Shown here in pieces: positions 1 to 64,000 of a DNA stretch of 64,000 nucleotides. The DNA comes from Synechococcus sp. A10-1-5-1. Lineage in GTDB: Bacteria; Cyanobacteriota; Cyanobacteriia; PCC-6307; Cyanobiaceae. How positions within the stretch are numbered: the first letter of the stretch is position 1; each line of letters starts with the position of its first letter. The notes beneath the pieces are model-generated. The model ran no database searches, was not told the origin of the DNA, and saw nothing but the letters and a program-made list of their open reading frames with translations. The translations under genes and the position numbers were made by a program. The stretch spans positions 806,001-870,000 of the forward strand of contig NZ_CP096032.1 in NCBI RefSeq assembly GCF_023115425.1, given 5' to 3'.

Positions 1-956
1 ACCGCGCCATCAGCGCCCACCAACCCAGACGCCTGATCACCCTGGCCCCCACCTTGGCCGAGGATCAACAGTTGCAATCCATGGTGGCGGCGTATTGCCC
101 TCTGGCAGAAGAGCGCGGCACGAACAACGATGCCTGCGGTGATGTTGTGGTCCTGCGCGGGGGCATGGGCGCCATGTCCCAAGGCCTGTCGATGCTCCAG
201 GAGCTCATCCCCTCCGACCTGCCCTGCTGGGTCTGGTGGAACGGGAGCATGGATGAATCGCCTGAGCTGCTGGAGGGCCTCGCGACGGTGCCACGCCGTT
301 TGGTGGTGGACAGCTCCATCGGCGAGCCCAGACGCTGCATTGATCTGCTCGCCCAGCGCATTGCCCTGGGACAAGCAGTCAATGACCTGAACTGGTTACG
401 GCTGCGGACCTGGAGGGAGTCGTTGGCGATGGTCTTCGACCCCCCGAGCCGCCAAAAAGCCCTCGACCAAGTGGTTCAACTCGACATTGATGTCGAAGGC
501 CAGCATCCAGTGAAAGGCCTCCTGCTGGCCGCCTGGATTGCCGATCGACTCGGATGGCATCTCGTCAGCAGCTTCTGGGTTGAGGGCACAGGCCCAGAAG
601 AGCGTGGAATCGGTGCTGAATTCCAGCGCTCCGATGGTCAAAGCGTTCAATTCCGGTTGATGCCGGTCCCCGTCGGGGTGAGCAAGGTCCATCCCGGGGC
701 CCTGGTCGGCCTGCGGTTGATCTGTGCCCCGCCCAATCGCTCGCCCCTCTGCGTGATCCTCTGCTCGGAATCGGGAGGCTGCATGCGCCTTGAGGCCGGT
801 GGTGTCGCCTCGATGGAACTGGCCGAGGATGTCGTTCCTCTGCCCAATGAAAGCGAGGAGATGGAAATGGCGCGCTTGCTGGGGGGGGGCCATGACAGCA
901 CCAACCCGCTGATGGCTGCGGCCGTCGCCCTAGCTGCCAAGCTGCTGCCCAGTTAG
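1..956 (+). CDS. opcA: Glucose-6-phosphate dehydrogenase assembly protein OpcA, 5' end missing
   Basis: OpcA is the cyanobacterial partner and allosteric activator of glucose-6-phosphate dehydrogenase (Zwf) in the oxidative pentose phosphate pathway. The frame is open to the left edge, so the TTG at 54 is internal and the true start lies outside; about 317 residues are visible where the family usually has over 400. The OpcA-like signature around a GL-L-AAW-ADRLGW motif lies near residue 160 of the visible part. It ends 8 bases before cobB on the same strand; in related genomes zwf normally lies just upstream, which cannot be checked here. Confidence 0.85.
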   Translation, partial: RAISAHQPRRLITLAPTLAEDQQLQSMVAAYCPLAEERGTNNDACGDVVVLRGGMGAMSQGLSMLQELIPSDLPCWVWWNGSMDESPELLEGLATVPRRLVVDSSIGEPRRCIDLLAQRIALGQAVNDLNWLRLRTWRESLAMVFDPPSRQKALDQVVQLDIDVEGQHPVKGLLLAAWIADRLGWHLVSSFWVEGTGPEERGIGAEFQRSDGQSVQFRLMPVPVGVSKVHPGALVGLRLICAPPNRSPLCVILCSESGGCMRLEAGGVASMELAEDVVPLPNESEEMEMARLLGGGHDSTNPLMAAAVALAAKLLPS

Positions 957-964
957 GAAGCCCC

Positions 965-2326
965 ATGCCCTGCCTGATTGCCGCTCCTGCCAGCGGCAGC
1001 GGCAAGACCCTGGTGAGCCTCGCCCTCGCCGCCCTGGCGCGCCGCCGCGGCCTCAGCCTGCAGACCTTCAAGGTGGGGCCGGACTACCTGGACCCCCAAC
1101 TGTTGTCCCTGGCCAGTGGCCGGGCGTGCCGGAACCTCGACGCCTTGCTCTGTGGAGGCCCCTGGCTGCAGCAAACCTTCCAGCGTCATGGCAGTCAAAG
1201 CGACCTCTGCCTCGTCGAGGGGGTGATGGGGCTCTTCGATGGCAAGGGGCCCTCAAGCGAGGGCAGCTCGGCCCACGTGGCCTCAATGCTGCAACTGCCC
1301 GTTGTGCTGGTGGTGGAGGCCAGCAGGCAAGCAGGATCCTTGGCCGCTTTGGTGCGGGGCTTCCGGGACCACGACCCGAGCTTGACCATCGCTGGGGTGG
1401 TCCTCAACGGGGTGGGGAGTCCCCGCCACGAGGCGTTGCTGCGGGAGGCCCTGGCCTCGATTGCCATGCCAGTTCTCGGGGCCCTGCCAAGGCACACCAG
1501 CCTGGAGCTGCCCTCCAGGCACCTGGGGCTCCTGCCGGCCCATGAACTCGAGGATGTCCAGAAGCGCCTGGAGGCCTGGGCGGAGCTGGCCCAAAACCAT
1601 CTCGATCTCGAACGGCTCTGGCCGCTACTGAACGCGCCTGCCCCAGGCGATCCAACACCAGCAACACCGGCTCGAGCAGGCACCCCCGTCAAGGTTGCTC
1701 TGGCCAGCGACGCCGCCTTTCACTTCCGCTACCCCGAGGCGATCGAGCTGCTGGAGCAGAACGGATTGGTCGTCGAGACCTGGTCGCCGTTAGCCGATGA
1801 ACCTCTACCACCGGATTGCCATGGCGTCATCCTCCCCGGGGGCTATCCAGAACTGCATGCGAAAACCCTGAGCAGCAGCAGCCGGAGCCTCGCGGCCCTG
1901 CAGCAGGCACGGGATGCAGGTCTCCCGATCTACGCCGAATGCGGTGGCTTGTTGCTGCTCGGTAGCGACCTGGAGGATCAACAGGGCGTCCAGCACAGGA
2001 TGGCGGGGCTACTGCCCTTTCAAGCCCGGCGAGGAAGCCTGAGCCTGGGCTATCGCCAAGCCTCCCCCCGTTGCGATGGCTTGGTGGTTCGCCAGGGCGA
2101 GACGCTCTGGGGCCACGAGTTTCACCGTTGGCAACTCGATCGTGACAACCCAAGGGAGACCAGCCTCTGGGATCTGGAGGGCTGGGGCAGTCCGTCGCGC
2201 AGCGAAGGCTGGGGTGATGGCCAGCTCCATGCCAGCTGGCTACACCTGCATTGGGGCGGCTGCCCGGCGATCCCAGAGCGCTTTGCCGCCGCCGCCCGCC
2301 GAGCCTCACCCCTGGTCGCTGATTAA
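965..2326 (+). CDS. cobB: Cobyrinic acid a,c-diamide synthase
   Basis: This enzyme amidates the a and c side chains of cobyrinate in (pseudo)cobalamin synthesis, using glutamine and ATP. The N-terminal dethiobiotin-synthetase-like ATPase domain has a P-loop ASGSGKT at residues 9-15 and a GPDYLDP motif at 38-44. The C-terminal glutamine amidotransferase domain has LPGGYPE and the catalytic Cys326 in AECGG. The length of 453 aa is normal for CobB/CbiA. ATG at 965 follows opcA by 8 bases, and the next gene starts 2 bases after its stop, so the three probably share a transcript. CbiA is the anaerobic-pathway name for the same family. Confidence 0.95.
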   Translation: MPCLIAAPASGSGKTLVSLALAALARRRGLSLQTFKVGPDYLDPQLLSLASGRACRNLDALLCGGPWLQQTFQRHGSQSDLCLVEGVMGLFDGKGPSSEGSSAHVASMLQLPVVLVVEASRQAGSLAALVRGFRDHDPSLTIAGVVLNGVGSPRHEALLREALASIAMPVLGALPRHTSLELPSRHLGLLPAHELEDVQKRLEAWAELAQNHLDLERLWPLLNAPAPGDPTPATPARAGTPVKVALASDAAFHFRYPEAIELLEQNGLVVETWSPLADEPLPPDCHGVILPGGYPELHAKTLSSSSRSLAALQQARDAGLPIYAECGGLLLLGSDLEDQQGVQHRMAGLLPFQARRGSLSLGYRQASPRCDGLVVRQGETLWGHEFHRWQLDRDNPRETSLWDLEGWGSPSRSEGWGDGQLHASWLHLHWGGCPAIPERFAAAARRASPLVAD

Positions 2327-2328
2327 CG

Positions 2329-2931
2329 ATGGCCTCTCTGCACCTTTGGCTGCTGCGCCACGGCGCCACCGAATGGGCTATCAATGGACGCCATACCGGC
2401 AGCACCGATCTGCCCCTGTTGCCCCAAGGCGAAACGGAAGCACGCGCACTCGCACCGATCCTGGCCAAGCAGACCTTTGCCGCTGTGTTGAGCAGCCCGC
2501 TGCAACGGGCCAGACGCACCTGCGAGCTAGCCGGGCTGAGCCATCAGGCGCAGATCGAACCGGATCTAAAGGAATGGGATTACGGCGACTATGAAGGGCT
2601 GACCACCCCCGAAATCCGAGTCCATGTCCCCGGATGGACTGTCTTCAGCCACCCCTGTCCCGGTGGCGAGAGCAGCGATCAGGTGCAGCAGCGCTGCGAA
2701 CGGGTGATTGAACGCGCCAGCCAGTACGCCAGCAGCGCCCAAGCAGAGAGCTGCAATGTGGCGCTCTTCGCCCATGGCCACATCCTGCGCAGCCTTGCAG
2801 GCTGCTGGCTGGGCCAAGGCCCCGCCGGAGGAGCCCAGCTGGTCCTTGGGACAGGCAGCTTCTGCGTCCTGGGGTACGAAAGGCAAAAGCGAGCCCTGAT
2901 CCACTGGAATGCTCCGGTGCTGCTGGCCTGA
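2329..2931 (+). CDS. Histidine phosphatase family protein (SHB17-like)
   Basis: The 200-aa protein belongs to the histidine phosphatase (phosphoglycerate mutase-like) superfamily. The phospho-accepting RHG motif is at residues 10-12 and the second catalytic His is His149 in FAHGH. The segment HTGSTDLPLLPQGE resembles the sugar-phosphate phosphatase branch that includes yeast sedoheptulose bisphosphatase SHB17, so a sugar phosphate is a reasonable substrate guess. Position after cobB also allows an alpha-ribazole phosphatase (CobC) role, but the motif fits that less well. The substrate is inferred. Confidence 0.85.
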   Translation: MASLHLWLLRHGATEWAINGRHTGSTDLPLLPQGETEARALAPILAKQTFAAVLSSPLQRARRTCELAGLSHQAQIEPDLKEWDYGDYEGLTTPEIRVHVPGWTVFSHPCPGGESSDQVQQRCERVIERASQYASSAQAESCNVALFAHGHILRSLAGCWLGQGPAGGAQLVLGTGSFCVLGYERQKRALIHWNAPVLLA

Positions 2932-2998
2932 AGACCGCTGTAGCCGAAAGCCCAAACCCGTGCCACCTTGAAGACATCAAGCCTTCGCATGGGGGTGG

Positions 2999-3418
2999 AT
3001 GAATCAGGAGGACAGCTCAAGCCGTCGGTCAGGTCCACCGGGCTGGCTGATCGCCGATACGCGGCCCCTCAACCGAGGGAACCGCACCGCGAAAGTGCGG
3101 CAGTGGGTGCGCCAGGAACAACGTCACCCCAGCCAGAGCGCACTGCGCATCGAGCGCTGGCAGCTGCAGGTCCGCGGACGCGTCCAGGGCGTCGGCTTCC
3201 GTGAGAGCTGTAGCCGCAAGGCCAAGGACCTCGACCTCAGCGGATGGGTGAGGAATTGCCCCGATGGGTCGGTGGAGGTGCAAGCCGAGGGTCAGCCCTA
3301 TCAACTCACCGAGTTACGCCTCTGGTGCGAGCGGGGACCCAGGGGTGCCGAGGTGCTGAGCGTGAGCCAAAGCCAACTCACTCCACTCAAGGAAGACTGG
3401 TTCGAAATTCGCCGCTAG
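2999..3418 (+). CDS. acyP: Acylphosphatase with N-terminal extension
   Basis: Acylphosphatases hydrolyse carboxyl-phosphate bonds in small acyl phosphates. The C-terminal 90 residues match the family: GRVQGVGFR carrying the catalytic Arg68 and GWVRN carrying Asn86. Family members are about 90-100 aa, so the 50 residues before the domain are unusual. The real start may be GTG at 3095 or 3107, which would give a normal-sized protein; neither has a convincing ribosome-binding site. It lies between a phosphatase gene and a membrane-protein gene on the same strand. Confidence 0.85.
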   Translation: MNQEDSSSRRSGPPGWLIADTRPLNRGNRTAKVRQWVRQEQRHPSQSALRIERWQLQVRGRVQGVGFRESCSRKAKDLDLSGWVRNCPDGSVEVQAEGQPYQLTELRLWCERGPRGAEVLSVSQSQLTPLKEDWFEIRR

Positions 3419-3427
3419 CGCCGGCCG

Positions 3428-4114
3428 ATGACCAACGGGACCCTCTGGGCCGAATTACTGGCCTATGGCAGTGGGATCGCCCTCAGCCCTCTCCATATCG
3501 GCCTGCTGCTCCTGCTGCTGCTGGGACCCAACCCGCTGCGGCGCGGGGGGCTTTTGGTGCTGGGCTGGATGCTCACCGTGACCGCCCTCGTGGTGCTCAT
3601 GCTGACCGTGGGTCATGGCCTCCTGCTCACGATGGAGAAAGGCACCAGCCATAGAACAGGCCTGGATTTACTTGCAGCAGGGGCCTTATTGGCCCTCGGT
3701 CTCAAGGAGTTACTGGAGAGCAAGGAGGAGGGTTCTGAGGCCCCCGGCTGGACCCGGCAGCTCGATCGCTTCTGCGCCATGCCCTTGCCCCTGCTGCTGG
3801 GGGTGAGCTCCGCTCTAGAGGTGATTAGCCCCGACGACCTCTTCCTCTTTGCCAAGACCGCCTCGGCCCTGTTGGCCTCAGGCCTAACCCGCTTGCAAGA
3901 GACGCTGTACACCGGCGCCTTCACCCTGGCCTGCAGCACCGCACTGCTGCTGCCATTCCTGGCGGTGCTGATTGGCCGCGAGCAGGTGCTCCCCCTGCTG
4001 GAGCGGGTCAAGACCCTGCTGTTCAACAAAGGGGATCTGCTGGTGGGCGGACTGAGTTTGGTTCTGGCGGGATACCTCGGCTGGCAGGGTATCGAAGGAC
4101 TGCAGCTCAGCTAG
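3428..4114 (+). CDS. GAP/Sap-family six-helix membrane protein
   Basis: This 228-aa hydrophobic protein has about six predicted membrane helices and a charged loop near residues 95-110. The overall pattern resembles the GAP (Sap, LysE-like) family of small exporters seen in actinobacteria and cyanobacteria. No catalytic motif is visible and the substrate is unknown. It starts 9 bases after acyP and its 3' end overlaps the convergent helicase gene by 8 bases. Confidence 0.65.
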   Translation: MTNGTLWAELLAYGSGIALSPLHIGLLLLLLLGPNPLRRGGLLVLGWMLTVTALVVLMLTVGHGLLLTMEKGTSHRTGLDLLAAGALLALGLKELLESKEEGSEAPGWTRQLDRFCAMPLPLLLGVSSALEVISPDDLFLFAKTASALLASGLTRLQETLYTGAFTLACSTALLLPFLAVLIGREQVLPLLERVKTLLFNKGDLLVGGLSLVLAGYLGWQGIEGLQLS

Positions 4115-5576
4115 CGGGCTTCAGCCAACGGCTCCAGCGCTCGCGATCCTGGGCCGCTCCGGTGCTCCCCAGACGGTTGTCGGCACTCAGCCAAACCGCC
4201 TGGGAGGCGCGACTGACCGCCACGTAAACCAACTGGCGCCGCAGGGTGTCATCACTGGGCCAGAAGACGTCACCGGCGACAAAGACCTCCCCAAAGGTGC
4301 TGCCCTGGCTGCGGTGCACCGTCAGCACCGCAGCGGGCCCCAGGGACGCAAAGGCATCGCGCACGAGGAAGTAGCGACGCCAGAGGCTGCGGCCCTGCTG
4401 CTTTCCTGCCTCCCGGGCCTGGAGGCGCAGGGAGCGGAGCACGCCATCAAGGATTTGACGGCCCGCGCTACCCACTGGCGGCAGCAGGCGCAGGGTCAGC
4501 CTGGTTTCACCGGCCTCCACCTCGGCATTGAGGGTGTCGATGACGGCTGGGGTTAAACCATCGCCGACGCCGACCCCAAAGTCCGCCAGATCGCAACGCT
4601 CAGGAGTGACATCGCGGACCACCAATTCGCGGTTGGAGCCCAGCAGCATGTCGGGCTCCTCCGCGGCCTCTTCCCCAGCCCGGCAGGCCGGTGCCATCAC
4701 CGCCGAGCGGGTCATCAACACCTCACCAGGGAGCACGGGAAGTTGATCGGCCATCTCGCCATGGATGGCACGCCGTGCCAGCGGGACCAACTGCTCGAGG
4801 GCGCGGTTGGTGTAGCAGAGGATCCTGGCGTGATCAGGGTTATCGAGCTCCGCCCCCCGCTTGAGAGCGACCTGGGCTGCCTCCAGCCACTGGGAACGGG
4901 GCAAAACCGCCACTTGACCCTGGAGATCTCGAACCAGGCCTAGGGCTGGCGGCTGACGGCAAGGAAGATCACCGCTGCGCAATCCAGTGGCGAGCTGCAA
5001 GACCGGTCCTTGATGGCGCACCACCTCGCTCAAGCTGGCCTGGACGGAGCGGCCCATCGAAAACACGGGGCTCTCTGGTTCCCCCACGGGGGGGAGCTGG
5101 GCTGGATCCCCAACAAACACCAAACGGGTCTTGAAGGGGTGGGCGCAGCGCAGGGCAATCTCAAGCAGCGCGCTATCGACCATCGACGCCTCATCGATCA
5201 GCACCAAGGAGAGGTTCTCGAGGGATCCAGCGGTCTGCTCGGTTTCCTCGCAACGCTCCAGATCCCCTTGGCGTTTGAGCTTCAGCCGCAGCAAGCGATG
5301 GATCGTGCTCGGATACCAAGTGGGCTGAAGGTCGGCCCAGGAGAGCTGCTGACGCAAGACGCCGACCGCTTTGTGGGTCGGCGCCACCACGGTCCAGCAC
5401 CAGTCCCTCTGCTCCACCAAAGCGAGCAGGTGACAGGAGAGGAAGGTCTTCCCCGTTCCGGCAAAGCCACTGAGGACAAACGGAGTGCCGTCGTAAGGAG
5501 CCTTGAGCCAACGCTCAAAGGCCTCGGCCGCCGCGGTCTGGCCTCTGGTCAGCCCCTGGCCTGATCCCTCAGCCAA
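4107..5576 (-). CDS. RecD/Dda-like superfamily 1 DNA helicase
   Basis: The 489-aa protein is an SF1 ATPase-helicase. Walker A GFAGTGKT is at residues 37-44, Walker B IDEAS around 127-131, and the C-terminal UvrD-type motif V TVHRSQGSTFGEVFV at 419-433 is followed by VAVSRA near 454-459. It is shorter than RecD2 and closest in layout to phage T4 Dda-type helicases, common as conserved cyanobacterial genes. No RecB or RecC is nearby, so it is probably stand-alone. It overlaps the PAP2 gene by 8 bases and is the last gene of a folD-crtE-PAP2-helicase run. Confidence 0.85.
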   Translation of the reverse strand: MAEGSGQGLTRGQTAAAEAFERWLKAPYDGTPFVLSGFAGTGKTFLSCHLLALVEQRDWCWTVVAPTHKAVGVLRQQLSWADLQPTWYPSTIHRLLRLKLKRQGDLERCEETEQTAGSLENLSLVLIDEASMVDSALLEIALRCAHPFKTRLVFVGDPAQLPPVGEPESPVFSMGRSVQASLSEVVRHQGPVLQLATGLRSGDLPCRQPPALGLVRDLQGQVAVLPRSQWLEAAQVALKRGAELDNPDHARILCYTNRALEQLVPLARRAIHGEMADQLPVLPGEVLMTRSAVMAPACRAGEEAAEEPDMLLGSNRELVVRDVTPERCDLADFGVGVGDGLTPAVIDTLNAEVEAGETRLTLRLLPPVGSAGRQILDGVLRSLRLQAREAGKQQGRSLWRRYFLVRDAFASLGPAAVLTVHRSQGSTFGEVFVAGDVFWPSDDTLRRQLVYVAVSRASQAVWLSADNRLGSTGAAQDRERWSRWLKPAS

Positions 5577-6057
5577 TCGCCATTAAGCCCCAGTGGTGGG
5601 CCAGCGTTAAGGGAGAGCCCACCAGCACCAGCCCAGGCAGGGAGACCAGGGGGCCCATCAGGCTGCCGATCAGCACCTCCAAGGGGGTGTGACCAAGCTT
5701 TTCCTTCAACGGGGGCAGCGCCTCAGTGGAATCACTCAAGGCATTCACCCGAGCTGCGGTTAAGCCCGCGGAGTAGCGGACATGGGACGCGTCGTAGAGG
5801 ACCACGAAGCACATCGTTGCCGCCAGGGCGAACAGTCCGGAATCAAACCCCTGCTGCCAGCCCAGCCCAGCGGCTGTACCGGTGAGCAACGCTGAATGGC
5901 TCGAGGGCATTCCCCCGGTCTCCACCAACACCTTGGGGTTCCAGCGGCGATGGACCACCAGCTCAATCAATAATTTGGAGAACTGGGCTGTGCCGCAGGC
6001 CGCCAGTCCCCACCAGAGGGCCCCGTTATCCAACAGAGCCACCAAGGGAGCGCTCAT
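5569..6057 (-). CDS. Divergent PAP2 family membrane protein
   Basis: The 162-aa protein matches the divergent PAP2 (DUF212) family: an N-terminal helix, a GGMPSSHSA motif near residues 47-55, a [10 protein letters not shown] segment and a GHTPLEV segment, which are family hallmarks. PAP2 enzymes dephosphorylate lipid phosphates; a prenyl-diphosphate substrate would suit its place just after crtE, but this is inference. Its ATG overlaps the crtE stop as ATGA, implying translational coupling. Confidence 0.88.
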
Positions 6058-6992
6058 CGATCCCGGCTGGTGATGTAGTCCGCCAGGGCCAGCAAGGGGG
6101 CAGCCGATCCGTTGCGATTGAACGGCTCCAGCGCTTGCTTGGCTTCCGCCACCAACGCATCAGCCCGCTGGCGCGACTCCTCCAGGCCCAGAAGTTTTGG
6201 ATACGTGGTCTTATCTGCAGTCAGGTCTTTGCCAGCGGTCTTACCCAGCACCTCACTGCTGGCGGTGACATCAAGGATGTCATCAATGATTTGGAAGGCC
6301 AGGCCGATCCCGCGGGCATAGGTGGTCAGGGCCGCCAGGAGTTCGTCGGAGGCGCCGGCAATCAAGGCACCGGTCAGCACGCAGGAGCGCAGCAGCGCTC
6401 CGGTTTTGTGCAGATGGATGTACTCAAGGGTCTCAAGGTCAACGTCCTTGCCTTCGCATTCCAGATCCACCACCTGGCCGCCCACCAGTCCCGGGGCACC
6501 GGAGGCCAACGACAGCTCTCCAACCACCTTGAGCAACTGCTCAGCGGGCACGCCAGGGCTGCGCAGAGCCACCATCTCGAAGGCCCGAGTCAGCAGGGCA
6601 TCACCGGCAAGGATGGCGTTGGCCTCGCCATAGACCTTGTGGTTTGTGGGCCGCCCGCGTCGCAGGTCGTCGTTGTCCATGGCCGGCAGGTCGTCATGGA
6701 TCAGCGACATGGTGTGGATCATCTCCAGGGCCACCGCTGTCGGCATCGCCAAGGCCGTATCACCGCCGGCAAGCTCACAGGCCGCCAGGCAGAGGATCGG
6801 ACGGAGGCGCTTCCCCCCGGCCAGGAGTGAATAACGCATGGCTTCCCGGAGGCTCTCGGGCCGCTCAGGTCCTAGGGAACCATCGAGGGCTTGTTCCACC
6901 TGCTTCCGGGATCTCTCCAGGTAGGAGGCGAAATCAAAGTGGCCAGGCTCCCCCGTGGAGGTGCTGTCAGTCGTCGTCACCGCCGCGCTCAT
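6054..6992 (-). CDS. crtE: Geranylgeranyl diphosphate synthase
   Basis: This trans-prenyltransferase builds C20 geranylgeranyl diphosphate from isoprenyl units, feeding carotenoids, the chlorophyll phytyl tail and quinones. The first Asp-rich motif DDLPAMD is at residues 100-106 and the second, DDILD, at 237-241; GGKRLRP near 59-65 binds diphosphate. The length of 312 aa is typical. It lies 55 bases downstream of folD on the same strand, and lycopene cyclase, a later step of the pathway, is at 22.3-23.5 kb. Confidence 0.95.
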
Positions 6993-7047
6993 GGGAGATC
7001 AGGGCCCAGGGCCATCGCTCGGGCGGATTCTCTCAGGCCGCGCCCCG

Positions 7048-7944
7048 CTATGGGAGCAAATCAGCCAAGGGCTGATCCAAACCGCAGCGTTGACACCAGC
7101 TCGCGACGGTGTTGACCAGCAACAGGGTCACGGTCATCGGACCGACGCCGCCGGGCACCGGACTGATGGCGCTGGCGATCGGCTCCACCTCTTCAAAGCG
7201 CACATCGCCACACAACTTGGCCTTCGCACCCGGCTCACTGGGCAAGCGGTGAATGCCGACATCAACGACGACGGCACCGGGTTTGACGTGTTCCGCGCCA
7301 ATCATCCGAGGACGACCCGCAGCCACCACCAAGACATCGGCCTGGCGCGTGAGTTCCGCCAAGTCCTGGGTGCGGGAATGGCCAATGCTCACCGTGGCGT
7401 TGGCGGCCTGCAGCATCAGGGCCATGGGCTGGCCCACCAGGATGCTGCGGCCCACCACCACGGCCCGCTTGCCGGCCAGCTCCACACCAGTGGCCGCCAA
7501 CAGAGCCATGACGCCAGCAGGGGTGCAGCTGCGGGGTCCGGGTTCCCCTTTAAGCAGTCGCCCCAGGTTCATGGTGTGCAGCCCATCGGCATCCTTCTCT
7601 GGATCGATCGCAGCCAACAGCGGCCGTTCATCCAACCCCTCCGGGAGGGGGAGCTGCAGCAGGATTCCATCGACGGCGGGATCGGCATTGAGGCGTTGGA
7701 TGGTGCTCAACACCTCCGCTGCGGGGGTGCCTGCGGGCAGATGGGCGCCCAGGTTGGTGATACCAATGCGGCTGCAGGCCTTCTCTTTATTGGCGACATA
7801 GACACCGCTCGCCGGGTCATCCCCCACCCGAAGCACCGCCAAGCCCGGGGGACGGCCCGCCTGGGCGATGCGCTCGGTGACCACCCGCTCAAGGCGCTCC
7901 TCCAACGCAGCAGCCAACTGACGACCGTCGAGACGCTGAGCCAT
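7048..7944 (-). CDS. folD: Methylenetetrahydrofolate dehydrogenase/cyclohydrolase FolD
   Basis: FolD interconverts 5,10-methylene-, 5,10-methenyl- and 10-formyl-tetrahydrofolate. Family motifs are all present: [12 protein letters not shown] with the catalytic Tyr and Lys, [20 protein letters not shown] and [12 protein letters not shown] chose ATG at 7944 because it gives the usual 298 aa; an in-frame ATG at 7974 would add ten residues before the conserved MAQRLDG start. It heads the minus-strand cluster that continues into crtE. A 5-formyl-THF cyclo-ligase gene of the same pathway is at 37.5 kb. Confidence 0.95.
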
Positions 7945-7991
7945 GGCGAGGGGCAGGCAATCTCCTCTCAGCATGCAACGGCAGGGCTAGC

Positions 7992-10121
7992 GTGGGGATC
8001 TGTCATGCCCTCGCCGTGACTCGCCTGAGCACCGTGCACCAGCTCTGGCAACGGCTCCAGCGGCTCTGGAAGCAACTGTTGCGGCTGGAGATGCCGCGTC
8101 AGGTCCTCACCCCTTGGAAGCGTGGCGCCAGCGCGGGGGTTGTTCTGATGGCCCTCGTGGTGGCGCTGGTCTCCAGTTGGCCCTGGTTGGTGGAGCCGAG
8201 CCTGCGGCCGGGAATCCCCGCACCGTTCACGGCCAAGGCGCCAAAAGCGGCCACGGTGGTCGACTCCGAGGCCCTGGAGCAACGCCGCTCCCAGCTGGGA
8301 CTACGGACCTACGTCCAGGTGGTGGATGAGCGGCAAAGCCGGGAGCTCCAGGCTCGGTTGGATCGCCAACTCGAGGCCATCAGCCGCCTGGCTCAGAGTG
8401 ACCAGGAGCAGTTGGCTCCCATCGATATCCTCCCGGCGGAGCGCGCTTGGCTGAAGCGTTCGAGTCGTCGTCAGCTGCTGCGCTGGGAAGAGAAGCTGCG
8501 CCAAGCCCAATCCCGGATGTTGCGCCAAGGGGTGGTGGGCAACGTGGCACGCCAGCAGCTGGTGAAAGCAGCCCGCCATCAACTGGAGGGCATGCCCGAG
8601 CCGGAGCTAGGCCTGGGGGCACGCCTCATGGCCAATTCGCTGCAAGGGCGCACCAACCTCCGCATTGATGCGGCCCTGAGCCAACGGATGTTGGAGGATC
8701 TCCTGACCCAGCAGGGGATCCCCACGATCCAAGTGAGCAAAGGGGACCTGATCGCCCGGCAGGGAGAGCCGATCAGCCAACAGGGCTATGCGGTGCTCGA
8801 TTACTTCGGGCTGGTGAACCGTCGACCCCTGATTGGCGCCTGGTTGCTTCACTTCGCAGAAGCCTTGGCCGCCTCCAGCGTGATGGTGCTGCTGATCCGC
8901 AACCGCCGGGTCAGCCTGGAGCCCCGTCAGGCCCTGCTTGCCCTAGGCCTGCTGGCTCTGGTCCAAGGCCTCAAGCTCTGGCTCGGCGCTGCCGCCAGCC
9001 CCCTGGCGCTGTTGGTTCCACCCACGCTGCTGCTGGCCCAGGGACTGGGGACTACCGCCGGACTGGCCTGGCTGGCGATGGCCAGCCTGCTCTGGCCGCT
9101 CCCCCTGTCTCCATTCTTTGACCAACGGATCTTGATCGCAGCGGCCGTGGCCGCGATCACCGCCGTCCTGGCGGATCGCCAACGCAACCGCGCTCAGCTT
9201 CTGCAACTCGCGCTGCTGGTGCCCCTCGGGGCGCTACTGGCGGAATGGCTGCTGTTGCAGCTGGAGCTCTTCCGGGGCGTTCGCGAGGGGGGCCTGCCAA
9301 TCGGCTCGGACCTCACCGGTGAAGCCCTCGTCCTGGGGGGGCTGCTGCTGGGGGTCATCCTGATCGGCCCGATGGTCGAGAGCTTTTTTGATCTGCTCAC
9401 CCGCAGCCGCCTGATGGAATTGGCCGATCTCGAGCGGCCTCTGCTGCGTCGGCTGTCCTGCGAAGCCCCAGGCACCTTCGAGCACACCCTGATGATCTGC
9501 GGCCTGGCCGAAGAGGGGGCCCGCTCGATCGGCGCCGATATCGACTTAACCCGCACTGGGGCGCTGTATCACGACGTGGGCAAGCTCCACGGCCCCCAGT
9601 GGTTCATCGAAAACCAGGAGGGGGGTGACAACCCCCACGATCAACTCGATGACCCCCAACTGAGTGCTGGGATCCTGCAGGCCCACGTCGATGAAGGCCT
9701 CAAGCTCGCCAAGCGCTACCGGCTGCCGAAACCCCTGGCGGACTTCATCCCGGAGCACCAGGGCACCTTGAAGATGGGCTACTTCCTGCATGAGGCCCGC
9801 CGGCGCGACCCCAACACCCGTGAGGAGGACTTCCGCTACCGCGGCCCAACCCCACGAAGCCGAGAAACGGCTGTCTTGATGATGGCCGATGGCTGCGAAG
9901 CCGCCCTGCGCTCGCTCCCGCCCGACACCAGCGAAGCCCAAGCCCGCGATGTCGTGCGCAGCATCATCGAAGCCCGCTGGCGTGATGGCCAGCTCACAGG
10001 CAGCGGGCTGACCCCTGCAGAGTTGGAACTGTTGGTCCGCGCCTTTGTACGGGTGTGGCGGCGGATGCGCCATCGCCGCATCCCCTATCCGATTCCCGCC
10101 CGCAAGAGTTTCAGCGCCTGA
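7992..10121 (+). CDS. 7TM-HD family phosphohydrolase (PgpH-like)
   Basis: The 709-aa protein has an N-terminal helix (about residues 49-66), an extracytoplasmic 7TMR-HDED-type region to about 280, roughly seven membrane helices at 285-470, and a cytoplasmic HD domain with FEHT and YHDVGK (His527, Asp528). This matches PgpH-type cyclic-di-AMP phosphodiesterases; the substrate is inferred. The start is uncertain: GTG at 7992 or GTG at 8016, neither with a clear ribosome-binding site. Its TGA overlaps the ATG of the next gene (TGATG at 10119-10123). Confidence 0.88.
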   Translation: MGICHALAVTRLSTVHQLWQRLQRLWKQLLRLEMPRQVLTPWKRGASAGVVLMALVVALVSSWPWLVEPSLRPGIPAPFTAKAPKAATVVDSEALEQRRSQLGLRTYVQVVDERQSRELQARLDRQLEAISRLAQSDQEQLAPIDILPAERAWLKRSSRRQLLRWEEKLRQAQSRMLRQGVVGNVARQQLVKAARHQLEGMPEPELGLGARLMANSLQGRTNLRIDAALSQRMLEDLLTQQGIPTIQVSKGDLIARQGEPISQQGYAVLDYFGLVNRRPLIGAWLLHFAEALAASSVMVLLIRNRRVSLEPRQALLALGLLALVQGLKLWLGAAASPLALLVPPTLLLAQGLGTTAGLAWLAMASLLWPLPLSPFFDQRILIAAAVAAITAVLADRQRNRAQLLQLALLVPLGALLAEWLLLQLELFRGVREGGLPIGSDLTGEALVLGGLLLGVILIGPMVESFFDLLTRSRLMELADLERPLLRRLSCEAPGTFEHTLMICGLAEEGARSIGADIDLTRTGALYHDVGKLHGPQWFIENQEGGDNPHDQLDDPQLSAGILQAHVDEGLKLAKRYRLPKPLADFIPEHQGTLKMGYFLHEARRRDPNTREEDFRYRGPTPRSRETAVLMMADGCEAALRSLPPDTSEAQARDVVRSIIEARWRDGQLTGSGLTPAELELLVRAFVRVWRRMRHRRIPYPIPARKSFSA

Positions 10122-11419
10122 TGACCTCCAACCGCTGGCACAACGCCTGGTTCCCGGTGGCGTTTCTGCGCGACCTCAACCGGGACCAGCCCAACCCCTT
10201 CACCCTGGTGGGTCAAGACCTGGTGCTGTGGTTCGACCGCCAGGCAGGCGAGTGGCGGGCCTTTGCCGATGTCTGCCCCCACCGGCTCGTTCCCCTCTCA
10301 GACGGACGCCTCAATGCCTCCGGAGAGCTGGAGTGTCCGTATCACGGGTGGAGTTTTGATGGCTCAGGCCGTTGCACAGCACAGCCCCAGACTGACTCCG
10401 GCAGCAGCGTCAGTGGACGCAGCAGCTGCCGCGCCTACGCGACGGCCTCCGCCCAGGGATTGCTGTTCGTCTTCAGCGGACCCAGCGCCGAGGCGAGCGA
10501 GCAGCCCCTACCACTGGTCCCGGTTCTGGATGAGCCGGGCTGGGTCGTGCAGGACACCTTCCGGGACCTGCCCATGGATGCCCTCACCCTGCTGGAGAAC
10601 GTGCTGGATGCCAGCCATGTCCCCTTCACGCACCACGCCACCGTGGGCCGCAGGGAGAACGCTGCCCCAGTCAACCTCGCCTTGACGGGATTCGATCGCG
10701 ATGGCTTTAGCGGCCTCTGGGAGGAGGGCCCCAGGCGGGGAAAGCTCGGAAGCCAGCACACCCGCTTCTTGGCCCCAGGCCTGATGTGGCATGACCTCAC
10801 GGCCAAAGGCTTTGCCCGCATCCTGACGGTCGTCTATGCCGTGCCCACTCGAGCTGGGGAGTGCCGCTTGATCGCCCGCTTCCCCTTTCAATTCAGCTCC
10901 CCCTGGCCAGGACGCCTCCTGCGCCTGCGCCCCCAATGGCTCCAGCACATCGGCAACCACACGGTGCTGGAGGACGACCAACTGTTCTTGCATTGGCAGG
11001 AACGGGTGATCGAGCAGCGGGGCGGCAGGCATGACGCTCTGCGGCAATACCACCTGCCCACCCAGGCCGATCTCTATGTCAGGGCCCTCCACGACTGGGT
11101 GAATCGCTACGGCGGTGAGCCGTTCCCTGGCCAACCGCTACCAGCGCGGCAAAACCGCCAGGCCCTGATGGAGCGATTTGAGGCGCACACCCGCCATTGC
11201 CGCAGTTGCTCCGGCGCCGATCAACGGCTGAGACGCCTGCAACCGATCTGCTGGATCCTGGTGGCGGCTGCCGGGCTAACCGCGGCCTGGAGTGGTCCTG
11301 GCTTCGCGGGGAGCATCGCGCTGGGGGTGGGCATCGCCCTCGCCCTAGGGGCCTGGCGCATTCGGAGATGGCGCCAGCTGCTGCGCTTCGGAACGGGTCT
11401 CCCGCCTCGCAACCGCTAG
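10121..11419 (+). CDS. Rieske non-heme iron oxygenase, PaO/TIC55-like
   Basis: The 432-aa protein has a Rieske [2Fe-2S] site with Cys52-Pro-His54 and Cys72-Pro-Tyr-His75, a mononuclear iron motif ENVLDASHVPFTHH near residue 162, and a C-terminal CRSC motif followed by two membrane helices. The CxxC plus C-terminal helices is the layout of the pheophorbide a oxygenase/PTC52/TIC55 group of chloroplasts and cyanobacteria. The substrate is not known; chlorophyll-related tetrapyrroles are plausible. Longer in-frame starts overlap the upstream gene; ATG at 10121 overlaps its stop codon and is preferred. Confidence 0.88.
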   Translation: MTSNRWHNAWFPVAFLRDLNRDQPNPFTLVGQDLVLWFDRQAGEWRAFADVCPHRLVPLSDGRLNASGELECPYHGWSFDGSGRCTAQPQTDSGSSVSGRSSCRAYATASAQGLLFVFSGPSAEASEQPLPLVPVLDEPGWVVQDTFRDLPMDALTLLENVLDASHVPFTHHATVGRRENAAPVNLALTGFDRDGFSGLWEEGPRRGKLGSQHTRFLAPGLMWHDLTAKGFARILTVVYAVPTRAGECRLIARFPFQFSSPWPGRLLRLRPQWLQHIGNHTVLEDDQLFLHWQERVIEQRGGRHDALRQYHLPTQADLYVRALHDWVNRYGGEPFPGQPLPARQNRQALMERFEAHTRHCRSCSGADQRLRRLQPICWILVAAAGLTAAWSGPGFAGSIALGVGIALALGAWRIRRWRQLLRFGTGLPPRNR

Positions 11420-12048
11420 GGCAAAGCAAACGGAACCGAGGATTCGAAGGCCATCCAGCGGCCATCGCCGGGATGACTGAACCCCAGGCTGCAGGCGTGC
11501 AAATGCAACCGCGGCGCCGGCATGACGCCATAGAGGGGATCACCAAGGATCGGATGCCCTAAAGCCTGAAGGTGCACGCGAAGCTGATGGGAGCGTCCCG
11601 TCAGCGGCTGCAACGCCAGTCGACTGCAGCCCGGATGCTGATCCAACAGCTGCCATCCCGTCCGGCAGGGTTTTCCAGAAGGATCGATGCCGTAGAGCGG
11701 CGGCCTGTGTTGCCGTTTGGCAATGGGATGATCGATCCACCCCTCCTGATGGGCTGGCACGCCAGAGACATCGGCCACATAGCGCTTCTCCACCAGGCGA
11801 TCGGCAAAGGCCACGCTCAAGTGCCGATGGACCACGGCCGATCGGGCCACCACCATCAGGCCGGAGGTGTCTCGATCGAGGCGATGAACCAGGCGTGCTT
11901 CAGGCCACTGGGACTGCACCGCCGTGATGAAGGAGTCGGACAAGCCGGGGCCGAGGCCAGGCTGAGACAACAGACCGCTGGGCTTCTCCAGCACCAGCAG
12001 CGCCGGGTCGGCATGCACCAGCCAAGCGGGATCGAACAACGGAGGCAC
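11416..12048 (-). CDS. RluA family pseudouridine synthase
   Basis: This 210-aa protein is an RNA pseudouridine synthase of the RluA/RluC/RluD group. The signature HRLDRDTSG at residues 55-63 carries the catalytic Asp58. No N-terminal S4 domain is present, so it resembles the short RluA and TruC-like members that modify rRNA or tRNA; which uridine is unknown. It is convergent with the Rieske oxygenase gene (4-base overlap) and divergent from the next gene. Confidence 0.92.
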   Translation of the reverse strand: MPPLFDPAWLVHADPALLVLEKPSGLLSQPGLGPGLSDSFITAVQSQWPEARLVHRLDRDTSGLMVVARSAVVHRHLSVAFADRLVEKRYVADVSGVPAHQEGWIDHPIAKRQHRPPLYGIDPSGKPCRTGWQLLDQHPGCSRLALQPLTGRSHQLRVHLQALGHPILGDPLYGVMPAPRLHLHACSLGFSHPGDGRWMAFESSVPFALP

Positions 12049-12092
12049 GAACGCTCGACCCTGGCCACACTGGCCCTAGTACTAGCCGGGCC

Positions 12093-12464
12093 ATGGCACT
12101 CGATCCGTTCAAACAGGCGCTGGCCGCCCTGCTCGAGCAGGCCCCCGAGGATCCCCTCGAGCGCGACGAATACTTCGAGCTAAACACCCTCCCCAGCTAC
12201 GGCGGCAGCGGCTTTGAGGTCGTGATCTGCGATGAAGAGCACGAGATCTTCGCCGTGATCTACACCGATCGCCTGTTTGAGGAGGGTGAAGAGGGCCAAG
12301 AGGCCGTCGAAGCGCTGGTCCCTGGATTTCTCGAGGCGGCCTACAACCTCACCCCAGAGGAGTGGAAAAGCACAGAACCCTTTGATCTCGGCTGGCGCAG
12401 CCGCGAGTACCTCTGGTTCATGGAATTCACCGTGCCGGGACTCAAGCCCACCTGCAGCTTCTGA
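12093..12464 (+). CDS. Conserved cyanobacterial hypothetical protein
   Basis: I do not recognise a named family. The 123-aa product is acidic, soluble, and has no signal peptide or membrane helix. It reads well as a globular protein with an ordered core (residues 30-60) and a C-terminal EYLWFMEF segment. Codon use matches the neighbours. It stands alone on the plus strand, 44 bases from the divergent pseudouridine synthase gene, with a convergent minus-strand gene 3 bases after its stop. Confidence 0.7.
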   Translation: MALDPFKQALAALLEQAPEDPLERDEYFELNTLPSYGGSGFEVVICDEEHEIFAVIYTDRLFEEGEEGQEAVEALVPGFLEAAYNLTPEEWKSTEPFDLGWRSREYLWFMEFTVPGLKPTCSF

Positions 12465-12467
12465 GGC

Positions 12468-12806
12468 TCAAGCGCTCCACTGGAGCAGCTGCAGCTCGTT
12501 GGCACGTCGACTAATCAGCACCAGTTGATCCCCATCGACAGCCACAGGCAGGCCCGTCACCCGGCGCAATTGTTGGCGATCCACCAAGGCCACACCGCAG
12601 GTTTCCACCAGCAGCGCTGGCATCAAGCCTGGGGAGCCGCGCATCCCAAACAGATCCAACGCCTGGCGGACAGCACGGGCGGAACTGTCGCTGCCAAGTC
12701 GCTCCACCAACCGGGGCCAAAGATGATTGACCGGCTCAAAGCCAGAGAGATCGAGGTCGAACACCTGCATCAACTCACTGTCTGCCGGCGAGCGGACTCG
12801 GGTCAA
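12468..12806 (-). CDS. Hypothetical protein in SepF-like operon
   Basis: A 112-aa soluble protein of no family I can name. Its start codon region overlaps the stop of the SepF-like gene by 4 bases, so the two are likely translationally coupled. The C-terminal half (about residues 65-112) alternates short hydrophobic strands with turns, resembling a small beta-rich domain. The function is unknown; coupling to the SepF-like gene suggests a related role. Confidence 0.6.
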   Translation of the reverse strand: MTRVRSPADSELMQVFDLDLSGFEPVNHLWPRLVERLGSDSSARAVRQALDLFGMRGSPGLMPALLVETCGVALVDRQQLRRVTGLPVAVDGDQLVLISRRANELQLLQWSA

Positions 12807-13087
12807 GCCCGGTTCAACTGGACGTAGTGGGGGGCATAGAGAAAGACCCGCTCGCCAAGTCGAACCTGCTGGGCATCCAGGGCCACGGCTGCTCCCGCCA
12901 AAAAATCAACGGCACGCTGCAATTGGTTTTCGGGCAAGGTGCTTAAGTTGACCACCACCGTGGCCTGATCCCGCAAGGCTGTAATCGCCTCTTGAACGGC
13001 ATCAAAACTGGGCGGATGGATCACGATCACCTCCGGGCCCCAGCCCGGAGCGCCCTGCTCAGATTGAGGAAGAAAAGGGTCCATCAA
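12803..13087 (-). CDS. Short SepF-like (DUF552) protein
   Basis: The 94-aa product matches the C-terminal SepF domain, with VVVNLSTLP near residue 44, QLQRAVDFLAGAA near 55-67 and GERVFLYAP near 78-87. SepF anchors FtsZ at the division site; cyanobacterial SepF (Cdv2) is normally about 190 aa with an N-terminal membrane-binding helix and a linker. This copy lacks those parts, so it is either a paralogue acting on another polymer or an accessory protein. It sits in a three-gene minus-strand run at 12.47-13.38 kb. Confidence 0.7.
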   Translation of the reverse strand: MMDPFLPQSEQGAPGWGPEVIVIHPPSFDAVQEAITALRDQATVVVNLSTLPENQLQRAVDFLAGAAVALDAQQVRLGERVFLYAPHYVQLNRA

Positions 13088-13101
13088 CGCCTCGGTGCCA
13101 T

Positions 13102-13383
13102 TTAGGTCTCGCCTTCAGGCGGTTCGGGCTCCTCCTGTGGACGGAACCGCTCGAGCATGTCTGCCGTGGGATGAATCGTCTCCAGGGCGTCTTCGTTGTC
13201 GAGGAAGGCCTCAAAGGAGCGATAGCGACAAATGGTGGGGTTGATCGCGGGATCAGCGCACACCTCCTGCCAGCTCAGATGCTTCGGCCTGAACTCTTGG
13301 AAATTGACCAGCGCCTCCTCTAGATCACCGGCATCACCGCAGTTTTCTCCCTTCCAGAGCAACTCAAAAAAGGTCACAGCCAC
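13102..13383 (-). CDS. Conserved cyanobacterial hypothetical protein
   Basis: The 93-aa protein is acidic and soluble, with a C-terminal tail rich in Pro and Glu. It contains three or four conserved-looking aromatic residues in its first 60 residues (for example CRYRSFEAFLDNEDALE). I cannot assign a family. It is the first gene of the run that continues into the SepF-like gene 14 bases downstream. A strong terminator for the cyAbrB gene separates it from the upstream unit, so it needs its own promoter within about 40 bases. Confidence 0.6.
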   Translation of the reverse strand: MAVTFFELLWKGENCGDAGDLEEALVNFQEFRPKHLSWQEVCADPAINPTICRYRSFEAFLDNEDALETIHPTADMLERFRPQEEPEPPEGET

Positions 13384-13422
13384 GGGCGCTCAGATGCGCT
13401 GAGCCTACGAATAAACGCGCAC

Positions 13423-13453
13423 AAAAAAAGCTGGACCACAGAAGCGGTCCAGC
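13423..13453 (-). terminator. Rho-independent terminator of the cyAbrB gene
   Basis: On the minus strand, a perfect 8-bp stem (GCTGGACC and GGTCCAGC, at 13446-13453 and 13430-13437) with an 8-base loop is followed directly by seven T residues (13423-13429). It lies 27 bases beyond the cyAbrB stop codon. Confidence 0.92.
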
Positions 13454-13480
13454 CTGGAATCCAAGCGATGAAGAGAGCGA

Positions 13481-13849
13481 TCACTCCTCTTCAGCTTCAG
13501 CACCGGCGGGGCTCAATTTGATTTGCTTTCGGCCGAGCTTGATCTCAAACTCATCACCGGGCTCCAAGCCCAGCAGAGCGGTGTACGCCTTGCCAACCAG
13601 CAGGTTGCCATTGCCCTGGACCGTGGCGACATAGCTGAGCTTGCGACCGCCCTTACCGGTGCCGCCGCCGCTGCCACCGCCAATGCTTAGACCCTTGGCC
13701 TCCAGAAGTGCCTCATAGAAGGCAGTGAAGTTCAGACGCTCAGAACCATCCTTCTTGTTGCTCACATACCCACAGGAGCGCACAAGATCAGACTTGCTGA
13801 CATCACCCAGCTCTTTGACCTTGGAGAGAAGATCAGATCCGGTGAGCAT
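13481..13849 (-). CDS. cyAbrB-type transcriptional regulator
   Basis: cyAbrB proteins are cyanobacterial AbrB-like DNA-binding regulators of carbon and nitrogen genes. The 122-aa product has the family's N-terminal segment MLTGSDLLSKVKELGD, a Gly-rich linker near residues 61-73 and the AbrB-like domain near 74-115 with NGNLLVGKAY and GDEFEIKLGRKQI. I chose ATG at 13849 because the family starts at MLTG; an upstream in-frame ATG at 13894 adds 15 unsupported residues. It is a single-gene unit ending at the terminator at 13423-13453. Confidence 0.93.
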   Translation of the reverse strand: MLTGSDLLSKVKELGDVSKSDLVRSCGYVSNKKDGSERLNFTAFYEALLEAKGLSIGGGSGGGTGKGGRKLSYVATVQGNGNLLVGKAYTALLGLEPGDEFEIKLGRKQIKLSPAGAEAEEE

Positions 13850-13987
13850 TGAATAGAGATTCGGTTGCAAAAAAGATAGCGGGCGAAACCACACTCACCA
13901 AGGGGGATGGTGTGCATGAAGAGACATTGCACACTCAGGCAACATCAATCCAGCTCCCTAGCGTCAAGCCAGAGAAAGGCGTTCACC

Positions 13988-14185
13988 ATGATCGTTGGCG
14001 AAGTTTTCCTGGAGAGTGTCTCGACCGGTGTGATCACCGCTGAGGAAATCGCCTGGATCGCGACCAAACAAAGTCAATTCGACAGGCAAGAGGAAGCCAT
14101 GGCCCTCAAGCTCGGTCGTCTGCTCGATGAAGGCGTGATCCAAATCGGCTGCCGGATGCTCGGCGACCACGCCTGCTCGGCCTAA
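13988..14185 (+). CDS. Small conserved hypothetical protein
   Basis: A 65-aa soluble protein, MIVGEVFLES at the N-terminus, with a helix-rich body and two Cys in the last 10 residues. I chose ATG at 13988, which has AAAGG eight bases upstream; the longer open frame from 13907 lacks a site and would run through the cyAbrB promoter region. The function is unknown. It is divergent from the cyAbrB gene and overlaps the convergent DUF427 gene by 4 bases. Confidence 0.6.
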   Translation: MIVGEVFLESVSTGVITAEEIAWIATKQSQFDRQEEAMALKLGRLLDEGVIQIGCRMLGDHACSA

Positions 14186-14658
14186 ATCAACTCGGGATGG
14201 CTTGGGTCCCCCTTGAACGGGCCTTCCACCCTTGAAGTGATCCAGCCGCCGTAGAACCCGCCGGGCTGAGGAGTCACCAACTCCCCGTCAACCCAACAAC
14301 CCTCCATCAAGGCGGGGTAGAGCGCAATCCAATTGGCGACGGGGGCAAAGCTGGGGGAAGGCTGGGCATAGCTCCAGGCCGCCTTGGGCAAACAGCGATC
14401 ACCCAGGACGATGTCGAAGTAGTGCGCGATCCCCTTCCACTCGCAAAAGCTGCGCCCCCCGGCCGGCACCAAAGCCCCCTTAGCAAAAGCCTCAGGGGGC
14501 AAGTAATAGGTCGGTGGGTGAAAGGTTTCCAGGACGCGATAACTCGCCTGGGTCTCCGCCAAGAGCGTCCCGAAGGCCCGCACCACGATGTGCTCGCTTG
14601 AGGCCTGCAGGGCTGGAGGCCTGGGGTAATCGCAAACTCGCTCAGGAGTGGAATGCAT
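14182..14658 (-). CDS. DUF427 domain protein
   Basis: The 158-aa product fits the DUF427 family, small beta-barrel proteins of unknown function. Typical features are VRAFGTLLAET near residues 27-37, a YYLPPEA segment, CEWKG near 73-77, and AWSYAQPSPSFAPVANWIALYP near 93-114. No enzyme activity is established for the family. It lies 11 bases downstream of the Nif11-like gene on the same strand. Confidence 0.88.
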   Translation of the reverse strand: MHSTPERVCDYPRPPALQASSEHIVVRAFGTLLAETQASYRVLETFHPPTYYLPPEAFAKGALVPAGGRSFCEWKGIAHYFDIVLGDRCLPKAAWSYAQPSPSFAPVANWIALYPALMEGCWVDGELVTPQPGGFYGGWITSRVEGPFKGDPSHPELI

Positions 14659-14669
14659 GGCCGCTCAAC

Positions 14670-15017
14670 TCAACCAGGGATGAAGTTGCGTAATTTCCTT
14701 GCCTCCACGCCAGCGCGCTGCTGAAGCTCGGCATCGCTGAGCTGATCGTCCTCGCGCACCATGGCCGCGATCACATCGGACTCTTCGACCTCAAATTGGC
14801 ACTCCGCCGCCCAGCGGAGCAGCTCGCTGAGATCCATGGGCGCCTTCAGCCGTGCGGCCCATTCCGGCTTCGAGCGGGCGAACTCCAAAAAGGCATCAAA
14901 CTGCTGTAGCGACAAGACTCTTCGTTCCGGGAAGTCCTGCAACCGGTCTAACGGAAGCCAGCCCTCGTCAAAGGGCGCATCGAGCAGCAAACTTGCCCAA
15001 GACGCGTGCACTGGCAT
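14670..15017 (-). CDS. Nif11 domain protein
   Basis: The 115-aa product contains a Nif11-like segment at about residues 37-85: a helix with FLEFARSKPEWAARL, then a second with LLRWAAECQFEVEESDV. Nif11 domains serve as leader peptides of cyanobacterial RiPP precursors but also occur in proteins without a processed core. Here no double-Gly site or Cys-rich core follows, and no RiPP synthetase is in the window, so a natural-product role is unsupported. Its ATG overlaps the ATG of the divergent gene at 15016. Confidence 0.7.
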   Translation of the reverse strand: MPVHASWASLLLDAPFDEGWLPLDRLQDFPERRVLSLQQFDAFLEFARSKPEWAARLKAPMDLSELLRWAAECQFEVEESDVIAAMVREDDQLSDAELQQRAGVEARKLRNFIPG

Positions 15018-15390
15018 GGCTACCCCCCTCCCCCAATGGATGCGCCTGCTTGGTGCAGGGCTGACGGGTCTCCTGGCCGTGCTGTTTGTGGTGGTGCTGC
15101 AGCAGACCCGTGAACAGGGCCAACGGGTTCAGCAGCTGCAGGACAAGGTGCAAACCATCGAAAACGCCAATGACCTGGAACGCACCAACGCCCTCGAAGA
15201 GCAGCTCCGCTCCACGGTGGAGCGCCTGCAAGCGCTGGAGGGCATTGAGCAGAAGGTCCAAAGCCTCAGCAGCCAAGTGCAGACCCTGAGAGATCTGCAG
15301 CGCGCCCGTCCATCGCTGTTTCCCTATGAATCCGGCGAGCCTGGGCTGAGGCCCTCGCGGCCCCTGCCGGCACTCCCCCAACTGCCCTAA
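15016..15390 (+). CDS. Membrane-anchored coiled-coil protein
   Basis: The 124-aa product has one membrane helix (about residues 10-28), a long coiled coil (about 30-95) with heptad-like Leu, Gln and Glu, and a Pro-rich tail. This is the layout of a small membrane-tethered scaffold. ATG at 15016 and ATG at 15040 are both possible; the first overlaps the divergent Nif11 start. The aminotransferase gene follows 8 bases after the stop, so they may be co-transcribed. The function is unknown. Confidence 0.7.
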   Translation: MATPLPQWMRLLGAGLTGLLAVLFVVVLQQTREQGQRVQQLQDKVQTIENANDLERTNALEEQLRSTVERLQALEGIEQKVQSLSSQVQTLRDLQRARPSLFPYESGEPGLRPSRPLPALPQLP

Positions 15391-15398
15391 ACGCAGGG

Positions 15399-16550
15399 AT
15401 GACCAGCGCCAAGCGCTTCGATCAGATCCAGACGCCGGTCATCCCCGTGATGGCCAAACTGATCGCGGCCAACCCCGGCACCCTGTCCCTTGGGCAAGGG
15501 GTCGCTCCATGGGCACCGCCAGCGGAGGTCATGGAGGCCATTCAGGCTGCGCTTTGCAGCGATCCCGACCTGCACCGCTATGGACCGGTTGCCGGTGACC
15601 CGGAGCTGCGGATCGAGCTGCAGCACTGGCTCGAGCAACAGCACCAGATCGACTGCAGCGCGAGCGAGATCCTGATCACCGCCGGCAGCAACATGGCCTT
15701 TCAGGCGGTGGTGCAGGCCCTCTGTGATCCAGGGGACGAGGTCATTCTTCCCATCCCCTACTACTTCAATCACGAGATGGCGGTCCGCATCGCCGGCGGG
15801 ATTCCAAAGGCGATTGAAGCCGGGGTGATCCCCGATCCTGATCAGCTGGAGCAAGCCATCACCGAGCGCACTCGGGCGATCGTGACGGTCTCACCCAACA
15901 ATCCCAGCGGGGCCATCTTTCCAAGGCCCGTGCTGGAGGCCATCAACCAGCTCTGCGCCCGCCGCGGTCTGATCCACATCAGTGACGAGGCCTATGGCCT
16001 GTTCCACTACGGCGGCGAGCGTCCCTGGAGTCCCGGTGCCGCCAGCGGCAGCGGCAGTCACACCATCAGCCTGGGTTCCCTCTCCAAAAGCCATGGCATG
16101 GCGGGCTATCGCATCGGCTGGGCGGTGGTCCCGCCAGGGCTGATGTCAGCGCTGACCAAAGTTCAAGACACCTCCCTGATCGGTCCGCCCAAGCTGAACC
16201 AATGGGCCGCCCGGGCTGCTTTGGGCGCAGGAGCGCAGTGGTGCAAAGAACAGATCGGGGGGCTGGCCGAACGGCGGGAGCAGGTCCTCCAAGCCTTCAA
16301 CGGGCAGCAGCCCGGCCGTCTGCTCTGCCGACCGGAAGGAGCCTTCTACGCCCTGGTCCAGGTGCAGTGCGCCCTGAGCGCAGACCAACTGATGGAGCGC
16401 CTCATCCGCGAGCACCAAGTGGCCCTGGCCAGCGGCAGCAGCTTTGGACTGAAGGGCGCCTGCCTGCGCCTGAGCTACGGCATGCTCAGCGGCGAAGACC
16501 TCGCCGAGGCACTCCAGCGCCTCCAACGCGGGCTCTTGGCCTTGGCCTAG
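15399..16550 (+). CDS. PLP-dependent aminotransferase, class I/II
   Basis: This 383-aa fold-type I aminotransferase has the PLP-binding Lys230 in SLSKSHGMAGYRIGW, the SPNNPSGA motif near residue 165, and SDEAYGLF near 194. The C-terminal Arg in LRLSYG fits substrate carboxylate binding. The substrate cannot be told from sequence; aspartate, aromatic or alanine transamination are all possible. ATG at 15399 gives a normal length. Confidence 0.92.
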   Translation: MTSAKRFDQIQTPVIPVMAKLIAANPGTLSLGQGVAPWAPPAEVMEAIQAALCSDPDLHRYGPVAGDPELRIELQHWLEQQHQIDCSASEILITAGSNMAFQAVVQALCDPGDEVILPIPYYFNHEMAVRIAGGIPKAIEAGVIPDPDQLEQAITERTRAIVTVSPNNPSGAIFPRPVLEAINQLCARRGLIHISDEAYGLFHYGGERPWSPGAASGSGSHTISLGSLSKSHGMAGYRIGWAVVPPGLMSALTKVQDTSLIGPPKLNQWAARAALGAGAQWCKEQIGGLAERREQVLQAFNGQQPGRLLCRPEGAFYALVQVQCALSADQLMERLIREHQVALASGSSFGLKGACLRLSYGMLSGEDLAEALQRLQRGLLALA

Positions 16551-17399
16551 TCAGCCCTTGACCGCATCCCCAGTGGCACTCGGGAGGATGAAGCGTTGGA
16601 GCCCGATAAACAGCACCAAGACGGGCACGATTGACACGACGGCCCCGGCGGCAACCAGGCGCCAATCCAAGGAGAAGCTGCTGGCCAATTGCTGCAGGCC
16701 CAAGGGCAGGGTGTAGAGGTTCCGGTCATCCAGGATCACCAGCGGCCAGAGGAAATCACTCCAGGTGCCGATGAACACAAACATCGCCAGGGTGACCAAA
16801 TCGGCCTTGGCCGCCGGAATCATGACGTTCCACCACTCGCCGAGGCGACTGCAGCCATCGATCCGAGCCGCTTCCTCGAGCTCCACTGGCACCCCTGCAA
16901 AACTCTGCCGCAGCAGAAAGATTCCAAAGGCTGTGGCGGCCTGGGGAATGATCAAGGCCCAGAGGGTGTTGCGCAGCCCCAGCTGCACCATCAGCAGATA
17001 GAGCGGAATCATCACCACCTGAAAGGGAATCAGGATCGTGGCCACCACAAGGGCCAGCACCAATCCCCGCCCGGCGAAGCGCATCCGCGCCAAGGGATAG
17101 GCCGCCAGTGAGCAGAACAGCAGGTTGGCGAAGACCGCGCAACCGCTGACGATCGTGCTGTTGAGGATGTAGCCCCACATCGGGTTGTCCTCAAACAACC
17201 TCAGGTAGGCCTCCAGGCTGGGTTGGCTCGGGAAGAGCGCCGGAGGACTGGTGAAAATATCTTCCGCCGGTCCCTTCAAGGAGGTGCTGACCAGCCAGAG
17301 CAGGGGCACCAGCATCGTCACCGCAATCAGCAGCAATGTGATCAACTGCAGGCCATGCAGCAGGACAGGCCGCCTACGGCCGCTGATGGGCTGAGCCAT
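16551..17399 (-). CDS. Carbohydrate ABC transporter permease (MalG/GgtD type)
   Basis: The 282-aa product has six predicted helices and the permease EAA loop at about residues 182-196 (EEAARIDGCSRLGEWW), matching the MalG/UgpE branch. In cyanobacteria the closest known system takes up glucosylglycerol and sucrose (GgtABCD), so this may be GgtD, but the other subunits are not in the window. Its ATG overlaps the leuA stop codon by 1 base, which is an odd pairing of genes. Confidence 0.88.
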   Translation of the reverse strand: MAQPISGRRRPVLLHGLQLITLLLIAVTMLVPLLWLVSTSLKGPAEDIFTSPPALFPSQPSLEAYLRLFEDNPMWGYILNSTIVSGCAVFANLLFCSLAAYPLARMRFAGRGLVLALVVATILIPFQVVMIPLYLLMVQLGLRNTLWALIIPQAATAFGIFLLRQSFAGVPVELEEAARIDGCSRLGEWWNVMIPAAKADLVTLAMFVFIGTWSDFLWPLVILDDRNLYTLPLGLQQLASSFSLDWRLVAAGAVVSIVPVLVLFIGLQRFILPSATGDAVKG

Positions 17400-19039
17400 T
17401 AGAGGCGAGGGCGATCGGCTGGAGCCATATCACCCACCGGCAAGGGGGCTTTCTGGGGATGGAGAGGTGAGCGCTGGTGACCGGCCACCAGACGATTGAG
17501 GGCATTCACGAAGGCCTGAGCGGACGCCACGACGATGTCGGTATCCGCTGCATGGCCGGAATACAGCACGCCTTCGGCGCGCAAACGAATGGTGACCTCC
17601 CCCATGGCATCGATCCCTTCGGTGACGGACTTCACGGAGAACTCCACCAGTTCATTCGGGACCCGTGCCAACTGATTGAGGGCCTGACAGACCGCATCCA
17701 CCGGGCCCGTGCCAATGGCGGCTTCGGTGAGCTCCGCACCATCACTGTTCACCAGGGTGACCGTGGCCGTGGGTTGCAGGCTGGTGCCGGTGCTGACCTG
17801 CACCAACTTCAAGCTGTAGGTCGCCTGGTCTTGCTGCTGAACCTGCTCACTGACGATCGCTTCGAGATCGCGGTCGGAAATCTCACGCTTGCGGTCCGCC
17901 AGCTCCTTAAAGCGGGCAAAGGCATCGTCGAGGTCCTCGCGCTCGAGGTTGTAGCCGAGCTCCTCTAGCCGTGCGCGGAACGCACTGCGGCCGCTGAGCT
18001 TGCCCAGGGAAATGCGGTTATCGGCCAGACCGATGGTGCGGGCGTCGATGATTTCGTAGGTCAGACGGTTCTTGAGAACCCCGTCCTGGTGGATGCCGCT
18101 CTCGTGGGCGAAGGCGTTGGCACCAACGATGGCTTTGTTGGGCTGCACCGCCATGCCGGTGAGGTTGCTCACCAGCCGGGAGGTTTTGTAGATCTCCTCG
18201 GTGCGGATGCCGGTGAGGGGTTCGCTGCTGCTGGCCTCGCGGCCAAGGAAGGGATTGAAGTAGCTGCGGCGCACGTGCATCGCCATCACCAGCTCTTCGA
18301 GAGACGCGTTGCCGGCCCGTTCCCCAATGCCGTTAATCGTGCACTCGAGCTGGCGGGCTCCGTTTTTCACTGCCTCGAGGAAGTTGGCAACAGCCAAGCC
18401 CAGATCGTTGTGGCCGTGGACCGAGATCACCGCCTGATCGATGTTCGGGACATTGCGGTTGATCCCATCGATCAAGGCGCCAAATTCCGAGGGCGTGGTG
18501 TAGCCGACGGTGTCGGGAATATTGATCGTGGTGGCCCCAGCGGCGATCGCCGCCTCGATCACCTGATACATGAACTCCGGGTCAGAGCGGCCGGCGTCCT
18601 CGCAGGAGAACTCAATGTCATCCACCAGGGAGCGGGCATAGGCCACCATCTCCCCGGCAATGCTCAGGACCTCAGCGCGACTTTTACGGAGCTTGTGCTC
18701 CAGGTGGATGTCGCTGGTCGCAATAAAGGTGTGGATCCGGCGATGGGCAGCCGGCGCGACCGCATCGGCGCAGGCCTTGATGTCCCCCTTGGCCGCCCGG
18801 GCCAGCCCACAGATCACCGGGCCCTCGGGGGTTCCCACCGTCTGGGCAATGCGCTGCACCGCATTGAAGTCACCTGGACTCGCAAAAGGGAAACCGGCCT
18901 CGATGATGTCGACGCCAAGCCGGGACAACTGCTGGGCGATCGCCAGCTTCTCCTCCAGGTTGAGGCTGGCCCCAGGGGACTGCTCCCCATCACGCAGGGT
19001 GGTGTCGAAGATCAATACCCGGCCGGGATCGCGGGCCAT
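17399..19039 (-). CDS. leuA: 2-isopropylmalate synthase
   Basis: LeuA condenses acetyl-CoA and 2-ketoisovalerate as the first committed step of leucine synthesis. The N-terminal TIM barrel begins with [14 protein letters not shown] (residues 9-22) and has the metal-binding SVHGHNDLG near 204-212 and GERAGN. The C-terminal regulatory (LeuA dimer) domain spans about residues 395-515, so feedback inhibition by leucine is expected. The length of 546 aa is normal for cyanobacteria. Confidence 0.96.
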
Positions 19040-19113
19040 GGCGGCTACAAGTCGGAATGGTTATGAGTTAGCCCCCACTCTAGTCGGGAGGGCCGGGATG
19101 CGGCTCAGCCGCT

Positions 19114-19626
19114 TCAGTGAGCGTCGGTCTTCTCCAGCTGCGGCTTCAGGCTGGAGAGGTCGACGAAGCGATCGGCCGCATTGCGCAATTCCCGGGGGAC
19201 CATGCCCTCGGTGCTCATCAACACCACCTTCAAGCCCCGGAATCGCAACACCTCGAGCAGACGCTCCAGATCCCGGCTCCCGCTCATCACCCAGACCTCA
19301 TCAATGCGATGGGCCACCGCCATCAGGTCAATGGCGATCTCCACGTCCAAATTGGCGCGCGCGAACTGGCGCTGATCCGAGTCATGGCCAACCTCCCGCA
19401 GGGGCTTGGTGCGAACCGTGAAGCCCAAGCTGGTCAGGGCATCACGGAACGGCCGCTGGTCCGTCGCGTCCTTCAGGCCCGTGTACCAAAAGGCTGCACC
19501 CAACTCCACATCGGATTGCGCCGTGGCGTACTCCAGCAGCCGACGGGGATCAAAAAACCAACCAAGTTTTTGCTGCACGTAAAACATGCTGTGGCCATCC
19601 ACCGCCAGAGCCAGCTGCATGGGCAC
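19114..19626 (-). CDS. NYN domain (LabA-like) ribonuclease-fold protein
   Basis: The 170-aa product fits NYN/DUF88 proteins, PIN-like nucleases that include LabA of the cyanobacterial clock output. Conserved acidic positions are Asp10 in AVDGHSM, Asp in DVEIAIDLM near 95-102, and the Asp in SGSRDLERL near 119. The usual SGDGDF motif is changed to SGSRDL, which keeps the later Asp but loses one acidic site, so activity is uncertain. Confidence 0.83.
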   Translation of the reverse strand: MPMQLALAVDGHSMFYVQQKLGWFFDPRRLLEYATAQSDVELGAAFWYTGLKDATDQRPFRDALTSLGFTVRTKPLREVGHDSDQRQFARANLDVEIAIDLMAVAHRIDEVWVMSGSRDLERLLEVLRFRGLKVVLMSTEGMVPRELRNAADRFVDLSSLKPQLEKTDAH

Positions 19627-19686
19627 CCCTTCGTTCCGTTGAGCCTAGAAGTTGCACCTAAAGTCCCCACACTCTGAGCAGATGCG

Positions 19687-21273
19687 TTGGCCGCAGGACC
19701 CGCTAACGCTGGCGATCTAGCGCTGGTTCTCCACGCGCATCTGCCCTACGTGCACTCCAGCGCACCGGGCTCGCTGGAGGAGGACTGGTATTTCCAGGCC
19801 CTTCTCGAGTGCTACCTGCCTCTGCTGGACACCCTGGAGACCGCGGCCGCTGACCCCACGCAGCGGCCGCGACTGACCATGGGGCTCTCGCCCACACTGC
19901 TCTCCCTACTGAGCAATCCGGTCCTGAGCCAGCGCTTTGGCCCCTGGCTCGAGGTGCGTCAAGAACTCCTGCGACAGGCACCAGCTGGCCATGCCGCGGC
20001 AGCTGCCGGTTTAAAGCTGCAACTCCAGCGGGCGCAGCAGGCCTGGAGCGAGGCGAAAGGCAACCTTCTGCCTCGGTTTCAGGCGTTACAGCAGCGAGGG
20101 GTTCTCGATCTGCTCACCTGCGGGGCCACCCACGGCTACCTCCCGCTGCTGCGGGATTGCCCAGAAGCCGTTCGCGCTCAGCTACTCACCGCCGTGCGCG
20201 AGCACGAACGCCTGCTCGGCGTGCGGCCACTGGGGATCTGGCTTCCGGAGTGCGCTTACTACGAAGGACTCGATCGGCTGCTGGTCAGCTGTGGCTTGCG
20301 CTACGCGATCCTGGATGCCCACGGACTGCTGCACGGACAACCGCGGCCGCGCTATGGGGTCTATGCACCGATCTGCAGCCCCGGTGGGATGGCCTTCTTT
20401 GGCCGTGACAGCGAATCCACCCTGCCCGTTTGGAGTGCCAGGGAGGGCTATCCCGGCGATCCCAGCTACCGGGAATTCCACAGAGATCTTGGCTGGGATC
20501 TGCCCCAGGACGAACTCCAACAACAGGGAATCACCAGCCCGCGCCCCCTGGGGCTGAAGCTCCATCGCGTCACCGGTCGGGACTGCAGCCTCGAAGGCAA
20601 GCAGGCCTACGAACCCGAGCGAGCGGCACAAACTGTGCGGCGGGATGTGCAGCACTTTCTGGAAGGCCGGGCACAGCAGCTGCAGGAGCTCAGCAGCTCG
20701 ATGGAACGCCGTCCCCTCCTCGTGGCTCCCTTTGATGCCGAGCTCTTCGGCCATTGGTGGTTCGAAGGCCCCCAGTTCCTTGCGGAGCTGTTCCGGCAAG
20801 CGCGACACCAGGGCGTCGGTCTGGCCACCCTGCGGGAGACCCTCAGCCGAGGCGATGCCCTGCAGCTCTGCCAACCCTCCCCCTCCAGCTGGGGGCAAGG
20901 GGGTTATCACACCTATTGGCTCAACGAGAGCAATGCCTGGGTGATCCCCGAGTGGAACCGGGCTTCCAGGGCGATGGTGGATCGCGTCAGCCGCGGGGTC
21001 GGCAGCGAACAGGCCAGGGAATGGCTGCAGCAGGCAGGCCGGGAATTGCTGCTCGCCCAAAGCTCAGACTGGAGCTTCATCCTCCGGGCCGGGACCACGA
21101 CAGAACTGGCCAAGGAACGGATTGAGCGCCATCTCGAGCGCTTCTGGCGCCTGATCGAAGCCATCAACACCAATACGCCCCTGCCCGAGGGTTGGCTGGT
21201 GGCCGTCCAACAGGAAGACGGCCTGTTCCCCCTGATCAACGCCGCCGACTGGGCCCGGCTTCCCACCCCATGA
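19687..21273 (+). CDS. Glycoside hydrolase family 57 enzyme (alpha-glucan branching type)
   Basis: The 528-aa protein has the GH57 barrel with HAHLPYV at residues 16-22, the catalytic Glu188 in WLPECAYYEG and the acid Asp350 in PFDAELFGHWW. The DUF1957-like C-terminal domain typical of GH57 branching enzymes follows. It probably makes or trims alpha-1,6 branches in glycogen. The start is taken as TTG at 19687. It overlaps the next gene as ATGA. Confidence 0.9.
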   Translation: MAAGPANAGDLALVLHAHLPYVHSSAPGSLEEDWYFQALLECYLPLLDTLETAAADPTQRPRLTMGLSPTLLSLLSNPVLSQRFGPWLEVRQELLRQAPAGHAAAAAGLKLQLQRAQQAWSEAKGNLLPRFQALQQRGVLDLLTCGATHGYLPLLRDCPEAVRAQLLTAVREHERLLGVRPLGIWLPECAYYEGLDRLLVSCGLRYAILDAHGLLHGQPRPRYGVYAPICSPGGMAFFGRDSESTLPVWSAREGYPGDPSYREFHRDLGWDLPQDELQQQGITSPRPLGLKLHRVTGRDCSLEGKQAYEPERAAQTVRRDVQHFLEGRAQQLQELSSSMERRPLLVAPFDAELFGHWWFEGPQFLAELFRQARHQGVGLATLRETLSRGDALQLCQPSPSSWGQGGYHTYWLNESNAWVIPEWNRASRAMVDRVSRGVGSEQAREWLQQAGRELLLAQSSDWSFILRAGTTTELAKERIERHLERFWRLIEAINTNTPLPEGWLVAVQQEDGLFPLINAADWARLPTP

Positions 21274-22295
21274 GCGATCCCCGTCCATCCCTGCTGGAGC
21301 CCAAGGCCCAGCAGGATTTGCTCAACACTGCGCTCCCGCAAGAGCTGGCCTTCCTGCCCACCTTGAGCAGCCACGAAGCCGCCACGCCCGAGCGCAGCCG
21401 GTTGCGGGTGCTGCAACTGAATCTGGGGAAGCTCTGCAACATGCAGTGCTCCCACTGCCATGTCGATGCCGGCCCCCACCAAGGCCACACTCAAATGGGC
21501 GATGCGGTCGTCGAGGCCTGCATCGAAGCCATCGAAAGACTGGAACCCGAGGTGCTGGACCTCACCGGTGGTGCCCCCGAACTGCACCCCCGCTTTCGTG
21601 ATTTGATCCGTGCCGCCCGCCAACGGGGTTGCCATGTGATCGACCGCTGCAACCTGACGGTCTTGCTTCTGCCGGCCCTGTCCGATCTCGTGAGCTTTCT
21701 GGCGGAGCACCAGGTCGAAATTGTCGCCAGCCTTCCCCAGCCGGAGGAGAGCAGCACCGATGCCCAACGGGGAGATGGCACCTGGGAGGCCTCCATCGAA
21801 GCCCTGAAACGTCTGAATGCCAACGGCTACGGCCAAGGGCAACCTGAGCGGCAGCTCACCTTGATGAGCAATCCCTGCGGCACCCAATTGCAACAGCTCA
21901 CCCCCTGCGACGAGGCGCGCTGGAAACAGGACCTGCAAGAGAAAGCCGGTGTCACCTTCGATCGACTGATTGGGCTCAACAACATGCCGATCGCCCGATT
22001 CCTGCAGCAGCTGCAGGCCGACGGACATGTCCACTGTTATCTAAAGCTGCTGCAGGGTGCCTTCAATCCCGGCGCACTCTCCGGATTGATGTGCCGCGAC
22101 ACCCTCTCGGTCGCCGCCGATGGCTCCCTCTACGACTGCGACTTCAATCAGATGTTGGATCTACCGCTGCGCGGGGGAGCCACGATTCGCTCGATCAACC
22201 TGAAGCAATGGATGCTCCAACCGATCCGTTGGGGAAACCACTGCTTCGGCTGCACCGCAGGCCAAGGGAGCTCCTGCGCTGGCGCTACGGCTTAA
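21270..22295 (+). CDS. arsS: Arsenosugar biosynthesis radical SAM protein ArsS
   Basis: The 341-aa protein is a radical SAM enzyme with the [4Fe-4S] motif Cys56-x3-Cys60-x2-Cys63 and a C-terminal DUF3641 region with further Cys (CNL, CRD, CDFN, CFGC). ArsS joins an adenosyl group to dimethylarsenic from ArsM in arsenosugar synthesis, which detoxifies arsenate. No arsM or ars operon is in the window. ATG at 21270 overlaps the GH57 stop; its 3' end overlaps crtL by 11 bases, convergent. Confidence 0.85.
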   Translation: MSDPRPSLLEPKAQQDLLNTALPQELAFLPTLSSHEAATPERSRLRVLQLNLGKLCNMQCSHCHVDAGPHQGHTQMGDAVVEACIEAIERLEPEVLDLTGGAPELHPRFRDLIRAARQRGCHVIDRCNLTVLLLPALSDLVSFLAEHQVEIVASLPQPEESSTDAQRGDGTWEASIEALKRLNANGYGQGQPERQLTLMSNPCGTQLQQLTPCDEARWKQDLQEKAGVTFDRLIGLNNMPIARFLQQLQADGHVHCYLKLLQGAFNPGALSGLMCRDTLSVAADGSLYDCDFNQMLDLPLRGGATIRSINLKQWMLQPIRWGNHCFGCTAGQGSSCAGATA

Positions 22296-23538
22296 CCAGC
22301 CGCAGCAGCAACGGCAACTCGCGCCCCTGCTGCTGCATCAAGCCCCAGCGGACACTCCAGGGGGCAACAGAGAACAGACGGAGCATCGCGCCAACCAAGG
22401 CCGGCAGGGACAAGGTATTGGTCAAGAAGCCGTACCACTGCTCCCGAGGCAGGGCAAAAAAAGTGGCGAAAAACTGCCTGAGCTCCCCTTCGGGATAGCG
22501 CATCAGTTTCTCGAGGCCAAAGCGATACAGGGCATGTTTGCGTTGCAGCTCCAACGGCCAAAGCGCTTGCCAAGCCGCCCGGGCCAGGGACGGCGAAGGG
22601 AGGTTGGCATCGGCCAGTCCATCGGCGATGGCCTGGGCCAGCGCGGGTGCCCGACGCAGCAGGGAGCCGACCATGTAGCCGGAGGCGGGGTGAACCAAGG
22701 TGGCGCCGCCACCGAAGGCCAGCAACTGCTGATCCAAATCCGGTAGGGGCATGTTCATCGGGAAGAGACAAAACTCCTCCTCCTCCACCGCCAGCACCTC
22801 AACGCCTCGGTGGGCGAGCCGTTTCAGCAGACGCGCTTTCAGCACGTCGTAGGGAACTGCCGGGGCCAAGGCCAAGGAGGTTTCCTCGACAAAAAAGCGC
22901 CCTTCGCCGAAGTCCATCGCGTAGAGGAAAGTTGGCGGACCACAGCGCAGCTCAGCCTCACTGAGGTGATCGCAGCGGTAATCCATCAACACAAATTGGC
23001 CGGGCTCCACAGGGGGCTTGGAGAAGCGACCGACAATCCCGTAGGCCGCCTGACCCGCCACCGGACCTTCATCCGGGCGATTGAGAAACGGGGTCTGATG
23101 CCCGCTGCAATCGATCACCAACCGGGCCTCCAACCGCTCTCCTTGATCCGTCATCACGATCGAGCCCTGGTCGTGGTGCTCGATCGACACCACCGCAGCG
23201 CAGGTCCAGGGAACACCAGCCGCTTGGCAAGGGGACAGCCAGTGACGCTGCAGCGCCGCCTTGTCAAAGAGCCCGTAATCGATGCCATGGGCCAGGGGCT
23301 CAGTCCCCAGCTCTTCTCCGAAATAGCTGCTGGTCTGGCTCCAGCGGTGGCCCAACAAATGGGCCATCCCCAAGGCATCCACCTCCGGCCCCCAGATGCC
23401 GTAGGTGTTCTGCCAGGGGGCCTCCGGTGAGGAGGGAGCGACACCCGCGACCCTCACACCACGCTCCAGAAGGGCTGCAGCGATGCAGAGCGCCGCTGGA
23501 CCAGCGCCGATCACCAGGACCTCGGGGTTCAAGATCAC
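22285..23538 (-). CDS. crtL: Lycopene cyclase
   Basis: This enzyme forms beta (or epsilon) rings on lycopene to make beta-carotene and related carotenoids. The N-terminal FAD/NAD-binding fold has GAGPAAL at residues 11-17, followed by the plant-type cyclase signature NTYGIWG near 44-50. The length of 417 aa and motifs match CrtL of picocyanobacteria. Ring specificity (beta or epsilon) cannot be told from motifs alone. It lies 46 bases downstream of gyrA on the same strand. Confidence 0.92.
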   Translation of the reverse strand: MILNPEVLVIGAGPAALCIAAALLERGVRVAGVAPSSPEAPWQNTYGIWGPEVDALGMAHLLGHRWSQTSSYFGEELGTEPLAHGIDYGLFDKAALQRHWLSPCQAAGVPWTCAAVVSIEHHDQGSIVMTDQGERLEARLVIDCSGHQTPFLNRPDEGPVAGQAAYGIVGRFSKPPVEPGQFVLMDYRCDHLSEAELRCGPPTFLYAMDFGEGRFFVEETSLALAPAVPYDVLKARLLKRLAHRGVEVLAVEEEEFCLFPMNMPLPDLDQQLLAFGGGATLVHPASGYMVGSLLRRAPALAQAIADGLADANLPSPSLARAAWQALWPLELQRKHALYRFGLEKLMRYPEGELRQFFATFFALPREQWYGFLTNTLSLPALVGAMLRLFSVAPWSVRWGLMQQQGRELPLLLRLVKP

Positions 23539-23584
23539 AACGCGGTGATCGACCTGGAAGGGAGGTGTCTCACCGAGCTAACGA

Positions 23585-26212
23585 TCAGGCCTCTGCGCTT
23601 TCGGTCTCACCCGAAGCGCCCTCGCCTTCCTCCTCTTCCTCGAGTGCCGGGGGCACCAGGACCACCTCAGAAAGGCGATCGCCACTGTCGAGGCGTTGCA
23701 GCTTCACGCCGGTGGCCGCCCGCGACTGCTGCGGCACCGCATCGGCTTGCATCCGCACGATCACCCCACGCTCACTGACGAGCAGCAACTCCTCACCCGA
23801 GCCGAGCACCCTCAGGCCAACCAGAACGTCGCCGTCCCGGCGGAATTTCATCGCCCTCAGGCCCATGCCGGCCCGCTTCTGAAGGCGGAACTGATCCACA
23901 GGAACCCGCTTACCCAAGCCGCTGGCGGACGCGACCAGAACCCAGGGGCCGTCACTCGGAGCGACGTCCTCGGCTTCGTCGTCATCGGCACTGGCACTGC
24001 TGCCCTCAACGCGATCAGCGAGTTCCACAGGAAGCACATCCATGCTCACCAGCTCGTCGCCAGGACGAAGATTCATCGCCCGAACCCCGCGGGCGGTGCG
24101 GCCCAAAGGCCGGAGCTCGTCGTCACTGAGGCGGAAGTGGATGGTCATCCCGTTCCGGGAACCAATCAGCACGCTGTCGCCGGGCTGAGCCAGACGCACC
24201 CAGGTCAGGGCATCCCCCTCCTCCAGAGAAATGGCGATCAAGCCATTGGAGCGGATGTTGGCGAAGGCCGAGAGACGGGTGCGCTTGATGTAACCGCCAC
24301 TGGTGAGCATCACCAGAACGGCATCTTCGGTGAACTCACTAACCGCGAGCAATGAGGTGATCTGCTCCTCACGGGGGATCGGAAGCAGCTGGACGATCGG
24401 CGTGCCCTTGGCAGCGCGGCTACACAGGGGAACCCGATAAGCGGGAACGGTATAGACCACGCCGCGGTCGGAGAACAGCAGCAGGGAATCGTGGTCGTTG
24501 CAGCTGATAAAGAGACGAACCGCCTCTTCAGCCTGGGCTTTGGTGCCGGCCTTACCGCGGGTGCCGCGGCTGGTGGCTTCGAACTCGCTGACTGGCATCC
24601 GCTTGAGGTAGCCGTTTTCGGTCAGGAGAACGACCGAGCGCTCATTGGCGATCAGATCGATGTCTTCGAGGCCGCCTTCGACATCGAGGATTTCGGTGCG
24701 ACGCGGGGAGTCATAGCGGGAGCGAATCACTCCCAGCTCCTCAGTGATCAGGCTGTAAACCCGCTCTTTGCGGGCCAGGATGTCCTTGTAGTCAGTGATC
24801 TTGGCGAGCAGATCCTCGTGCTCGAGGCGAATCTTGTCGGCCTCGAGCGCAGTGAGACGCCGCAACTGCATCTGCAGGATGGCGTCGGCCTGAATCTCAC
24901 TCAGCCCAAACTGCTCAACCAGCTCCGATCGCGCGGTGGCGCTATCGGCTGCACCACGAATCAGGGCAATGATCGCGTCGAGGTTGTCGAGCGCAATCAG
25001 GAGGCCAAGAAGGATGTGGTCGCGCTCTTCGGCCTTGCGGAGCAGATAACGCGTCCGGCGCTCAATCGTCTCGACCCGGAACTCGAGGAAGACCTCGAGC
25101 ATCTTGCGAAGCGTGAGCAGGATGGGCTCCCCCTTCACCAGCGCCAGCATGTAGGCGCTGAAGTTGCTCTGGAGCGGCGTCAGCTTGAACAGGTTGTTCA
25201 GGACAACCTGGGGATAGGCATCGCGACGCAATTCGATAACGATCCGCATCCCGTCGCGATCGGATTCGTCACGGATATCGGAAATGCCTTCGAGCTTCTT
25301 GTCATTCACCAGCTCAGCGATGCGCTCAATCAGCGCCGCTTTATTGGTCTGGTAAGGCAGCTCGGTGATGATCACGGCGTCGCGATCAGGACGCCCCTTG
25401 GCCTCGATCGTCTCGATGGCCGCCACGCCGCGCATGGTGACGGAGCCTCGGCCCGTTTCGTACATCTCACGGATCCCCCGCCGGCCAAGGATCTGTCCGC
25501 CGGTTGGGAAGTCCGGCCCGGTGATGATGGAGGTCAGCTCACGGTCGGTGACCTCAGGGTTGGCGATTAAGGCCAACAAACCGTCAATCAGCTCGGTGAG
25601 GTTGTGGGGGGGAATGTTGGTGGCCATGCCCACCGCGATTCCCGTCGATCCATTCAGCAGCAACTGGGGGATGCGCGCAGGCATCACCGTTGGTTCTTGC
25701 TGCGACCCGTCGAAGTTATCGATGAAATCGACGGTCTCGCTCTCGATGTCCTCAAGCAAGCTGTCGGTCGTGAGGGCCCTGAGCCGCGATTCGGTGTATC
25801 GCATGGCGGCCGGCGGATCGTTATCCACCGAACCGAAGTTGCCGTGACCATCGATCAACGGCATGCGCATGGAGAAGTCCTGCGCCATGCGCACCAGCGC
25901 GTCGTAGACGGCGGTATCGCCGTGCGGGTGGTACTTACCCAGCACCTCACCCACCACACGGGCGCACTTTCTGTAGGGCCGATCGCTGGTCAGGCCCAGT
26001 TCGTACATCGCGTACAGGATCCGCCGATGCACGGGTTTCAAACCGTCGCGGGCATCGGGCAAAGCCCGTCCCACGATCACACTCATCGCGTACTCCAAGT
26101 AGGAGCGCGACATCTCGTTGCGAAGGTCGGCCTGAATCACCCGACCGTCGGATCCGCCTGGTCCTTCTCCGTCCCCCGCGGGCAATTCACGGGGTTCGGT
26201 TGGATCCGCCAT
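23585..26212 (-). CDS. gyrA: DNA gyrase subunit A
   Basis: GyrA cuts and reseals DNA in the GyrA2B2 complex. The catalytic Tyr139 lies in [10 protein letters not shown] and the N-terminal winged-helix region starts near residue 35. A GyrA-box-like RGTRGKAG is near 565, and the C-terminal six-bladed domain follows. The acidic tail (residues 850-875) is typical of cyanobacteria. It is 875 aa, a normal length. It starts 39 bases from the divergent DUF39 gene. Confidence 0.97.
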
Positions 26213-26251
26213 TCGAGACAGCTTTGATTAGAACGCATTTTATCGGTACTT

Positions 26252-27400
26252 GTGCCTGTGTCTTCCTCCCCTGGGAACCTCCCCAATCGGAGCGAGACCG
26301 AACTGCAGCAATGGCAGCGCGAAGGACGACTCAAGGTCCGCAGCGCTACAGGCTTCCGTGACCTTGCTGAGGAGCGGGGGCTGGAGACGGCCTACCGGAA
26401 GACCCATGTCGTCGTCGCCAGCGATGCCGAACTGACGCAGCAGGCCACCTTAGTGCTGCATCTGGGTCCAAGCGACCCACCCATCCGTGTTCGCCAATTC
26501 CGTTTTGGCCCAGCAGAAGGCCATGGCGGCCATGGCAATACCGAACTCGTGATTCCGATGGGGGCGGGTGGCGCAGCACTGCTCAGCGCACTCCTCGACG
26601 GTCAACGCCTCCCCCTTTCCATCGGCGGAACCCCCAGTCAGCAGCAACCCAAGGTCGAACTGGAGACCGAACTGGGACTCGAAGACATCCCATGCGGCCG
26701 CCTGCTCCTGCATCGCGGGATCAGCGAAAACGGCGTGGTGGCCGTCAGCAGCCGAGAAGGGCTGACCCCAACCCCTTGGGGACCGGTCCTGGGACCATGG
26801 ACCAGCGCGCTCTACAGCTGCCGCGGCCCTGGAAGCATTGGTTTGAGCATGCCGGGCCTGGATGGCCTCGGAGCGGGATCTCCCGTCCTGGTAGGCGGAA
26901 CCATCGGCTGGGTCAGCGGACCGGGAAGCGGTCACAACCCTGGCGCCAAACGCAGCCGCAACGGTCATGCCCTGGGCCCCGGGGCCTGTTGCGCCCTGCA
27001 AGTGGACCTCCATGGACTGCAGCCCTCAGGGATCCGTGCCACCCGCCTTCCCGATGGCAGCAGCGGGCTGCTTGTAGCCATCGCCGCTCCTATCCCTCTG
27101 TTGAACCTCAGCACCGCTCAGCGTCTGACGGCTACGGCCGAGGAACTGTCCGCACCGCTCCTGGACTACGGGGTCCCGAGGCGGGTTCGGCCCTGTCCGG
27201 CCAGCGCAACCTATGGGGAATTGCTCAACGGCTCCATCCGTCTCGGTGAGAGGCACCTCTCTGCCGCACCGGCCCATAGCCCCAGGCTGGCGGCGGAGGC
27301 GGGAGCCCAACTCGAGCAGATGCTTCTCAGCGGCGCATTCCCGCTGCGCCTGCCCCTTGCCCCACTGCCCAGCGAGCGGGCTGTACGGGCACTGAACTAA
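26252..27400 (+). CDS. Homocysteine biosynthesis protein family (DUF39)
   Basis: The 382-aa product matches the DUF39/HcyBio family, which in methanogens and some bacteria makes homocysteine from aspartate semialdehyde together with a ferredoxin-like partner. Matching segments are HLGPSDPPIRV near residue 70 and VGGTIGWVSGPGSGHNP near 213-229, with GRLLLHRG between. No ferredoxin partner gene is adjacent. The start is GTG at 26252; it has its own promoter in a 39-base gap. Confidence 0.72.
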   Translation: MPVSSSPGNLPNRSETELQQWQREGRLKVRSATGFRDLAEERGLETAYRKTHVVVASDAELTQQATLVLHLGPSDPPIRVRQFRFGPAEGHGGHGNTELVIPMGAGGAALLSALLDGQRLPLSIGGTPSQQQPKVELETELGLEDIPCGRLLLHRGISENGVVAVSSREGLTPTPWGPVLGPWTSALYSCRGPGSIGLSMPGLDGLGAGSPVLVGGTIGWVSGPGSGHNPGAKRSRNGHALGPGACCALQVDLHGLQPSGIRATRLPDGSSGLLVAIAAPIPLLNLSTAQRLTATAEELSAPLLDYGVPRRVRPCPASATYGELLNGSIRLGERHLSAAPAHSPRLAAEAGAQLEQMLLSGAFPLRLPLAPLPSERAVRALN

Positions 27401-27469
27401 CCACGCCCAAACCGACAACGTTCAAGAACGGCCGTATGCTCCCGGCTTCATCGATCCAGAACCGAAACC

Positions 27470-28081
27470 ATGGCTGATGCTCCTGCCCCGCAGCCGGACG
27501 CCGAGCAGCAACCTGGACTCGAGGCTTTGGAGACCAACGCTGCGGAAAGCACCGTCACTGCGCCGATCGAGACCGCGGCTGACGCTGAACCCACAGAAGC
27601 GGCTGACGTTGCACCTGAAGTCACTGAAGTCGCCGAGACGGCCGCTGCACCGGAACCGGAGCCGGAGCCTGCGCCCGAACCAGAACCGGTCAATGCCTTG
27701 GCCCCTCAGGTGGCCAGCACCACCGATGTACCGGCCAGCACTGCAGCAGCGCCCCCCGAAGGCGAGGGCGGCGAATGGGAGTTGCTGGTCCAGAAGGTCA
27801 AACAGTGGATCGCCAGCGGCCAACTTCAGCAGCAGTGGGAAACGGCTCGCACCCCAATCACCCTGCTGGCTGGCCTGATCGCAGTCCTGCTGGTTCTGCG
27901 GATTTACAGCTCACTGCTCGGCGTGCTGGAAAGCCTGCCTCTACTCCCTGGACTGTTGGAGCTGGTGGGGGTGATCAGCGTGGTCCGTTTCAGCCTCACT
28001 CGCCTGGTGAAAAGCGACGACCGCCATGAGGTGATCGATGGTCTGAAGCAGCGCTGGAGCAACTTCCGGGGCAATCGGTAG
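27470..28081 (+). CDS. CAAD/CURT1 domain membrane protein
   Basis: The 203-aa product has an acidic, Ala/Pro/Glu-rich N-terminal half (residues 1-100, including an EPEPEP stretch) and a C-terminal CAAD/CURT1 domain (about 105-203) with two membrane helices and an amphipathic flank. CURT1 proteins bend thylakoid membranes; in cyanobacteria the same domain is also fused to aminoacyl-tRNA synthetases. It lies between the DUF39 and guaB3 genes. Confidence 0.82.
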   Translation: MADAPAPQPDAEQQPGLEALETNAAESTVTAPIETAADAEPTEAADVAPEVTEVAETAAAPEPEPEPAPEPEPVNALAPQVASTTDVPASTAAAPPEGEGGEWELLVQKVKQWIASGQLQQQWETARTPITLLAGLIAVLLVLRIYSSLLGVLESLPLLPGLLELVGVISVVRFSLTRLVKSDDRHEVIDGLKQRWSNFRGNR

Positions 28082-28150
28082 CAGATGGGCTGAGGCCAGA
28101 AGCCGTCAGGTCGGTTGATAGCTTGGCTTGATTGCTTCAAAAGGTCTCAG

Positions 28151-29314
28151 GTGGACATTCAGCTCGGCCGTTCCCGTAATGTGCGCCGCGCCTACGGCAT
28201 CGATGAAATCGCCTTGGTGCCTGGCGGTCGCACGGTCGATCCGGCCGTCACCGACAGCAGCTGGACCCTGGGCGGCATCACCCGCGAGATCCCAATCATC
28301 GCCAGCGCCATGGACGGTGTGGTGGATGTGGGCATGTGCGTTGAGCTGGCCAAGCAAGGCGCCCTCGGCGTGCTGAATCTGGAGGGCGTCCAGTGCCGCT
28401 ACGACGACCCCAACCCGGCCCTCGATCGCATCGCTTCGGTGGGCAAAGAAGAGTTCGTGCCCCTCATGCAGGAGCTCTACAGCCAACCCGTGCGGGAAGA
28501 CCTCATCCGCAAGCGGATCGGTGAAATCAAAGAGCGCGGCGGCATTGCAGCGGTGAGCGGCACCCCCGTTGCCGCCCTGAAGTTCGGCAAGGCCATCGCC
28601 GAGGCCGGCGCAGATCTGTTCTTTGTGCAGGCCACCGTGGTCAGCACCGAACACATCGGCCCTGCAGGCCAAGAGAGCCTGGACCTTGAGGCCCTCTGCC
28701 GTGATTTCGGTGTTCCCGTGATCATCGGCAACTGCGTCACCTATGACGTCGCCTTGAAACTGATGCGCGCCGGCGCCGCTGGGGTGATGGTGGGCATCGG
28801 CCCTGGCGCCGCTTGCACCTCCCGCGGCGTGCTGGGCATCGGCATTCCTCAGGCCACCTCCGTTGCCGACTGCGCTGCAGCCCGCGATGACTACATGAAG
28901 GAAAGCGGCCGCTACGTCCCGATCGTTGCCGATGGCGGCATCGTCACTGGCGGTGACATCTGCAAGTGCCTGGCCTGCGGCGCCGATGCCGTGATGATCG
29001 GATCACCGATTGCCCGCTCTGCCGAAGCTCCGGGTCGCGGCTTCCACTGGGGCATGGCCACGCCCAGTCCCGTCCTGCCCCGCGGCACCCGCATCAAGGT
29101 GGGCACCACCGGCAGCCTGGAGAAAATCCTGCGCGGACCAGCCTCCCTCGACGACGGCACTCAGAACCTGCTGGGCTGCATCAAGACCTCAATGGGAACC
29201 CTCGGCGCTCGCACCCTCAAGGAAATGCAGCAGGTGGAGGTCGTCGTCGCCCCGTCCCTGCTGACCGAGGGCAAGGTTTATCAGAAGGCCCAGCAATTGG
29301 GCATGGGCAAGTAA
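28151..29314 (+). CDS. guaB3: GuaB3-type IMP dehydrogenase
   Basis: GuaB3 is the CBS-domain-free IMP dehydrogenase branch found in cyanobacteria, oxidising IMP to XMP in GMP synthesis. The 387-aa barrel has the nucleophile Cys in GPGAACTSRG near residue 220, the phosphate-binding GGI/GADAVMIGSP segments, and no CBS pair, which marks it as GuaB3. GTG at 28151 has AAGG six bases upstream and matches the family start; an ATG-like start at 28115 is less likely. It is directly upstream of Yfr1 and trxA. Confidence 0.93.
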   Translation: MDIQLGRSRNVRRAYGIDEIALVPGGRTVDPAVTDSSWTLGGITREIPIIASAMDGVVDVGMCVELAKQGALGVLNLEGVQCRYDDPNPALDRIASVGKEEFVPLMQELYSQPVREDLIRKRIGEIKERGGIAAVSGTPVAALKFGKAIAEAGADLFFVQATVVSTEHIGPAGQESLDLEALCRDFGVPVIIGNCVTYDVALKLMRAGAAGVMVGIGPGAACTSRGVLGIGIPQATSVADCAAARDDYMKESGRYVPIVADGGIVTGGDICKCLACGADAVMIGSPIARSAEAPGRGFHWGMATPSPVLPRGTRIKVGTTGSLEKILRGPASLDDGTQNLLGCIKTSMGTLGARTLKEMQQVEVVVAPSLLTEGKVYQKAQQLGMGK

Positions 29315-29337
29315 GCGATCGCGGTAGCCTCCGGAGT

Positions 29338-29395
29338 GTGTGGGTCCAAAGCCCTCACACTCCTCACACCCCCCGGCTCGGCGCGTCCGAGCTTT
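29338..29395 (+). ncRNA. yfr1: Yfr1 small regulatory RNA
   Basis: Between guaB3 and trxA, the known Yfr1 location in picocyanobacteria, lies the ultraconserved motif ACTCCTCACAC at 29359-29369. It is flanked by a 5' stem (GTGTGGG 29338-29344 with CCCTCAC 29352-29358, one T-T mismatch, 7-base loop) and a 3' stem (GCTCGG 29376-29381 with CCGAGC 29387-29392, loop CGCGT) followed by TTT. A TAGCCT at 29325-29330 is a weak -10 placed for a start near 29338. Known Yfr1 represses outer-membrane porins by base pairing with this motif; targets here are not established. Confidence 0.92.
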
Positions 29396-29520
29396 CACTC
29401 TTTGCCAGGGCTCGGCGGCTCAAGCCGCCAGCACTACGCCACCCAGTTACGAGTTCCTCCAGGCCTCTGCCGAAGCCCAAAACTCGTTGCTAAATTCCGA
29501 AAACACTGATCCCTGAACGG

Positions 29521-29844
29521 ATGTCCAGCGCCGCAGCCGTCACCGACGCTTCCTTCGAGCAAGACGTGCTCAAGAGCGATGTACCCGTTCTTGTGGATTT
29601 CTGGGCTCCCTGGTGCGGCCCCTGCCGCATGGTCGCGCCCATCGTTGATGAGATTTCGAAAGAGTTCGAAGGCAAGATCAAGGTCTTCAAGCTCAACACC
29701 GACGAAAACCCCAACGTCGCCAGCCAGTACGGCATCCGCAGCATCCCCACCCTGATGGTCTTCAAGGACGGCCAGAAGGTGGACACCGTTGTGGGCGCTG
29801 TGCCCAAGACCACCCTGTCCGGCACCATCTCCAAGTACCTCTGA
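29521..29844 (+). CDS. trxA: Thioredoxin
   Basis: This 107-aa protein is an m-type thioredoxin with the active-site Trp31-Cys32-Gly33-Pro34-Cys35 and the conserved PTLMVFKDG segment. It reduces target disulfides, receiving electrons from ferredoxin- or NADPH-thioredoxin reductase, and controls Calvin-cycle enzymes. It lies downstream of Yfr1 and has a strong terminator 34 bases after its stop. Confidence 0.97.
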
Positions 29845-29877
29845 GCGTCAGCGGCACAGCCGAAGACCTCAGCTCAA

Positions 29878-29900
29878 GCCCGGCCAATGGCCGGGCTTTT
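29878..29900 (+). terminator. Rho-independent terminator of trxA
   Basis: A perfect 8-bp stem GCCCGGCC (29878-29885) and GGCCGGGC (29889-29896) with a 3-base AAT loop is followed by four T residues. It isolates trxA from the downstream LOG-family gene. Confidence 0.88.
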
Positions 29901-29918
29901 CTGTCCTGATCCCAAACG

Positions 29919-30977
29919 ATGGCCATCGAGAGAAGTCCTCTGGATGCGTTGGCCGATGCCCTGGACGGACATCCGCAACGCCGCTCGATCGAGCGCAGTG
30001 TCGTACGGCTGCTGGAGATCGCACGCAACAGCAGCGATGCCGATGAATGGCGGCTGATCACAGGAGCACTGGCGGACATCCGCGACGGCTTCAACGTCTT
30101 TGCCCCCCATCGCCAGACCCGCAAGGTGACGGTGTTTGGTTCTGCACGAACCACGTCAGAAGAGGCTCCCTACCCGCTGGCCGAAGAGCTTGCGCGCGAG
30201 GCGGCACGATGCGGCTTCGAAATCATGACTGGAGCTGGCGGCGGCGTGATGGAGGCCGCCAACCGAGGAGCCGGTTGCGAAAACAGCATCGGCCTCAATG
30301 TCGATCTGCCGTTTGAGCAGCACGCCAATCGCTACGTCAACGCCTGCGACGGGCGCCTGCTGCACTTCCGCTACTTCTTCACTCGCAAACTCTTCTTCCT
30401 GCGAGAGAGCGATGCCTTGGTGGTCATGCCCGGCGGGTTTGGGACCTTTGATGAGCTGTTCGAATCGCTCACACTGATCCAGACCGGACGCACACCTCCA
30501 ATCCCCGTGGTCCTTCTGGCTCCAGAGGGAGATGACTTCTGGAGCGATTGGCTCGCGACCATCGACAACACCCTGCTGGGGCGTGCCTTGATCTCCGCAG
30601 AGGACACCTCCCTGCTCAAACAAGCCAGCAGTGCCGCTGAGGCCTTAGGGCACATCAGCCACTTCTACCGGGTCTTCCACACCGCTCAGTTTGCGGAAGA
30701 GCAGATGGAGTTATTGATGCACTCCCCCCTGCCTGCCGAAACGGTGGCTGAGCTCAACCAACGTTTTGACGCCCTGGTGGATGAGGGCAGCATCAGCCAA
30801 GGCGAGAGCTGTGACCATCACGGCATCCTGCGGCCCTGCCTGCGCTTTCACCTGGATCGCCGCAGGGTGGGACTGCTTTACCAATTGATCGATGTCCTGA
30901 ATGGCCTACCCATCGAGGTTCCTCCCTCGATCGAGCAACCTGGACAACGTGTCTGCTCCCTACCGCCCACCCCATGA
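29919..30977 (+). CDS. LOG/TIGR00730-family Rossmann-fold protein
   Basis: The 352-aa product carries the LOG signature PGGFGTFDELFES near residue 169-181 and GAGGGVMEAANRG near 105-117. LOG proteins release free cytokinin from its ribotide in plants; bacterial members act on nucleotide 5'-monophosphates. The protein is longer than the usual 190-aa LOG, with about 70 extra N-terminal and 80 extra C-terminal residues, as in the lysine-decarboxylase-annotated relatives. It overlaps hisH by 4 bases. Confidence 0.87.
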   Translation: MAIERSPLDALADALDGHPQRRSIERSVVRLLEIARNSSDADEWRLITGALADIRDGFNVFAPHRQTRKVTVFGSARTTSEEAPYPLAEELAREAARCGFEIMTGAGGGVMEAANRGAGCENSIGLNVDLPFEQHANRYVNACDGRLLHFRYFFTRKLFFLRESDALVVMPGGFGTFDELFESLTLIQTGRTPPIPVVLLAPEGDDFWSDWLATIDNTLLGRALISAEDTSLLKQASSAAEALGHISHFYRVFHTAQFAEEQMELLMHSPLPAETVAELNQRFDALVDEGSISQGESCDHHGILRPCLRFHLDRRRVGLLYQLIDVLNGLPIEVPPSIEQPGQRVCSLPPTP

Positions 30978-31600
30978 CGCGCATCGGCCTAATCGACTAC
31001 GGGATGGGCAACCTGCATTCAGTGCAGCGGGCCTTTGAACGGTTGGGGTGTGAGGTGCGGATCCTGCAGCAGGCCGAGGCCATGGAGGACTGCCAAGCGC
31101 TGGTGCTGCCCGGTGTTGGGGCCTTTGACCCGGCCATGGAGCGTCTGAACGCCTCTGGCCTGGTGCCAGCGATCAAAGCCTGGTGCAACGCGGGGCGCCC
31201 ATTGCTGGGCATCTGCCTGGGCTTGCAACTGCTCTTTGAAAGCAGTGATGAAGGATCCGCCGCTGGACTGGGACTGCTGGCTGGGCATATTGCGGCGCTT
31301 CCCAAGGTCCCAGGGCATCCGATTCCCCACATGGGCTGGGAAGCGCTCATTCCTGGAACTCCGTCACCGTTACTGCCAGAGGGATCTGAGGAGAGCTGGG
31401 TGTACTTCGTCCACTCCTTTGCCGCTCAACCCAGGGATCCCAGCTGCGTCACCGCCTCGGTGTCGTTTGCGGAGCAGCCCGTCACCGCAGCCGTCTGGCA
31501 AGGCAGCGTCGGAGCCTGCCAATTTCACCCTGAAAAATCCTCGGAAGCTGGAGAGCAACTGCTTCGGCGCTGGCTGAGCTGGGTCGAGGGGCAAGCATGA
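30974..31600 (+). CDS. hisH: Imidazole glycerol phosphate synthase glutamine amidotransferase subunit
   Basis: HisH supplies ammonia to HisF to form imidazole glycerol phosphate and AICAR in histidine synthesis. The class I amidotransferase triad is visible: Cys81 in LGICLGLQL, and the C-terminal QFHPEKS with the catalytic His and Glu. The length of 208 aa is normal. HisF is not in the window. Start and stop codons overlap the LOG-family gene and rsmD, so the three are probably one unit. Confidence 0.96.
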   Translation: MTRIGLIDYGMGNLHSVQRAFERLGCEVRILQQAEAMEDCQALVLPGVGAFDPAMERLNASGLVPAIKAWCNAGRPLLGICLGLQLLFESSDEGSAAGLGLLAGHIAALPKVPGHPIPHMGWEALIPGTPSPLLPEGSEESWVYFVHSFAAQPRDPSCVTASVSFAEQPVTAAVWQGSVGACQFHPEKSSEAGEQLLRRWLSWVEGQA

Positions 31601-32145
31601 GCCTGCGGCTCAGCGGGGGTCGCAAACTGCTTAGTCCTCCTGGAGAGATCGCCCGCCCAACCGCCTCTCGGGTGCGTCTGGCGGTCATGAACATGCTGGC
31701 GGCAGAACTGCCCGGGGCCCACTGGCTTGATCTCTTCTGCGGCAGTGGGGTAATGGGCTGCGAAGCCCTACTGCGTGGCGCGGCTCAGGTGGTGGCCGTG
31801 GAGCAGGACCGGCGCATCGGCGCCATCGCCCAAAGCAATCTGGAGACGGTGGCCGCCAGCCTTCAGCCGCACCCCTCCTTCCGCGTTGTCCAACAGGAGG
31901 CGATCCGCTGGCTGAGCTCGCCCCACGGCGAGGGCTTTGATCTGGTCTACGCGGATCCTCCCTATGCCGCTGGCCTCTATGGGTCGCTGCTCGAGGCGCT
32001 CGCCGCAGGGGATTGGCTCAGGCCCCAAGCCCTCGTGCTGCTGGAGCATGCAACAAAAAACCCGCCGGAGATTCCAGCGGGTTGGGAATTGGAGAAGCAA
32101 AAGCGCTACGGAAGCTGCAGCCTCGTGATGCTCTCGCGCTGTTGA
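31597..32145 (+). CDS. rsmD: 16S rRNA (guanine966-N2)-methyltransferase
   Basis: RsmD methylates G966 of 16S rRNA. The 182-aa product has the SAM-binding LFCGSGVMGCEAL near residue 46 and the catalytic DPPYAAG near 113. The start overlaps hisH by 4 bases. It is convergent with petG, with 2 bases between the stop codons. Confidence 0.92.
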   Translation: MSLRLSGGRKLLSPPGEIARPTASRVRLAVMNMLAAELPGAHWLDLFCGSGVMGCEALLRGAAQVVAVEQDRRIGAIAQSNLETVAASLQPHPSFRVVQQEAIRWLSSPHGEGFDLVYADPPYAAGLYGSLLEALAAGDWLRPQALVLLEHATKNPPEIPAGWELEKQKRYGSCSLVMLSRC

Positions 32146-32147
32146 GA

Positions 32148-32261
32148 TCAGCCGCCCAGGGCGCTACCACGGCGGTACTGGTTCCAGGCCGCCACAAACA
32201 GGCCAAGCAAAGTCACGGGAATCAGACCGAGCACGATGCCGCAGAGCAGGGGTTCGATCAT
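32148..32261 (-). CDS. petG: Cytochrome b6f complex subunit 5 (PetG)
   Basis: This 37-aa single-helix protein is a small subunit of the thylakoid cytochrome b6f complex and is needed for its stability. The sequence begins [12 protein letters not shown] and ends with the family's Tyr-Arg-Arg-Gly segment, with one membrane helix at about residues 4-26. ATG at 32261 gives the normal length. The divergent cytochrome cM-like gene begins 74 bases away. Confidence 0.97.
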
Positions 32262-32335
32262 GGAAGGAGCAGCCAGCTTTGGTTGCACAATTCTCCCACG
32301 CCCATGGCTGGGTTCGTGATCGATCTGCATCAACC

Positions 32336-32722
32336 GTGACTGCACAGCCCCCCTCCCCCGCGCAACAACCCCAGCGGGGCCTGATCTCGGCGCTCGTGCT
32401 CCTGACATCGATCTGCGTCACGATCGTGATGCTGGTCGTCGTCATCCCTGCCGCTCGCAGCGATCCCTACACCCGGACCACCCTGCAGCTGAGCGGCTCC
32501 GCCGAGCACGGGGAACAGCTGTTCCTGTTGAACTGCGCCGGCTGTCATGGCATTGCCGCCCAAGGGTTGGTGGGGCCCAACCTCCACAAGGTGGACAACC
32601 GCAAGAACAATCGCCAGTTGATTCAACAGGTGGTCAGCGGACGCACCCCGCCCATGCCGCGCTTCCAACCGGAACCTCAGGCCATGGCTGATCTCTTGGC
32701 CTACCTCCACAGCCTCTCGTGA
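32336..32722 (+). CDS. Cytochrome cM-like c-type cytochrome
   Basis: The 128-aa protein has an N-terminal membrane anchor (about residues 15-36) and a c-type haem site CAGCH near residue 65-69, with a Met ligand candidate in PPMPRF near 108. The size and layout fit cytochrome cM, a low-abundance cyanobacterial cytochrome. GTG at 32336 is the likely start. The stop overlaps the trmJ start as GTGA. The divergent petG gene supports an electron-transport role. Confidence 0.85.
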
Positions 32723-33435
32723 GACTCGCGGTGGTGCTGGTGGAGCCCGCCGGCCCCCTGAATGTGGGCAGCGTGGCCAGGCTCTGCGCGAACTTCGCAG
32801 TGGACGAACTCCGCCTCGTGGCACCCCGCTGCGATCACCTCGGGGACGAGGCCCGGCTCATGGCCGTGCACGGGGAAGCGCTGCTCGAGCAAGCGCAACT
32901 CTTTCCAAACCTGGAGGCCGCCCTGGCCGATTGCAGGCGCGTGGTGGCCACCAGCGGTCGGATCGAGGAGGAAGCCTTACCGCTCAACGGTCCTGAGGAA
33001 GCCCTCTCCTGGTTGCAGGGGGGCACCTCAGCAGGAGCCCCAGCGGCCCTGGTGTTCGGCCGAGAAGACCGCGGACTGAGCAATGGAGAACTACTCCAGG
33101 CTGGACGAATCCTGCGGCTGGACACCAGCGAGGCCTACGCCTCAATGAACCTGTCCCATGCCGTCTCGGTCTGCCTGCATGAACTGCGGCGCTGCACCCG
33201 GCCCAAGGCGGAGCACCAGCCTGAACCCTGCCAGCGGGAGCAGCTGGAGGCCGCGCTGGCGGATGCTGAGCAACTCCTGCTGGAGGTGGGCTTTCTCTAT
33301 CCCCATACCGCCCAGGCGCGGATGGGCAAAGTGCGGGCCCTGCTCCAACGGGCCGAGATCCGCGATGAGGAAGTCGCCCTGCTGCGAGGAATGGTGCGTC
33401 AGCTGCGCTGGGCATCACAGCGAGACTGCCCCTAA
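32719..33435 (+). CDS. TrmH/TrmJ family RNA methyltransferase
   Basis: The 238-aa SPOUT-fold enzyme has motif 1 NVGSVARLCANF near residues 15-26, motif 2 LVFGREDRGLS near 111-121 and motif 3 LDTSEAYASMNLSHAVSV near 133-150. This fits the TrmJ subgroup that 2'-O-methylates tRNA position 32. GTG at 32719 overlaps the cytochrome gene stop. Confidence 0.88.
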   Translation: MRLAVVLVEPAGPLNVGSVARLCANFAVDELRLVAPRCDHLGDEARLMAVHGEALLEQAQLFPNLEAALADCRRVVATSGRIEEEALPLNGPEEALSWLQGGTSAGAPAALVFGREDRGLSNGELLQAGRILRLDTSEAYASMNLSHAVSVCLHELRRCTRPKAEHQPEPCQREQLEAALADAEQLLLEVGFLYPHTAQARMGKVRALLQRAEIRDEEVALLRGMVRQLRWASQRDCP

Positions 33436-33463
33436 CGTCTGAGCCCAAGCTTCGATCGCTTCC

Positions 33464-34570
33464 GTGGGCGCAGGTCGGTCACAACGTTCAAACCGCTCCA
33501 GCTGGGGGGCACCGGTCCGATTGGTGCTGCGGCTGCTGGTCATGGGACTGGGGCTTGGGGTCATTGCTGGAACCGGCCTGAAGTTGCTCGCCCCAAAACT
33601 GGGGCAAGGGGCCGCCCAAGCCGCCAAACCCCAATCGCTTCTGGCGCCCCCCGGACGGCCGCTCCCCCGCGGCCTGGATCTGGGCCGCTTCGAGCCACGG
33701 CTGGAGCTCACCGCCCTGAGCAAACGCTGGGCCCAACTCGCCGCTCGCTACAAGGATCTGACCGTCAGCGGCTATCTGCTGGTGCTCGATGACGGCCGCT
33801 TTGCGGAACTAGCCCCCCAACGCCCCTTACCTGCCGCCAGCTCGATCAAGACACCGATCTTGCTGGTGGGCCTGGAGGATCTCGATGCCGGAAAGCTGCG
33901 CTGGAACGAACGCCTGGCGATGACCAAGGAGGTCGTTGGTGGGGGAGCGGGCTGGATGGCCAACAAGCCCGTCGGGACCACTTTCCCCTTCTGGGAAGCG
34001 GCCAACGAGATGATTCGGGTCAGCGACAACACCGCCACCAACCTCCTGATCAAACGGGTGGGCGGCAAAACGGTCCTCAACGCTCGATTCCAAGCCTTGG
34101 GTCTCACCAGCACCGCGGTGAACAACTGGCTGCCGGATCTGGACGGCACCAACACCACCAGCGCCTACGACCTCGCCCGCTCCATCGCCCTGGTCGATAC
34201 GGGCGAGAAGCTGAGCCCACGGGCCCGCGATCTCTTCCGGGAGGTCATGGGCCGATCCCGCACCAACACCCTCCTGCCCCTCGGCATGTTGATGGGTCTA
34301 GGCGGTGATTCGGCGAACCCCGACAGCGAACTGATGGCCCACGGGGTGACCGTCTACAACAAAACGGGAGATATCGGCATTGCCTACGCCGATGCCGGCC
34401 TGATCGAATTGCCCGACGGCAAACGGGCCGTGGCGGCCTTCATGGTCAAGGGACCCTTCAACGATCCGCGCTCCACGAACTTGATCCGGGCCATGGCTGG
34501 CGAGATCGCGAAGAGCCTGGTGCGCAAACCCGCCCCCGCTCCCGCAAAGCCCAAGAAACCCACCGCCTAG
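33464..34570 (+). CDS. Class A beta-lactamase-like serine hydrolase
   Basis: The 368-aa product has the penicillin-recognition triad: SxxK (Ser126, Lys129) in AASSIKTP, SDN at 187-189, and KTG at 300-302. An N-terminal membrane anchor or signal lies at about residues 17-45. It belongs with class A beta-lactamase-like and D-Ala peptidase-like proteins in cyanobacteria; lactamase activity is not shown. The start is GTG at 33464. A Pro/Lys-rich tail ends it. Confidence 0.88.
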   Translation: MGAGRSQRSNRSSWGAPVRLVLRLLVMGLGLGVIAGTGLKLLAPKLGQGAAQAAKPQSLLAPPGRPLPRGLDLGRFEPRLELTALSKRWAQLAARYKDLTVSGYLLVLDDGRFAELAPQRPLPAASSIKTPILLVGLEDLDAGKLRWNERLAMTKEVVGGGAGWMANKPVGTTFPFWEAANEMIRVSDNTATNLLIKRVGGKTVLNARFQALGLTSTAVNNWLPDLDGTNTTSAYDLARSIALVDTGEKLSPRARDLFREVMGRSRTNTLLPLGMLMGLGGDSANPDSELMAHGVTVYNKTGDIGIAYADAGLIELPDGKRAVAAFMVKGPFNDPRSTNLIRAMAGEIAKSLVRKPAPAPAKPKKPTA

Positions 34571-34581
34571 GGACTCCGTCG

Positions 34582-35907
34582 ATGCTTCCTGTCCTCCTGG
34601 CTTCAAGCCCCGCCGCCGCGCCCGTCCTGCGCCCGCAACAGGTCCGTCCTCTGCCGGGAAGCCTCGATGGGGTGTTGATGCTCAACGACAACAACCCCGA
34701 GTTGATCAGCGGACCGGGGATCCTGCTCTCCACCTTTGCGGGAGCCGGCCAGCTGGACCTGCCGCTCAGCGGTCGCTTCGATCTGTTTAGCCACCACGTT
34801 TACGCCGGTACCCCGGAGAAACAGGACTCGACCATCTGGTTAGCGGTTGTGGCCCAACCCCGGGGTGATCAACCGGTCCAGCTCACGCTCTTGAGCGGCT
34901 CAACCGCCCTCTCCCAGGCCACCGACGACCGCGAACCCCAGGCGCCTTTCCTTCCGCTACCCGAGCGGATGCGCCAAGACGGCTCCACCTACGCCGGACC
35001 TGGAAGTCGGGTCGCCACAGAACTGCTGCTGCGCCAACGCAACCCTCGCTTACCCAAACGCTGGGAGTTACGTCCCGGCGCACCCACCACCCTGCTGCTG
35101 CTGCCGATTCCGGTGCAGGGACTGGATCCCTTACTCAATGGCCGCAATCTGCAGCTCCGGCTGCAGGCCAGCGGAGCCATCAGCGTGGCCACCCTGGCCG
35201 CCTTTGGAGAGGGGGAAAAGCCTCCAAGCAAGGCCGCTCTGCAACAGCTCCTGGCCTCCGGCGTCCTGAGCCCCAAGGAGCACAAACCCACCCCGCGGGG
35301 CGCCCGAGGGCGCATGGTCTATTCCCGTGTCAGCGGCGTGCAAGTCGGCAGCACCTGGAGCGCCGTGATCACGGATCCTGGCCAACCTTGCCTCTCGAGT
35401 GCATCAGCTCCCATCTCCTGGCCGATTGCCTCACTGGAGCGCGGCACGCTGGGGACCGCTCAGGTGCAGACCGCAGAACTCAAGGCCCACTACCCCGGTA
35501 CCGCCTGGGCGGCCCATGGGAACTACGGCGTGGCCTACGACATCCGCATCCCGCTCTGCAACCGCTCCAAAAGCAGCACTGAACTCGCCGTCGCTCTGGA
35601 GTCACCGCTAAAAACCGACAAAGCCATCGGGGGACTGCGCTTCAACAGCACCCCGTCGCGCTCCGTGATGTTTCGAGGCACGGTCGAACTCAGCGGACTC
35701 GACGGTGAATCCAGCCGCCAGAGCTTTCATCTGGTCCAACGGGCCGGTCAGCAAGGACCTGAACTCGGCCGCATCAACGTGCCTGCAGGGGGCCGCCGGG
35801 ATCTGCGCGTGCGCCTGATCTACCCCGCCGATGCCACACCGCCCCAGGTCCTCAGCCTGCTGCCTGTGAAACAATCGCCAGCACCGCCAGACAGCCTCCA
35901 GCCGTGA
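34582..35907 (+). CDS. DUF3370 secreted protein
   Basis: The 441-aa product fits the cyanobacterial DUF3370 family. It begins with a short hydrophobic segment ending in AAA (residues 1-14) that may be a signal peptide, followed by LRPQQVRPLPGSLD. The body is beta-rich without a known catalytic motif. Function unknown. Its stop overlaps the chlI GTG by 4 bases, and it lies 11 bases after the serine hydrolase gene. Confidence 0.82.
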   Translation: MLPVLLASSPAAAPVLRPQQVRPLPGSLDGVLMLNDNNPELISGPGILLSTFAGAGQLDLPLSGRFDLFSHHVYAGTPEKQDSTIWLAVVAQPRGDQPVQLTLLSGSTALSQATDDREPQAPFLPLPERMRQDGSTYAGPGSRVATELLLRQRNPRLPKRWELRPGAPTTLLLLPIPVQGLDPLLNGRNLQLRLQASGAISVATLAAFGEGEKPPSKAALQQLLASGVLSPKEHKPTPRGARGRMVYSRVSGVQVGSTWSAVITDPGQPCLSSASAPISWPIASLERGTLGTAQVQTAELKAHYPGTAWAAHGNYGVAYDIRIPLCNRSKSSTELAVALESPLKTDKAIGGLRFNSTPSRSVMFRGTVELSGLDGESSRQSFHLVQRAGQQGPELGRINVPAGGRRDLRVRLIYPADATPPQVLSLLPVKQSPAPPDSLQP

Positions 35908-36992
35908 CGCAAGCCCGCAAGCGCAGGGTCTTTCCCTTCACCGCCATCGTGGGTCAGGAGGAGATGAAGCTGGCCCTGCTGTTGAACGTGATCGATCCCC
36001 GCATTGGCGGCGTGATGATCATGGGAGACCGCGGCACCGGCAAGAGCACCACGATTCGTGCCTTGGCTGATCTCCTGCCCGAGATCGACGTGGTGGCCGG
36101 CGACCCCTACAACAGTTCCGAGAGCGACCCCGATCTGCAGAGCAGCGAGGTGCGTCAGCGGGCCGAGCAGGGTGAGCAACTCCCCACCGAGAAGCGCCAG
36201 GTGCCGATGGTGGACCTGCCCCTGGGGGCCACCGAAGACCGCCTCTGCGGAACCATCGATATCGAGAAGGCCCTCAGCGAGGGTGTCCGCGCCTTTGAGC
36301 CCGGCCTGCTGGCCAAGGCCAACCGGGGCCTGCTCTACGTCGATGAGGTGAACCTGCTGGACGACCACCTCGTCGACGTGCTGCTCGACTCGGCTGCCTC
36401 CGGGTGGAACACCGTGGAACGCGAAGGCGTCAGCGTCCGCCACCCCGCCCGCTTCGTGCTGATCGGCTCGGGGAACCCCGAGGAAGGCGAACTGCGTCCC
36501 CAATTGCTCGACCGTTTCGGCATGAGCGTCGAGGTGCGGACCGTCCGCGACCCCGAACTGCGGGTACAGGTGGTGGACCAGCGCACCGCCTTTGACAACG
36601 ACCCCGACGGCTTCAACACCGCCGTCCAAGGCACCCAAGACGGCCTGCAGGCCCGGGTGGTCGAGGCCCAGAACCGCCTGCCCCATGTTCAGATCGACGA
36701 CGACCTGCGGGTGCGCATCTCCGCGATCTGCGGCGAGCTGGATGTCGATGGCCTGCGGGGCGACATCGTGACCAATCGGGCCGCCCGGGCCCTGGCCGCC
36801 TTCGAAGGCCGCACCGAGGTCACCGAAGACGACGTGGCACGCGTGGCCGCCTGCTGCCTGCGTCACCGCCTGCGCAAGGACCCCCTCGAGCAGATCGACT
36901 CGGGCGATCGTGTGGTCAAGGTCTTTTGCAAGGTGTTTGAGCGTCCAGAAAGCGGCGACAAGGCCGCCTTCGAATTGGCCCTCGCCGCCTAA
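35904..36992 (+). CDS. chlI: Magnesium chelatase ATPase subunit I
   Basis: ChlI is the AAA+ ATPase that powers Mg insertion into protoporphyrin IX with ChlD and ChlH. Walker A GDRGTGKST is at 41-49 and Walker B LLYVDEVNLL at about 142-151, with the sensor segment GSGNPEEG near 189. The length of 362 aa is normal. GTG at 35904. ruvC begins 6 bases after its stop. Confidence 0.97.
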   Translation: MTQARKRRVFPFTAIVGQEEMKLALLLNVIDPRIGGVMIMGDRGTGKSTTIRALADLLPEIDVVAGDPYNSSESDPDLQSSEVRQRAEQGEQLPTEKRQVPMVDLPLGATEDRLCGTIDIEKALSEGVRAFEPGLLAKANRGLLYVDEVNLLDDHLVDVLLDSAASGWNTVEREGVSVRHPARFVLIGSGNPEEGELRPQLLDRFGMSVEVRTVRDPELRVQVVDQRTAFDNDPDGFNTAVQGTQDGLQARVVEAQNRLPHVQIDDDLRVRISAICGELDVDGLRGDIVTNRAARALAAFEGRTEVTEDDVARVAACCLRHRLRKDPLEQIDSGDRVVKVFCKVFERPESGDKAAFELALAA

Positions 36993-36998
36993 AAGCCG

Positions 36999-37472
36999 TT
37001 GCGGATCCTCGGCATCGATCCCGGCCTCGCTCGCGTGGGCTATGGCGTGATTGATGTCGAGGAGGGTCCCGGCGGGGCTCAAACCATGCTTGATTGCGGC
37101 ATCATCCGCACCGACCCCGGCCGCAGCGATGGCGAGCGGATGGTCGAGATCGCCAAGGACCTACGGGTCCTGATCCGCACCTGGAGGCCTCAGCTAGCGG
37201 CTGTCGAGAAGTTTTTCTTCTACCGCTCCAGCACCACCATCTCGGTGGTTCAAGCCCGGGGGGTCCTGATGATGACCTTGGCGCGCTTTGCCATCCCGGT
37301 GGTGGAGTTCCCGCCCATGCAGATCAAGCTGGCCTTAGCCGGCCATGGCCATGCCGATAAGGACGATGTGCTCGACGCGGTGATGAGGGAGCTCAACCTC
37401 GACACCCCGCCGCGGCCCGATGACGCCGCGGATGCCCTGGCGGTTGCGCTCACCGGCTGGTTCCAGCGCTGA
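36999..37472 (+). CDS. ruvC: Holliday junction resolvase RuvC
   Basis: RuvC cleaves Holliday junctions made by RuvAB. The 157-aa protein has catalytic acids in the first ILGIDPG (Asp7), VEKFFFY (Glu near 68) and [11 protein letters not shown] (Asps near 113-120). The start is TTG at 36999; no ATG is available without losing ILGIDPG. The stop overlaps the next ATG (TGATG). Confidence 0.95.
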
Positions 37473-38056
37473 TGGATGGACAAAAAGCACAACTGCGCCA
37501 GGCGTTCAAGCAGCGCCGGCTGACGCTTCACGCAGCCTGCGCCCCAAGCCTTCGTGCCCAGGCGATCCAAGGGCTCCCCGGCCTGCTGCCTCCAGACCGC
37601 GCCCTCGGGCTCTACTGGCCCTTGAGCGGGGAAGTGGATCTGCGCTGTCTCGCCAAGCTGCCCGTCCTGGCGGGCCGGATTGCATTGCCCTGCATCGCCG
37701 GAGGGCGGTTGACCTATCGCCACTGGAGCCCTGGCGATCCCACCTCACCCGACGAGACGGGTATTCCCGCACCCACCTCTGCTGCGGCCAACCTCGAGGC
37801 CAGACAGATCGGTCTCCTACTCGCCCCAGCCCTGGCCTTCGATCAAGCGGGGGTCCGCCTGGGCTATGGCGGCGGCTGGTTCGATCGACTCCGGCAAACG
37901 CCCCCTTGGGACCAGGTGCCAGCGCTGGCCGTCGTTCCAAGCGGATGTCTGGTGGAGCAACTACCCGCAGACCCCTGGGATGTGCCCTTCCCCGGCTGGT
38001 TGGATGAGCAGGGTGTGCACTGGCGGCCTGAGTTGCAACCTGTTGAGCAACCTTGA
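37472..38056 (+). CDS. 5-formyltetrahydrofolate cyclo-ligase
   Basis: This enzyme converts 5-formyl- to 5,10-methenyl-tetrahydrofolate with ATP, returning a storage folate to the folD reactions. The 194-aa product has the family GVRLGYGGGWFDR motif at about residues 127-139 and an N-terminal basic Lys/Arg helix. It is coupled to ruvC by overlap of stop and start. Confidence 0.93.
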   Translation: MDGQKAQLRQAFKQRRLTLHAACAPSLRAQAIQGLPGLLPPDRALGLYWPLSGEVDLRCLAKLPVLAGRIALPCIAGGRLTYRHWSPGDPTSPDETGIPAPTSAAANLEARQIGLLLAPALAFDQAGVRLGYGGGWFDRLRQTPPWDQVPALAVVPSGCLVEQLPADPWDVPFPGWLDEQGVHWRPELQPVEQP

Positions 38057-38115
38057 AGCCAGGGCGCAGCGACGCACTGAATTTGGCAGGATCGATTCAG
38101 TTCACGGCGGAACCA

Positions 38116-38292
38116 GTGGATTTCACAGGCAACGACGCAATCCCCTCCGCCATCAATGCTGGTCGTCCATCCGCGGCGGCGGAGCTGAAGGGGCGCAATG
38201 AGAGCAGCAACGCCCTCTCGATGATGGTGAGCTCCATGGTGCACATGGTTCAAGCCGGCCAAACCAAGACAGACGGCCACTGGTCCGCTTAA
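38116..38292 (+). CDS. Small hypothetical protein
   Basis: A possible 58-residue protein starting with GTG at 38116, which has a GGA element eight bases upstream. The open frame also extends back to TTG at 38053. The C-terminal part (ESSNALSMMVSSMVHMVQ) could form a short amphipathic helix. Codon use fits a coding sequence, but I recognise no family and cannot exclude a chance frame in the 256-base gap before the next gene. Confidence 0.35.
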   Translation: MDFTGNDAIPSAINAGRPSAAAELKGRNESSNALSMMVSSMVHMVQAGQTKTDGHWSA

Positions 38293-38318
38293 GTCCTGAG
38301 CAGCAGCCCTGATTGCAG

Positions 38319-38771
38319 ATGCGACCCACCTTCGTTCTCTGCGCCTTCACTCCCGTCCTGATCTGGGCAACAGCCCATTCGGCCAAGGCCCATGGGATTG
38401 AGAGCAGCATCAGCCAGCTCGAGAGCCTCAATAGACAACTGGTGCTCCAAAGCCAGTTCTCCACTGGAGAGCCGACCAGCGATGCCGTCGTGCGCCTGAT
38501 TGCCCCGGATGGCAGCCAGCACGACCTGGGTCGGACCGATGCAGCAGGGCGACTGAGCTTCGCCCTGCCCATGGGCAGCCAAGGCGCCTGGGAACTGCAG
38601 GTGGATGGCGGCCCAGGCCACCGCGACTACCTCGAGATGCCGGTTCAGGCCGGTCAAGTCCAGGTCGATCAAATCAGCACTGGTCCCCAGACACGACCTC
38701 TGCTGTGGCTCAGTGCCTTCGGTGCAACTGCCATGCTGCTTGGACTTCAGCGCACTCGACGCAACCGTTAA
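38319..38771 (+). CDS. Secreted/membrane protein, NikL-like
   Basis: The 150-aa product has a signal peptide (about residues 1-23, cleaving near AKAHG), a beta-sandwich-like domain with VVRLIAPDG and GRLSFALP segments, and a C-terminal membrane helix (about 126-142) followed by RRNR. This resembles NikL/CbiK-type accessory subunits of ECF nickel or cobalt transporters, a tentative call. ATG at 38319 follows TTG at 38313. Confidence 0.6.
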   Translation: MRPTFVLCAFTPVLIWATAHSAKAHGIESSISQLESLNRQLVLQSQFSTGEPTSDAVVRLIAPDGSQHDLGRTDAAGRLSFALPMGSQGAWELQVDGGPGHRDYLEMPVQAGQVQVDQISTGPQTRPLLWLSAFGATAMLLGLQRTRRNR

Positions 38772-39193
38772 TGGCCACCGGCAGCCAGAAGCTCGACCAA
38801 ATCGTGGACCGCCTCAAAGGGACCGCTGATCCCAAACGGCGCTACGAGTACGTGCTCTGGCTCGCCAAGAAGTTGGAGCCCCTGCCGGAGGAATTCCGCA
38901 ACGACGTCTTCAAGGTCAAGGGCTGCGTCTCTCAGGTCTACGTCGTGGGGCAGCTGGTGGACGGAAAACTCCATTGGCAGGGTGACTCTGACGCCGCCAT
39001 TACCAAAGGACTACTGGCCCTCTTAATCGAGGGCACCGAGGGCCTCGATCCCGCCGCCCTGGCTGGCATTGATCCGGCCTTCTTGAGTGAGACCGGCCTG
39101 CAGGCAAGCCTGACCCCGTCTCGGGCCAATGGCTTTCTCAACATCTTCAAGATGATGCAAGCCCAAGCCAGCGCCCTCAACCCCGCGGCTTAA
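38771..39193 (+). CDS. sufE: Cysteine desulfuration protein SufE
   Basis: SufE takes sulfur from the cysteine desulfurase SufS for Fe-S cluster assembly. The 140-aa protein has the acceptor Cys52 in KVKGCVSQVY and the typical LEPLPEEFR segment. ATG at 38771 overlaps the stop of the upstream gene by 1 base. Photosystem I, Rieske and ArsS-type proteins in this genome all need Fe-S clusters. Confidence 0.93.
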   Translation: MATGSQKLDQIVDRLKGTADPKRRYEYVLWLAKKLEPLPEEFRNDVFKVKGCVSQVYVVGQLVDGKLHWQGDSDAAITKGLLALLIEGTEGLDPAALAGIDPAFLSETGLQASLTPSRANGFLNIFKMMQAQASALNPAA

Positions 39194-39242
39194 AAGCGGG
39201 AAGGCCAATTTCTAGGATCATTCCTTTCAGATCGGCGTCAGG

Positions 39243-40553
39243 ATGACCATCGGCATCGGCTTGCTCGGGCTCGGCACTGTGGGAGCAGGCGTTGCGGAAA
39301 TCCTGCAGACCCCAGACGGTCGCCACCCGCTCGTGGCAGATCTGGAGCTCAAACGCGTGGCCGTGCGGGATCTCAACCGCCCTCGGCCGATTGAACTGCC
39401 CGGCGAGATTCTCTGCACCGATCCCCAAGCGGTCGTTCAGGACCCCGCGGTGGACATCGTCGTGGAAGTCATGGGTGGCCTCGAGCCCGCCCGCAGCTTG
39501 ATTCTGGCGGCGATTGCGGCAGGAAAGCCAGTCGTCACGGCCAACAAGGCCGTGATCGCCCGCCACGGCGAAGAGATTGCTGCTGCCGCCGCCGACAAAG
39601 GCGTCTATGTCCTGATCGAAGCCGCCGTTGGCGGCGGAATCCCGATCATCGAGCCCCTCAAGCAATCCCTGGGCGGCAACCGGATCCAACGGGTGAGCGG
39701 GATCATCAACGGCACCACCAACTACATCCTCAGCCGGATGGCGGATGAGGGCGCGGCCTATGCCGAGGTGCTCGCCGATGCCCAACGGCTGGGCTATGCC
39801 GAAGCCGATCCCGCCGCCGATGTGGGCGGTGGTGATGCCGCCGACAAGATCGCCATCCTCTCGGGCCTGGCCTATGGAGGCCCGATCGAGCGCGCCGCGA
39901 TTCCGACCGAAGGCATCGATCGTCTGGATGGCTGCGATGTGAACTACGCCGACCAACTGGGCTATGTCGTGAAGCTCGTGGCCCAAGCGAAAAATCTGGG
40001 CACCGCCAGCGATGGCACCGTGCAACTGGATGTGCGGGTCAGCCCCACCCTTCTGCCCAAGGATCACCCCTTGGCCGGTGTCCACGGCGTGAACAACGCG
40101 ATCCTGGTGGAAGGCGACCCCGTCGGCCGGGTGATGTTCTACGGCCCAGGAGCAGGGTCCGGCCCCACCGCTTCCGCTGTGGTGGCTGACATCTTGAACA
40201 TCGCCGGCATCCGGGCTGCCACCGGTAACAACGGCGGACTCGACCCCCTGCTGGCGGCCAGCCGCTGGCGGAACTGCGCCTTGGTGGATGCCGGTGAAAC
40301 CCTGCAGCGGCACTACGTGCGTCTGCAAACCGGTGATGAAGCAGGCGTGATTGGGCGGATTGGAAGCTGCTTTGGCGACCAGGGCGTCTCCATCCGCTCC
40401 ATCGTCCAATTCGAAACCTCCGGAGAGGCCACCGACGCCGAAATCGTGGTGATCACCCATGAGGTGAAGCAACAGCATTTTGCCAATGCCCTGGCGGCAA
40501 TCAAGGCGCTTCCCGAGGTGAAGGCCGTCGCCGCCTGCCTGCCGACGTTGTAG
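39243..40553 (+). CDS. hom: Homoserine dehydrogenase
   Basis: The 436-aa enzyme reduces aspartate semialdehyde to homoserine for threonine and methionine synthesis. The NAD(P)-binding GLGTVGAGV is at residues 9-17, the catalytic domain has GIINGTTNYIL near 155-165, and a C-terminal ACT domain (about 355-430) points to threonine feedback control. It begins 49 bases after sufE. Confidence 0.96.
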   Translation: MTIGIGLLGLGTVGAGVAEILQTPDGRHPLVADLELKRVAVRDLNRPRPIELPGEILCTDPQAVVQDPAVDIVVEVMGGLEPARSLILAAIAAGKPVVTANKAVIARHGEEIAAAAADKGVYVLIEAAVGGGIPIIEPLKQSLGGNRIQRVSGIINGTTNYILSRMADEGAAYAEVLADAQRLGYAEADPAADVGGGDAADKIAILSGLAYGGPIERAAIPTEGIDRLDGCDVNYADQLGYVVKLVAQAKNLGTASDGTVQLDVRVSPTLLPKDHPLAGVHGVNNAILVEGDPVGRVMFYGPGAGSGPTASAVVADILNIAGIRAATGNNGGLDPLLAASRWRNCALVDAGETLQRHYVRLQTGDEAGVIGRIGSCFGDQGVSIRSIVQFETSGEATDAEIVVITHEVKQQHFANALAAIKALPEVKAVAACLPTL

Positions 40554-40715
40554 TGGCAGCGGACCGGGCACCTGGGCCAGAGTCTTGGGATCGGTTGATG
40601 CCGTTCCCCTGACCCAACCGCAGTTTTGTAGCTCTTCAAACGTTTTGAGGGCAAACGACGCGGAATCCTGGGCGGGTCAGCTGGTTTGAGCCTCGGCCTC
40701 ACTATTGCGTTGGCC

Positions 40716-40925
40716 ATGACCTCAGTAAGCCCCTCTCGCCACGTCCATCAGGGCGATTGCGTCACCCTGTTCAGTGATTCCCACACCTATCAAGTGGTGG
40801 GAATCGATGACAGCCATGACCGCTGCTGGGTGCGGCGTTGGCCCCTGGCCCGCCACGGCTGCCCGGTCTTTGAAATTTCTCTGCAACAGCTCGCGGGCCG
40901 CCAAGCGCTCAGCCCCGCAAATTGA
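40716..40925 (+). CDS. Small conserved hypothetical protein
   Basis: A 69-aa soluble protein beginning MTSVSPSRHVHQG at ATG 40716 (an in-frame TTG at 40686 is possible). It contains HVHQGDCVTL and DDSHDRCWVRRWPL, a pattern that looks like a small beta-barrel fold rather than random sequence. The 160-base gap upstream holds no gene. Function unknown. Confidence 0.55.
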   Translation: MTSVSPSRHVHQGDCVTLFSDSHTYQVVGIDDSHDRCWVRRWPLARHGCPVFEISLQQLAGRQALSPAN

Positions 40926-40996
40926 AGTCTTGGGGCTTGAATGGGGTCGCTTAGCCCAAGCGCCCCATCACTCGCCTTCCTGCTGTTGCCGGCCTA

Positions 40997-42544
40997 GTGG
41001 CCATGCTGCCGGCCCTGCAGCTGTTGATGGGCTGCCAACCACCCCATCCCGCCGGCCAGCTGGTGGTGGCCAACAAGAGCAGCCTCGAATCCGTCGATCC
41101 GGTGGATGTCTACTTGTTGGCCGGAACGCAGTTGCTCAGCGCCGTCGGCGACCCGCTCTACGCAGCCGATCGGCAAGGCCAACTCCAGCCAAGGCTTGCC
41201 ACAGCTCTACCGCAATTCAGCGCGGACGGCCTCAGCGCTCGCATCCCCCTACGCCAGGGCGTTCGCTTCCACGACGGGACCCGCTTCGACGCCGAGGCGA
41301 TGGTGTTCAACCTCAATCGCTTTCGGCGACTGGGAAAACTCAGCTACCTGCTGGATGACCGAATCCGCTCGGTTCGCAGCGTGGGGCCGTACACGATTGA
41401 AGTCCGTCTGACACGCCCCTACCGCGCCCTGGCGGCCCTACTGAGTTCGATCACCTTCACCCCTGTTTCACCAACGGCCTACCAGGACTACAGCGAGCGC
41501 TCCTTGACGGGGCGCTTTGTCGGCACCGGTCCCTACCGCTTGGTGAGCTACAGCCCGCGCAAACAGCAGTTGCTGCCGTTTGCGGGCTACTGGGGTGAGC
41601 CCGCCAAGAACGCTGGAATCAACCTGATCACCCTGAGCAACTCCACGGCGCTGTTTGGTTCTCTCGTCAGCGGCGAAGTGGACCTCTTGATTTCTAGTGG
41701 CCTCGAGAGCGACCAGCAGCAGGCCCTCGATGCCCGCGTTGCCCGCGGTGAGCTAGTCAGCGGAGAAGGTCCGGCGATCGAGATCGCCTTGATGGCCCTC
41801 AACAGTCAACGCCCGCCCTTCAACCGCAGAACGCTGCGTCAAGCGGTGGCCCTGAGCCTGGATCGCCGGCTGATCAGCCAACGGGTGAGTTTTGGCATGA
41901 GTGAACCCCTCCGTTCCCTTGTGCCACCGCCGCTCGCAGGCTCGCGCCCCCCGAGCTGGCCGGCCTACGACCCCAAAGCTGCTCGAGCGCTGTACGCCAA
42001 GGAGGGCTTCTGCGCAGGGAAACAACTGACCCTGCCACTGACCTTCCGCTCGAACCATGCCTCCGATCGGCTTTTTGCCCTCACCTGGCAGGCCCAATTG
42101 CGACGGGACCTGGGGGATTGCGTCCGGCTGGAGATCACCGGGGTGGAGTCCACAAGTGCCTACCGGCAGCTGGCGCAGGGGGTCTTTCCGATGATCATCT
42201 ACGACTGGATTGGCGATTACCCCGATCCCGACACCTACCTGGCTCCCTTGCTGGGCTGCCGCAAAAGCGAAGGCGACCATTGCCTCTCAGGCAGCAGCGT
42301 TGATTCGGGAAGCTTCTGGACCAAGCCCGGCCTGCAACAACAGCTCCAGGCCAGTGAAAGCCGCTCTGGACAGGCACGCCGGTCCACCTTGTTGAGGATC
42401 CAACGGGAGACCGCAATCGGGGCCTCGTTTGTTCCCCTCTGGCAGGTCAATGCCCGCGCCTGGGGCCAACGGAGCTTGCGTGCGCCCCAATTTGATGGCT
42501 CTGGGCGGGTGATCCTGCAGCAGCTGGAGCAGGTCAAGCGATGA
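40997..42544 (+). CDS. Peptide-type ABC transporter substrate-binding lipoprotein
   Basis: The 515-aa protein fits the family 5 (DppA/OppA-like) binding proteins: LESVDPVDVYLLAGTQLL near residues 31-48, RFHDGTRFDAEAMVFNL, and CVRLEITGVE. A lipobox LLMGC near residues 9-13 marks a lipoprotein. The signal peptide is odd: GTG at 40997 leaves only 12 residues before the Cys. The permease gene follows with a 4-base overlap. Confidence 0.88.
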   Translation: MAMLPALQLLMGCQPPHPAGQLVVANKSSLESVDPVDVYLLAGTQLLSAVGDPLYAADRQGQLQPRLATALPQFSADGLSARIPLRQGVRFHDGTRFDAEAMVFNLNRFRRLGKLSYLLDDRIRSVRSVGPYTIEVRLTRPYRALAALLSSITFTPVSPTAYQDYSERSLTGRFVGTGPYRLVSYSPRKQQLLPFAGYWGEPAKNAGINLITLSNSTALFGSLVSGEVDLLISSGLESDQQQALDARVARGELVSGEGPAIEIALMALNSQRPPFNRRTLRQAVALSLDRRLISQRVSFGMSEPLRSLVPPPLAGSRPPSWPAYDPKAARALYAKEGFCAGKQLTLPLTFRSNHASDRLFALTWQAQLRRDLGDCVRLEITGVESTSAYRQLAQGVFPMIIYDWIGDYPDPDTYLAPLLGCRKSEGDHCLSGSSVDSGSFWTKPGLQQQLQASESRSGQARRSTLLRIQRETAIGASFVPLWQVNARAWGQRSLRAPQFDGSGRVILQQLEQVKR

Positions 42545-43560
42545 GCCGCCGCCATCACCTCTGGGGCTACCTGCTGAGCCGTCTGGCCCTCGTGCCCGTG
42601 ATGCTCTGGCTGATCGCCAGCCTGGTGTTCCTCCTGCTTCGAGTAGCGCCTGGCGATCCCATCGATGCCCTGCTCGGTCCACGGGCGCCGCAGGCCGCAC
42701 GGGAGGCCCTCAGGCAGCAACTGGGCCTCGATCAAAGCCTCCCGGTGCAGTACGGCCAGTACCTCAATGACCTCCTGCACGGCCAGTTAGGCACCTCCCT
42801 GACCAACCAGGAGCCCGTGACGGCGGTGATTGCCCGCAGCCTTCCCGCCAGCCTGGAGCTGGGCCTAACGGCCCTGCTGATCGCGGCGGTCGTTGGACTC
42901 GCCGTGGGCTTCAGCGGCATCGCCCGACCGGAGGGAAAGCTCGACCTCTCGGCCCGGCTCTATGGGATTGGCACCTACGCCATGCCTCCGTTTTGGGCCG
43001 CGATGATGGTCCAACTGGTGTTTGCGGTCTGGCTGGGCTGGCTCCCAGTGGGCGGACGCTTCCCGGCCACCTTGATTCCTCCTGAGGGCAGTGGCTTTTA
43101 CCTGCTCGACAGCCTGCTGCAGGGCAATGGCCAGCAGTTTTGGGGAACGATCCGACATCTGGTGCTGCCGGCCAGCACCTTGGGCATCCTGCTGAGCGGC
43201 ATCTTTGCCAACGCCCTGCGCCTCAATCTGCGGCGGGCCTTGGATTCCGACTACGTGGAGGCAGCCCGCAGCCGCGGCCTCAGTGAACGCCGCGTCGTAC
43301 TCCGCCATGCCCTACCCAATGCCCTACTGCCGGTGTTGACCATTGCCGGCATCACTGTGGCCTCCTTGATCGGCGGGGCCCTGCTGATCGAGGTGACCTA
43401 TTCCTGGCCTGGGGTGGCTTTCCGTCTTCAAGAAGCAATCAGCCAACGCAACTACCCCGTCGTCCAAGGGATCGTGGTGGTCGTGGCCAGCCTCGTCGTG
43501 GCGGTCAGCGTTCTGGTGGACCTGCTGGTGGCGCTGTTGGATCCGCGCGTGAAGTTCTGA
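42541..43560 (+). CDS. Peptide-type ABC transporter permease (DppB-like)
   Basis: The 339-aa product has six helices and the DppB/OppB features: the N-terminal RLALVPVMLWLIASLVFLLLR, ALNDPRxP-type GDPIDALLGP, the EAA loop EAARSRGLSERRVV near 241-254, and HALPNALLPV. It overlaps the binding-protein gene by 4 bases. No DppC, DppD or DppF homologue is in the window, so the transporter is incomplete here. The last 56 bases overlap the convergent hydrolase gene. Confidence 0.9.
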   Translation: MSRRHHLWGYLLSRLALVPVMLWLIASLVFLLLRVAPGDPIDALLGPRAPQAAREALRQQLGLDQSLPVQYGQYLNDLLHGQLGTSLTNQEPVTAVIARSLPASLELGLTALLIAAVVGLAVGFSGIARPEGKLDLSARLYGIGTYAMPPFWAAMMVQLVFAVWLGWLPVGGRFPATLIPPEGSGFYLLDSLLQGNGQQFWGTIRHLVLPASTLGILLSGIFANALRLNLRRALDSDYVEAARSRGLSERRVVLRHALPNALLPVLTIAGITVASLIGGALLIEVTYSWPGVAFRLQEAISQRNYPVVQGIVVVVASLVVAVSVLVDLLVALLDPRVKF

Positions 43561-45214
43561 CCTCGATGCGGGTCTGCCAAAGCTTCGCCAGGTCGTGGTC
43601 GAGCACGTAGGCACTCACCCCGCCCAGATCGCGCCGCTGGGGAGGCAAGTCCCGCCTGAGCCCACGTTGATCCAGCCCCCACAGAAACTCACTGCTCAAG
43701 CTCAAAATCAAGTTCTGAACCCGGGTGGGATCCACACCAACCCACTCCTCGCCGAACTTGAACAGGGGAGCCTCACCGCCAGCCTGCATCCGCACAGGGG
43801 AGAAATGGCTCGCCCCCTCCAGCAGCACCAGACGGCTACGGGGATTGGGATCTGGCAGGAACAGTCGTAGCTGCTCACTGAGGGGCGGCGTAATCAAGTC
43901 CAGACTTCCCCCCAGCATGAAGACGGGAACATCCAGGTCCCGCAGGCCGCGATGGGGAAAGAGCAAGCTGCCAAAGCCGTTGAAGGTCACCACCCCTGCA
44001 ATCGGCTGGGCCAGCGGTTGCACCGGCGGCAGGGCCACTTCAGGGAGCTGGCACTGCAGGAGACGCGAGAGATTGATTAACGGCAGATCGGCAAGCGACC
44101 GCTTGCAACGGCGCTGCAGTCCCGGTTCCGGACGCAGGCCAGCCGCCAACAAGCTCGTCAGCCCCCCCAGGGAGTGGCCCATCAGGACAACGCGCTGACC
44201 CAACTTGGGCAATCCACCGGCCTGAGCAGCAGCCACCACAGCCTGTAGGTCTTGCACCCGACCGGGAAGGGTCTCCGCTCCAGGGGGTAAGCGACGCCCC
44301 TGAACAAGCTCGCGCACGGCCAACTCATTGCTGCCGGGGTGATCGAGCAACACCACGGGCCAGTTCCGCTCATGCAGTGCCTGGGCCAACCAGCGCAACT
44401 GATCGGTGCTGCCCCCTAAGCCGGGCATCAGCAGCACCCAGGTTTTGGCGCCTTGCACAGGCCAGAGCTCGAGCTCCAGGGGCTGCTGGCGATGGGGGAC
44501 CGGCAGACGCCAGCGCTGCAGCGCCCGATCCGCCGGCGAGGGCTGCCGCTCCAACAAAACCCCATCGGAAAGGGGTAACAGCGGAGTCCCCTGCGGCAGC
44601 GGCAGGGTTTGCAGGGCCTGCAGGGCCGCTTCCTGATCAGACAACTGTTGCCGCCAGCCTCTAGCGAGCTGTTGGAGGCCATCGAGATTGATGGTGAGCT
44701 GCCGGGCCGGGAGTGCCCGCATCAGCTCCATCACCGTCACCTGCTGCTGGTCTTTGAGCAGGGTGTTGAGGGTGCTGAGGACCAGCGGACCGGCATTGCC
44801 GTTCTCCGTGCTGAGCAACACACCCAATTCTTCGGCGACCCGCTGACCGGCCCAACTGCGCATCATCTGTTGGGTGAAGCTGCGCTGTTGCACCAGGGAG
44901 ACATTCAGCAGCCGGTGCAACTGCTGTTGGCTCTGAGGATCCAGCAGGTTGAGCCAGACCGTCAGCTCTCCGGAGCGTGCCTGTGGATCACGGCTCCAAC
45001 GTTCGAGCTCCGCAAGGTTGAGGGGGAGATCCAGCCCATCGAGGTGGATGTCCAGTTGTTCAGCGGCCCGCAGTGGCAGGGCCAGCAGCGATCCCAGCGA
45101 GAGGACTCCAGCCAGCAGACTGCTGGACAGTGCACGGCGGCGACGCAAGCGGGTTGGCTCAACCACGGATGCAGGCAACAGGCTGGAGCTGGTGGCACCA
45201 GTTTCCCCCGGCAC
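43505..45214 (-). CDS. DUF1400/alpha-beta hydrolase, exported
   Basis: The 569-aa product starts with a basic segment and a hydrophobic helix (about residues 30-50) ending in LRAAE, probably a signal peptide. Residues 50-190 resemble the DUF1400 region found before cyanobacterial hydrolases. The alpha/beta-hydrolase domain follows with a nucleophile Ser in MGHSLGGLTS near residue 346, and a catalytic His near SHFSPV. Substrate unknown. Both ends overlap neighbours (56 and 46 bases). Confidence 0.85.
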   Translation of the reverse strand: MPGETGATSSSLLPASVVEPTRLRRRRALSSSLLAGVLSLGSLLALPLRAAEQLDIHLDGLDLPLNLAELERWSRDPQARSGELTVWLNLLDPQSQQQLHRLLNVSLVQQRSFTQQMMRSWAGQRVAEELGVLLSTENGNAGPLVLSTLNTLLKDQQQVTVMELMRALPARQLTINLDGLQQLARGWRQQLSDQEAALQALQTLPLPQGTPLLPLSDGVLLERQPSPADRALQRWRLPVPHRQQPLELELWPVQGAKTWVLLMPGLGGSTDQLRWLAQALHERNWPVVLLDHPGSNELAVRELVQGRRLPPGAETLPGRVQDLQAVVAAAQAGGLPKLGQRVVLMGHSLGGLTSLLAAGLRPEPGLQRRCKRSLADLPLINLSRLLQCQLPEVALPPVQPLAQPIAGVVTFNGFGSLLFPHRGLRDLDVPVFMLGGSLDLITPPLSEQLRLFLPDPNPRSRLVLLEGASHFSPVRMQAGGEAPLFKFGEEWVGVDPTRVQNLILSLSSEFLWGLDQRGLRRDLPPQRRDLGGVSAYVLDHDLAKLWQTRIEVRTSRADPTAPPAGPPER

Positions 45215-46386
45215 TGCGGGAACTGGCCAGTGTTCGCCTGGTCGCCAGTTTTGGGGCCGGTGGGATCTTGTATCTCACCCCGATGGTGTTTCACCAACAG
45301 GACTTCAGCGCCTCCTCGATTGGACTGGGCTTAGCCCTGGCCGCCCTGGCCGGCACCGTGGGGCGTTTCATCAGCGGTGCCCTGCTCGATCAAGGCCGCA
45401 GTTGCGGAACGCCGGTGCTGATGGCAGCGGCCTGTGGCTTCGTGGGGGATGGCTTCTTGCTTCAGGCCAGCACCATGGCGGGCTACGTCGCTGGCCAACT
45501 CTGTATTGGCATGGCCGGCGGTCTCTACTGGCCGGCGGTTGAGCTTGCCGTGCCGCAATGTGCCAGCCCATTGCCCTCCGCCCAGGGCTACGCGCTTGTG
45601 CGCAGCGCCGATGCCTTAGGTGTGGCCAGCGGAACACTCACAGGCTCACTTCTGGCGGCCGCTGGACGGTTGCGAGGGGTCTACTGGATCGACATCGCTG
45701 CGGTACTTGGCTTGGCAGCGCTGCTGTTACTCAAGCCCCTGCCCAGGGCCGGCAGGGCCGGCGAGAGCGCAGAGGGACAACTCCCCCTGCGCCAATGGCT
45801 TCCAGCCCTGTTGCCGATGCTCGGCATTTCGGTCATCGCCACCTCCATCCCAGCCCTGATGCAGAGCGCGCTGCCCTTGGACCTCGTGCGCGGCGGACTC
45901 AACCGAGCCGGTCAGCCTGAGAGTTGGAGCGCGCTGCTGATCGGGCTGAAGCTGGGTCTCCTGGTGCTGATTCAGTGGCCCGTCGGCAGAGCATTGGCCC
46001 TGCGCCCGGTGGGTGTGGGCCTCGGGCTGAGCCTGGTCTGCTTCAGCACCGGGACGCTGATCCTGGCCGCCTCAGCCCTGAGCAGTCACGGCATTCTCCT
46101 GGTGGTGGTGGCGCTCGCCGTGGTGGCCCTTGGCGAAGCGGCCTTTCTGCCAACGGCGACTGAGGCGGTGGTTGAGCTCAGTCCCCAAGGGCACGGCGGC
46201 TTAGCGATGGCGCTGTTCTCTCAATGCTTTGCCCTGAGCGCCTTTGCTGCCCCCCTGCTGGCAGGGGTGCTCCTGGATGAGCATGGCCATGGCATGAGCC
46301 TCTGGATGGCAACCGCCCTGGCCTGCGGCCTCAGCTTGCTGCTGATTGGGCCGATCCAGAGGCGTTCGAAGCGGCGCTCGGCTTAA
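45169..46386 (+). CDS. Major facilitator superfamily transporter
   Basis: The 405-aa product has about 12 helices and an MFS fold. The motif GTVGRFISGALLDQGR near residues 64-79 is the MFS loop between helices 2 and 3. The substrate is unknown; drug or metabolite efflux is typical of this branch. ATG at 45169 is chosen over longer starts, because the upstream frame runs through the divergent hydrolase gene. It overlaps that gene by 46 bases. Confidence 0.86.
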   Translation: MQATGWSWWHQFPPALRELASVRLVASFGAGGILYLTPMVFHQQDFSASSIGLGLALAALAGTVGRFISGALLDQGRSCGTPVLMAAACGFVGDGFLLQASTMAGYVAGQLCIGMAGGLYWPAVELAVPQCASPLPSAQGYALVRSADALGVASGTLTGSLLAAAGRLRGVYWIDIAAVLGLAALLLLKPLPRAGRAGESAEGQLPLRQWLPALLPMLGISVIATSIPALMQSALPLDLVRGGLNRAGQPESWSALLIGLKLGLLVLIQWPVGRALALRPVGVGLGLSLVCFSTGTLILAASALSSHGILLVVVALAVVALGEAAFLPTATEAVVELSPQGHGGLAMALFSQCFALSAFAAPLLAGVLLDEHGHGMSLWMATALACGLSLLLIGPIQRRSKRRSA

Positions 46387-46562
46387 GCCTTCTCTTCAGC
46401 CTTTTTTTTGGCCCAGGCCTCATGGGGCAGGGGCTCAGTCCCGTACTCCCAGTCGTCGTAGTCAGGATCGTTGCGGATCTGCTTGTGCAGCTCCTTCTGA
46501 CTGTCGAAATCGTGTGCCTGACGACCTTCACCGGTGCTTTCAGGAGAGCGCTGAGCCGTCAT
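46383..46562 (-). CDS. Small acidic conserved protein
   Basis: This 59-aa frame was found by reading the minus strand. It starts MTAQRSPESTGEG, has an acidic and aromatic middle (DPDYDDWEYGTEPLPHE) and ends in a run of Ala, Lys and Glu. Codon use, composition and the clean start support a real gene. Its stop overlaps the MFS stop by 3 bases. I recognise no family. Confidence 0.55.
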   Translation of the reverse strand: MTAQRSPESTGEGRQAHDFDSQKELHKQIRNDPDYDDWEYGTEPLPHEAWAKKKAEEKA

Positions 46563-46595
46563 GGCAAATCTGGAGCTGGCGCCATTCTGAAACAG

Positions 46596-46760
46596 CTACC
46601 TGGATTTGGAGGGGAGCAGACGCAACCAAGCCCAAAACAGCAACCCAACCGGAAGGATCGCGAGCAACAACAGCGTGATCACAAAACGCAGTTCCTCTTG
46701 CACCAGATCAGGTCCAATCTCCGCGAGACTGATCGTGACCGATCGCCCTGGCCCCCTCAT
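46596..46760 (-). CDS. Possible small single-helix membrane protein
   Basis: A 54-aa frame beginning MRGPGRSVTI with a membrane helix at about residues 26-48 (ITLLLLAILPVGLLFWAWL) and a basic end SKSR. It is clean and well spaced, but I know of no matching family. Its start codon overlaps the ATG of the plus-strand gene at 46759, so one of the two may be wrong. Confidence 0.4.
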   Translation of the reverse strand: MRGPGRSVTISLAEIGPDLVQEELRFVITLLLLAILPVGLLFWAWLRLLPSKSR

Positions 46761-46932
46761 GCATCAGCTTTGGCTGCTGGTTCCCTGGGCAGTCTTCGCC
46801 CTGGCTGCGGGGGTCAAGTTCTGGCGACTAACGCGACCCTTCCGGCGGCAACTGGCTGAACCGAGCACAGAGCAGGTTCGCGCTTCCCTTGAGCGCCGCT
46901 GGCAAGCAGACCAACGGGAGTTCAGTGAATAG
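46759..46932 (+). CDS. Small single-helix membrane protein
   Basis: A 57-aa product with a membrane helix at about residues 3-21 (LWLLVPWAVFALAAG), a basic flank (KFWRLTRPFRR) and a charged tail. Its composition and codon use are typical of small cyanobacterial membrane proteins. The ATG at 46759 overlaps a minus-strand ATG. Its 3' end overlaps the zinc-ribbon gene by 11 bases, convergent. Unknown function. Confidence 0.5.
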   Translation: MHQLWLLVPWAVFALAAGVKFWRLTRPFRRQLAEPSTEQVRASLERRWQADQREFSE

Positions 46933-47395
46933 TCGCCGAGGGCCGCTGGCCGGCGCAGGCCAAGCAACCACCATTAATGCGATAAGGAGCCAAGTGATCC
47001 CTTAAGCAGCGGGTACCCCGAAAAAACAACACCTGCCCCTGCTCGCGGGCATGGGCATCCGTCAGGGGCAAGGCCAGCCAGCTTTCTGGAACGGTGCCCT
47101 TGAGGGCCTCGCGATTGGCCAAGGCCTCACGCCGACGCTGACGCTCCTCTCGATCGTTCTTCGCGCAGACCGCCTCCACCTGAAGCTCGCGGGAACAAGC
47201 AGCGCAGGCCTGAACCGTGGGCTTCTTCCGCTCCACGTTGTGGGAGAGCTTGTCGCTTGGCACCTCCCGCTCTTGGCCGCAGCTGCAGCGACACCACCAG
47301 TAGGCATTCCCTGCCTTGGAACGTTTCTCCGACGCACGCACAACGGTGAGTTGCCCATACACCTCACCAATGCGATTGCGCGGTTTCGAAGGCAT
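46922..47395 (-). CDS. Zinc-ribbon-type protein
   Basis: The 157-aa product has several Cys pairs: CRCSCG near residues 35-40, CAAC near 68-71, and a C-terminal CLRDH and CLAC. The start (RIGEVYGQLTVVR and WWCRCSCG) resembles the N-terminal modules of phage-type DNA-binding proteins, with two putative zinc sites. There is no nuclease motif. It may be a conserved cyanobacterial protein or a captured phage gene. The plus-strand gene starts 8 bases away, divergently. Confidence 0.6.
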   Translation of the reverse strand: MPSKPRNRIGEVYGQLTVVRASEKRSKAGNAYWWCRCSCGQEREVPSDKLSHNVERKKPTVQACAACSRELQVEAVCAKNDREERQRRREALANREALKGTVPESWLALPLTDAHAREQGQVLFFRGTRCLRDHLAPYRINGGCLACAGQRPSATIH

Positions 47396-47403
47396 TCACT
47401 CCA

Positions 47404-47691
47404 ATGAACTCTGCTAAAAACCCTACGGAGGGAAATCGAGAAAGCAAAGAACCAATGACGCGACGCAACAGCGGACTGATTCGGCTCCTTCTCTCGACGC
47501 TCTGGATTTTGCTCGGGGTGGTTGCTTTCCTCAGCCTCGCCAGGGTCTTCATCTGGGGCTTGAGCTGGTATTTCATCCGCACGGCCCTTGCCATCGGCTT
47601 GGCCTATTACGTGATGGATCGCGTTCGGCGCCTGCGTCAGGTCCAGCGCTTACGCGTCCTGACCTTTCGAGCCTGGCTGGAAGAGGACTGA
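47404..47691 (+). CDS. Small membrane protein
   Basis: The 95-aa product has two hydrophobic segments (about residues 25-50 and 55-72) with basic ends, and an Arg-rich stretch near 73-85. The ATG at 47404 gives a soluble N-terminal extension; ATG at 47455 would be a more usual start. It precedes arfB by 24 bases. Unknown function. Confidence 0.55.
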   Translation: MNSAKNPTEGNRESKEPMTRRNSGLIRLLLSTLWILLGVVAFLSLARVFIWGLSWYFIRTALAIGLAYYVMDRVRRLRQVQRLRVLTFRAWLEED

Positions 47692-47715
47692 TCGCGTCCG
47701 TTCCTCAGCTTCTCC

Positions 47716-48156
47716 ATGGCGCAAAACCTTGACCTTGTGATTCATCCAAGGCTGGTGATCCCAGCGGCGGATTTGCAGTGGTCGTTTAGTCGCAGTGCAG
47801 GCCCTGGAGGACAAAATGTCAACAAGCTGGAAACCGCTGTCGAGCTCAGCTTTGACATCGAAGCCTGCAAGGTTCTGGGCCCCTTTCAGAAACAACGGCT
47901 GCAATCACGTCTCACGCAGTTGAGGGGATCAAGTGTGCTCCGCATCCGCGCGTCGGAGCACCGTTCGCAATACCAAAACCGCTGTCTGGCCCTGGAGAAA
48001 ATGGCTGAGGCTCTGCGGGACGGCTTGAAACCAGACCCGAAACCACGGCGCGCCACCAAGCCTTCAAAAGCCTCCACACGGAGGCGCCTAGAAGGCAAAA
48101 AACTGCGCGGCGATGTCAAACGCAACCGGCAGCAACGACCGCGGCTGGAGGACTGA
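47716..48156 (+). CDS. arfB: Alternative ribosome-rescue factor ArfB
   Basis: ArfB is a release-factor-like peptidyl-tRNA hydrolase that rescues ribosomes stalled on mRNAs lacking a stop codon. The catalytic GGQ is in SAGPGGQNVNK (near residues 28-38). The C-terminal tail is rich in Arg and Lys, as needed to enter the mRNA channel. The length of 146 aa is normal. Confidence 0.93.
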   Translation: MAQNLDLVIHPRLVIPAADLQWSFSRSAGPGGQNVNKLETAVELSFDIEACKVLGPFQKQRLQSRLTQLRGSSVLRIRASEHRSQYQNRCLALEKMAEALRDGLKPDPKPRRATKPSKASTRRRLEGKKLRGDVKRNRQQRPRLED

Positions 48157-48159
48157 GCT

Positions 48160-48387
48160 CTAGACGTATCGGCCGGGATATTCGCCTGGATGATCAATCC
48201 GGGTGACCGTCACACCGGACGCCGTTCGCCCCGAAAAGCGAAGAAGGTCACTGCCTGAGACCTCAAAGCCGAGCTCCTGGGCCAAGCGAGCCACGTCATC
48301 GGCCGTCATGGCATCTTCCAGCGCTTGCCGTAGGGCGGGCTCAGCATGAACCCGCGCAAAAAACTGCTGTACCTGCTCAAACGCCAT
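48160..48387 (-). CDS. Nif11 family protein
   Basis: A 75-aa product with the Nif11 fold: helix MAFEQVQQFFARVHAEPALR, then ALEDAMTADDVARLAQELGFEVSGSDLLRF. The tail (about residues 52-75) is GRTASGVTVTRIDHPGEYPGRYV, with no Cys and no double-Gly cleavage site, so it does not look like a lanthipeptide precursor. No RiPP synthetase is nearby. It is convergent with arfB. Confidence 0.8.
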   Translation of the reverse strand: MAFEQVQQFFARVHAEPALRQALEDAMTADDVARLAQELGFEVSGSDLLRFSGRTASGVTVTRIDHPGEYPGRYV

Positions 48388-48500
48388 GTACGCAGGCTAG
48401 GAGCTGTTGCCTTGAGCACAGCCGCCGGTGGTCTGGTGTGCAGCGCAATCCTGTCATTGCAGGCAGGCTGACGGGGTTAGCAAATGCCATCTCGACCTGA

Positions 48501-48656
48501 ATGGAAACCACCGTCCCCGTGGTGGTCACCCCCGACCACGAGACCCTTGGCTCTCGCCCCCTCTGGCCGGAATGGCCGGAGCGCAGCTTCACCATTCCTG
48601 CTCGAACGCTCCAGAACCATGGGCTGAGTTGGGATGAGCTCCTGGGACAGCGCTGA
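48501..48656 (+). CDS. Possible small protein
   Basis: A 51-aa frame starting METTVPVVV with a Trp- and Pro-rich middle (LWPEWPERSF) and ending SWDELLGQR. The start lacks a strong ribosome-binding site. It overlaps the start of the next gene by 23 bases, which would be unusual but possible for a coupled pair. Confidence 0.4.
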   Translation: METTVPVVVTPDHETLGSRPLWPEWPERSFTIPARTLQNHGLSWDELLGQR

Positions 48657-48945
48657 GCGCCCCAAACTGGTGCGACCGCCCGTCCCTCACTCCATGCCAG
48701 GTCCTGCCATCAGCGCGAAAGACAAAAGCGAGTGGGCAAACTTTGTTGTCCAGGAAGTGGTGAGCTTCCTCGGCGCGCGCAAAGAAGAGATCTACGCCAA
48801 CTACGCCGCACAAAGTGAAGGCAAGCTCAGCAGAGAGGCCATTGAGGAGGCCGGCCTGATGGATTTCGAAATCGCCTTGACCTATCTCAACGAGCGCAGC
48901 TCAGGGCTGGGCCGTGGATTCCTGGGAATGAACCTGATTCGCTAG
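48634..48945 (+). CDS. Conserved hypothetical protein
   Basis: A 103-aa soluble protein, with an acidic helix-rich body (residues 25-90) and LNERSSGLGRGFLGMN at the end. Its codon use and GC match the core genome, and it is the last core-like gene before the AT-rich island. I recognise no family. ATG at 48634 is clear; the alternative is Met21. Confidence 0.65.
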   Translation: MSSWDSAERPKLVRPPVPHSMPGPAISAKDKSEWANFVVQEVVSFLGARKEEIYANYAAQSEGKLSREAIEEAGLMDFEIALTYLNERSSGLGRGFLGMNLIR

Positions 48946-49085
48946 GCCAACAATGCAGGTCCCAGCGAAGCAACCAAAGAAATAGACATACAGAAATCAA
49001 CAACCTTAAACAAGGTAACAACCATTCCCATATCGAAACAAGAAGGATCAGAGTCTCTCTGATCCTGTGAAAAGCAAGCGTCGCC

Positions 49086-49799
49086 ATGCACTTATCCAAG
49101 GTCATCAAGGAAGGAATGAGCGGCGAAGCCTATGCAGGCTTAATCGATGGGGTTCAGGCCATTGTCCTGACGCTTCTGGTGCTCGAGATGCCTGATCTCA
49201 TCATCAACATCATCGAAAAAGCGTCTACACATGAGCTCAGAGCAGACCGCGTCGCCTTCATCGTGATTCAGCAGCTGGCTGGATACCTCCTAATCGCCAT
49301 TGTCATTTACGACATCTGGTCGATTCATAAAAGCCTTGTTCAAAATATCAGACCATCTAAGCTCTGCTCAATATCCACCCTGGGCACCCTATGGCTATCA
49401 ACACTCATCCCACCGATGTTCTTTCTGCTTGAACATTTTGTACAAGATCTCTCTCTGGGGGCGCTGATTGGAGAGATCCAAGACCCTGACATTGGCATCC
49501 TGTTGGCCATCCGATCCTCAGCACTCTTCCTGCTTTTGCTGATTTACTCTATTCTGCTGAATCTTGCGAACACCGAACTCCGTCAACCTGGTGATTCGAC
49601 GGACGCGGAGAAGTCGAGAAGACAGCAGCTCTCACTAAACCGGATTCTGCTCAAGCGTCGCTGCTTTGTCCTACCTGTTCTCATCGCCATCAGCCTGATC
49701 ATCGGCATCAAGACCGGAGCAATGGTGGTGCTTTTCCCATCATTAGCGCTAGCGATCACGATCTTCATTCCACCAAGCAAAAGCCTCAAAACAGCTTGA
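49086..49799 (+). CDS. TMEM175-like six-helix membrane protein
   Basis: The 237-aa product has about six helices (near residues 17-38, 62-82, 98-116, 145-165, 200-218 and 221-235). The first helix has LIDGVQAIVLTLLVLEMPDL, resembling the FSD signature of the TMEM175/DUF1211 potassium channel family, but F-S becomes L-I and the upstream Arg is missing. It lies in the low-GC region and is followed by a TRIC-like gene. Ion selectivity is inferred. Confidence 0.6.
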   Translation: MHLSKVIKEGMSGEAYAGLIDGVQAIVLTLLVLEMPDLIINIIEKASTHELRADRVAFIVIQQLAGYLLIAIVIYDIWSIHKSLVQNIRPSKLCSISTLGTLWLSTLIPPMFFLLEHFVQDLSLGALIGEIQDPDIGILLAIRSSALFLLLLIYSILLNLANTELRQPGDSTDAEKSRRQQLSLNRILLKRRCFVLPVLIAISLIIGIKTGAMVVLFPSLALAITIFIPPSKSLKTA

Positions 49800-49910
49800 C
49801 GGCCCATGCAGAACAACAGGCTCGGAGGACTTGGCCGGATGTAGAGGGGCGCGCGTTGCCTTCTTGCGCTTATCGATCTAATTCCTATTGGCCCTCAAGA
49901 TTTTCTTAAA

Positions 49911-50738
49911 ATGCAGCATCGCGAGTCTAATAACCTCATTTATCCCAAGCCAACGAATGCCTGCGGGCAGGTCGCCAAATCCCGATTGGGCTTGATGTCG
50001 GCATTAATTCTCATAGCCTTTATTGTCTTAGCAATCTGGATACAACGTGTCAACCCATTAGTTCTTACCGATGATGGCCGAGCCCAGCTGGAGTCAGTCT
50101 TTACATCGTCTCGCCTTAAGCCCTGGGATCTGATTGGCACCATTGCTTATGCTGTTTATGGCTTCCTAACAGCCAAGAGACTGCAATATGGTTTATGGGG
50201 TGCTTTTATCTTGACTTTGCTTCCCGCAGTTGGAGGTGGAGTCGTGCGCGATCTTCTCATTGGTGGAGAACGACTGCCGCTATTTATCTTTAATGACCCT
50301 TCATACTTAATAGCTATCCTAGCGGTACTTTTCGTTGGCGTATCTGTGCGACCAAAATGGCCTTCCAAGCTGCTAATAGTTGCCGATTCGATCGGACTAG
50401 CTACTTTTGCAGTGATAGGAACGAGAGTCGCTTTATTAGCTGAACTCCCATGGTATTGGTGGCCCATTTCAGCCGCTCTGACTTGCACTGGTGGCGGGAT
50501 ACTTATGGATGTGATAACGGCACATGAGCCAAAGGTTTTCACGGGTGAACCTTATGAGGAAATTGCATATGGGGGTGGCTTTTTATTGACTATTCTTTGG
50601 TTCTTGCAAAATCAACTTTTTGGCAGGGACGCTTTGATCCTAATGCCGATATTAGTGGCTTGGCTTTCAATGTTTTCATTACGTCTTCTGGTTGTTCGTA
50701 AAGGCTGGCGTTCATGGCGACTCACTAACGACAGCTAG
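49911..50738 (+). CDS. TRIC/UPF0126 family cation channel
   Basis: The 275-aa product has two UPF0126 repeats: DLIGTIAYAVYGFLTAKR followed by GGGVVRDLLIGG, and then DSIGLATFAVIGTR followed by TGGGILMDVITA. These are the signature of TRIC-type monovalent cation channels. The N-terminal 50 residues, with an extra helix (about 26-46), are additional. A second-repeat RD is changed to MD. Codons are AT-rich compared with the core. Confidence 0.85.
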   Translation: MQHRESNNLIYPKPTNACGQVAKSRLGLMSALILIAFIVLAIWIQRVNPLVLTDDGRAQLESVFTSSRLKPWDLIGTIAYAVYGFLTAKRLQYGLWGAFILTLLPAVGGGVVRDLLIGGERLPLFIFNDPSYLIAILAVLFVGVSVRPKWPSKLLIVADSIGLATFAVIGTRVALLAELPWYWWPISAALTCTGGGILMDVITAHEPKVFTGEPYEEIAYGGGFLLTILWFLQNQLFGRDALILMPILVAWLSMFSLRLLVVRKGWRSWRLTNDS

Positions 50739-51021
50739 CGCCAAGTCCAATAGCATCTAAGTAGCTGATAAGCCTCTTTCTCCTCATACAAATCTGGAAA
50801 GTCAATCCTCCCGCTCTAATCCATAAGCAAGCACGACTGCCGCCTTTACCTTGATTGGCCATCGCATAATGCAGCTGGGTGATTCTGATGCTCTCAATTT
50901 TGCTCGTCTTCCACAGGTTCAGGCTGGCTTGCATCTTCGGGTAGTGAACCCATGGTTACTCTTGAGCGAGTGGTTGCTGCCTGACTGCTTGCGGCGAGGG
51001 AAGCCCACTTCCAAACCTTGA

Positions 51022-51419
51022 CTATGGCTTATTCATCTCAGCAAGCAGAGCACTAGACACCTTTGGCTTAGATGCGGGGTACAACCTCAGTGCCCTCATA
51101 ACTTCTGTTGGCTACCACTGCCAAAACGGTGACACAGGTGCAGCGGTCGGATCTGCCATCTTGTTTCGCCTGGCTTACTTATGCCAGCAAAAACGACTTA
51201 ACCATTGGCACAAATCTTTCCTCTAACAGCTCCTTCAAGGTCGCGCTTCCCCGCTGAAATCAAGCGAGAGCCAATGCTGCCGTTACTGCCCTAACATCAA
51301 CGCTAGGCAACAGGGATACTCGGGAACACAATTCTGTCGGCGGAAATACTTGGCTTGCAAATTCCCAGAACAATAATTCAACCTACAAAAGCCTTGGGTT
51401 CACAAGTTTTGTCCCTTAG
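51022..51419 (+). pseudogene. Decayed beta-barrel gene related to the intact gene at 51853-52881
   Basis: The translation matches the intact barrel protein in two frames. YGL and ALDTFGLDAGYNLS match residues near YGL and ALDTYGFDAGYSIT; SVGYHCQNGD matches SVGYYYQNGD. After a frameshift near 51180, TIGTNLSSNSSFKV matches TVGTNLSYDSAFKS. There is then an in-frame TGA at 51255-51257, and the C-terminal ALTSTLGNRDTREH still matches ALTESVKNRDVRVH. No start codon or signal peptide remains. Confidence 0.85.
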
Positions 51420-51554
51420 CCAGTCACAACAACAAGCCGATAAATCAACACTTACTTGATAGATTTAGTTCAGTAGAGGCCGGCAGACCTCAGACGTTGA
51501 AGAGAAATTCCATAGGTTCTAGTCATAGCAATAGATCTTAGCCGAAAAGCGGCA

Positions 51555-51587
51555 GTAGACTTTTCGTAGACTTTTCGTAGACTTTTC
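51555..51587. repeat. Three perfect 11-bp direct repeats
   Basis: GTAGACTTTTC occurs three times head to tail at 51555-51565, 51566-51576 and 51577-51587, with no mismatch. A fourth partial copy, GTAGAC, is at 51602. The role is unknown: a slippage product, a protein-binding site or a remnant of an element end are all possible. Confidence 0.95.
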
Positions 51588-51602
51588 AAGCCGCCAAACC
51601 AG

Positions 51603-51622
51603 TAGACAAAGTATCTTGTCTA
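51603..51622. repeat. Palindrome next to the tandem repeat
   Basis: TAGACAA (51603-51609) and TTGTCTA (51616-51622) form a perfect 7-bp inverted repeat with a 6-base spacer. It shares TAGAC with the tandem repeat 16 bases upstream. It is either an operator-like site or a hairpin; there is no T run after it. Confidence 0.85.
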
Positions 51623-51699
51623 ACCTGATTCAGCTCACACTCTCCACTGTCTGGACTTCCGCCGGGCTGCACTAATCCAGAGCACATGGGACGCCGCCA

Positions 51700-51792
51700 A
51701 TGCTCCAGTTCATTGGACTCGGTGACGCAGCAGGAATCTTCGTTGGAGTCTCGTCTGCCTTCATCCTGCTGACGACCAATCAACTGCTCTAA
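51700..51792 (+). CDS. Possible 30-aa single-helix protein
   Basis: A frame of 30 residues with a hydrophobic core (FIGLGDAAGIFVGVSSAFILL) that would form one membrane helix. No ribosome-binding site stands out. It lies 60 bases before the barrel gene. It may be chance or a leader frame. Confidence 0.2.
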   Translation: MLQFIGLGDAAGIFVGVSSAFILLTTNQLL

Positions 51793-51852
51793 GCCCAGTG
51801 GCAATGCGACATTTCCTGGCGAGACTCCAGTTAGAAGTTCAGCGCGAGCGCA

Positions 51853-52881
51853 ATGCAGCAGTCCATTCGCCTGAGCCTCTCCCTCACTGGTGCAGCTGCT
51901 TTGGCACTGGCATCAATGCCGCAGGTGAGCGCAAAGCCTGCAGTGGTGGCGCAAGGGAGCGCGGAAGACCTTGGAGTGATGAGCATCCGCCTCAAGGATG
52001 TGGTGAAACCGCAGGTTGGTGTTCAAGGTCAAACCCAAGCGGCTGGCACCCCGAATGAGGCAGGCATTGGCGGTTTTATGCCGCTGGTGGTGGGAGAGAA
52101 CAGCGTCTTCTTTGCTGATGTGCTGGCGAATGCGAACTTCGCGGACTGGGGCAACAGCAGCAGCATCATCAATACCAAGGTGGCGGGTCCCACCATCAGC
52201 ACGTCATCCAGGCTTGGGTATCGCTGGCTGAATGGTGACCGCAGTTGGATGTTTGGTGTCAACGGTGGGTATGACACCCGACCGATGGCAACGGGTGATG
52301 CCGATACAGGTGTTGCGGTCTCTGGTCAGCGGACAGTCTTTTTCCAGCAGGCAGCGTTTGGCTTGGAGGCAGTGAATGATGACTGGAGCTTCAATGCCTA
52401 TGGATTAATACCAACTGGAACAACGGAATACAGGTTGAATAGTGCTTACAACGGGGGAGCACTGGATACGTATGGGTTTGATGCGGGCTACAGCATCACG
52501 CCAGAGTGGAAGCTGAGTGTTGGCTATTACTACCAGAATGGCGACCTCAATACAGCTGATAGCTCAGGCGTGCTGGGGCGACTGGCTTACAGCATCAATG
52601 AGGGAGTAACGGTTGGCACCAATCTGTCTTATGACAGCGCGTTTAAGTCACGCTTCTCAGCTGACATTAAGTGGCGGTTCAATACGGCAGGAATTTCGCA
52701 AAGCGAGAAGCAGAAGAAAGCGTGGGAGAAGCCAACGATTAAGGCATTAACTGAGAGCGTGAAGAATAGGGATGTACGGGTGCACGATACGACCTGGTGT
52801 AATACCCCAGGCGGGGAACCGGGAATATTAGTAACTACCCCTGGAGACGGGAAGTCTGTGTGTGTCACGATTACGCCCTAA
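51853..52881 (+). CDS. Predicted outer-membrane beta-barrel protein (inverse-autotransporter-like)
   Basis: The 342-aa product has a signal peptide (about residues 1-27, ending VSA) and a beta-rich body with aromatic strand ends. IGGFMPLVVG, FFADVLANANFADWGNSS, SRLGYRWL and FGVNGGYDTRP match the pattern of intimin/inverse-autotransporter barrels. After the barrel (about residue 275) a soluble tail contains NRDVRVHD and two Cys. It is probably in the outer membrane. A strong terminator follows. Codons are AT-richer than the core, and a decayed relative lies upstream. Confidence 0.72.
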   Translation: MQQSIRLSLSLTGAAALALASMPQVSAKPAVVAQGSAEDLGVMSIRLKDVVKPQVGVQGQTQAAGTPNEAGIGGFMPLVVGENSVFFADVLANANFADWGNSSSIINTKVAGPTISTSSRLGYRWLNGDRSWMFGVNGGYDTRPMATGDADTGVAVSGQRTVFFQQAAFGLEAVNDDWSFNAYGLIPTGTTEYRLNSAYNGGALDTYGFDAGYSITPEWKLSVGYYYQNGDLNTADSSGVLGRLAYSINEGVTVGTNLSYDSAFKSRFSADIKWRFNTAGISQSEKQKKAWEKPTIKALTESVKNRDVRVHDTTWCNTPGGEPGILVTTPGDGKSVCVTITP

Positions 52882-52910
52882 TGTAGGGTGAGCCTAACCA
52901 CCCAACGCCC

Positions 52911-52940
52911 AAAGCCCCTGTAACCGCAGGGGCTTTTTAT
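52911..52940 (+). terminator. Rho-independent terminator of the barrel gene
   Basis: AGCCCCTG (52913-52920) and CAGGGGCT (52927-52934) form a perfect 8-bp stem with a 6-base loop, followed by TTTTT. It lies about 30 bases after the stop. Confidence 0.9.
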
Positions 52941-53077
52941 TTCTTCAGTCACACCAAGAAGCCAGCAAATCAGCATCCAATACCTGGCACTGTCGTCATC
53001 AACGCAACCTGATGACAGACCCATAAGGGCACTGAATAGAAGTTGCCTCAGGATAAAAAGTCAGCTGTGGGTAGTCG

Positions 53078-54169
53078 TTACACGTTGAAGAGGAACTCCA
53101 TCACATCCCCCTCTTCAACGACATATTCTTTTCCTTCAGCGCGCAGCCAACCTTTATTGCGCGCTTCTGCCAGTGATCCCGCCTCAAGCAGCTGCTTGTA
53201 GCCAATGGTCTGCGCGCGAATAAAGCCGCGTTCAAAGTCGGTGTGAATGACACCAGCAGCCTGGGGAGCGGTCATGCCCGCCTTGATCGTCCAAGCACGG
53301 GTTTCTTTCTCACCTGTCGTGAAATAGGTACGCAGGCCGAGAAGGCTATAGGTGGCACGAATCAGGCTTTGAAGACCACCCTCTTCAACACCCAATCCTT
53401 CCAGGAATTCGGCCCGATCCTCTTCGGGCAGTTCAATCAGCTCAGCCTCGACCTGCGCTGAGATTCGCACCGTTCCAGCACCCTCTTTCTCAGCCAAGAC
53501 GGCGACTTCTTCGCAGTAGGCATTGCCACTGGAGAGGTCGTCTTCGCTGACGTTGGTCGCATAGATGATCGGCTTGGCCGTCAGCAAACCCAGGGGCTTG
53601 ATCATCGCGGCCTCTTCATCGGTGAGGCTGACGCTGCGGGCCGCACCGCCCTGCTCCAGCACCGCCTGGATCCGCTCCAGGGCTGCGTATTCCACCTGGG
53701 CTTCCTTGCTGGTGCGCACTTGCTTTTTCAAACGCTCGCGGCGTTTCTCCAGCTGGGAGAGGTCCGCCAAACCGAGCTCCAGATTGATCACCTCGGCATC
53801 GCGGGCCGGACCGACGGATCCGCTCACGTGGATCACGTCGTCGTTTTCAAAGCACCGGACGACGTGGACGATGGCATCCACCTCGCGAATGTTGGCCAGA
53901 AATTTGTTGCCCAGCCCTTCCCCTTGGCTGGCACCCTTGACCAGACCGGCGATATCCACAAACTCAACCCGAGTGGGAATCAGCTCCTTGCTGCTGCTCA
54001 GATCAGAGAGCTGCTGCAAGCGGGGATCCGGAACCGCCACCACACCGGAGTTCGGCTCAATGGTGCAGAAGGGGTAGTTGGCGGCTTCGGCCTGGGCATT
54101 GGCCACCAGTGCGTTGAAGAGGGTCGACTTGCCCACATTGGGCAGCCCCACGATTCCGGCTTTAAGCAT
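53078..54169 (-). CDS. ychF: YchF (Obg-like) GTPase/ATPase
   Basis: YchF is a ribosome-associated, redox-sensitive ATPase of the Obg family. The 363-aa product has G1 GLPNVGKST (residues 8-16), VDIAGLVKGAS near 73, the NVSEDD segment instead of a standard NKxD (as in OLA1/YchF) and a C-terminal TGS-like domain ending EEGDVMEFLFNV. It is the first core gene after the AT-rich region. Confidence 0.97.
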   Translation of the reverse strand: MLKAGIVGLPNVGKSTLFNALVANAQAEAANYPFCTIEPNSGVVAVPDPRLQQLSDLSSSKELIPTRVEFVDIAGLVKGASQGEGLGNKFLANIREVDAIVHVVRCFENDDVIHVSGSVGPARDAEVINLELGLADLSQLEKRRERLKKQVRTSKEAQVEYAALERIQAVLEQGGAARSVSLTDEEAAMIKPLGLLTAKPIIYATNVSEDDLSSGNAYCEEVAVLAEKEGAGTVRISAQVEAELIELPEEDRAEFLEGLGVEEGGLQSLIRATYSLLGLRTYFTTGEKETRAWTIKAGMTAPQAAGVIHTDFERGFIRAQTIGYKQLLEAGSLAEARNKGWLRAEGKEYVVEEGDVMEFLFNV

Positions 54170-54284
54170 CGATGGAATCTACGGTTTGCCCTCGATGACG
54201 GTGATCCGTCCCTGACCGAACACCCGCCAGCTCCCCGCAGCAATGAAGACTGGGTAGATACCAGGAGCCAGACAGGTCAGCGCG

Positions 54285-55484
54285 ATGCTCCAACCACCCC
54301 GTCGCAAACAACCTGTTGTCACCTGGCTACAAGGCAACACCTTGAGCCTCAAACGTCTTGCGGCCGATCGGCCATGGCTGGGCCGTCGTCGCTTCTGGGC
54401 CGCAGCCCTAGCCGGGACGGTCGCGGTTGCCGGTGGAGCCACAGCGCTCAACCTCAGCCGCAGCGCCAAGCAGGCCCGCAGCCTCAGCACTTACACCGCA
54501 GTCGCCCAAGAGGGATCGCTGCCGGGTCTCGTCACCGCCAGCGGTGAACTGGAAGCCTTCAGGCTCGTCAACGTCAGCCCCAAGCGCCAAGGGGTCCTCA
54601 AGACCCTCTATGTCGAAGAGGGCGACAGTGTTCAGGCCGGGCAGGCCCTGGCCTTGATGGATGGCGGAGACCTGACGGACCGGCTGGAAGAGCTGGCCGC
54701 TCAACTGCAATCGGCCAAAGCCCAACTGGCCCGCAGCCAGAGCGAACTGCAACGCCGGGAGAACCTGGTCCGCAACGGCGCCATCAGCCAGGACAACTAC
54801 AACAGCGCCAAGGCGACCTATTTGGTGGACCGCGCCGCCGTGGATGCCGCCCAGCAACGCCTCGAGCAGCGCGAGATGGAGCGCAGTGAATTGATCGTTC
54901 GCGCCCCCTTCGCCGGGATCATCACCGCACGGTTCGCCGACCCCGGGGCCTACGTGACCCCCACCACCTCGGCGTCAGCCTCCGCCGGCGCCAGCAGTTC
55001 CTCCATCGTCGAGCTCGCCCAAGGACTCGAAGCGGTCGCCAAGGTTCCTGAAAGCGACATCGGCCGGATCAAGCTCGGGCAAACCGGCTCGGTTCGTGTC
55101 GACGCCTTCCCCGATCGACGCTTCAAAGCCCAGGTGCGTCAGATCGCGCCGCGGGCGGCCAAGCTCAACAACGTCACCTCCTTTGAGGTCACCTTGAAGT
55201 TCGTCGAGCCAGCGCCTGAGCTGCGTATTGGCATGACCGCTGACATTGACTTCAACACTGGAGATTTACCCCCACGCACCCTGGTGCCCACGGTGGCTGT
55301 CGTCACCGAGCGGGGCAAGCCAGGTGTGCTCCTGGTGGGTCCAGGCAACCAACCCAAATTCCAAGCCGTAACCCTGGGAGCCAGTAGCGGCCGCAATACC
55401 CAAATTCTCGACGGCCTCAAACCCGGGACTCAGGTCTTCATCGACCTCCCCCCCTGGGCCAAGCGCAAGAGTGATGGGAACTAG
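54285..55484 (+). CDS. HlyD/RND-type membrane-fusion adaptor
   Basis: The 399-aa product has a short N-terminal membrane segment (about residues 36-56), a barrel-sandwich hybrid domain with PKRQGVLKTLYVEEGDSVQAGQ, a coiled coil (about 120-200) and a C-terminal beta-barrel region. It resembles periplasmic adaptors of the MacA/DevB type. Its ABC permease partner is not in the window. The 3' end overlaps wecB by 4 bases, convergent. Confidence 0.88.
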   Translation: MLQPPRRKQPVVTWLQGNTLSLKRLAADRPWLGRRRFWAAALAGTVAVAGGATALNLSRSAKQARSLSTYTAVAQEGSLPGLVTASGELEAFRLVNVSPKRQGVLKTLYVEEGDSVQAGQALALMDGGDLTDRLEELAAQLQSAKAQLARSQSELQRRENLVRNGAISQDNYNSAKATYLVDRAAVDAAQQRLEQREMERSELIVRAPFAGIITARFADPGAYVTPTTSASASAGASSSSIVELAQGLEAVAKVPESDIGRIKLGQTGSVRVDAFPDRRFKAQVRQIAPRAAKLNNVTSFEVTLKFVEPAPELRIGMTADIDFNTGDLPPRTLVPTVAVVTERGKPGVLLVGPGNQPKFQAVTLGASSGRNTQILDGLKPGTQVFIDLPPWAKRKSDGN

Positions 55485-56629
55485 AGCTGCTCTGCCGCGT
55501 GGCGGCGCTCGTTGAGGAAACTGCGACAGGCATCCAAGATTCGGCTGCTGGCTTGGCCATCCCCAAAGGGATTGTGCGCTCTGGACATCTCCTCATAGGC
55601 CTCAGCGTTGTCCAGCAACAGCGAGGCCTCCCGAAGGATGTCGGCCGAGTCAGTCCCGATCAGCTTGGCGGTGCCCGCATCCACGGCCTCCGGTCGCTCT
55701 GTGGTGCGCCGCAGCACCAGGACGGGTTTACCCAAGGCAGGGGCCTCCTCTTGGAGTCCGCCTGAGTCGGTCAAGAGAAGCGTCGAGCCACGCATGGCTG
55801 CCACCAAACGGTCGTAGTCCAGAGGCTCCGTCAAGAAAGCCCGGGGGTGATCGCCCAGCAGCGCCTGCAGGGGCTCGCGCACCGTTGGATTGCGATGCAG
55901 AGGCAGCAGCAGCGCCGTATCGGGGTAGCGCTCCAGAACGGCCAAGAAGCCCTTACCGATCTCCTGAAGGCGCTCGCCCCAGTTCTCACGGCGATGGACC
56001 GTCGCCAGGATCACCCGCTGCGTCTCAAAGTCCAGACCCGGCAGCTCAAAGGGCGGAGCCTTTTTCGCCATGAGCAACAGGGCATCAATCACGGTGTTGC
56101 CGGTGGTGATGGTTTGGCCGACCACCCCGGAGGCCGCGAGATTGCGGGCCGACACGTGGGTCGGGGCAAAGTGCAACAAGGCCACCTGGGAAATCAGACG
56201 GCGATTGGCCTCCTCCGGATAGGGATCAAAGATGTTGTCGGTGCGCAGGCCCGCCTCCACATGACCGACTGGGATCTGCTCGTAGAAGGCCGCTAAGGCG
56301 GAAGCAAAGGCCGTGGTGGTGTCCCCCTGGACCAAGACCAAATCGGGGGGGAACTGCTCGAACTCCGCCTTCAATCCCTGCAATGCCGCACAGGTGATGT
56401 GGGTCAGGGTCTGCTTGGGGGCCATCAAGGCCAAGTCGTGATCGGCCTCCAGGTCAAACAGGTCCATCACCTGGGTCACCATCTCCCGGTGTTGACCGGT
56501 GAGCACCACCCGAGTCTTGAAGTCATCGGACTGCTGGAACGCCTGGATCACCGGAGCGAGCTTGATCGCCTCCGGACGAGTTCCCAACACGATGCAGACG
56601 TTGTGGGGAGCGCTCACTCGAGGGGCCAC
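55481..56629 (-). CDS. wecB: UDP-N-acetylglucosamine 2-epimerase
   Basis: WecB makes UDP-ManNAc for surface polysaccharides. The GT-B fold protein has LGTRPEAIKLAP near the N-terminus, GHVEAGLRT near 105 and LTDSGGLQEE near 290. GTG at 56629 gives 382 aa, the usual length; the frame is open to an ATG at 56791, but those 54 residues are Cys-rich and atypical. The pilT gene is divergent. Confidence 0.93.
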   Translation of the reverse strand: MAPRVSAPHNVCIVLGTRPEAIKLAPVIQAFQQSDDFKTRVVLTGQHREMVTQVMDLFDLEADHDLALMAPKQTLTHITCAALQGLKAEFEQFPPDLVLVQGDTTTAFASALAAFYEQIPVGHVEAGLRTDNIFDPYPEEANRRLISQVALLHFAPTHVSARNLAASGVVGQTITTGNTVIDALLLMAKKAPPFELPGLDFETQRVILATVHRRENWGERLQEIGKGFLAVLERYPDTALLLPLHRNPTVREPLQALLGDHPRAFLTEPLDYDRLVAAMRGSTLLLTDSGGLQEEAPALGKPVLVLRRTTERPEAVDAGTAKLIGTDSADILREASLLLDNAEAYEEMSRAHNPFGDGQASSRILDACRSFLNERRHAAEQL

Positions 56630-56684
56630 GGGCAGTCGATTGGATCCTAAAGATGGCGGGCAGAAAAGCTGCTCTTGATTCGCT

Positions 56685-57899
56685 TTGCCGCAACAGTGGC
56701 GGCAGCGAGGCTGCGGGGCAGTGAGCAACAGTTCGCCCTTCCCAATCGGGCTATTCCCGCAGCAAGGGAAAGCCGCCCAAGCCACTCCCATCTCCCAACC
56801 GCAACCGCTGGATGGCTCACTGCAGGGCAGCCAACCCAGTTCGCTTCAGGGCATCGTCAAACTCGCCGCTGAGCAGGGCTTCTCCGATGTCCATCTCGGC
56901 GTTGGCGAAGAACCCCGCTACCGCGACCGCGGCGAGATGCTCCGCACCGGTTGGCCCGTCACCGACGCCGCGGGGTTCCAGAGCTGGCTCCGGGAACTGC
57001 TGAGCCCCGCCCAGGTGGATGCCTTCCAGCGGGAAAAAGAGTTCGACGGGTCCCACTCCTTTCCCTTTGTCAGGGTGCGGATCAACCTGATGGATTGCCT
57101 GCGGGGACCAGCGATGGTGCTCCGGCTCATTCCTCAAACCATCGCCAGCCTCGAAGAGCTCCAGCTCCCCCCCGTACTGCAGGAGCTCGCCTCCAAACCC
57201 AAAGGTCTCGTCCTGATCACAGGCCCCACTGGATCAGGGAAAAGCACCACCCTCGCCGCGATGATCGACTGGATCAATCGCAACCGGTCCTGTCACATCC
57301 TCACGATTGAGGACCCGGTGGAATTCGTGCACCACAGCCAGCAGTCCTTGATTCGCCACCGCGAAGTCGGGCAGCACACCAAGCACTTTCACAACGCCCT
57401 CAGAGCGGCCCTGCGGGAAGACCCCGACGTGATCCTGATCGGGGAGATTCGCGACGGCGAGACCCTCACCACCGCCCTGGAGGCCTCGCAGACCGGTCAC
57501 CTGGTCTTTGGCACCCTGCACACCATCTCAGCAGTCAAAACCGTTGAACGTGTTCTGGGCATGGTCCCGGCCCAAGACCAAGGCAGCCTGCGACGCTCCC
57601 TGGCAGAAAGCCTGCTTGGGGTCATTGCCCAGGGGTTGATCAAAACCACCGACGGGAAACGAGCCGCCTTCCACGACATCCTGATCAACACCGATGCCTG
57701 CAAGGACTACCTCGAGCGCGGTGAGCTCGAAGAAATCGAATCGATCATGGCCCGCAGCGGTTTTGATGGCATGCAGACCGTCAATCAAGCCTTAATCGCC
57801 CTGGTCGAACAGGGCAGGGCCACAGGCGAGGCCGCTCTGGCCCAGAGCCTCAAAGCCAACGAACTCGCCCAGGCCCTGCGTGGCAAGGACTCCAATTAG
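56685..57899 (+). CDS. pilT: Type IV pilus retraction ATPase PilT
   Basis: PilT powers pilus retraction for twitching motility and DNA uptake. The 404-aa product has Walker A GPTGSGKST at residues 180-188, the Asp-box region TIEDPVEF near 209, Walker B ILIGEIRDGETL near 249-260 and the His box HTISAVKTVERVLGM. The N-terminal 50 residues are unusual, so the true start may be later, for example near 56820. Confidence 0.93.
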   Translation: MPQQWRQRGCGAVSNSSPFPIGLFPQQGKAAQATPISQPQPLDGSLQGSQPSSLQGIVKLAAEQGFSDVHLGVGEEPRYRDRGEMLRTGWPVTDAAGFQSWLRELLSPAQVDAFQREKEFDGSHSFPFVRVRINLMDCLRGPAMVLRLIPQTIASLEELQLPPVLQELASKPKGLVLITGPTGSGKSTTLAAMIDWINRNRSCHILTIEDPVEFVHHSQQSLIRHREVGQHTKHFHNALRAALREDPDVILIGEIRDGETLTTALEASQTGHLVFGTLHTISAVKTVERVLGMVPAQDQGSLRRSLAESLLGVIAQGLIKTTDGKRAAFHDILINTDACKDYLERGELEEIESIMARSGFDGMQTVNQALIALVEQGRATGEAALAQSLKANELAQALRGKDSN

Positions 57900-57909
57900 C
57901 GGCGAAACC

Positions 57910-58092
57910 TCAAACCTTGCCGGCAAGGCGAGCGATCAAAAGCACGCTCAAACCGACGGAGAGGCCGACCATCGCCATCCGGCCGTTCCAGATCTCAGCC
58001 TGAGGCGTGAATCCACGCTTCCACTCGTTCAGCTCTTCAGGAGCGGCTTCGACCACCTGGTCGGGGGTGGGAGTGGGGTCTGCAGTGGCCAT
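57910..58092 (-). CDS. hli: High-light-inducible protein
   Basis: The 60-aa single-helix protein has the chlorophyll-binding signature E-x2-NGRMAMVG near residues 33-42. HLIPs bind chlorophyll and carotenoids and protect photosystems under light stress. It is convergent with pilT, with 10 bases between stop codons. It lies 36 bases downstream of the tsaD stop on the same strand. Confidence 0.95.
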   Translation of the reverse strand: MATADPTPTPDQVVEAAPEELNEWKRGFTPQAEIWNGRMAMVGLSVGLSVLLIARLAGKV

Positions 58093-58128
58093 CGCCTCTG
58101 CCCTCTAACTGAGTCCAGCCTACGAACC

Positions 58129-59196
58129 TCAGAAGGGTGGCTGGGGTTCGTAGAGAACCGGGGCCTCCTCAAGGGGTAAACGGGGGGTAACAGCCAGTCG
58201 GATCGAACTTTGACCGCCAGCACTGAAGCGCTGCGCCGCCGCGACGCCGATCATGGCCGCGTTATCCGTGCAATAGGCCAAAGGCGCAACCCGCCACTCC
58301 AGTTGAAGGGCCTGGCAACGCTCCTCCAGCCGAGCCCGCAAGCGACGATTGGCCGCGACACCACCGACCATCACGATGGTGGCCAAGCCCTGGTCGCGGG
58401 CGCAGCGGGTGGTGCGCTCCACCAGCACATCCGCCACCACCTGCTCAAAACTGGCCGCCACATCGGCCAAAGGGAACGGCTCCCCGCCAGCCGCCTCGTC
58501 CGCCCGCAACTGATTCACCAGACGCAGCACAGCTGTCTTCAGCCCGCTGAAACTGAAGTCATAGGGATGGAAGCCCCCCTGGGGCAGAGACACCCGGCCC
58601 TTCGGCAAGTTGAAACGCTTGGGATCACCACTGACCGCGGCAGCCTGGACGGCGGGGCCTCCGGGATACCCCAGACCAAGAAGCCGGGCCACCTTGTCAA
58701 AGGCCTCCCCTGCGGCGTCATCGCGGCTGCGGGCCAAACGGCAATAGGAGCCAGGACCATCCACACGAATCATCTCGGTGTGCCCGCCACTGACGAGCAA
58801 GACCAGATAAGGCCCTGGGGGCAAGGGTTCACCCAGTTGCACAGAGCAGAGGTGACCCTCGAGGTGATGGACACCCACAAAGGGTTTGCCATGGAGACGG
58901 GCCAAACTTCGCCCAGTCACCGATCCCACCAAGAGCGCACCGACCAAACCAGGAGCGGCGGTGGCCGCAATGGCATCGAGCTCGGAGTAGCCCACGCCGC
59001 TTTCAGCCATCACCTGTTCAATCAGATGGGGCAGGGCCTCGACATGGCGCCTGGATGCAATTTCGGGGACCACTCCACCCCAACGGGCGTGCTCCTCAAT
59101 TTGTGTCGCTACAGCGCTTGCGAGGACCGTTTGATCACGCACAACAGCGGCTGCTGACTCGTCACAACTTGTTTCGAGGGCCAGCAACGTGGGCAT
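58129..59196 (-). CDS. tsaD: tRNA threonylcarbamoyl transferase TsaD
   Basis: TsaD adds the threonylcarbamoyl group to A37 of ANN-decoding tRNAs. The 355-aa protein begins [11 protein letters not shown], has the metal-binding VGVHHLEGH near residues 107-115, SGGHTEM near 136 and the nucleotide-binding [13 protein letters not shown] near 270. It is divergent from psaF by 65 bases, a common cyanobacterial arrangement. Confidence 0.97.
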
Positions 59197-59261
59197 CAGG
59201 TCTTGAGGACTCTCTTACTGTCCGTTTGTGACATCCTGCCGTGCAGCAGCTGGACCTGACG

Positions 59262-59741
59262 ATGCGCCGCCTTTTTGCAGTTCTCATTTCTGCCCTGCTG
59301 ATCTTCGGCTTCGCCCCCGTGGCGAAGGCTGATGTCGCAGGTCTGACCCCCTGCGCTGAAAGCGCACGCTTCCAATCCCGTGCCGCCGCCGCCTCCACCC
59401 CCCAGGCCAAGGCGCGCTTCGAGATGTACAGCCAGGCCTCCTGTGGCGCTGATGGCCTTCCCCACCTGATCGTGGATGGTCGCCTCAGCCACGCTGGTGA
59501 CTTCATCATCCCCGGCATCGCCTTCCTCTACATCGCTGGTTGCATCGGCTGGGCCGGTCGCAACTACCTGATGGCGATCCGCGGCAGCAAGGATGCCGCC
59601 ATGAAGGAAATCCAGATCGATCTGTCTCTGGCCTTCAAGAGCACCCTGGCTGCTGCCACCTGGCCCATCGCGGCTTTCGCTGAATTGAGCGGCGGCAAGC
59701 TGACCGAATCCGACGACAAGATCACCATTTCCCCTCGCTGA
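59262..59741 (+). CDS. psaF: Photosystem I subunit III (PsaF)
   Basis: PsaF is a plastocyanin/cytochrome c6-side subunit of photosystem I. The 159-aa precursor has a signal peptide cleaved near Ala23-Asp24 (APVAKA-D), a luminal domain with conserved Cys (CAESARF and CGADGLP) and a membrane helix near residues 75-98. ATG at 59262 is preferred over an upstream frame. psaJ follows 38 bases later. Confidence 0.96.
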
Positions 59742-59779
59742 TCGCGGCGGGTTACTTCCACTCTTTCAACGCTTTTCCG

Positions 59780-59896
59780 ATGAAAAAGTTCCTGACCACT
59801 GCACCGGTCTTCGCCGCGATCTGGTTCACCGTCACTGCTGGCATCCTGATCGAATTCAACCGCTTCTACCCCGATCTCCTCTTCCACCCGATGTGA
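59780..59896 (+). CDS. psaJ: Photosystem I subunit IX (PsaJ)
   Basis: A 38-aa single-helix photosystem I subunit, starting [10 protein letters not shown] and ending LLFHPM. It lies 38 bases after psaF, as is usual, and a terminator follows 20 bases later. Confidence 0.97.
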
Positions 59897-59914
59897 TCGG
59901 CAGTCGCCAAAGAA

Positions 59915-59940
59915 AAGGCCCCGAAAGGGGCCTTTTTTGA
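59915..59940. terminator. Bidirectional terminator between psaJ and gmk
   Basis: GGCCCC (59917-59922) and GGGGCC (59927-59932) form a 6-bp stem with a GAAA loop, flanked by AAAA on the left and TTTTTT on the right. It can end both the psaF-psaJ and the convergent gmk transcripts. Confidence 0.9.
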
Positions 59941-59959
59941 TGTCCACCCATCGGGCGCT

Positions 59960-60529
59960 TCAGCTGAGGCCCATCAACTGCTCCAGTTGCGTCAACGCTT
60001 CAGCCAACTCGCCATTGACGATCACGGCGTCAAATTCAGAGGCGGCCTGCAATTCCACCTTGGCCCGCTCCAAGCGCCTGGCAATGGCCTCCTCGCTATC
60101 GGTGCCCCGGCCGCGGATCCGGCGCTCCAGTTCCTCAAAGGACGGGGGCTCGATAAAGATCTGAAAGCCGCTGGGAAAGGTGCGGCGCACCTGACGAGCC
60201 CCTTCCAGCTCAATCTCGAGAAGGACCGGCCGGCCCGCTTGAAGCTGCTCTTCAACGGGCTCGCGAGGGGTGCCATAGCAGTTGCCGGCGAACTCAGCCC
60301 ACTCGAGCAAGCCGCCCTGGGCCACCTTGGCCTCGAACTCAGATCGCTCCAGGAAGAAGTAGCTCGTGCCGTCGACTTCACCGCTGCGGGGGGCACGGGT
60401 TGTTGCTGAAATCGAGAGCCAGATGTCCGGATGACGCTCCAAGAGCGCACTGACCAGGGTCCCCTTGCCCACTCCACTGGGACCTGTGATCAGAAACAAC
60501 CTGCCGCTGGAGGAGGGCTCTTCCGCCAT
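59960..60529 (-). CDS. gmk: Guanylate kinase
   Basis: Gmk phosphorylates GMP to GDP. The 189-aa product has the P-loop GPSGVGKGT at residues 16-24, [10 protein letters not shown] near 46-55 (GMP binding) and the RGTDSEEAI lid segment. It is normal in length. The NFACT gene is divergent, 59 bases away. Confidence 0.96.
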
Positions 60530-60588
60530 TGGGACTCAACCATGGACCTGCAGAGTAAGAGTGCCTCCGCAGCGAACCCGCGCAGACC

Positions 60589-62307
60589 ATGGCCGCCCAG
60601 CACCTCCAGGCCATGGATCTCACCAGCCTTCGCGCGGTCCTGGCTGAACTAAGACCGCAACTCGTTCCCAGTCGCTTTGAAAAAGCGCAGCAGGCTGACG
60701 GGCAAACCATCCATCTGGGGTTCCGCACGCTGGAGCGGCGGCTATGGATTGAGCTGAGCTGGCTTGCTGAAGCACCCCGGCTGCTGGAAATTCCAGCGCC
60801 GCCCAAACTGGGCGATGGCAGCACCCTGGCCCAACAGCTTCAACACGGACTCAGCGGTCTCGCTCTGACTGGACTCCGGCAAGAGGGATGGGAGCGGTTG
60901 GTGGAGCTGGAGTTCGCCCCCCGACCTGGAGAGCCTCCCCAACGGAGCCTGGTCTTGGAGTTGATGGGCCGCCACAGCAATTTGTTCTTGCTGGATCAAG
61001 ACCGCAGGGTGGTGGCGGTGGCCAGGCAGGTCCGGGAGAGCCAATCGCGCCTGCGCCCCATCAGCACGGGCGACATCTACGTCCCCCCGCCGCCCATGGG
61101 CGGCCGTGGTCCCAGCCGCACGGAAAGCTTCGAGCACTGGAAAGGGGAGCTTCAACTACTCCCCCTCCCGCTCAAACGCGCCCTGCCGAGCGCCTATCAA
61201 GGCGTCAGCCCAGCCCTGGCGCGCCACTTGGTGGAGGGGCTCGCTGATGACCTGCTCAACCAACCCGCCCAGGAGCTCAGCGGGGCGAGCTGGCAACAGC
61301 TCTGGCAGCGCTGGCAGCAGTGGCTGGAAGCCCTAGAGGAGGAACGCTTTGGTTTCCGTCTGGACGAGGACGGGGGCTACTGCTGCTGGGCTGACGCCTC
61401 GAGCAACGCCCCATCCACCAGCCTCAACGCCCAACTGGCGTCGTACCACCACAGCCGGCTGCAAGCCAGGACCTTCAACCAGCGGCAACAGGCCCTCAAA
61501 CAGCGGCTGGAGCGAGCCCTCGAGCGCGAACGCCAACAACAGCAGCACCAACAAGGGCTCCTGGATCAAGTCGAGAACAGCGATGGACTGCAGGAGCAGG
61601 CCGACACGCTGCTCTGCCAAGCCAACCCCAGCCGGGACACGATCAGTGAGGCGCAAAAGCTCTACAAAAAGGCCAGGCGCCTGCGGCGCTCCGTTGCCGC
61701 CATCACCCCCAGGCTGGCCCAGCACCAGCAACAGATCGAGCAGCTGGAAGGAAGCCTGACCTTCTTGGAGCTCATCCAACTCGAATACCAATGGAACCCC
61801 CAAAGCGGGCTCCAGCAACTGCAGGCCCTCGAGGAGGACAGCGAACGGCTCTGGCAGCGCCAACTCGGTAACCGCAAAGAACGCAGACGCCAGCAAGGGG
61901 ATCCCACACCCTTGACCTTGAGCAGCCCGCGTGGCCTGACGATCCAGGTCGGACGCAACCACCGCCAAAACGAATGGATCAGCCTTCAGCAAGCCCGTAA
62001 AGGTGACCTCTGGTTTCACGCCCAGGAGTGTCCCGGTAGCCATGTGGTGCTGAAGAGTTCAGTCGCCCCGGCGGAGGACAGCGATCTCCAGGCGGCGGCC
62101 AGCCTGGCGGCCCACTTCAGCCGTGCCCGCGGCAATCGCCAAGTTGCGGTGGTCATGACCCCGTGTGAGCAGCTGCAACGGATCCCTGGAGCGGGTCCGG
62201 GAACCGTCAGGCACCGCGGAGGGGAAGTCCTCTGGGCCAATCCTGAGAGCGCTGACGCGCTACTGCGCGGAGAACCCCTTAGCCTCAACGGGGATCTAGA
62301 GCCATGA
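60589..62307 (+). CDS. rqcH: NFACT family protein (RqcH/Rqc2-like)
   Basis: This 572-aa protein matches NFACT proteins, which bind stalled 50S subunits and direct C-terminal Ala tailing in bacteria. The N-terminal NFACT-N region spans about residues 10-200, a long coiled coil 290-420, and the C-terminal NFACT-R (DUF814) domain has GDLWFHAQECPGSHVVLK near 475-492. An in-frame ATG at 60613 is an alternative start. Confidence 0.88.
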   Translation: MAAQHLQAMDLTSLRAVLAELRPQLVPSRFEKAQQADGQTIHLGFRTLERRLWIELSWLAEAPRLLEIPAPPKLGDGSTLAQQLQHGLSGLALTGLRQEGWERLVELEFAPRPGEPPQRSLVLELMGRHSNLFLLDQDRRVVAVARQVRESQSRLRPISTGDIYVPPPPMGGRGPSRTESFEHWKGELQLLPLPLKRALPSAYQGVSPALARHLVEGLADDLLNQPAQELSGASWQQLWQRWQQWLEALEEERFGFRLDEDGGYCCWADASSNAPSTSLNAQLASYHHSRLQARTFNQRQQALKQRLERALERERQQQQHQQGLLDQVENSDGLQEQADTLLCQANPSRDTISEAQKLYKKARRLRRSVAAITPRLAQHQQQIEQLEGSLTFLELIQLEYQWNPQSGLQQLQALEEDSERLWQRQLGNRKERRRQQGDPTPLTLSSPRGLTIQVGRNHRQNEWISLQQARKGDLWFHAQECPGSHVVLKSSVAPAEDSDLQAAASLAAHFSRARGNRQVAVVMTPCEQLQRIPGAGPGTVRHRGGEVLWANPESADALLRGEPLSLNGDLEP

Positions 62308-63152
62308 GCGATCAACCCCCGGGCCAAGGCGATCGCTCCACTTCGGACGGCACCCAAAGCCCTGCCGGGTTAGCGCCGCCTCCGCCCATCAAAATTCCTG
62401 CGGCCTCGCTTGAGACCGAGGCTGCTGAGACCCAAGAGGACTTCCCCTCCGAGGTGGAAATGACCCTGGTGGGCCACCTCGAGGAATTGCGTAGCCGCGT
62501 CCTGCGAAGCCTGCTTGCGGTAGTGATCGGGGCAGCGGCCTGCCTGCTCTTCGTGCGTCCGCTGGTGCGGATGCTGGAGGTGCCCGCCCATGGCATCCAC
62601 TTTCTGCAGCTCGCCCCGGGGGAATTCCTGCTGGTCTCCTTAAAGGTGGCGGGATATGCGGGGCTCACCCTGGCGCTCCCCTACGTCCTCTACGAGGGCC
62701 TGGCCTTCGTTCTACCGGGACTGACCCGCAGAGAACAAAAGCTGGTGGCACCGGCGGTGGCCGGCTCAGCCGTGCTGTTTATGGCGGGACTGGCCTTTGC
62801 CTGGTGGGCGCTGGTTCCAGCCGCCCTGAACTTCCTGGTGAATTACGGAGCGGATGTTGTTGAACCGCTCTGGTCCATCGAGCGCTATCTCGACTTCGTG
62901 CTGCTCTTGATGGTGGCCACGGCCTTGGCGTTCCAGCTCCCAGTCCTGCAGATGCTGCTGGCAGCCCTGGGGCTGGTGCGTTCCGAAGCCATGCTCTCGG
63001 CCTGGCGGTTTGTGGTGATGGCTTCGGCTTTGGCTGGGGCCGTGCTGACGCCTTCAACGGACCCCATCACGATGCTGTTGCTGAGCGGAGCTATCACGGC
63101 CCTCTATTTCGTTGGCGTTGGGCTCGCTCGGGTCGTCCAGCGTCCTGCCTGA
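62304..63152 (+). CDS. tatC: Sec-independent protein translocase TatC
   Basis: TatC binds twin-Arg signals and forms the Tat export channel. The 282-aa product has six helices after a 45-residue Pro/Ser/Thr/Glu-rich extension, with the family start HLEELRSRVLRSL near residues 55-67 and FVLPGLTRREQK near 134. Its ATG overlaps the NFACT stop (ATGA). PetC, whose signal is Tat-like, lies close by. Confidence 0.95.
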   Translation: MSDQPPGQGDRSTSDGTQSPAGLAPPPPIKIPAASLETEAAETQEDFPSEVEMTLVGHLEELRSRVLRSLLAVVIGAAACLLFVRPLVRMLEVPAHGIHFLQLAPGEFLLVSLKVAGYAGLTLALPYVLYEGLAFVLPGLTRREQKLVAPAVAGSAVLFMAGLAFAWWALVPAALNFLVNYGADVVEPLWSIERYLDFVLLLMVATALAFQLPVLQMLLAALGLVRSEAMLSAWRFVVMASALAGAVLTPSTDPITMLLLSGAITALYFVGVGLARVVQRPA

Positions 63153-63153
63153 T

Positions 63154-63489
63154 CTAAAGGAGAAACTCGCTAGCTCGGCCTTCGGGAAGCTCCAGCGGCA
63201 GAGTCATCGCCTTACCCAAGCGAGGTTTGTCGTGAGTGGTGGTGAGCCATTCACGAACCTGCCCTGCCACCCCCAGACCGTTCAAGGTGGCCACGAGCTC
63301 ATCCAACTTGGCGACGTACTGGTCAGCATCCAGGGGAAAGGATTGCTGCTCCAGATAGGCCCACATCACCTGGAGGTAGAGACGGCCCCGACGGGAGGTC
63401 AGCTGCAGGTCATAGGAGGCCTGCCAACGGCTGCGGAGGGTCTCGAGGATCTCTGCGCTAGCCAGAGGAGCAGCTGGTGACTCAGTCAC
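63154..63489 (-). CDS. DUF3067 protein
   Basis: The protein matches cyanobacterial DUF3067, with YDLQLTSRRGRLYLQVMWAY in its middle. Function unknown, though it is conserved between tatC and petC. I chose GTG at 63489 (111 aa) because homologues begin close to this point; the frame is open to ATG at 63525 and 63594, which would run into the petC leader. It is convergent with tatC by 1 base. Confidence 0.8.
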   Translation of the reverse strand: MTESPAAPLASAEILETLRSRWQASYDLQLTSRRGRLYLQVMWAYLEQQSFPLDADQYVAKLDELVATLNGLGVAGQVREWLTTTHDKPRLGKAMTLPLELPEGRASEFLL

Positions 63490-63620
63490 AGGAAGGCAGA
63501 CAGACGAACCGCGCAACAGCATGTTGCAGGCTTCAACCACCTGCCTGCAGTTCGGGCCCGTTGTGGGAACGACAAGGTCCATAATGGCCCCCACGTCGTT
63601 GTGGCAGCCGGCCGCCCCGT

Positions 63621-64000
63621 ATGACCCAAATTCCAGCGAGCGCCTCGAACAGTGATGTCCCCGGAATGGGTCGCCGGCAGTTCATGAACTTGCTGACCTT
63701 CGGCTCGGTGACCGGAGTTGCCCTTGGCGCCCTCTACCCGGTTGCCAACTACTTCATCCCCCCGAAGGCTGCAGGCTCCGGTGGTGGTACTGCCGCCAAA
63801 GACGAACTCGGCAACGCTGTCACCGCCAGCGGTTGGCTGAGCGAGCACCGCGAAGGTGACCGCAACCTGGTTCAGGGCCTCAAAGGCGATCCCACCTACC
63901 TGGTGGTCGAAGGCAGTGACGCCATTGGTAGCTACGGCATCAACGCCATCTGCACCCACCTGGGCTGCGTTGTGCCCTGGAACGCCGCGGCTGACAAATT
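63621..64000 (+). CDS. petC: Cytochrome b6f Rieske iron-sulfur protein, 3' end missing
   Basis: PetC is the [2Fe-2S] subunit of the cytochrome b6f complex. The visible 126 residues have a Tat-like GRRQFMNLL near residues 17-25, a membrane helix at about 22-44, a Gly-rich hinge, and the first cluster box CTHLGC at 111-116. The second box lies beyond the window edge. The full protein is usually about 178 aa. Confidence 0.96.

Follow-up and report, generated by a model that had tools for sequence, protein, structure and literature searches.

Miniature inverse-autotransporter-like barrels of picocyanobacteria as probable carriers of hypervariable, cysteine-paired surface peptides

What can a ruined gene beside an intact relative reveal about the protein that both specify? 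The question arises in a 64,000-nucleotide stretch of the Synechococcus sp. A10-1-5-1 chromosome (NZ_CP096032.1, positions 806,001 to 870,000 of the forward strand; hereafter the window, whose own coordinates are used throughout for this locus). A preliminary description had pointed here to a broken beta-barrel gene close to an intact one (Table 1) and read the two as the outcome of repeated gain, duplication or replacement of a surface barrel gene, as expected if phages or grazers select on it. The broken gene is a genuine gene ruin, ordinary in itself. A frame-aware alignment between window positions 51000-51450 and the intact protein reaches a score of 165 and pairs 98 residues, 52 of them identical, between 51050 and 51350 (residues 203-318 of the intact protein, which the alignment covers from residue 203 on); 25 dinucleotide-preserving shuffles, aligned to residues 151-320, reach a mean of 27.9 and a maximum of 40, and the real score against that same range is also 165. 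The identity therefore lies far above that of shuffled sequence, and no intact unrelated gene occupies the stretch, which contains no ORF of at least 60 aa. A translated search of the organism's own genome likewise recovers part of it (857044-857184, that is, window 51044-51184; E 5e-7). The frameshift proposed near 51180 was confirmed by the alignment, and the TGA proposed at 51255 is present in the sequence, where the aligner bypassed it via frame changes near 51241 and 51267; since these two extra frame changes were preferred over reading through the TGA, the remnant has at least two lesions. We considered whether it is a simple recent duplicate of its intact neighbor and rejected this: the DNA-level search listed no match between the two, while its main matches are to another copy in the same genome (427033-427245, 75%) and to the copies of a relative (66-73%), so that it is nearer to those than to the gene beside it.

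Table 1. Features of the barrel-gene locus, in window coordinates; the parts of the protein are predicted
Feature	Position	Strand	Remarks
Barrel-gene remnant	51022-51419	+	C-terminal part, motif region reading NRDTREH, tail closed by TAG; two lesions or more
ychF 3'-end-like piece behind the remnant	51482-51513		direct repeat, 78% over 32 nt, with 53070-53101
Block upstream of the intact gene	51494-51840	+	84% to G008:1110838-1111171; most of its length also to 1109279-1109568
Intact inverse-autotransporter-like gene	51853-52881	+	342 aa
Putative signal peptide	51853-51939 (end approximate)	+	assigned by eye: charged start, hydrophobic stretch, ASMPQVSAKPA
Predicted 12-strand beta-barrel, residues 54-277	52012-52683	+	AF2 model; best structural matches intimin and invasin
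Linker with helical turn, residues 283-304	52699-52764	+	model helices 283-287, 289-292, 294-298
Junction motif NRDVRVHD, residues 305-312, read as exit strand	52765-52788	+	from conservation and structural alignment
Hypervariable tail (mini-passenger)	52789-52878	+	TTWCNTPGGEPGILVTTPGDGKSVCVTITP; Cys316 and Cys337
Terminator-like hairpin	52911-52941	+	GCCCCTG..CAGGGGCTTTTTATT; kind seen behind barrel genes
Family-associated box	52977-52990	+	CCAATACCTGGCAC

The surroundings of the two genes indicate a locus in turnover. The gene that follows the intact copy is ychF, and a piece resembling the end of ychF also follows the remnant; a tandem duplication of barrel gene plus ychF end would produce such an arrangement. 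Among related genomes, one (G008) holds two intact tandem barrel genes at the syntenic locus, as against the one intact and one ruined copy of A10-1-5-1, and the block upstream of the window gene precedes both of them too (84%). The flanking proteins of the two genomes are nearly the same (ychF 98.6%, an HlyD-like protein 97.0% and an epimerase 94.7% identical), whereas identity to the window protein is just 74% and 71% for the two G008 barrels, which are thus far more diverged than their neighbors. The A10-1-5-1 genome itself yields five matches at E<=0.001, that is, copies or pieces. Besides the window gene and the remnant, these comprise three more. One at 2033323 (L002/L010) encodes a protein 97% identical to that of the window gene, but its third codon is an in-frame TAG; a second (426919-427812; L003/L011) is 74% identical and has an internal in-frame TAG; a third, at 2182654, is intact and 56% identical. 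The TAG-interrupted copies might represent recent loss or, possibly, copies that are switched off. Duplication and replacement of the barrel gene, as first proposed, are thus supported by the tandem barrels of G008, the ychF-end repeat and the five copies or pieces, two of them TAG-interrupted; the complete change of the C-terminal tail from copy to copy, which is our main concern below, had no place in that proposal. The GC content of positions 49000-53000 is 0.47-0.53, as opposed to mostly 0.6-0.67 elsewhere in the window, and this segment carries TMEM175-like and glycine-transporter-like genes. G008 has a 602-aa protein in their place, suggesting a variable insertion site adjoining ychF. 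A Nif11-domain peptide (48160-48387, minus strand; E 4e-13) is encoded near the same variable stretch.

To what class does the intact protein belong? An AF2 model built from 16 sequences reached a mean pLDDT of 69, and one from 64 sequences a mean pLDDT of 83.7 with a pTM of 0.77. The predicted structure has 12 long strands, a broken helical turn at residues 283-298 and a further strand at 310-317. Foldseek ranked intimin (E 5e-10), 5g26 (1.4e-9; aligned like intimin, judging by its numbering) and invasin (2e-9) at the top. In VIA-align the three best entries for the 64-sequence model have Z-scores of 22.9, 22.9 and 22.5 (rmsd 2.8-3.0 over 225-227 residues; among them 4e1s with Z 22.9 and rmsd 2.9 over 227, and 4e1t with Z 22.5 and rmsd 3.0 over 227) against 18.2 for the next, and for the 16-sequence model 23.5, 23.5 and 22.9 against 17.5. 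By predicted structure, the barrel accordingly has the 12 strands of the intimin/invasin type. By sequence the relationship is faint. The window protein has no match at E<=1 to the Pfam model IAT_beta (PF11924; cut-off 22.3 bits), which 10 of 16 relatives match weakly at that level (best E 0.009), and a search of the family profile against PDB sequences found neither intimin nor invasin; its sole match, cathepsin K (E 0.5-0.7), we judged to be due to chance. The window protein, being below the IAT_beta cut-off, is hence filed as a divergent variant by its structure and not as a member of the Pfam family. Sister proteins with a homologous barrel and linker occur in the same bacterial family (L216-L221). 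They differ from the window family in a longer C-terminal part, and three of the six fetched were scanned with IAT_beta (L216, L217 and L220), all of which pass the cut-off. L217 is the longest at 1379 aa; it has a right-handed beta-helix region and, in the part that forms the barrel, a sequence match to invasin (E 0.0044).

The class bears on where the tail would lie. Even-stranded barrels with a periplasmic N-terminus normally also end in the periplasm, and this general rule, along with the failure of the window protein to reach IAT_beta, would favor an ordinary pore with a periplasmic tail that binds a variable partner or plugs the pore. We regard this as unlikely. The proteins standing 4-6 Z above the next barrels are intimin and invasin, for which type Ve export is established and whose C-terminus is exported (PMC3467248). 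Further, among the 50 matches listed for each model, only intimin, 5g26 and invasin aligned past residue 300, through the linker to residue 313 (intimin to its residue 449); a sister with both IAT_beta and a large beta-helix passenger exists; and hypervariability of a tail seems easier to explain on the outside of the cell. We therefore read the conserved NRDVRVHD segment as the probable exit strand, with the variable tail starting where the chain would reach the outside. The predicted inverse-autotransporter fold likewise lends support to the word 'surface' in the first reading of this barrel.

The boundary between carrier and tail is sharp in the family at large. The family profile is matched by 133 distinct closed ORFs, of which 121 are full-length with a recognizable junction and were kept for the tail counts; the other 12 cover the profile partly or miss the junction pattern, though at least six of them show a readable motif. 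The junction reads NRDVRVHD in 57 of the 121, NRNIRVHD in 13 and HRDVRVHD in 11, alongside 30 rarer variants, and R306 and V310 are invariant in all 64 aligned proteins. By mean column entropy the motif (0.47 bits) varies least, followed by the barrel (0.94), linker residues 277-297 (2.13) and the tail (3.14). The 121 full-length barrels bear 118 different tails, with a median length of 28 residues and a range of 2-107; 86 of the 118 have 10-60 residues, and the longest may be small domains rather than loops. Even in the 25 pairs whose barrels are 95-100% identical, the tails are unrelated in 18, intermediate in three and similar in four (identical in three of these). At the DNA level we compared 282 pairs that combine barrels of at least 85% identity with dissimilar tails: the final 6 nt of the motif show an identity of 0.91, the six bases after it 0.45, and the positions beyond these 0.33 falling to 0.25. 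In the tandem pair that shows this most clearly (L166), a 1008-nt match of 99.6% identity stops where the motif does, and similarity returns at the terminator (46 nt, 89%). Similarly, the match between the window gene and the 2033323 copy stops one base before the motif end and returns at the terminator (63 nt, 78%). In this last pair, in which the copies are 95.7% identical, the barrels differ by 30 synonymous and nine nonsynonymous changes (dN/dS 0.084), which indicates that the window barrel is under purifying selection.

The reverse situation, one tail on two distant barrels, was found once at barrel identities below 85%: the tail of the 2033323 copy, CESGEWLAPNFFACWD, recurs nearly unchanged as CDDGEWLAPNFFACWD on a 64%-identical barrel in another genome (L002/L051). 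As to the DNA encoding the window tail, a search of 400 genomes recovered its own place and 19-21 nt pieces in four others, and nothing else. A diversity-generating retroelement was considered as the source of the tails and set aside, as their wholly different lengths and sequences are unlike the products of point mutagenesis.

Such extreme variation could in principle mean that the tails do nothing: the 3' end of the gene would drift or be broken by recombination, and the ribosome would read on to a chance stop. Three tails of five residues or fewer and the several broken copies fit this, but the cysteines tell strongly against it. They make up 276 of 4488 tail residues (6.1%), as against 19 of 35906 in barrel and linker (0.05%), and their number per tail is mostly even: among the 118 tails, 17 have none, three have one, 67 have two, three have three, 21 have four, five have six and two have eight. 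When each of the 97 similarity clusters is represented by a single tail, non-zero even counts occur in 75 and odd ones in five (binomial p 4e-17). The unclustered subsets agree, with 35 even to three odd among loci on genome contigs and 61 to three among the rest (one tail occurs in both). In contrast, there is no excess of even counts in the other two frames, the reverse strand or the downstream DNA (even/odd 19/39, 27/50, 32/46 and 21/42), where the cysteine share is 2.0-4.4%. Moreover, 58 of the 118 tails extend to 30 residues or more, while the other frames hold 3.5 and 7.9 stops per 100 codons, and a terminator-like hairpin stands behind 59 of 119 genes. Non-functional tails are thus hardly credible. 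Even numbers are what disulfide pairing predicts, and the sequences argue that the tails are selected rather than noise; most would be closed by disulfides.

If the tails are selected and yet so readily exchanged, what lies on their far side? Beyond the hairpin, a box, AATACCTGGCAC, is found with at most one mismatch in 57 of 119 downstream flanks, as compared with 12 of 114 upstream flanks, none of 119 shuffled ones and none on the reverse strand; in 36 of the 44 flanks that have both, it stands 49-50 nt after the terminator. It might have been a genome-wide repeat, but this is rejected for the genus: in 25 genomes the 13-mer CAATACCTGGCAC has six exact matches, each of them behind a barrel gene. 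Roughly half of the copies, then, visibly have their tail set between conserved flanks, and such flanks suffice for exchanging it through homologous recombination. Of the 115 barrels whose flank spans at least 1000 nt, 34 (about 30%) are followed by a Y1-type transposase gene or its remnant, always on the opposite strand and in 27 of the 34 at 230-320 nt from the barrel stop, as opposed to 12 of 107 on the upstream side; copies within one genome are not independent in these counts. A representative (L169:3888-4817) matches Y1_Tnp (PF01797) with E 3.4e-13 and 50.2 bits (cut-off 23). These genes may be of the RAYT (IS200-like) subgroup; that the transposase helps in tail replacement is a guess.

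Taking the evidence together, we consider it probable that the window gene and its relatives encode miniature type Ve inverse autotransporters, on which a hypervariable, usually disulfide-closed peptide is displayed, and that the whole tail is replaced between conserved flanks. The family, the predicted fold match, the boundary, the diversity of the tails, the cysteine parity and the turnover of copies are computational results, while surface exposure, disulfides, exchange mechanism and function are inferences from them. The signal peptide would direct the protein to the periplasm, the 12-strand barrel would insert into the outer membrane, and the linker with its helical turn would thread the barrel pore, so as to position the conserved NRDVRVHD strand at the outer mouth. 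The residues past it (median 28), usually with at least one disulfide, would then form the displayed passenger. While purifying selection would keep barrel and motif constant, the tail as a whole could be swapped between a left flank of barrel and motif and a right flank of terminator and 12-14 nt box, most likely through homologous recombination or gene conversion, both among copies and with incoming DNA. Tandem gain and loss of copies would accompany this, and the ruin at 51022-51419 would be one lost copy. We infer as the likely use a variable surface recognition, be it evasion or a decoy against phages or grazers, or recognition between cells; the selection by phages or grazers that was first invoked for this barrel remains plausible.

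A conserved carrier with a sharp junction motif, unrelated C-terminal tips and tandem arrays also recalls polymorphic toxins, including the CdiA proteins of CDI systems, in which a junction motif separates a conserved carrier from a replaceable C-terminal tip. The tail could by analogy be a toxin or bacteriocin tip. We hold this to be quite improbable: the carrier here is a small barrel, and 86 of the tails are, at 10-60 residues, not enzyme-sized. No tail-matched immunity gene lies directly downstream of the window copy, where just 196 nt precede ychF on the other strand and leave no room for a linked one. A different comparison is offered by the prochlorosins of the same group of organisms, Nif11-leader lanthipeptides in which a conserved leader precedes a hypervariable, cysteine-containing core. 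They differ in that the conserved part of the window family is an outer-membrane barrel, and there is no Nif11 match in the window protein nor among the nine families listed for 16 relatives. Still, the tail might be a precursor peptide, carried by the barrel until its modification and release, with PqqD-like and sulfotransferase genes for its maturation. A block with PqqD and sulfotransferase genes (both above the Pfam cut-offs), a gene weakly HPr kinase-like (below the cut-off) and one without assignment indeed flanks a barrel in about 13 genomes, the 2033323 copy of A10-1-5-1 included, and Nif11 peptides are encoded near other barrels. However, just two of the 25 genomes of the genus have the sulfotransferase, A10-1-5-1 and the barrel-less G020, and it is absent from the barrel carriers G008 (seven barrels) and G014 (three). 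This suggests a shared insertion site rather than a partner, weakens the case for a functional link between barrel and block, and makes the precursor explanation very unlikely. A neighbor gene first guessed to be a GNAT has no GNAT match in Pfam. Nif11-like ORFs recur around barrels elsewhere, with eight in a single locus (L194).

The family is patchily distributed. Seven of the 25 genomes of the genus contain it. Matches at E<=0.001 are present in 73 of 400 genomes from the bacterial family, spread over 17 of 59 genera, and the weaker ones include the long-passenger sister proteins; this patchiness implies a dispensable function. At most five candidates were scored per genome in the 400-genome search, and copy numbers from it are lower bounds. 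Across the phylum, 14 of 292 sampled genomes have a match at E<=1e-6, 13 of them in the same bacterial family and one distant. Named carriers include Synechococcus WH7803, RCC307, UW105 and UW140 and Prochlorococcus MIT 0701; in WH7803, a laboratory strain, there is at least one member (L089). Among the loci examined, full-length barrels number 16 in G097 (with 14 different tails), seven each in G008, MIT 0701 and G143, six in UW140 and four in G122. Records labelled Gammaproteobacteria, Haliea, Verrucomicrobiales, Sheuella and Spirochaeta also contain the family (L094, L100, L101, L107, L114, L121, L124); these are MAG contigs, and may thus be misbinned cyanobacterial ones. A viral origin is rejected: IMG/VR, searched by pattern and tblastn, holds no relative (13 pattern matches, none confirmed), tblastn found none in 50,697 phage records, and against viral structure models Foldseek returned only generic barrels, the best query-normalized TM-score among the 50 matches listed being 0.37. 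Two five-barrel arrays of G097 (L166 and L167) lie in opposite orientation and have two identical tails in common while the others differ, as though the array had been duplicated in inverted form and most tails had then been replaced.

In terms of known systems, the closest parallel is with intimin and invasin themselves (type Ve; TC 1.B.54), with which the modelled window family would share an N-terminal 12-strand barrel, a helical turn and linker leading to the exit strand, and a C-terminal passenger. Their passenger is a chain of Ig-like domains, whereas that of the window family is a short hypervariable peptide, usually with paired cysteines; sequence identity in the structural alignments is 11-15%, and, unlike them, the window family has several copies in many genomes and a tail that is exchanged at one constant junction. 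Cyanobacterial Int/Inv proteins were described in 2010 as barrel-only and of unknown function (PMC3008723), and barrels of the intimin/invasin type were counted in 2015 in five Prochlorales and nine Synechococcus strains (PMC4365693). Going by the passages of these papers available to us, the proteins probably include members of the window family, by description rather than by a comparison of accessions, and those passages make no mention of a hypervariable tail, cysteine pairing or tail exchange. The 'intimin' of Synechococcus elongatus PCC 7942 has reportedly been engineered as a scaffold for tag display (PMC11022076), and is thus a cyanobacterial outer-membrane display protein of the intimin type, but an engineered and not a hypervariable one. 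In the open-licence literature we found no report of a hypervariable cysteine-paired tail, an absence that carries little weight, nor anything on inverse autotransporters in Synechococcus or Prochlorococcus, or on RAYT in Synechococcus. This class of barrel has been described before; what appears to be new is a variant of it, with a hypervariable mini-passenger and a cassette-like junction.

Should the tails be exposed, proteins earlier recorded as passenger-less barrels would constitute a diversified surface-recognition system of picocyanobacteria. They would then be named, cloneable candidates for differences between strains of one genus in their sensitivity to phages and grazers, as well as a natural minimal display scaffold consisting of barrel, linker, strand and a free disulfide-closed peptide. 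How tails come to be replaced can be put to a direct test, given the sharp junction, the fixed 3' box and the transposase gene next to them. More tentatively, and with rather more doubt than belief, we entertain the idea that picocyanobacteria might possess in these proteins a natural, continually renewed library of surface peptides, with up to 16 carriers per genome, nearly all with a different and mostly disulfide-closed tip, whose cassettes would be replaced between fixed flanks, perhaps with the aid of the RAYT-like transposase, and would serve in recognition or evasion of phages, grazers or kin. Finally, a barrel-less ORF of 83 aa lies close behind a barrel gene in Synechococcus RCC307 (L111:6078-6326) and also in L157. 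In L111 it has a signal-peptide-like start followed by ...TKSPSNRNVRVHD and a two-cysteine tail, with no Pfam match; it might be a passenger that has split off from its barrel, or else have arisen through an internal deletion.
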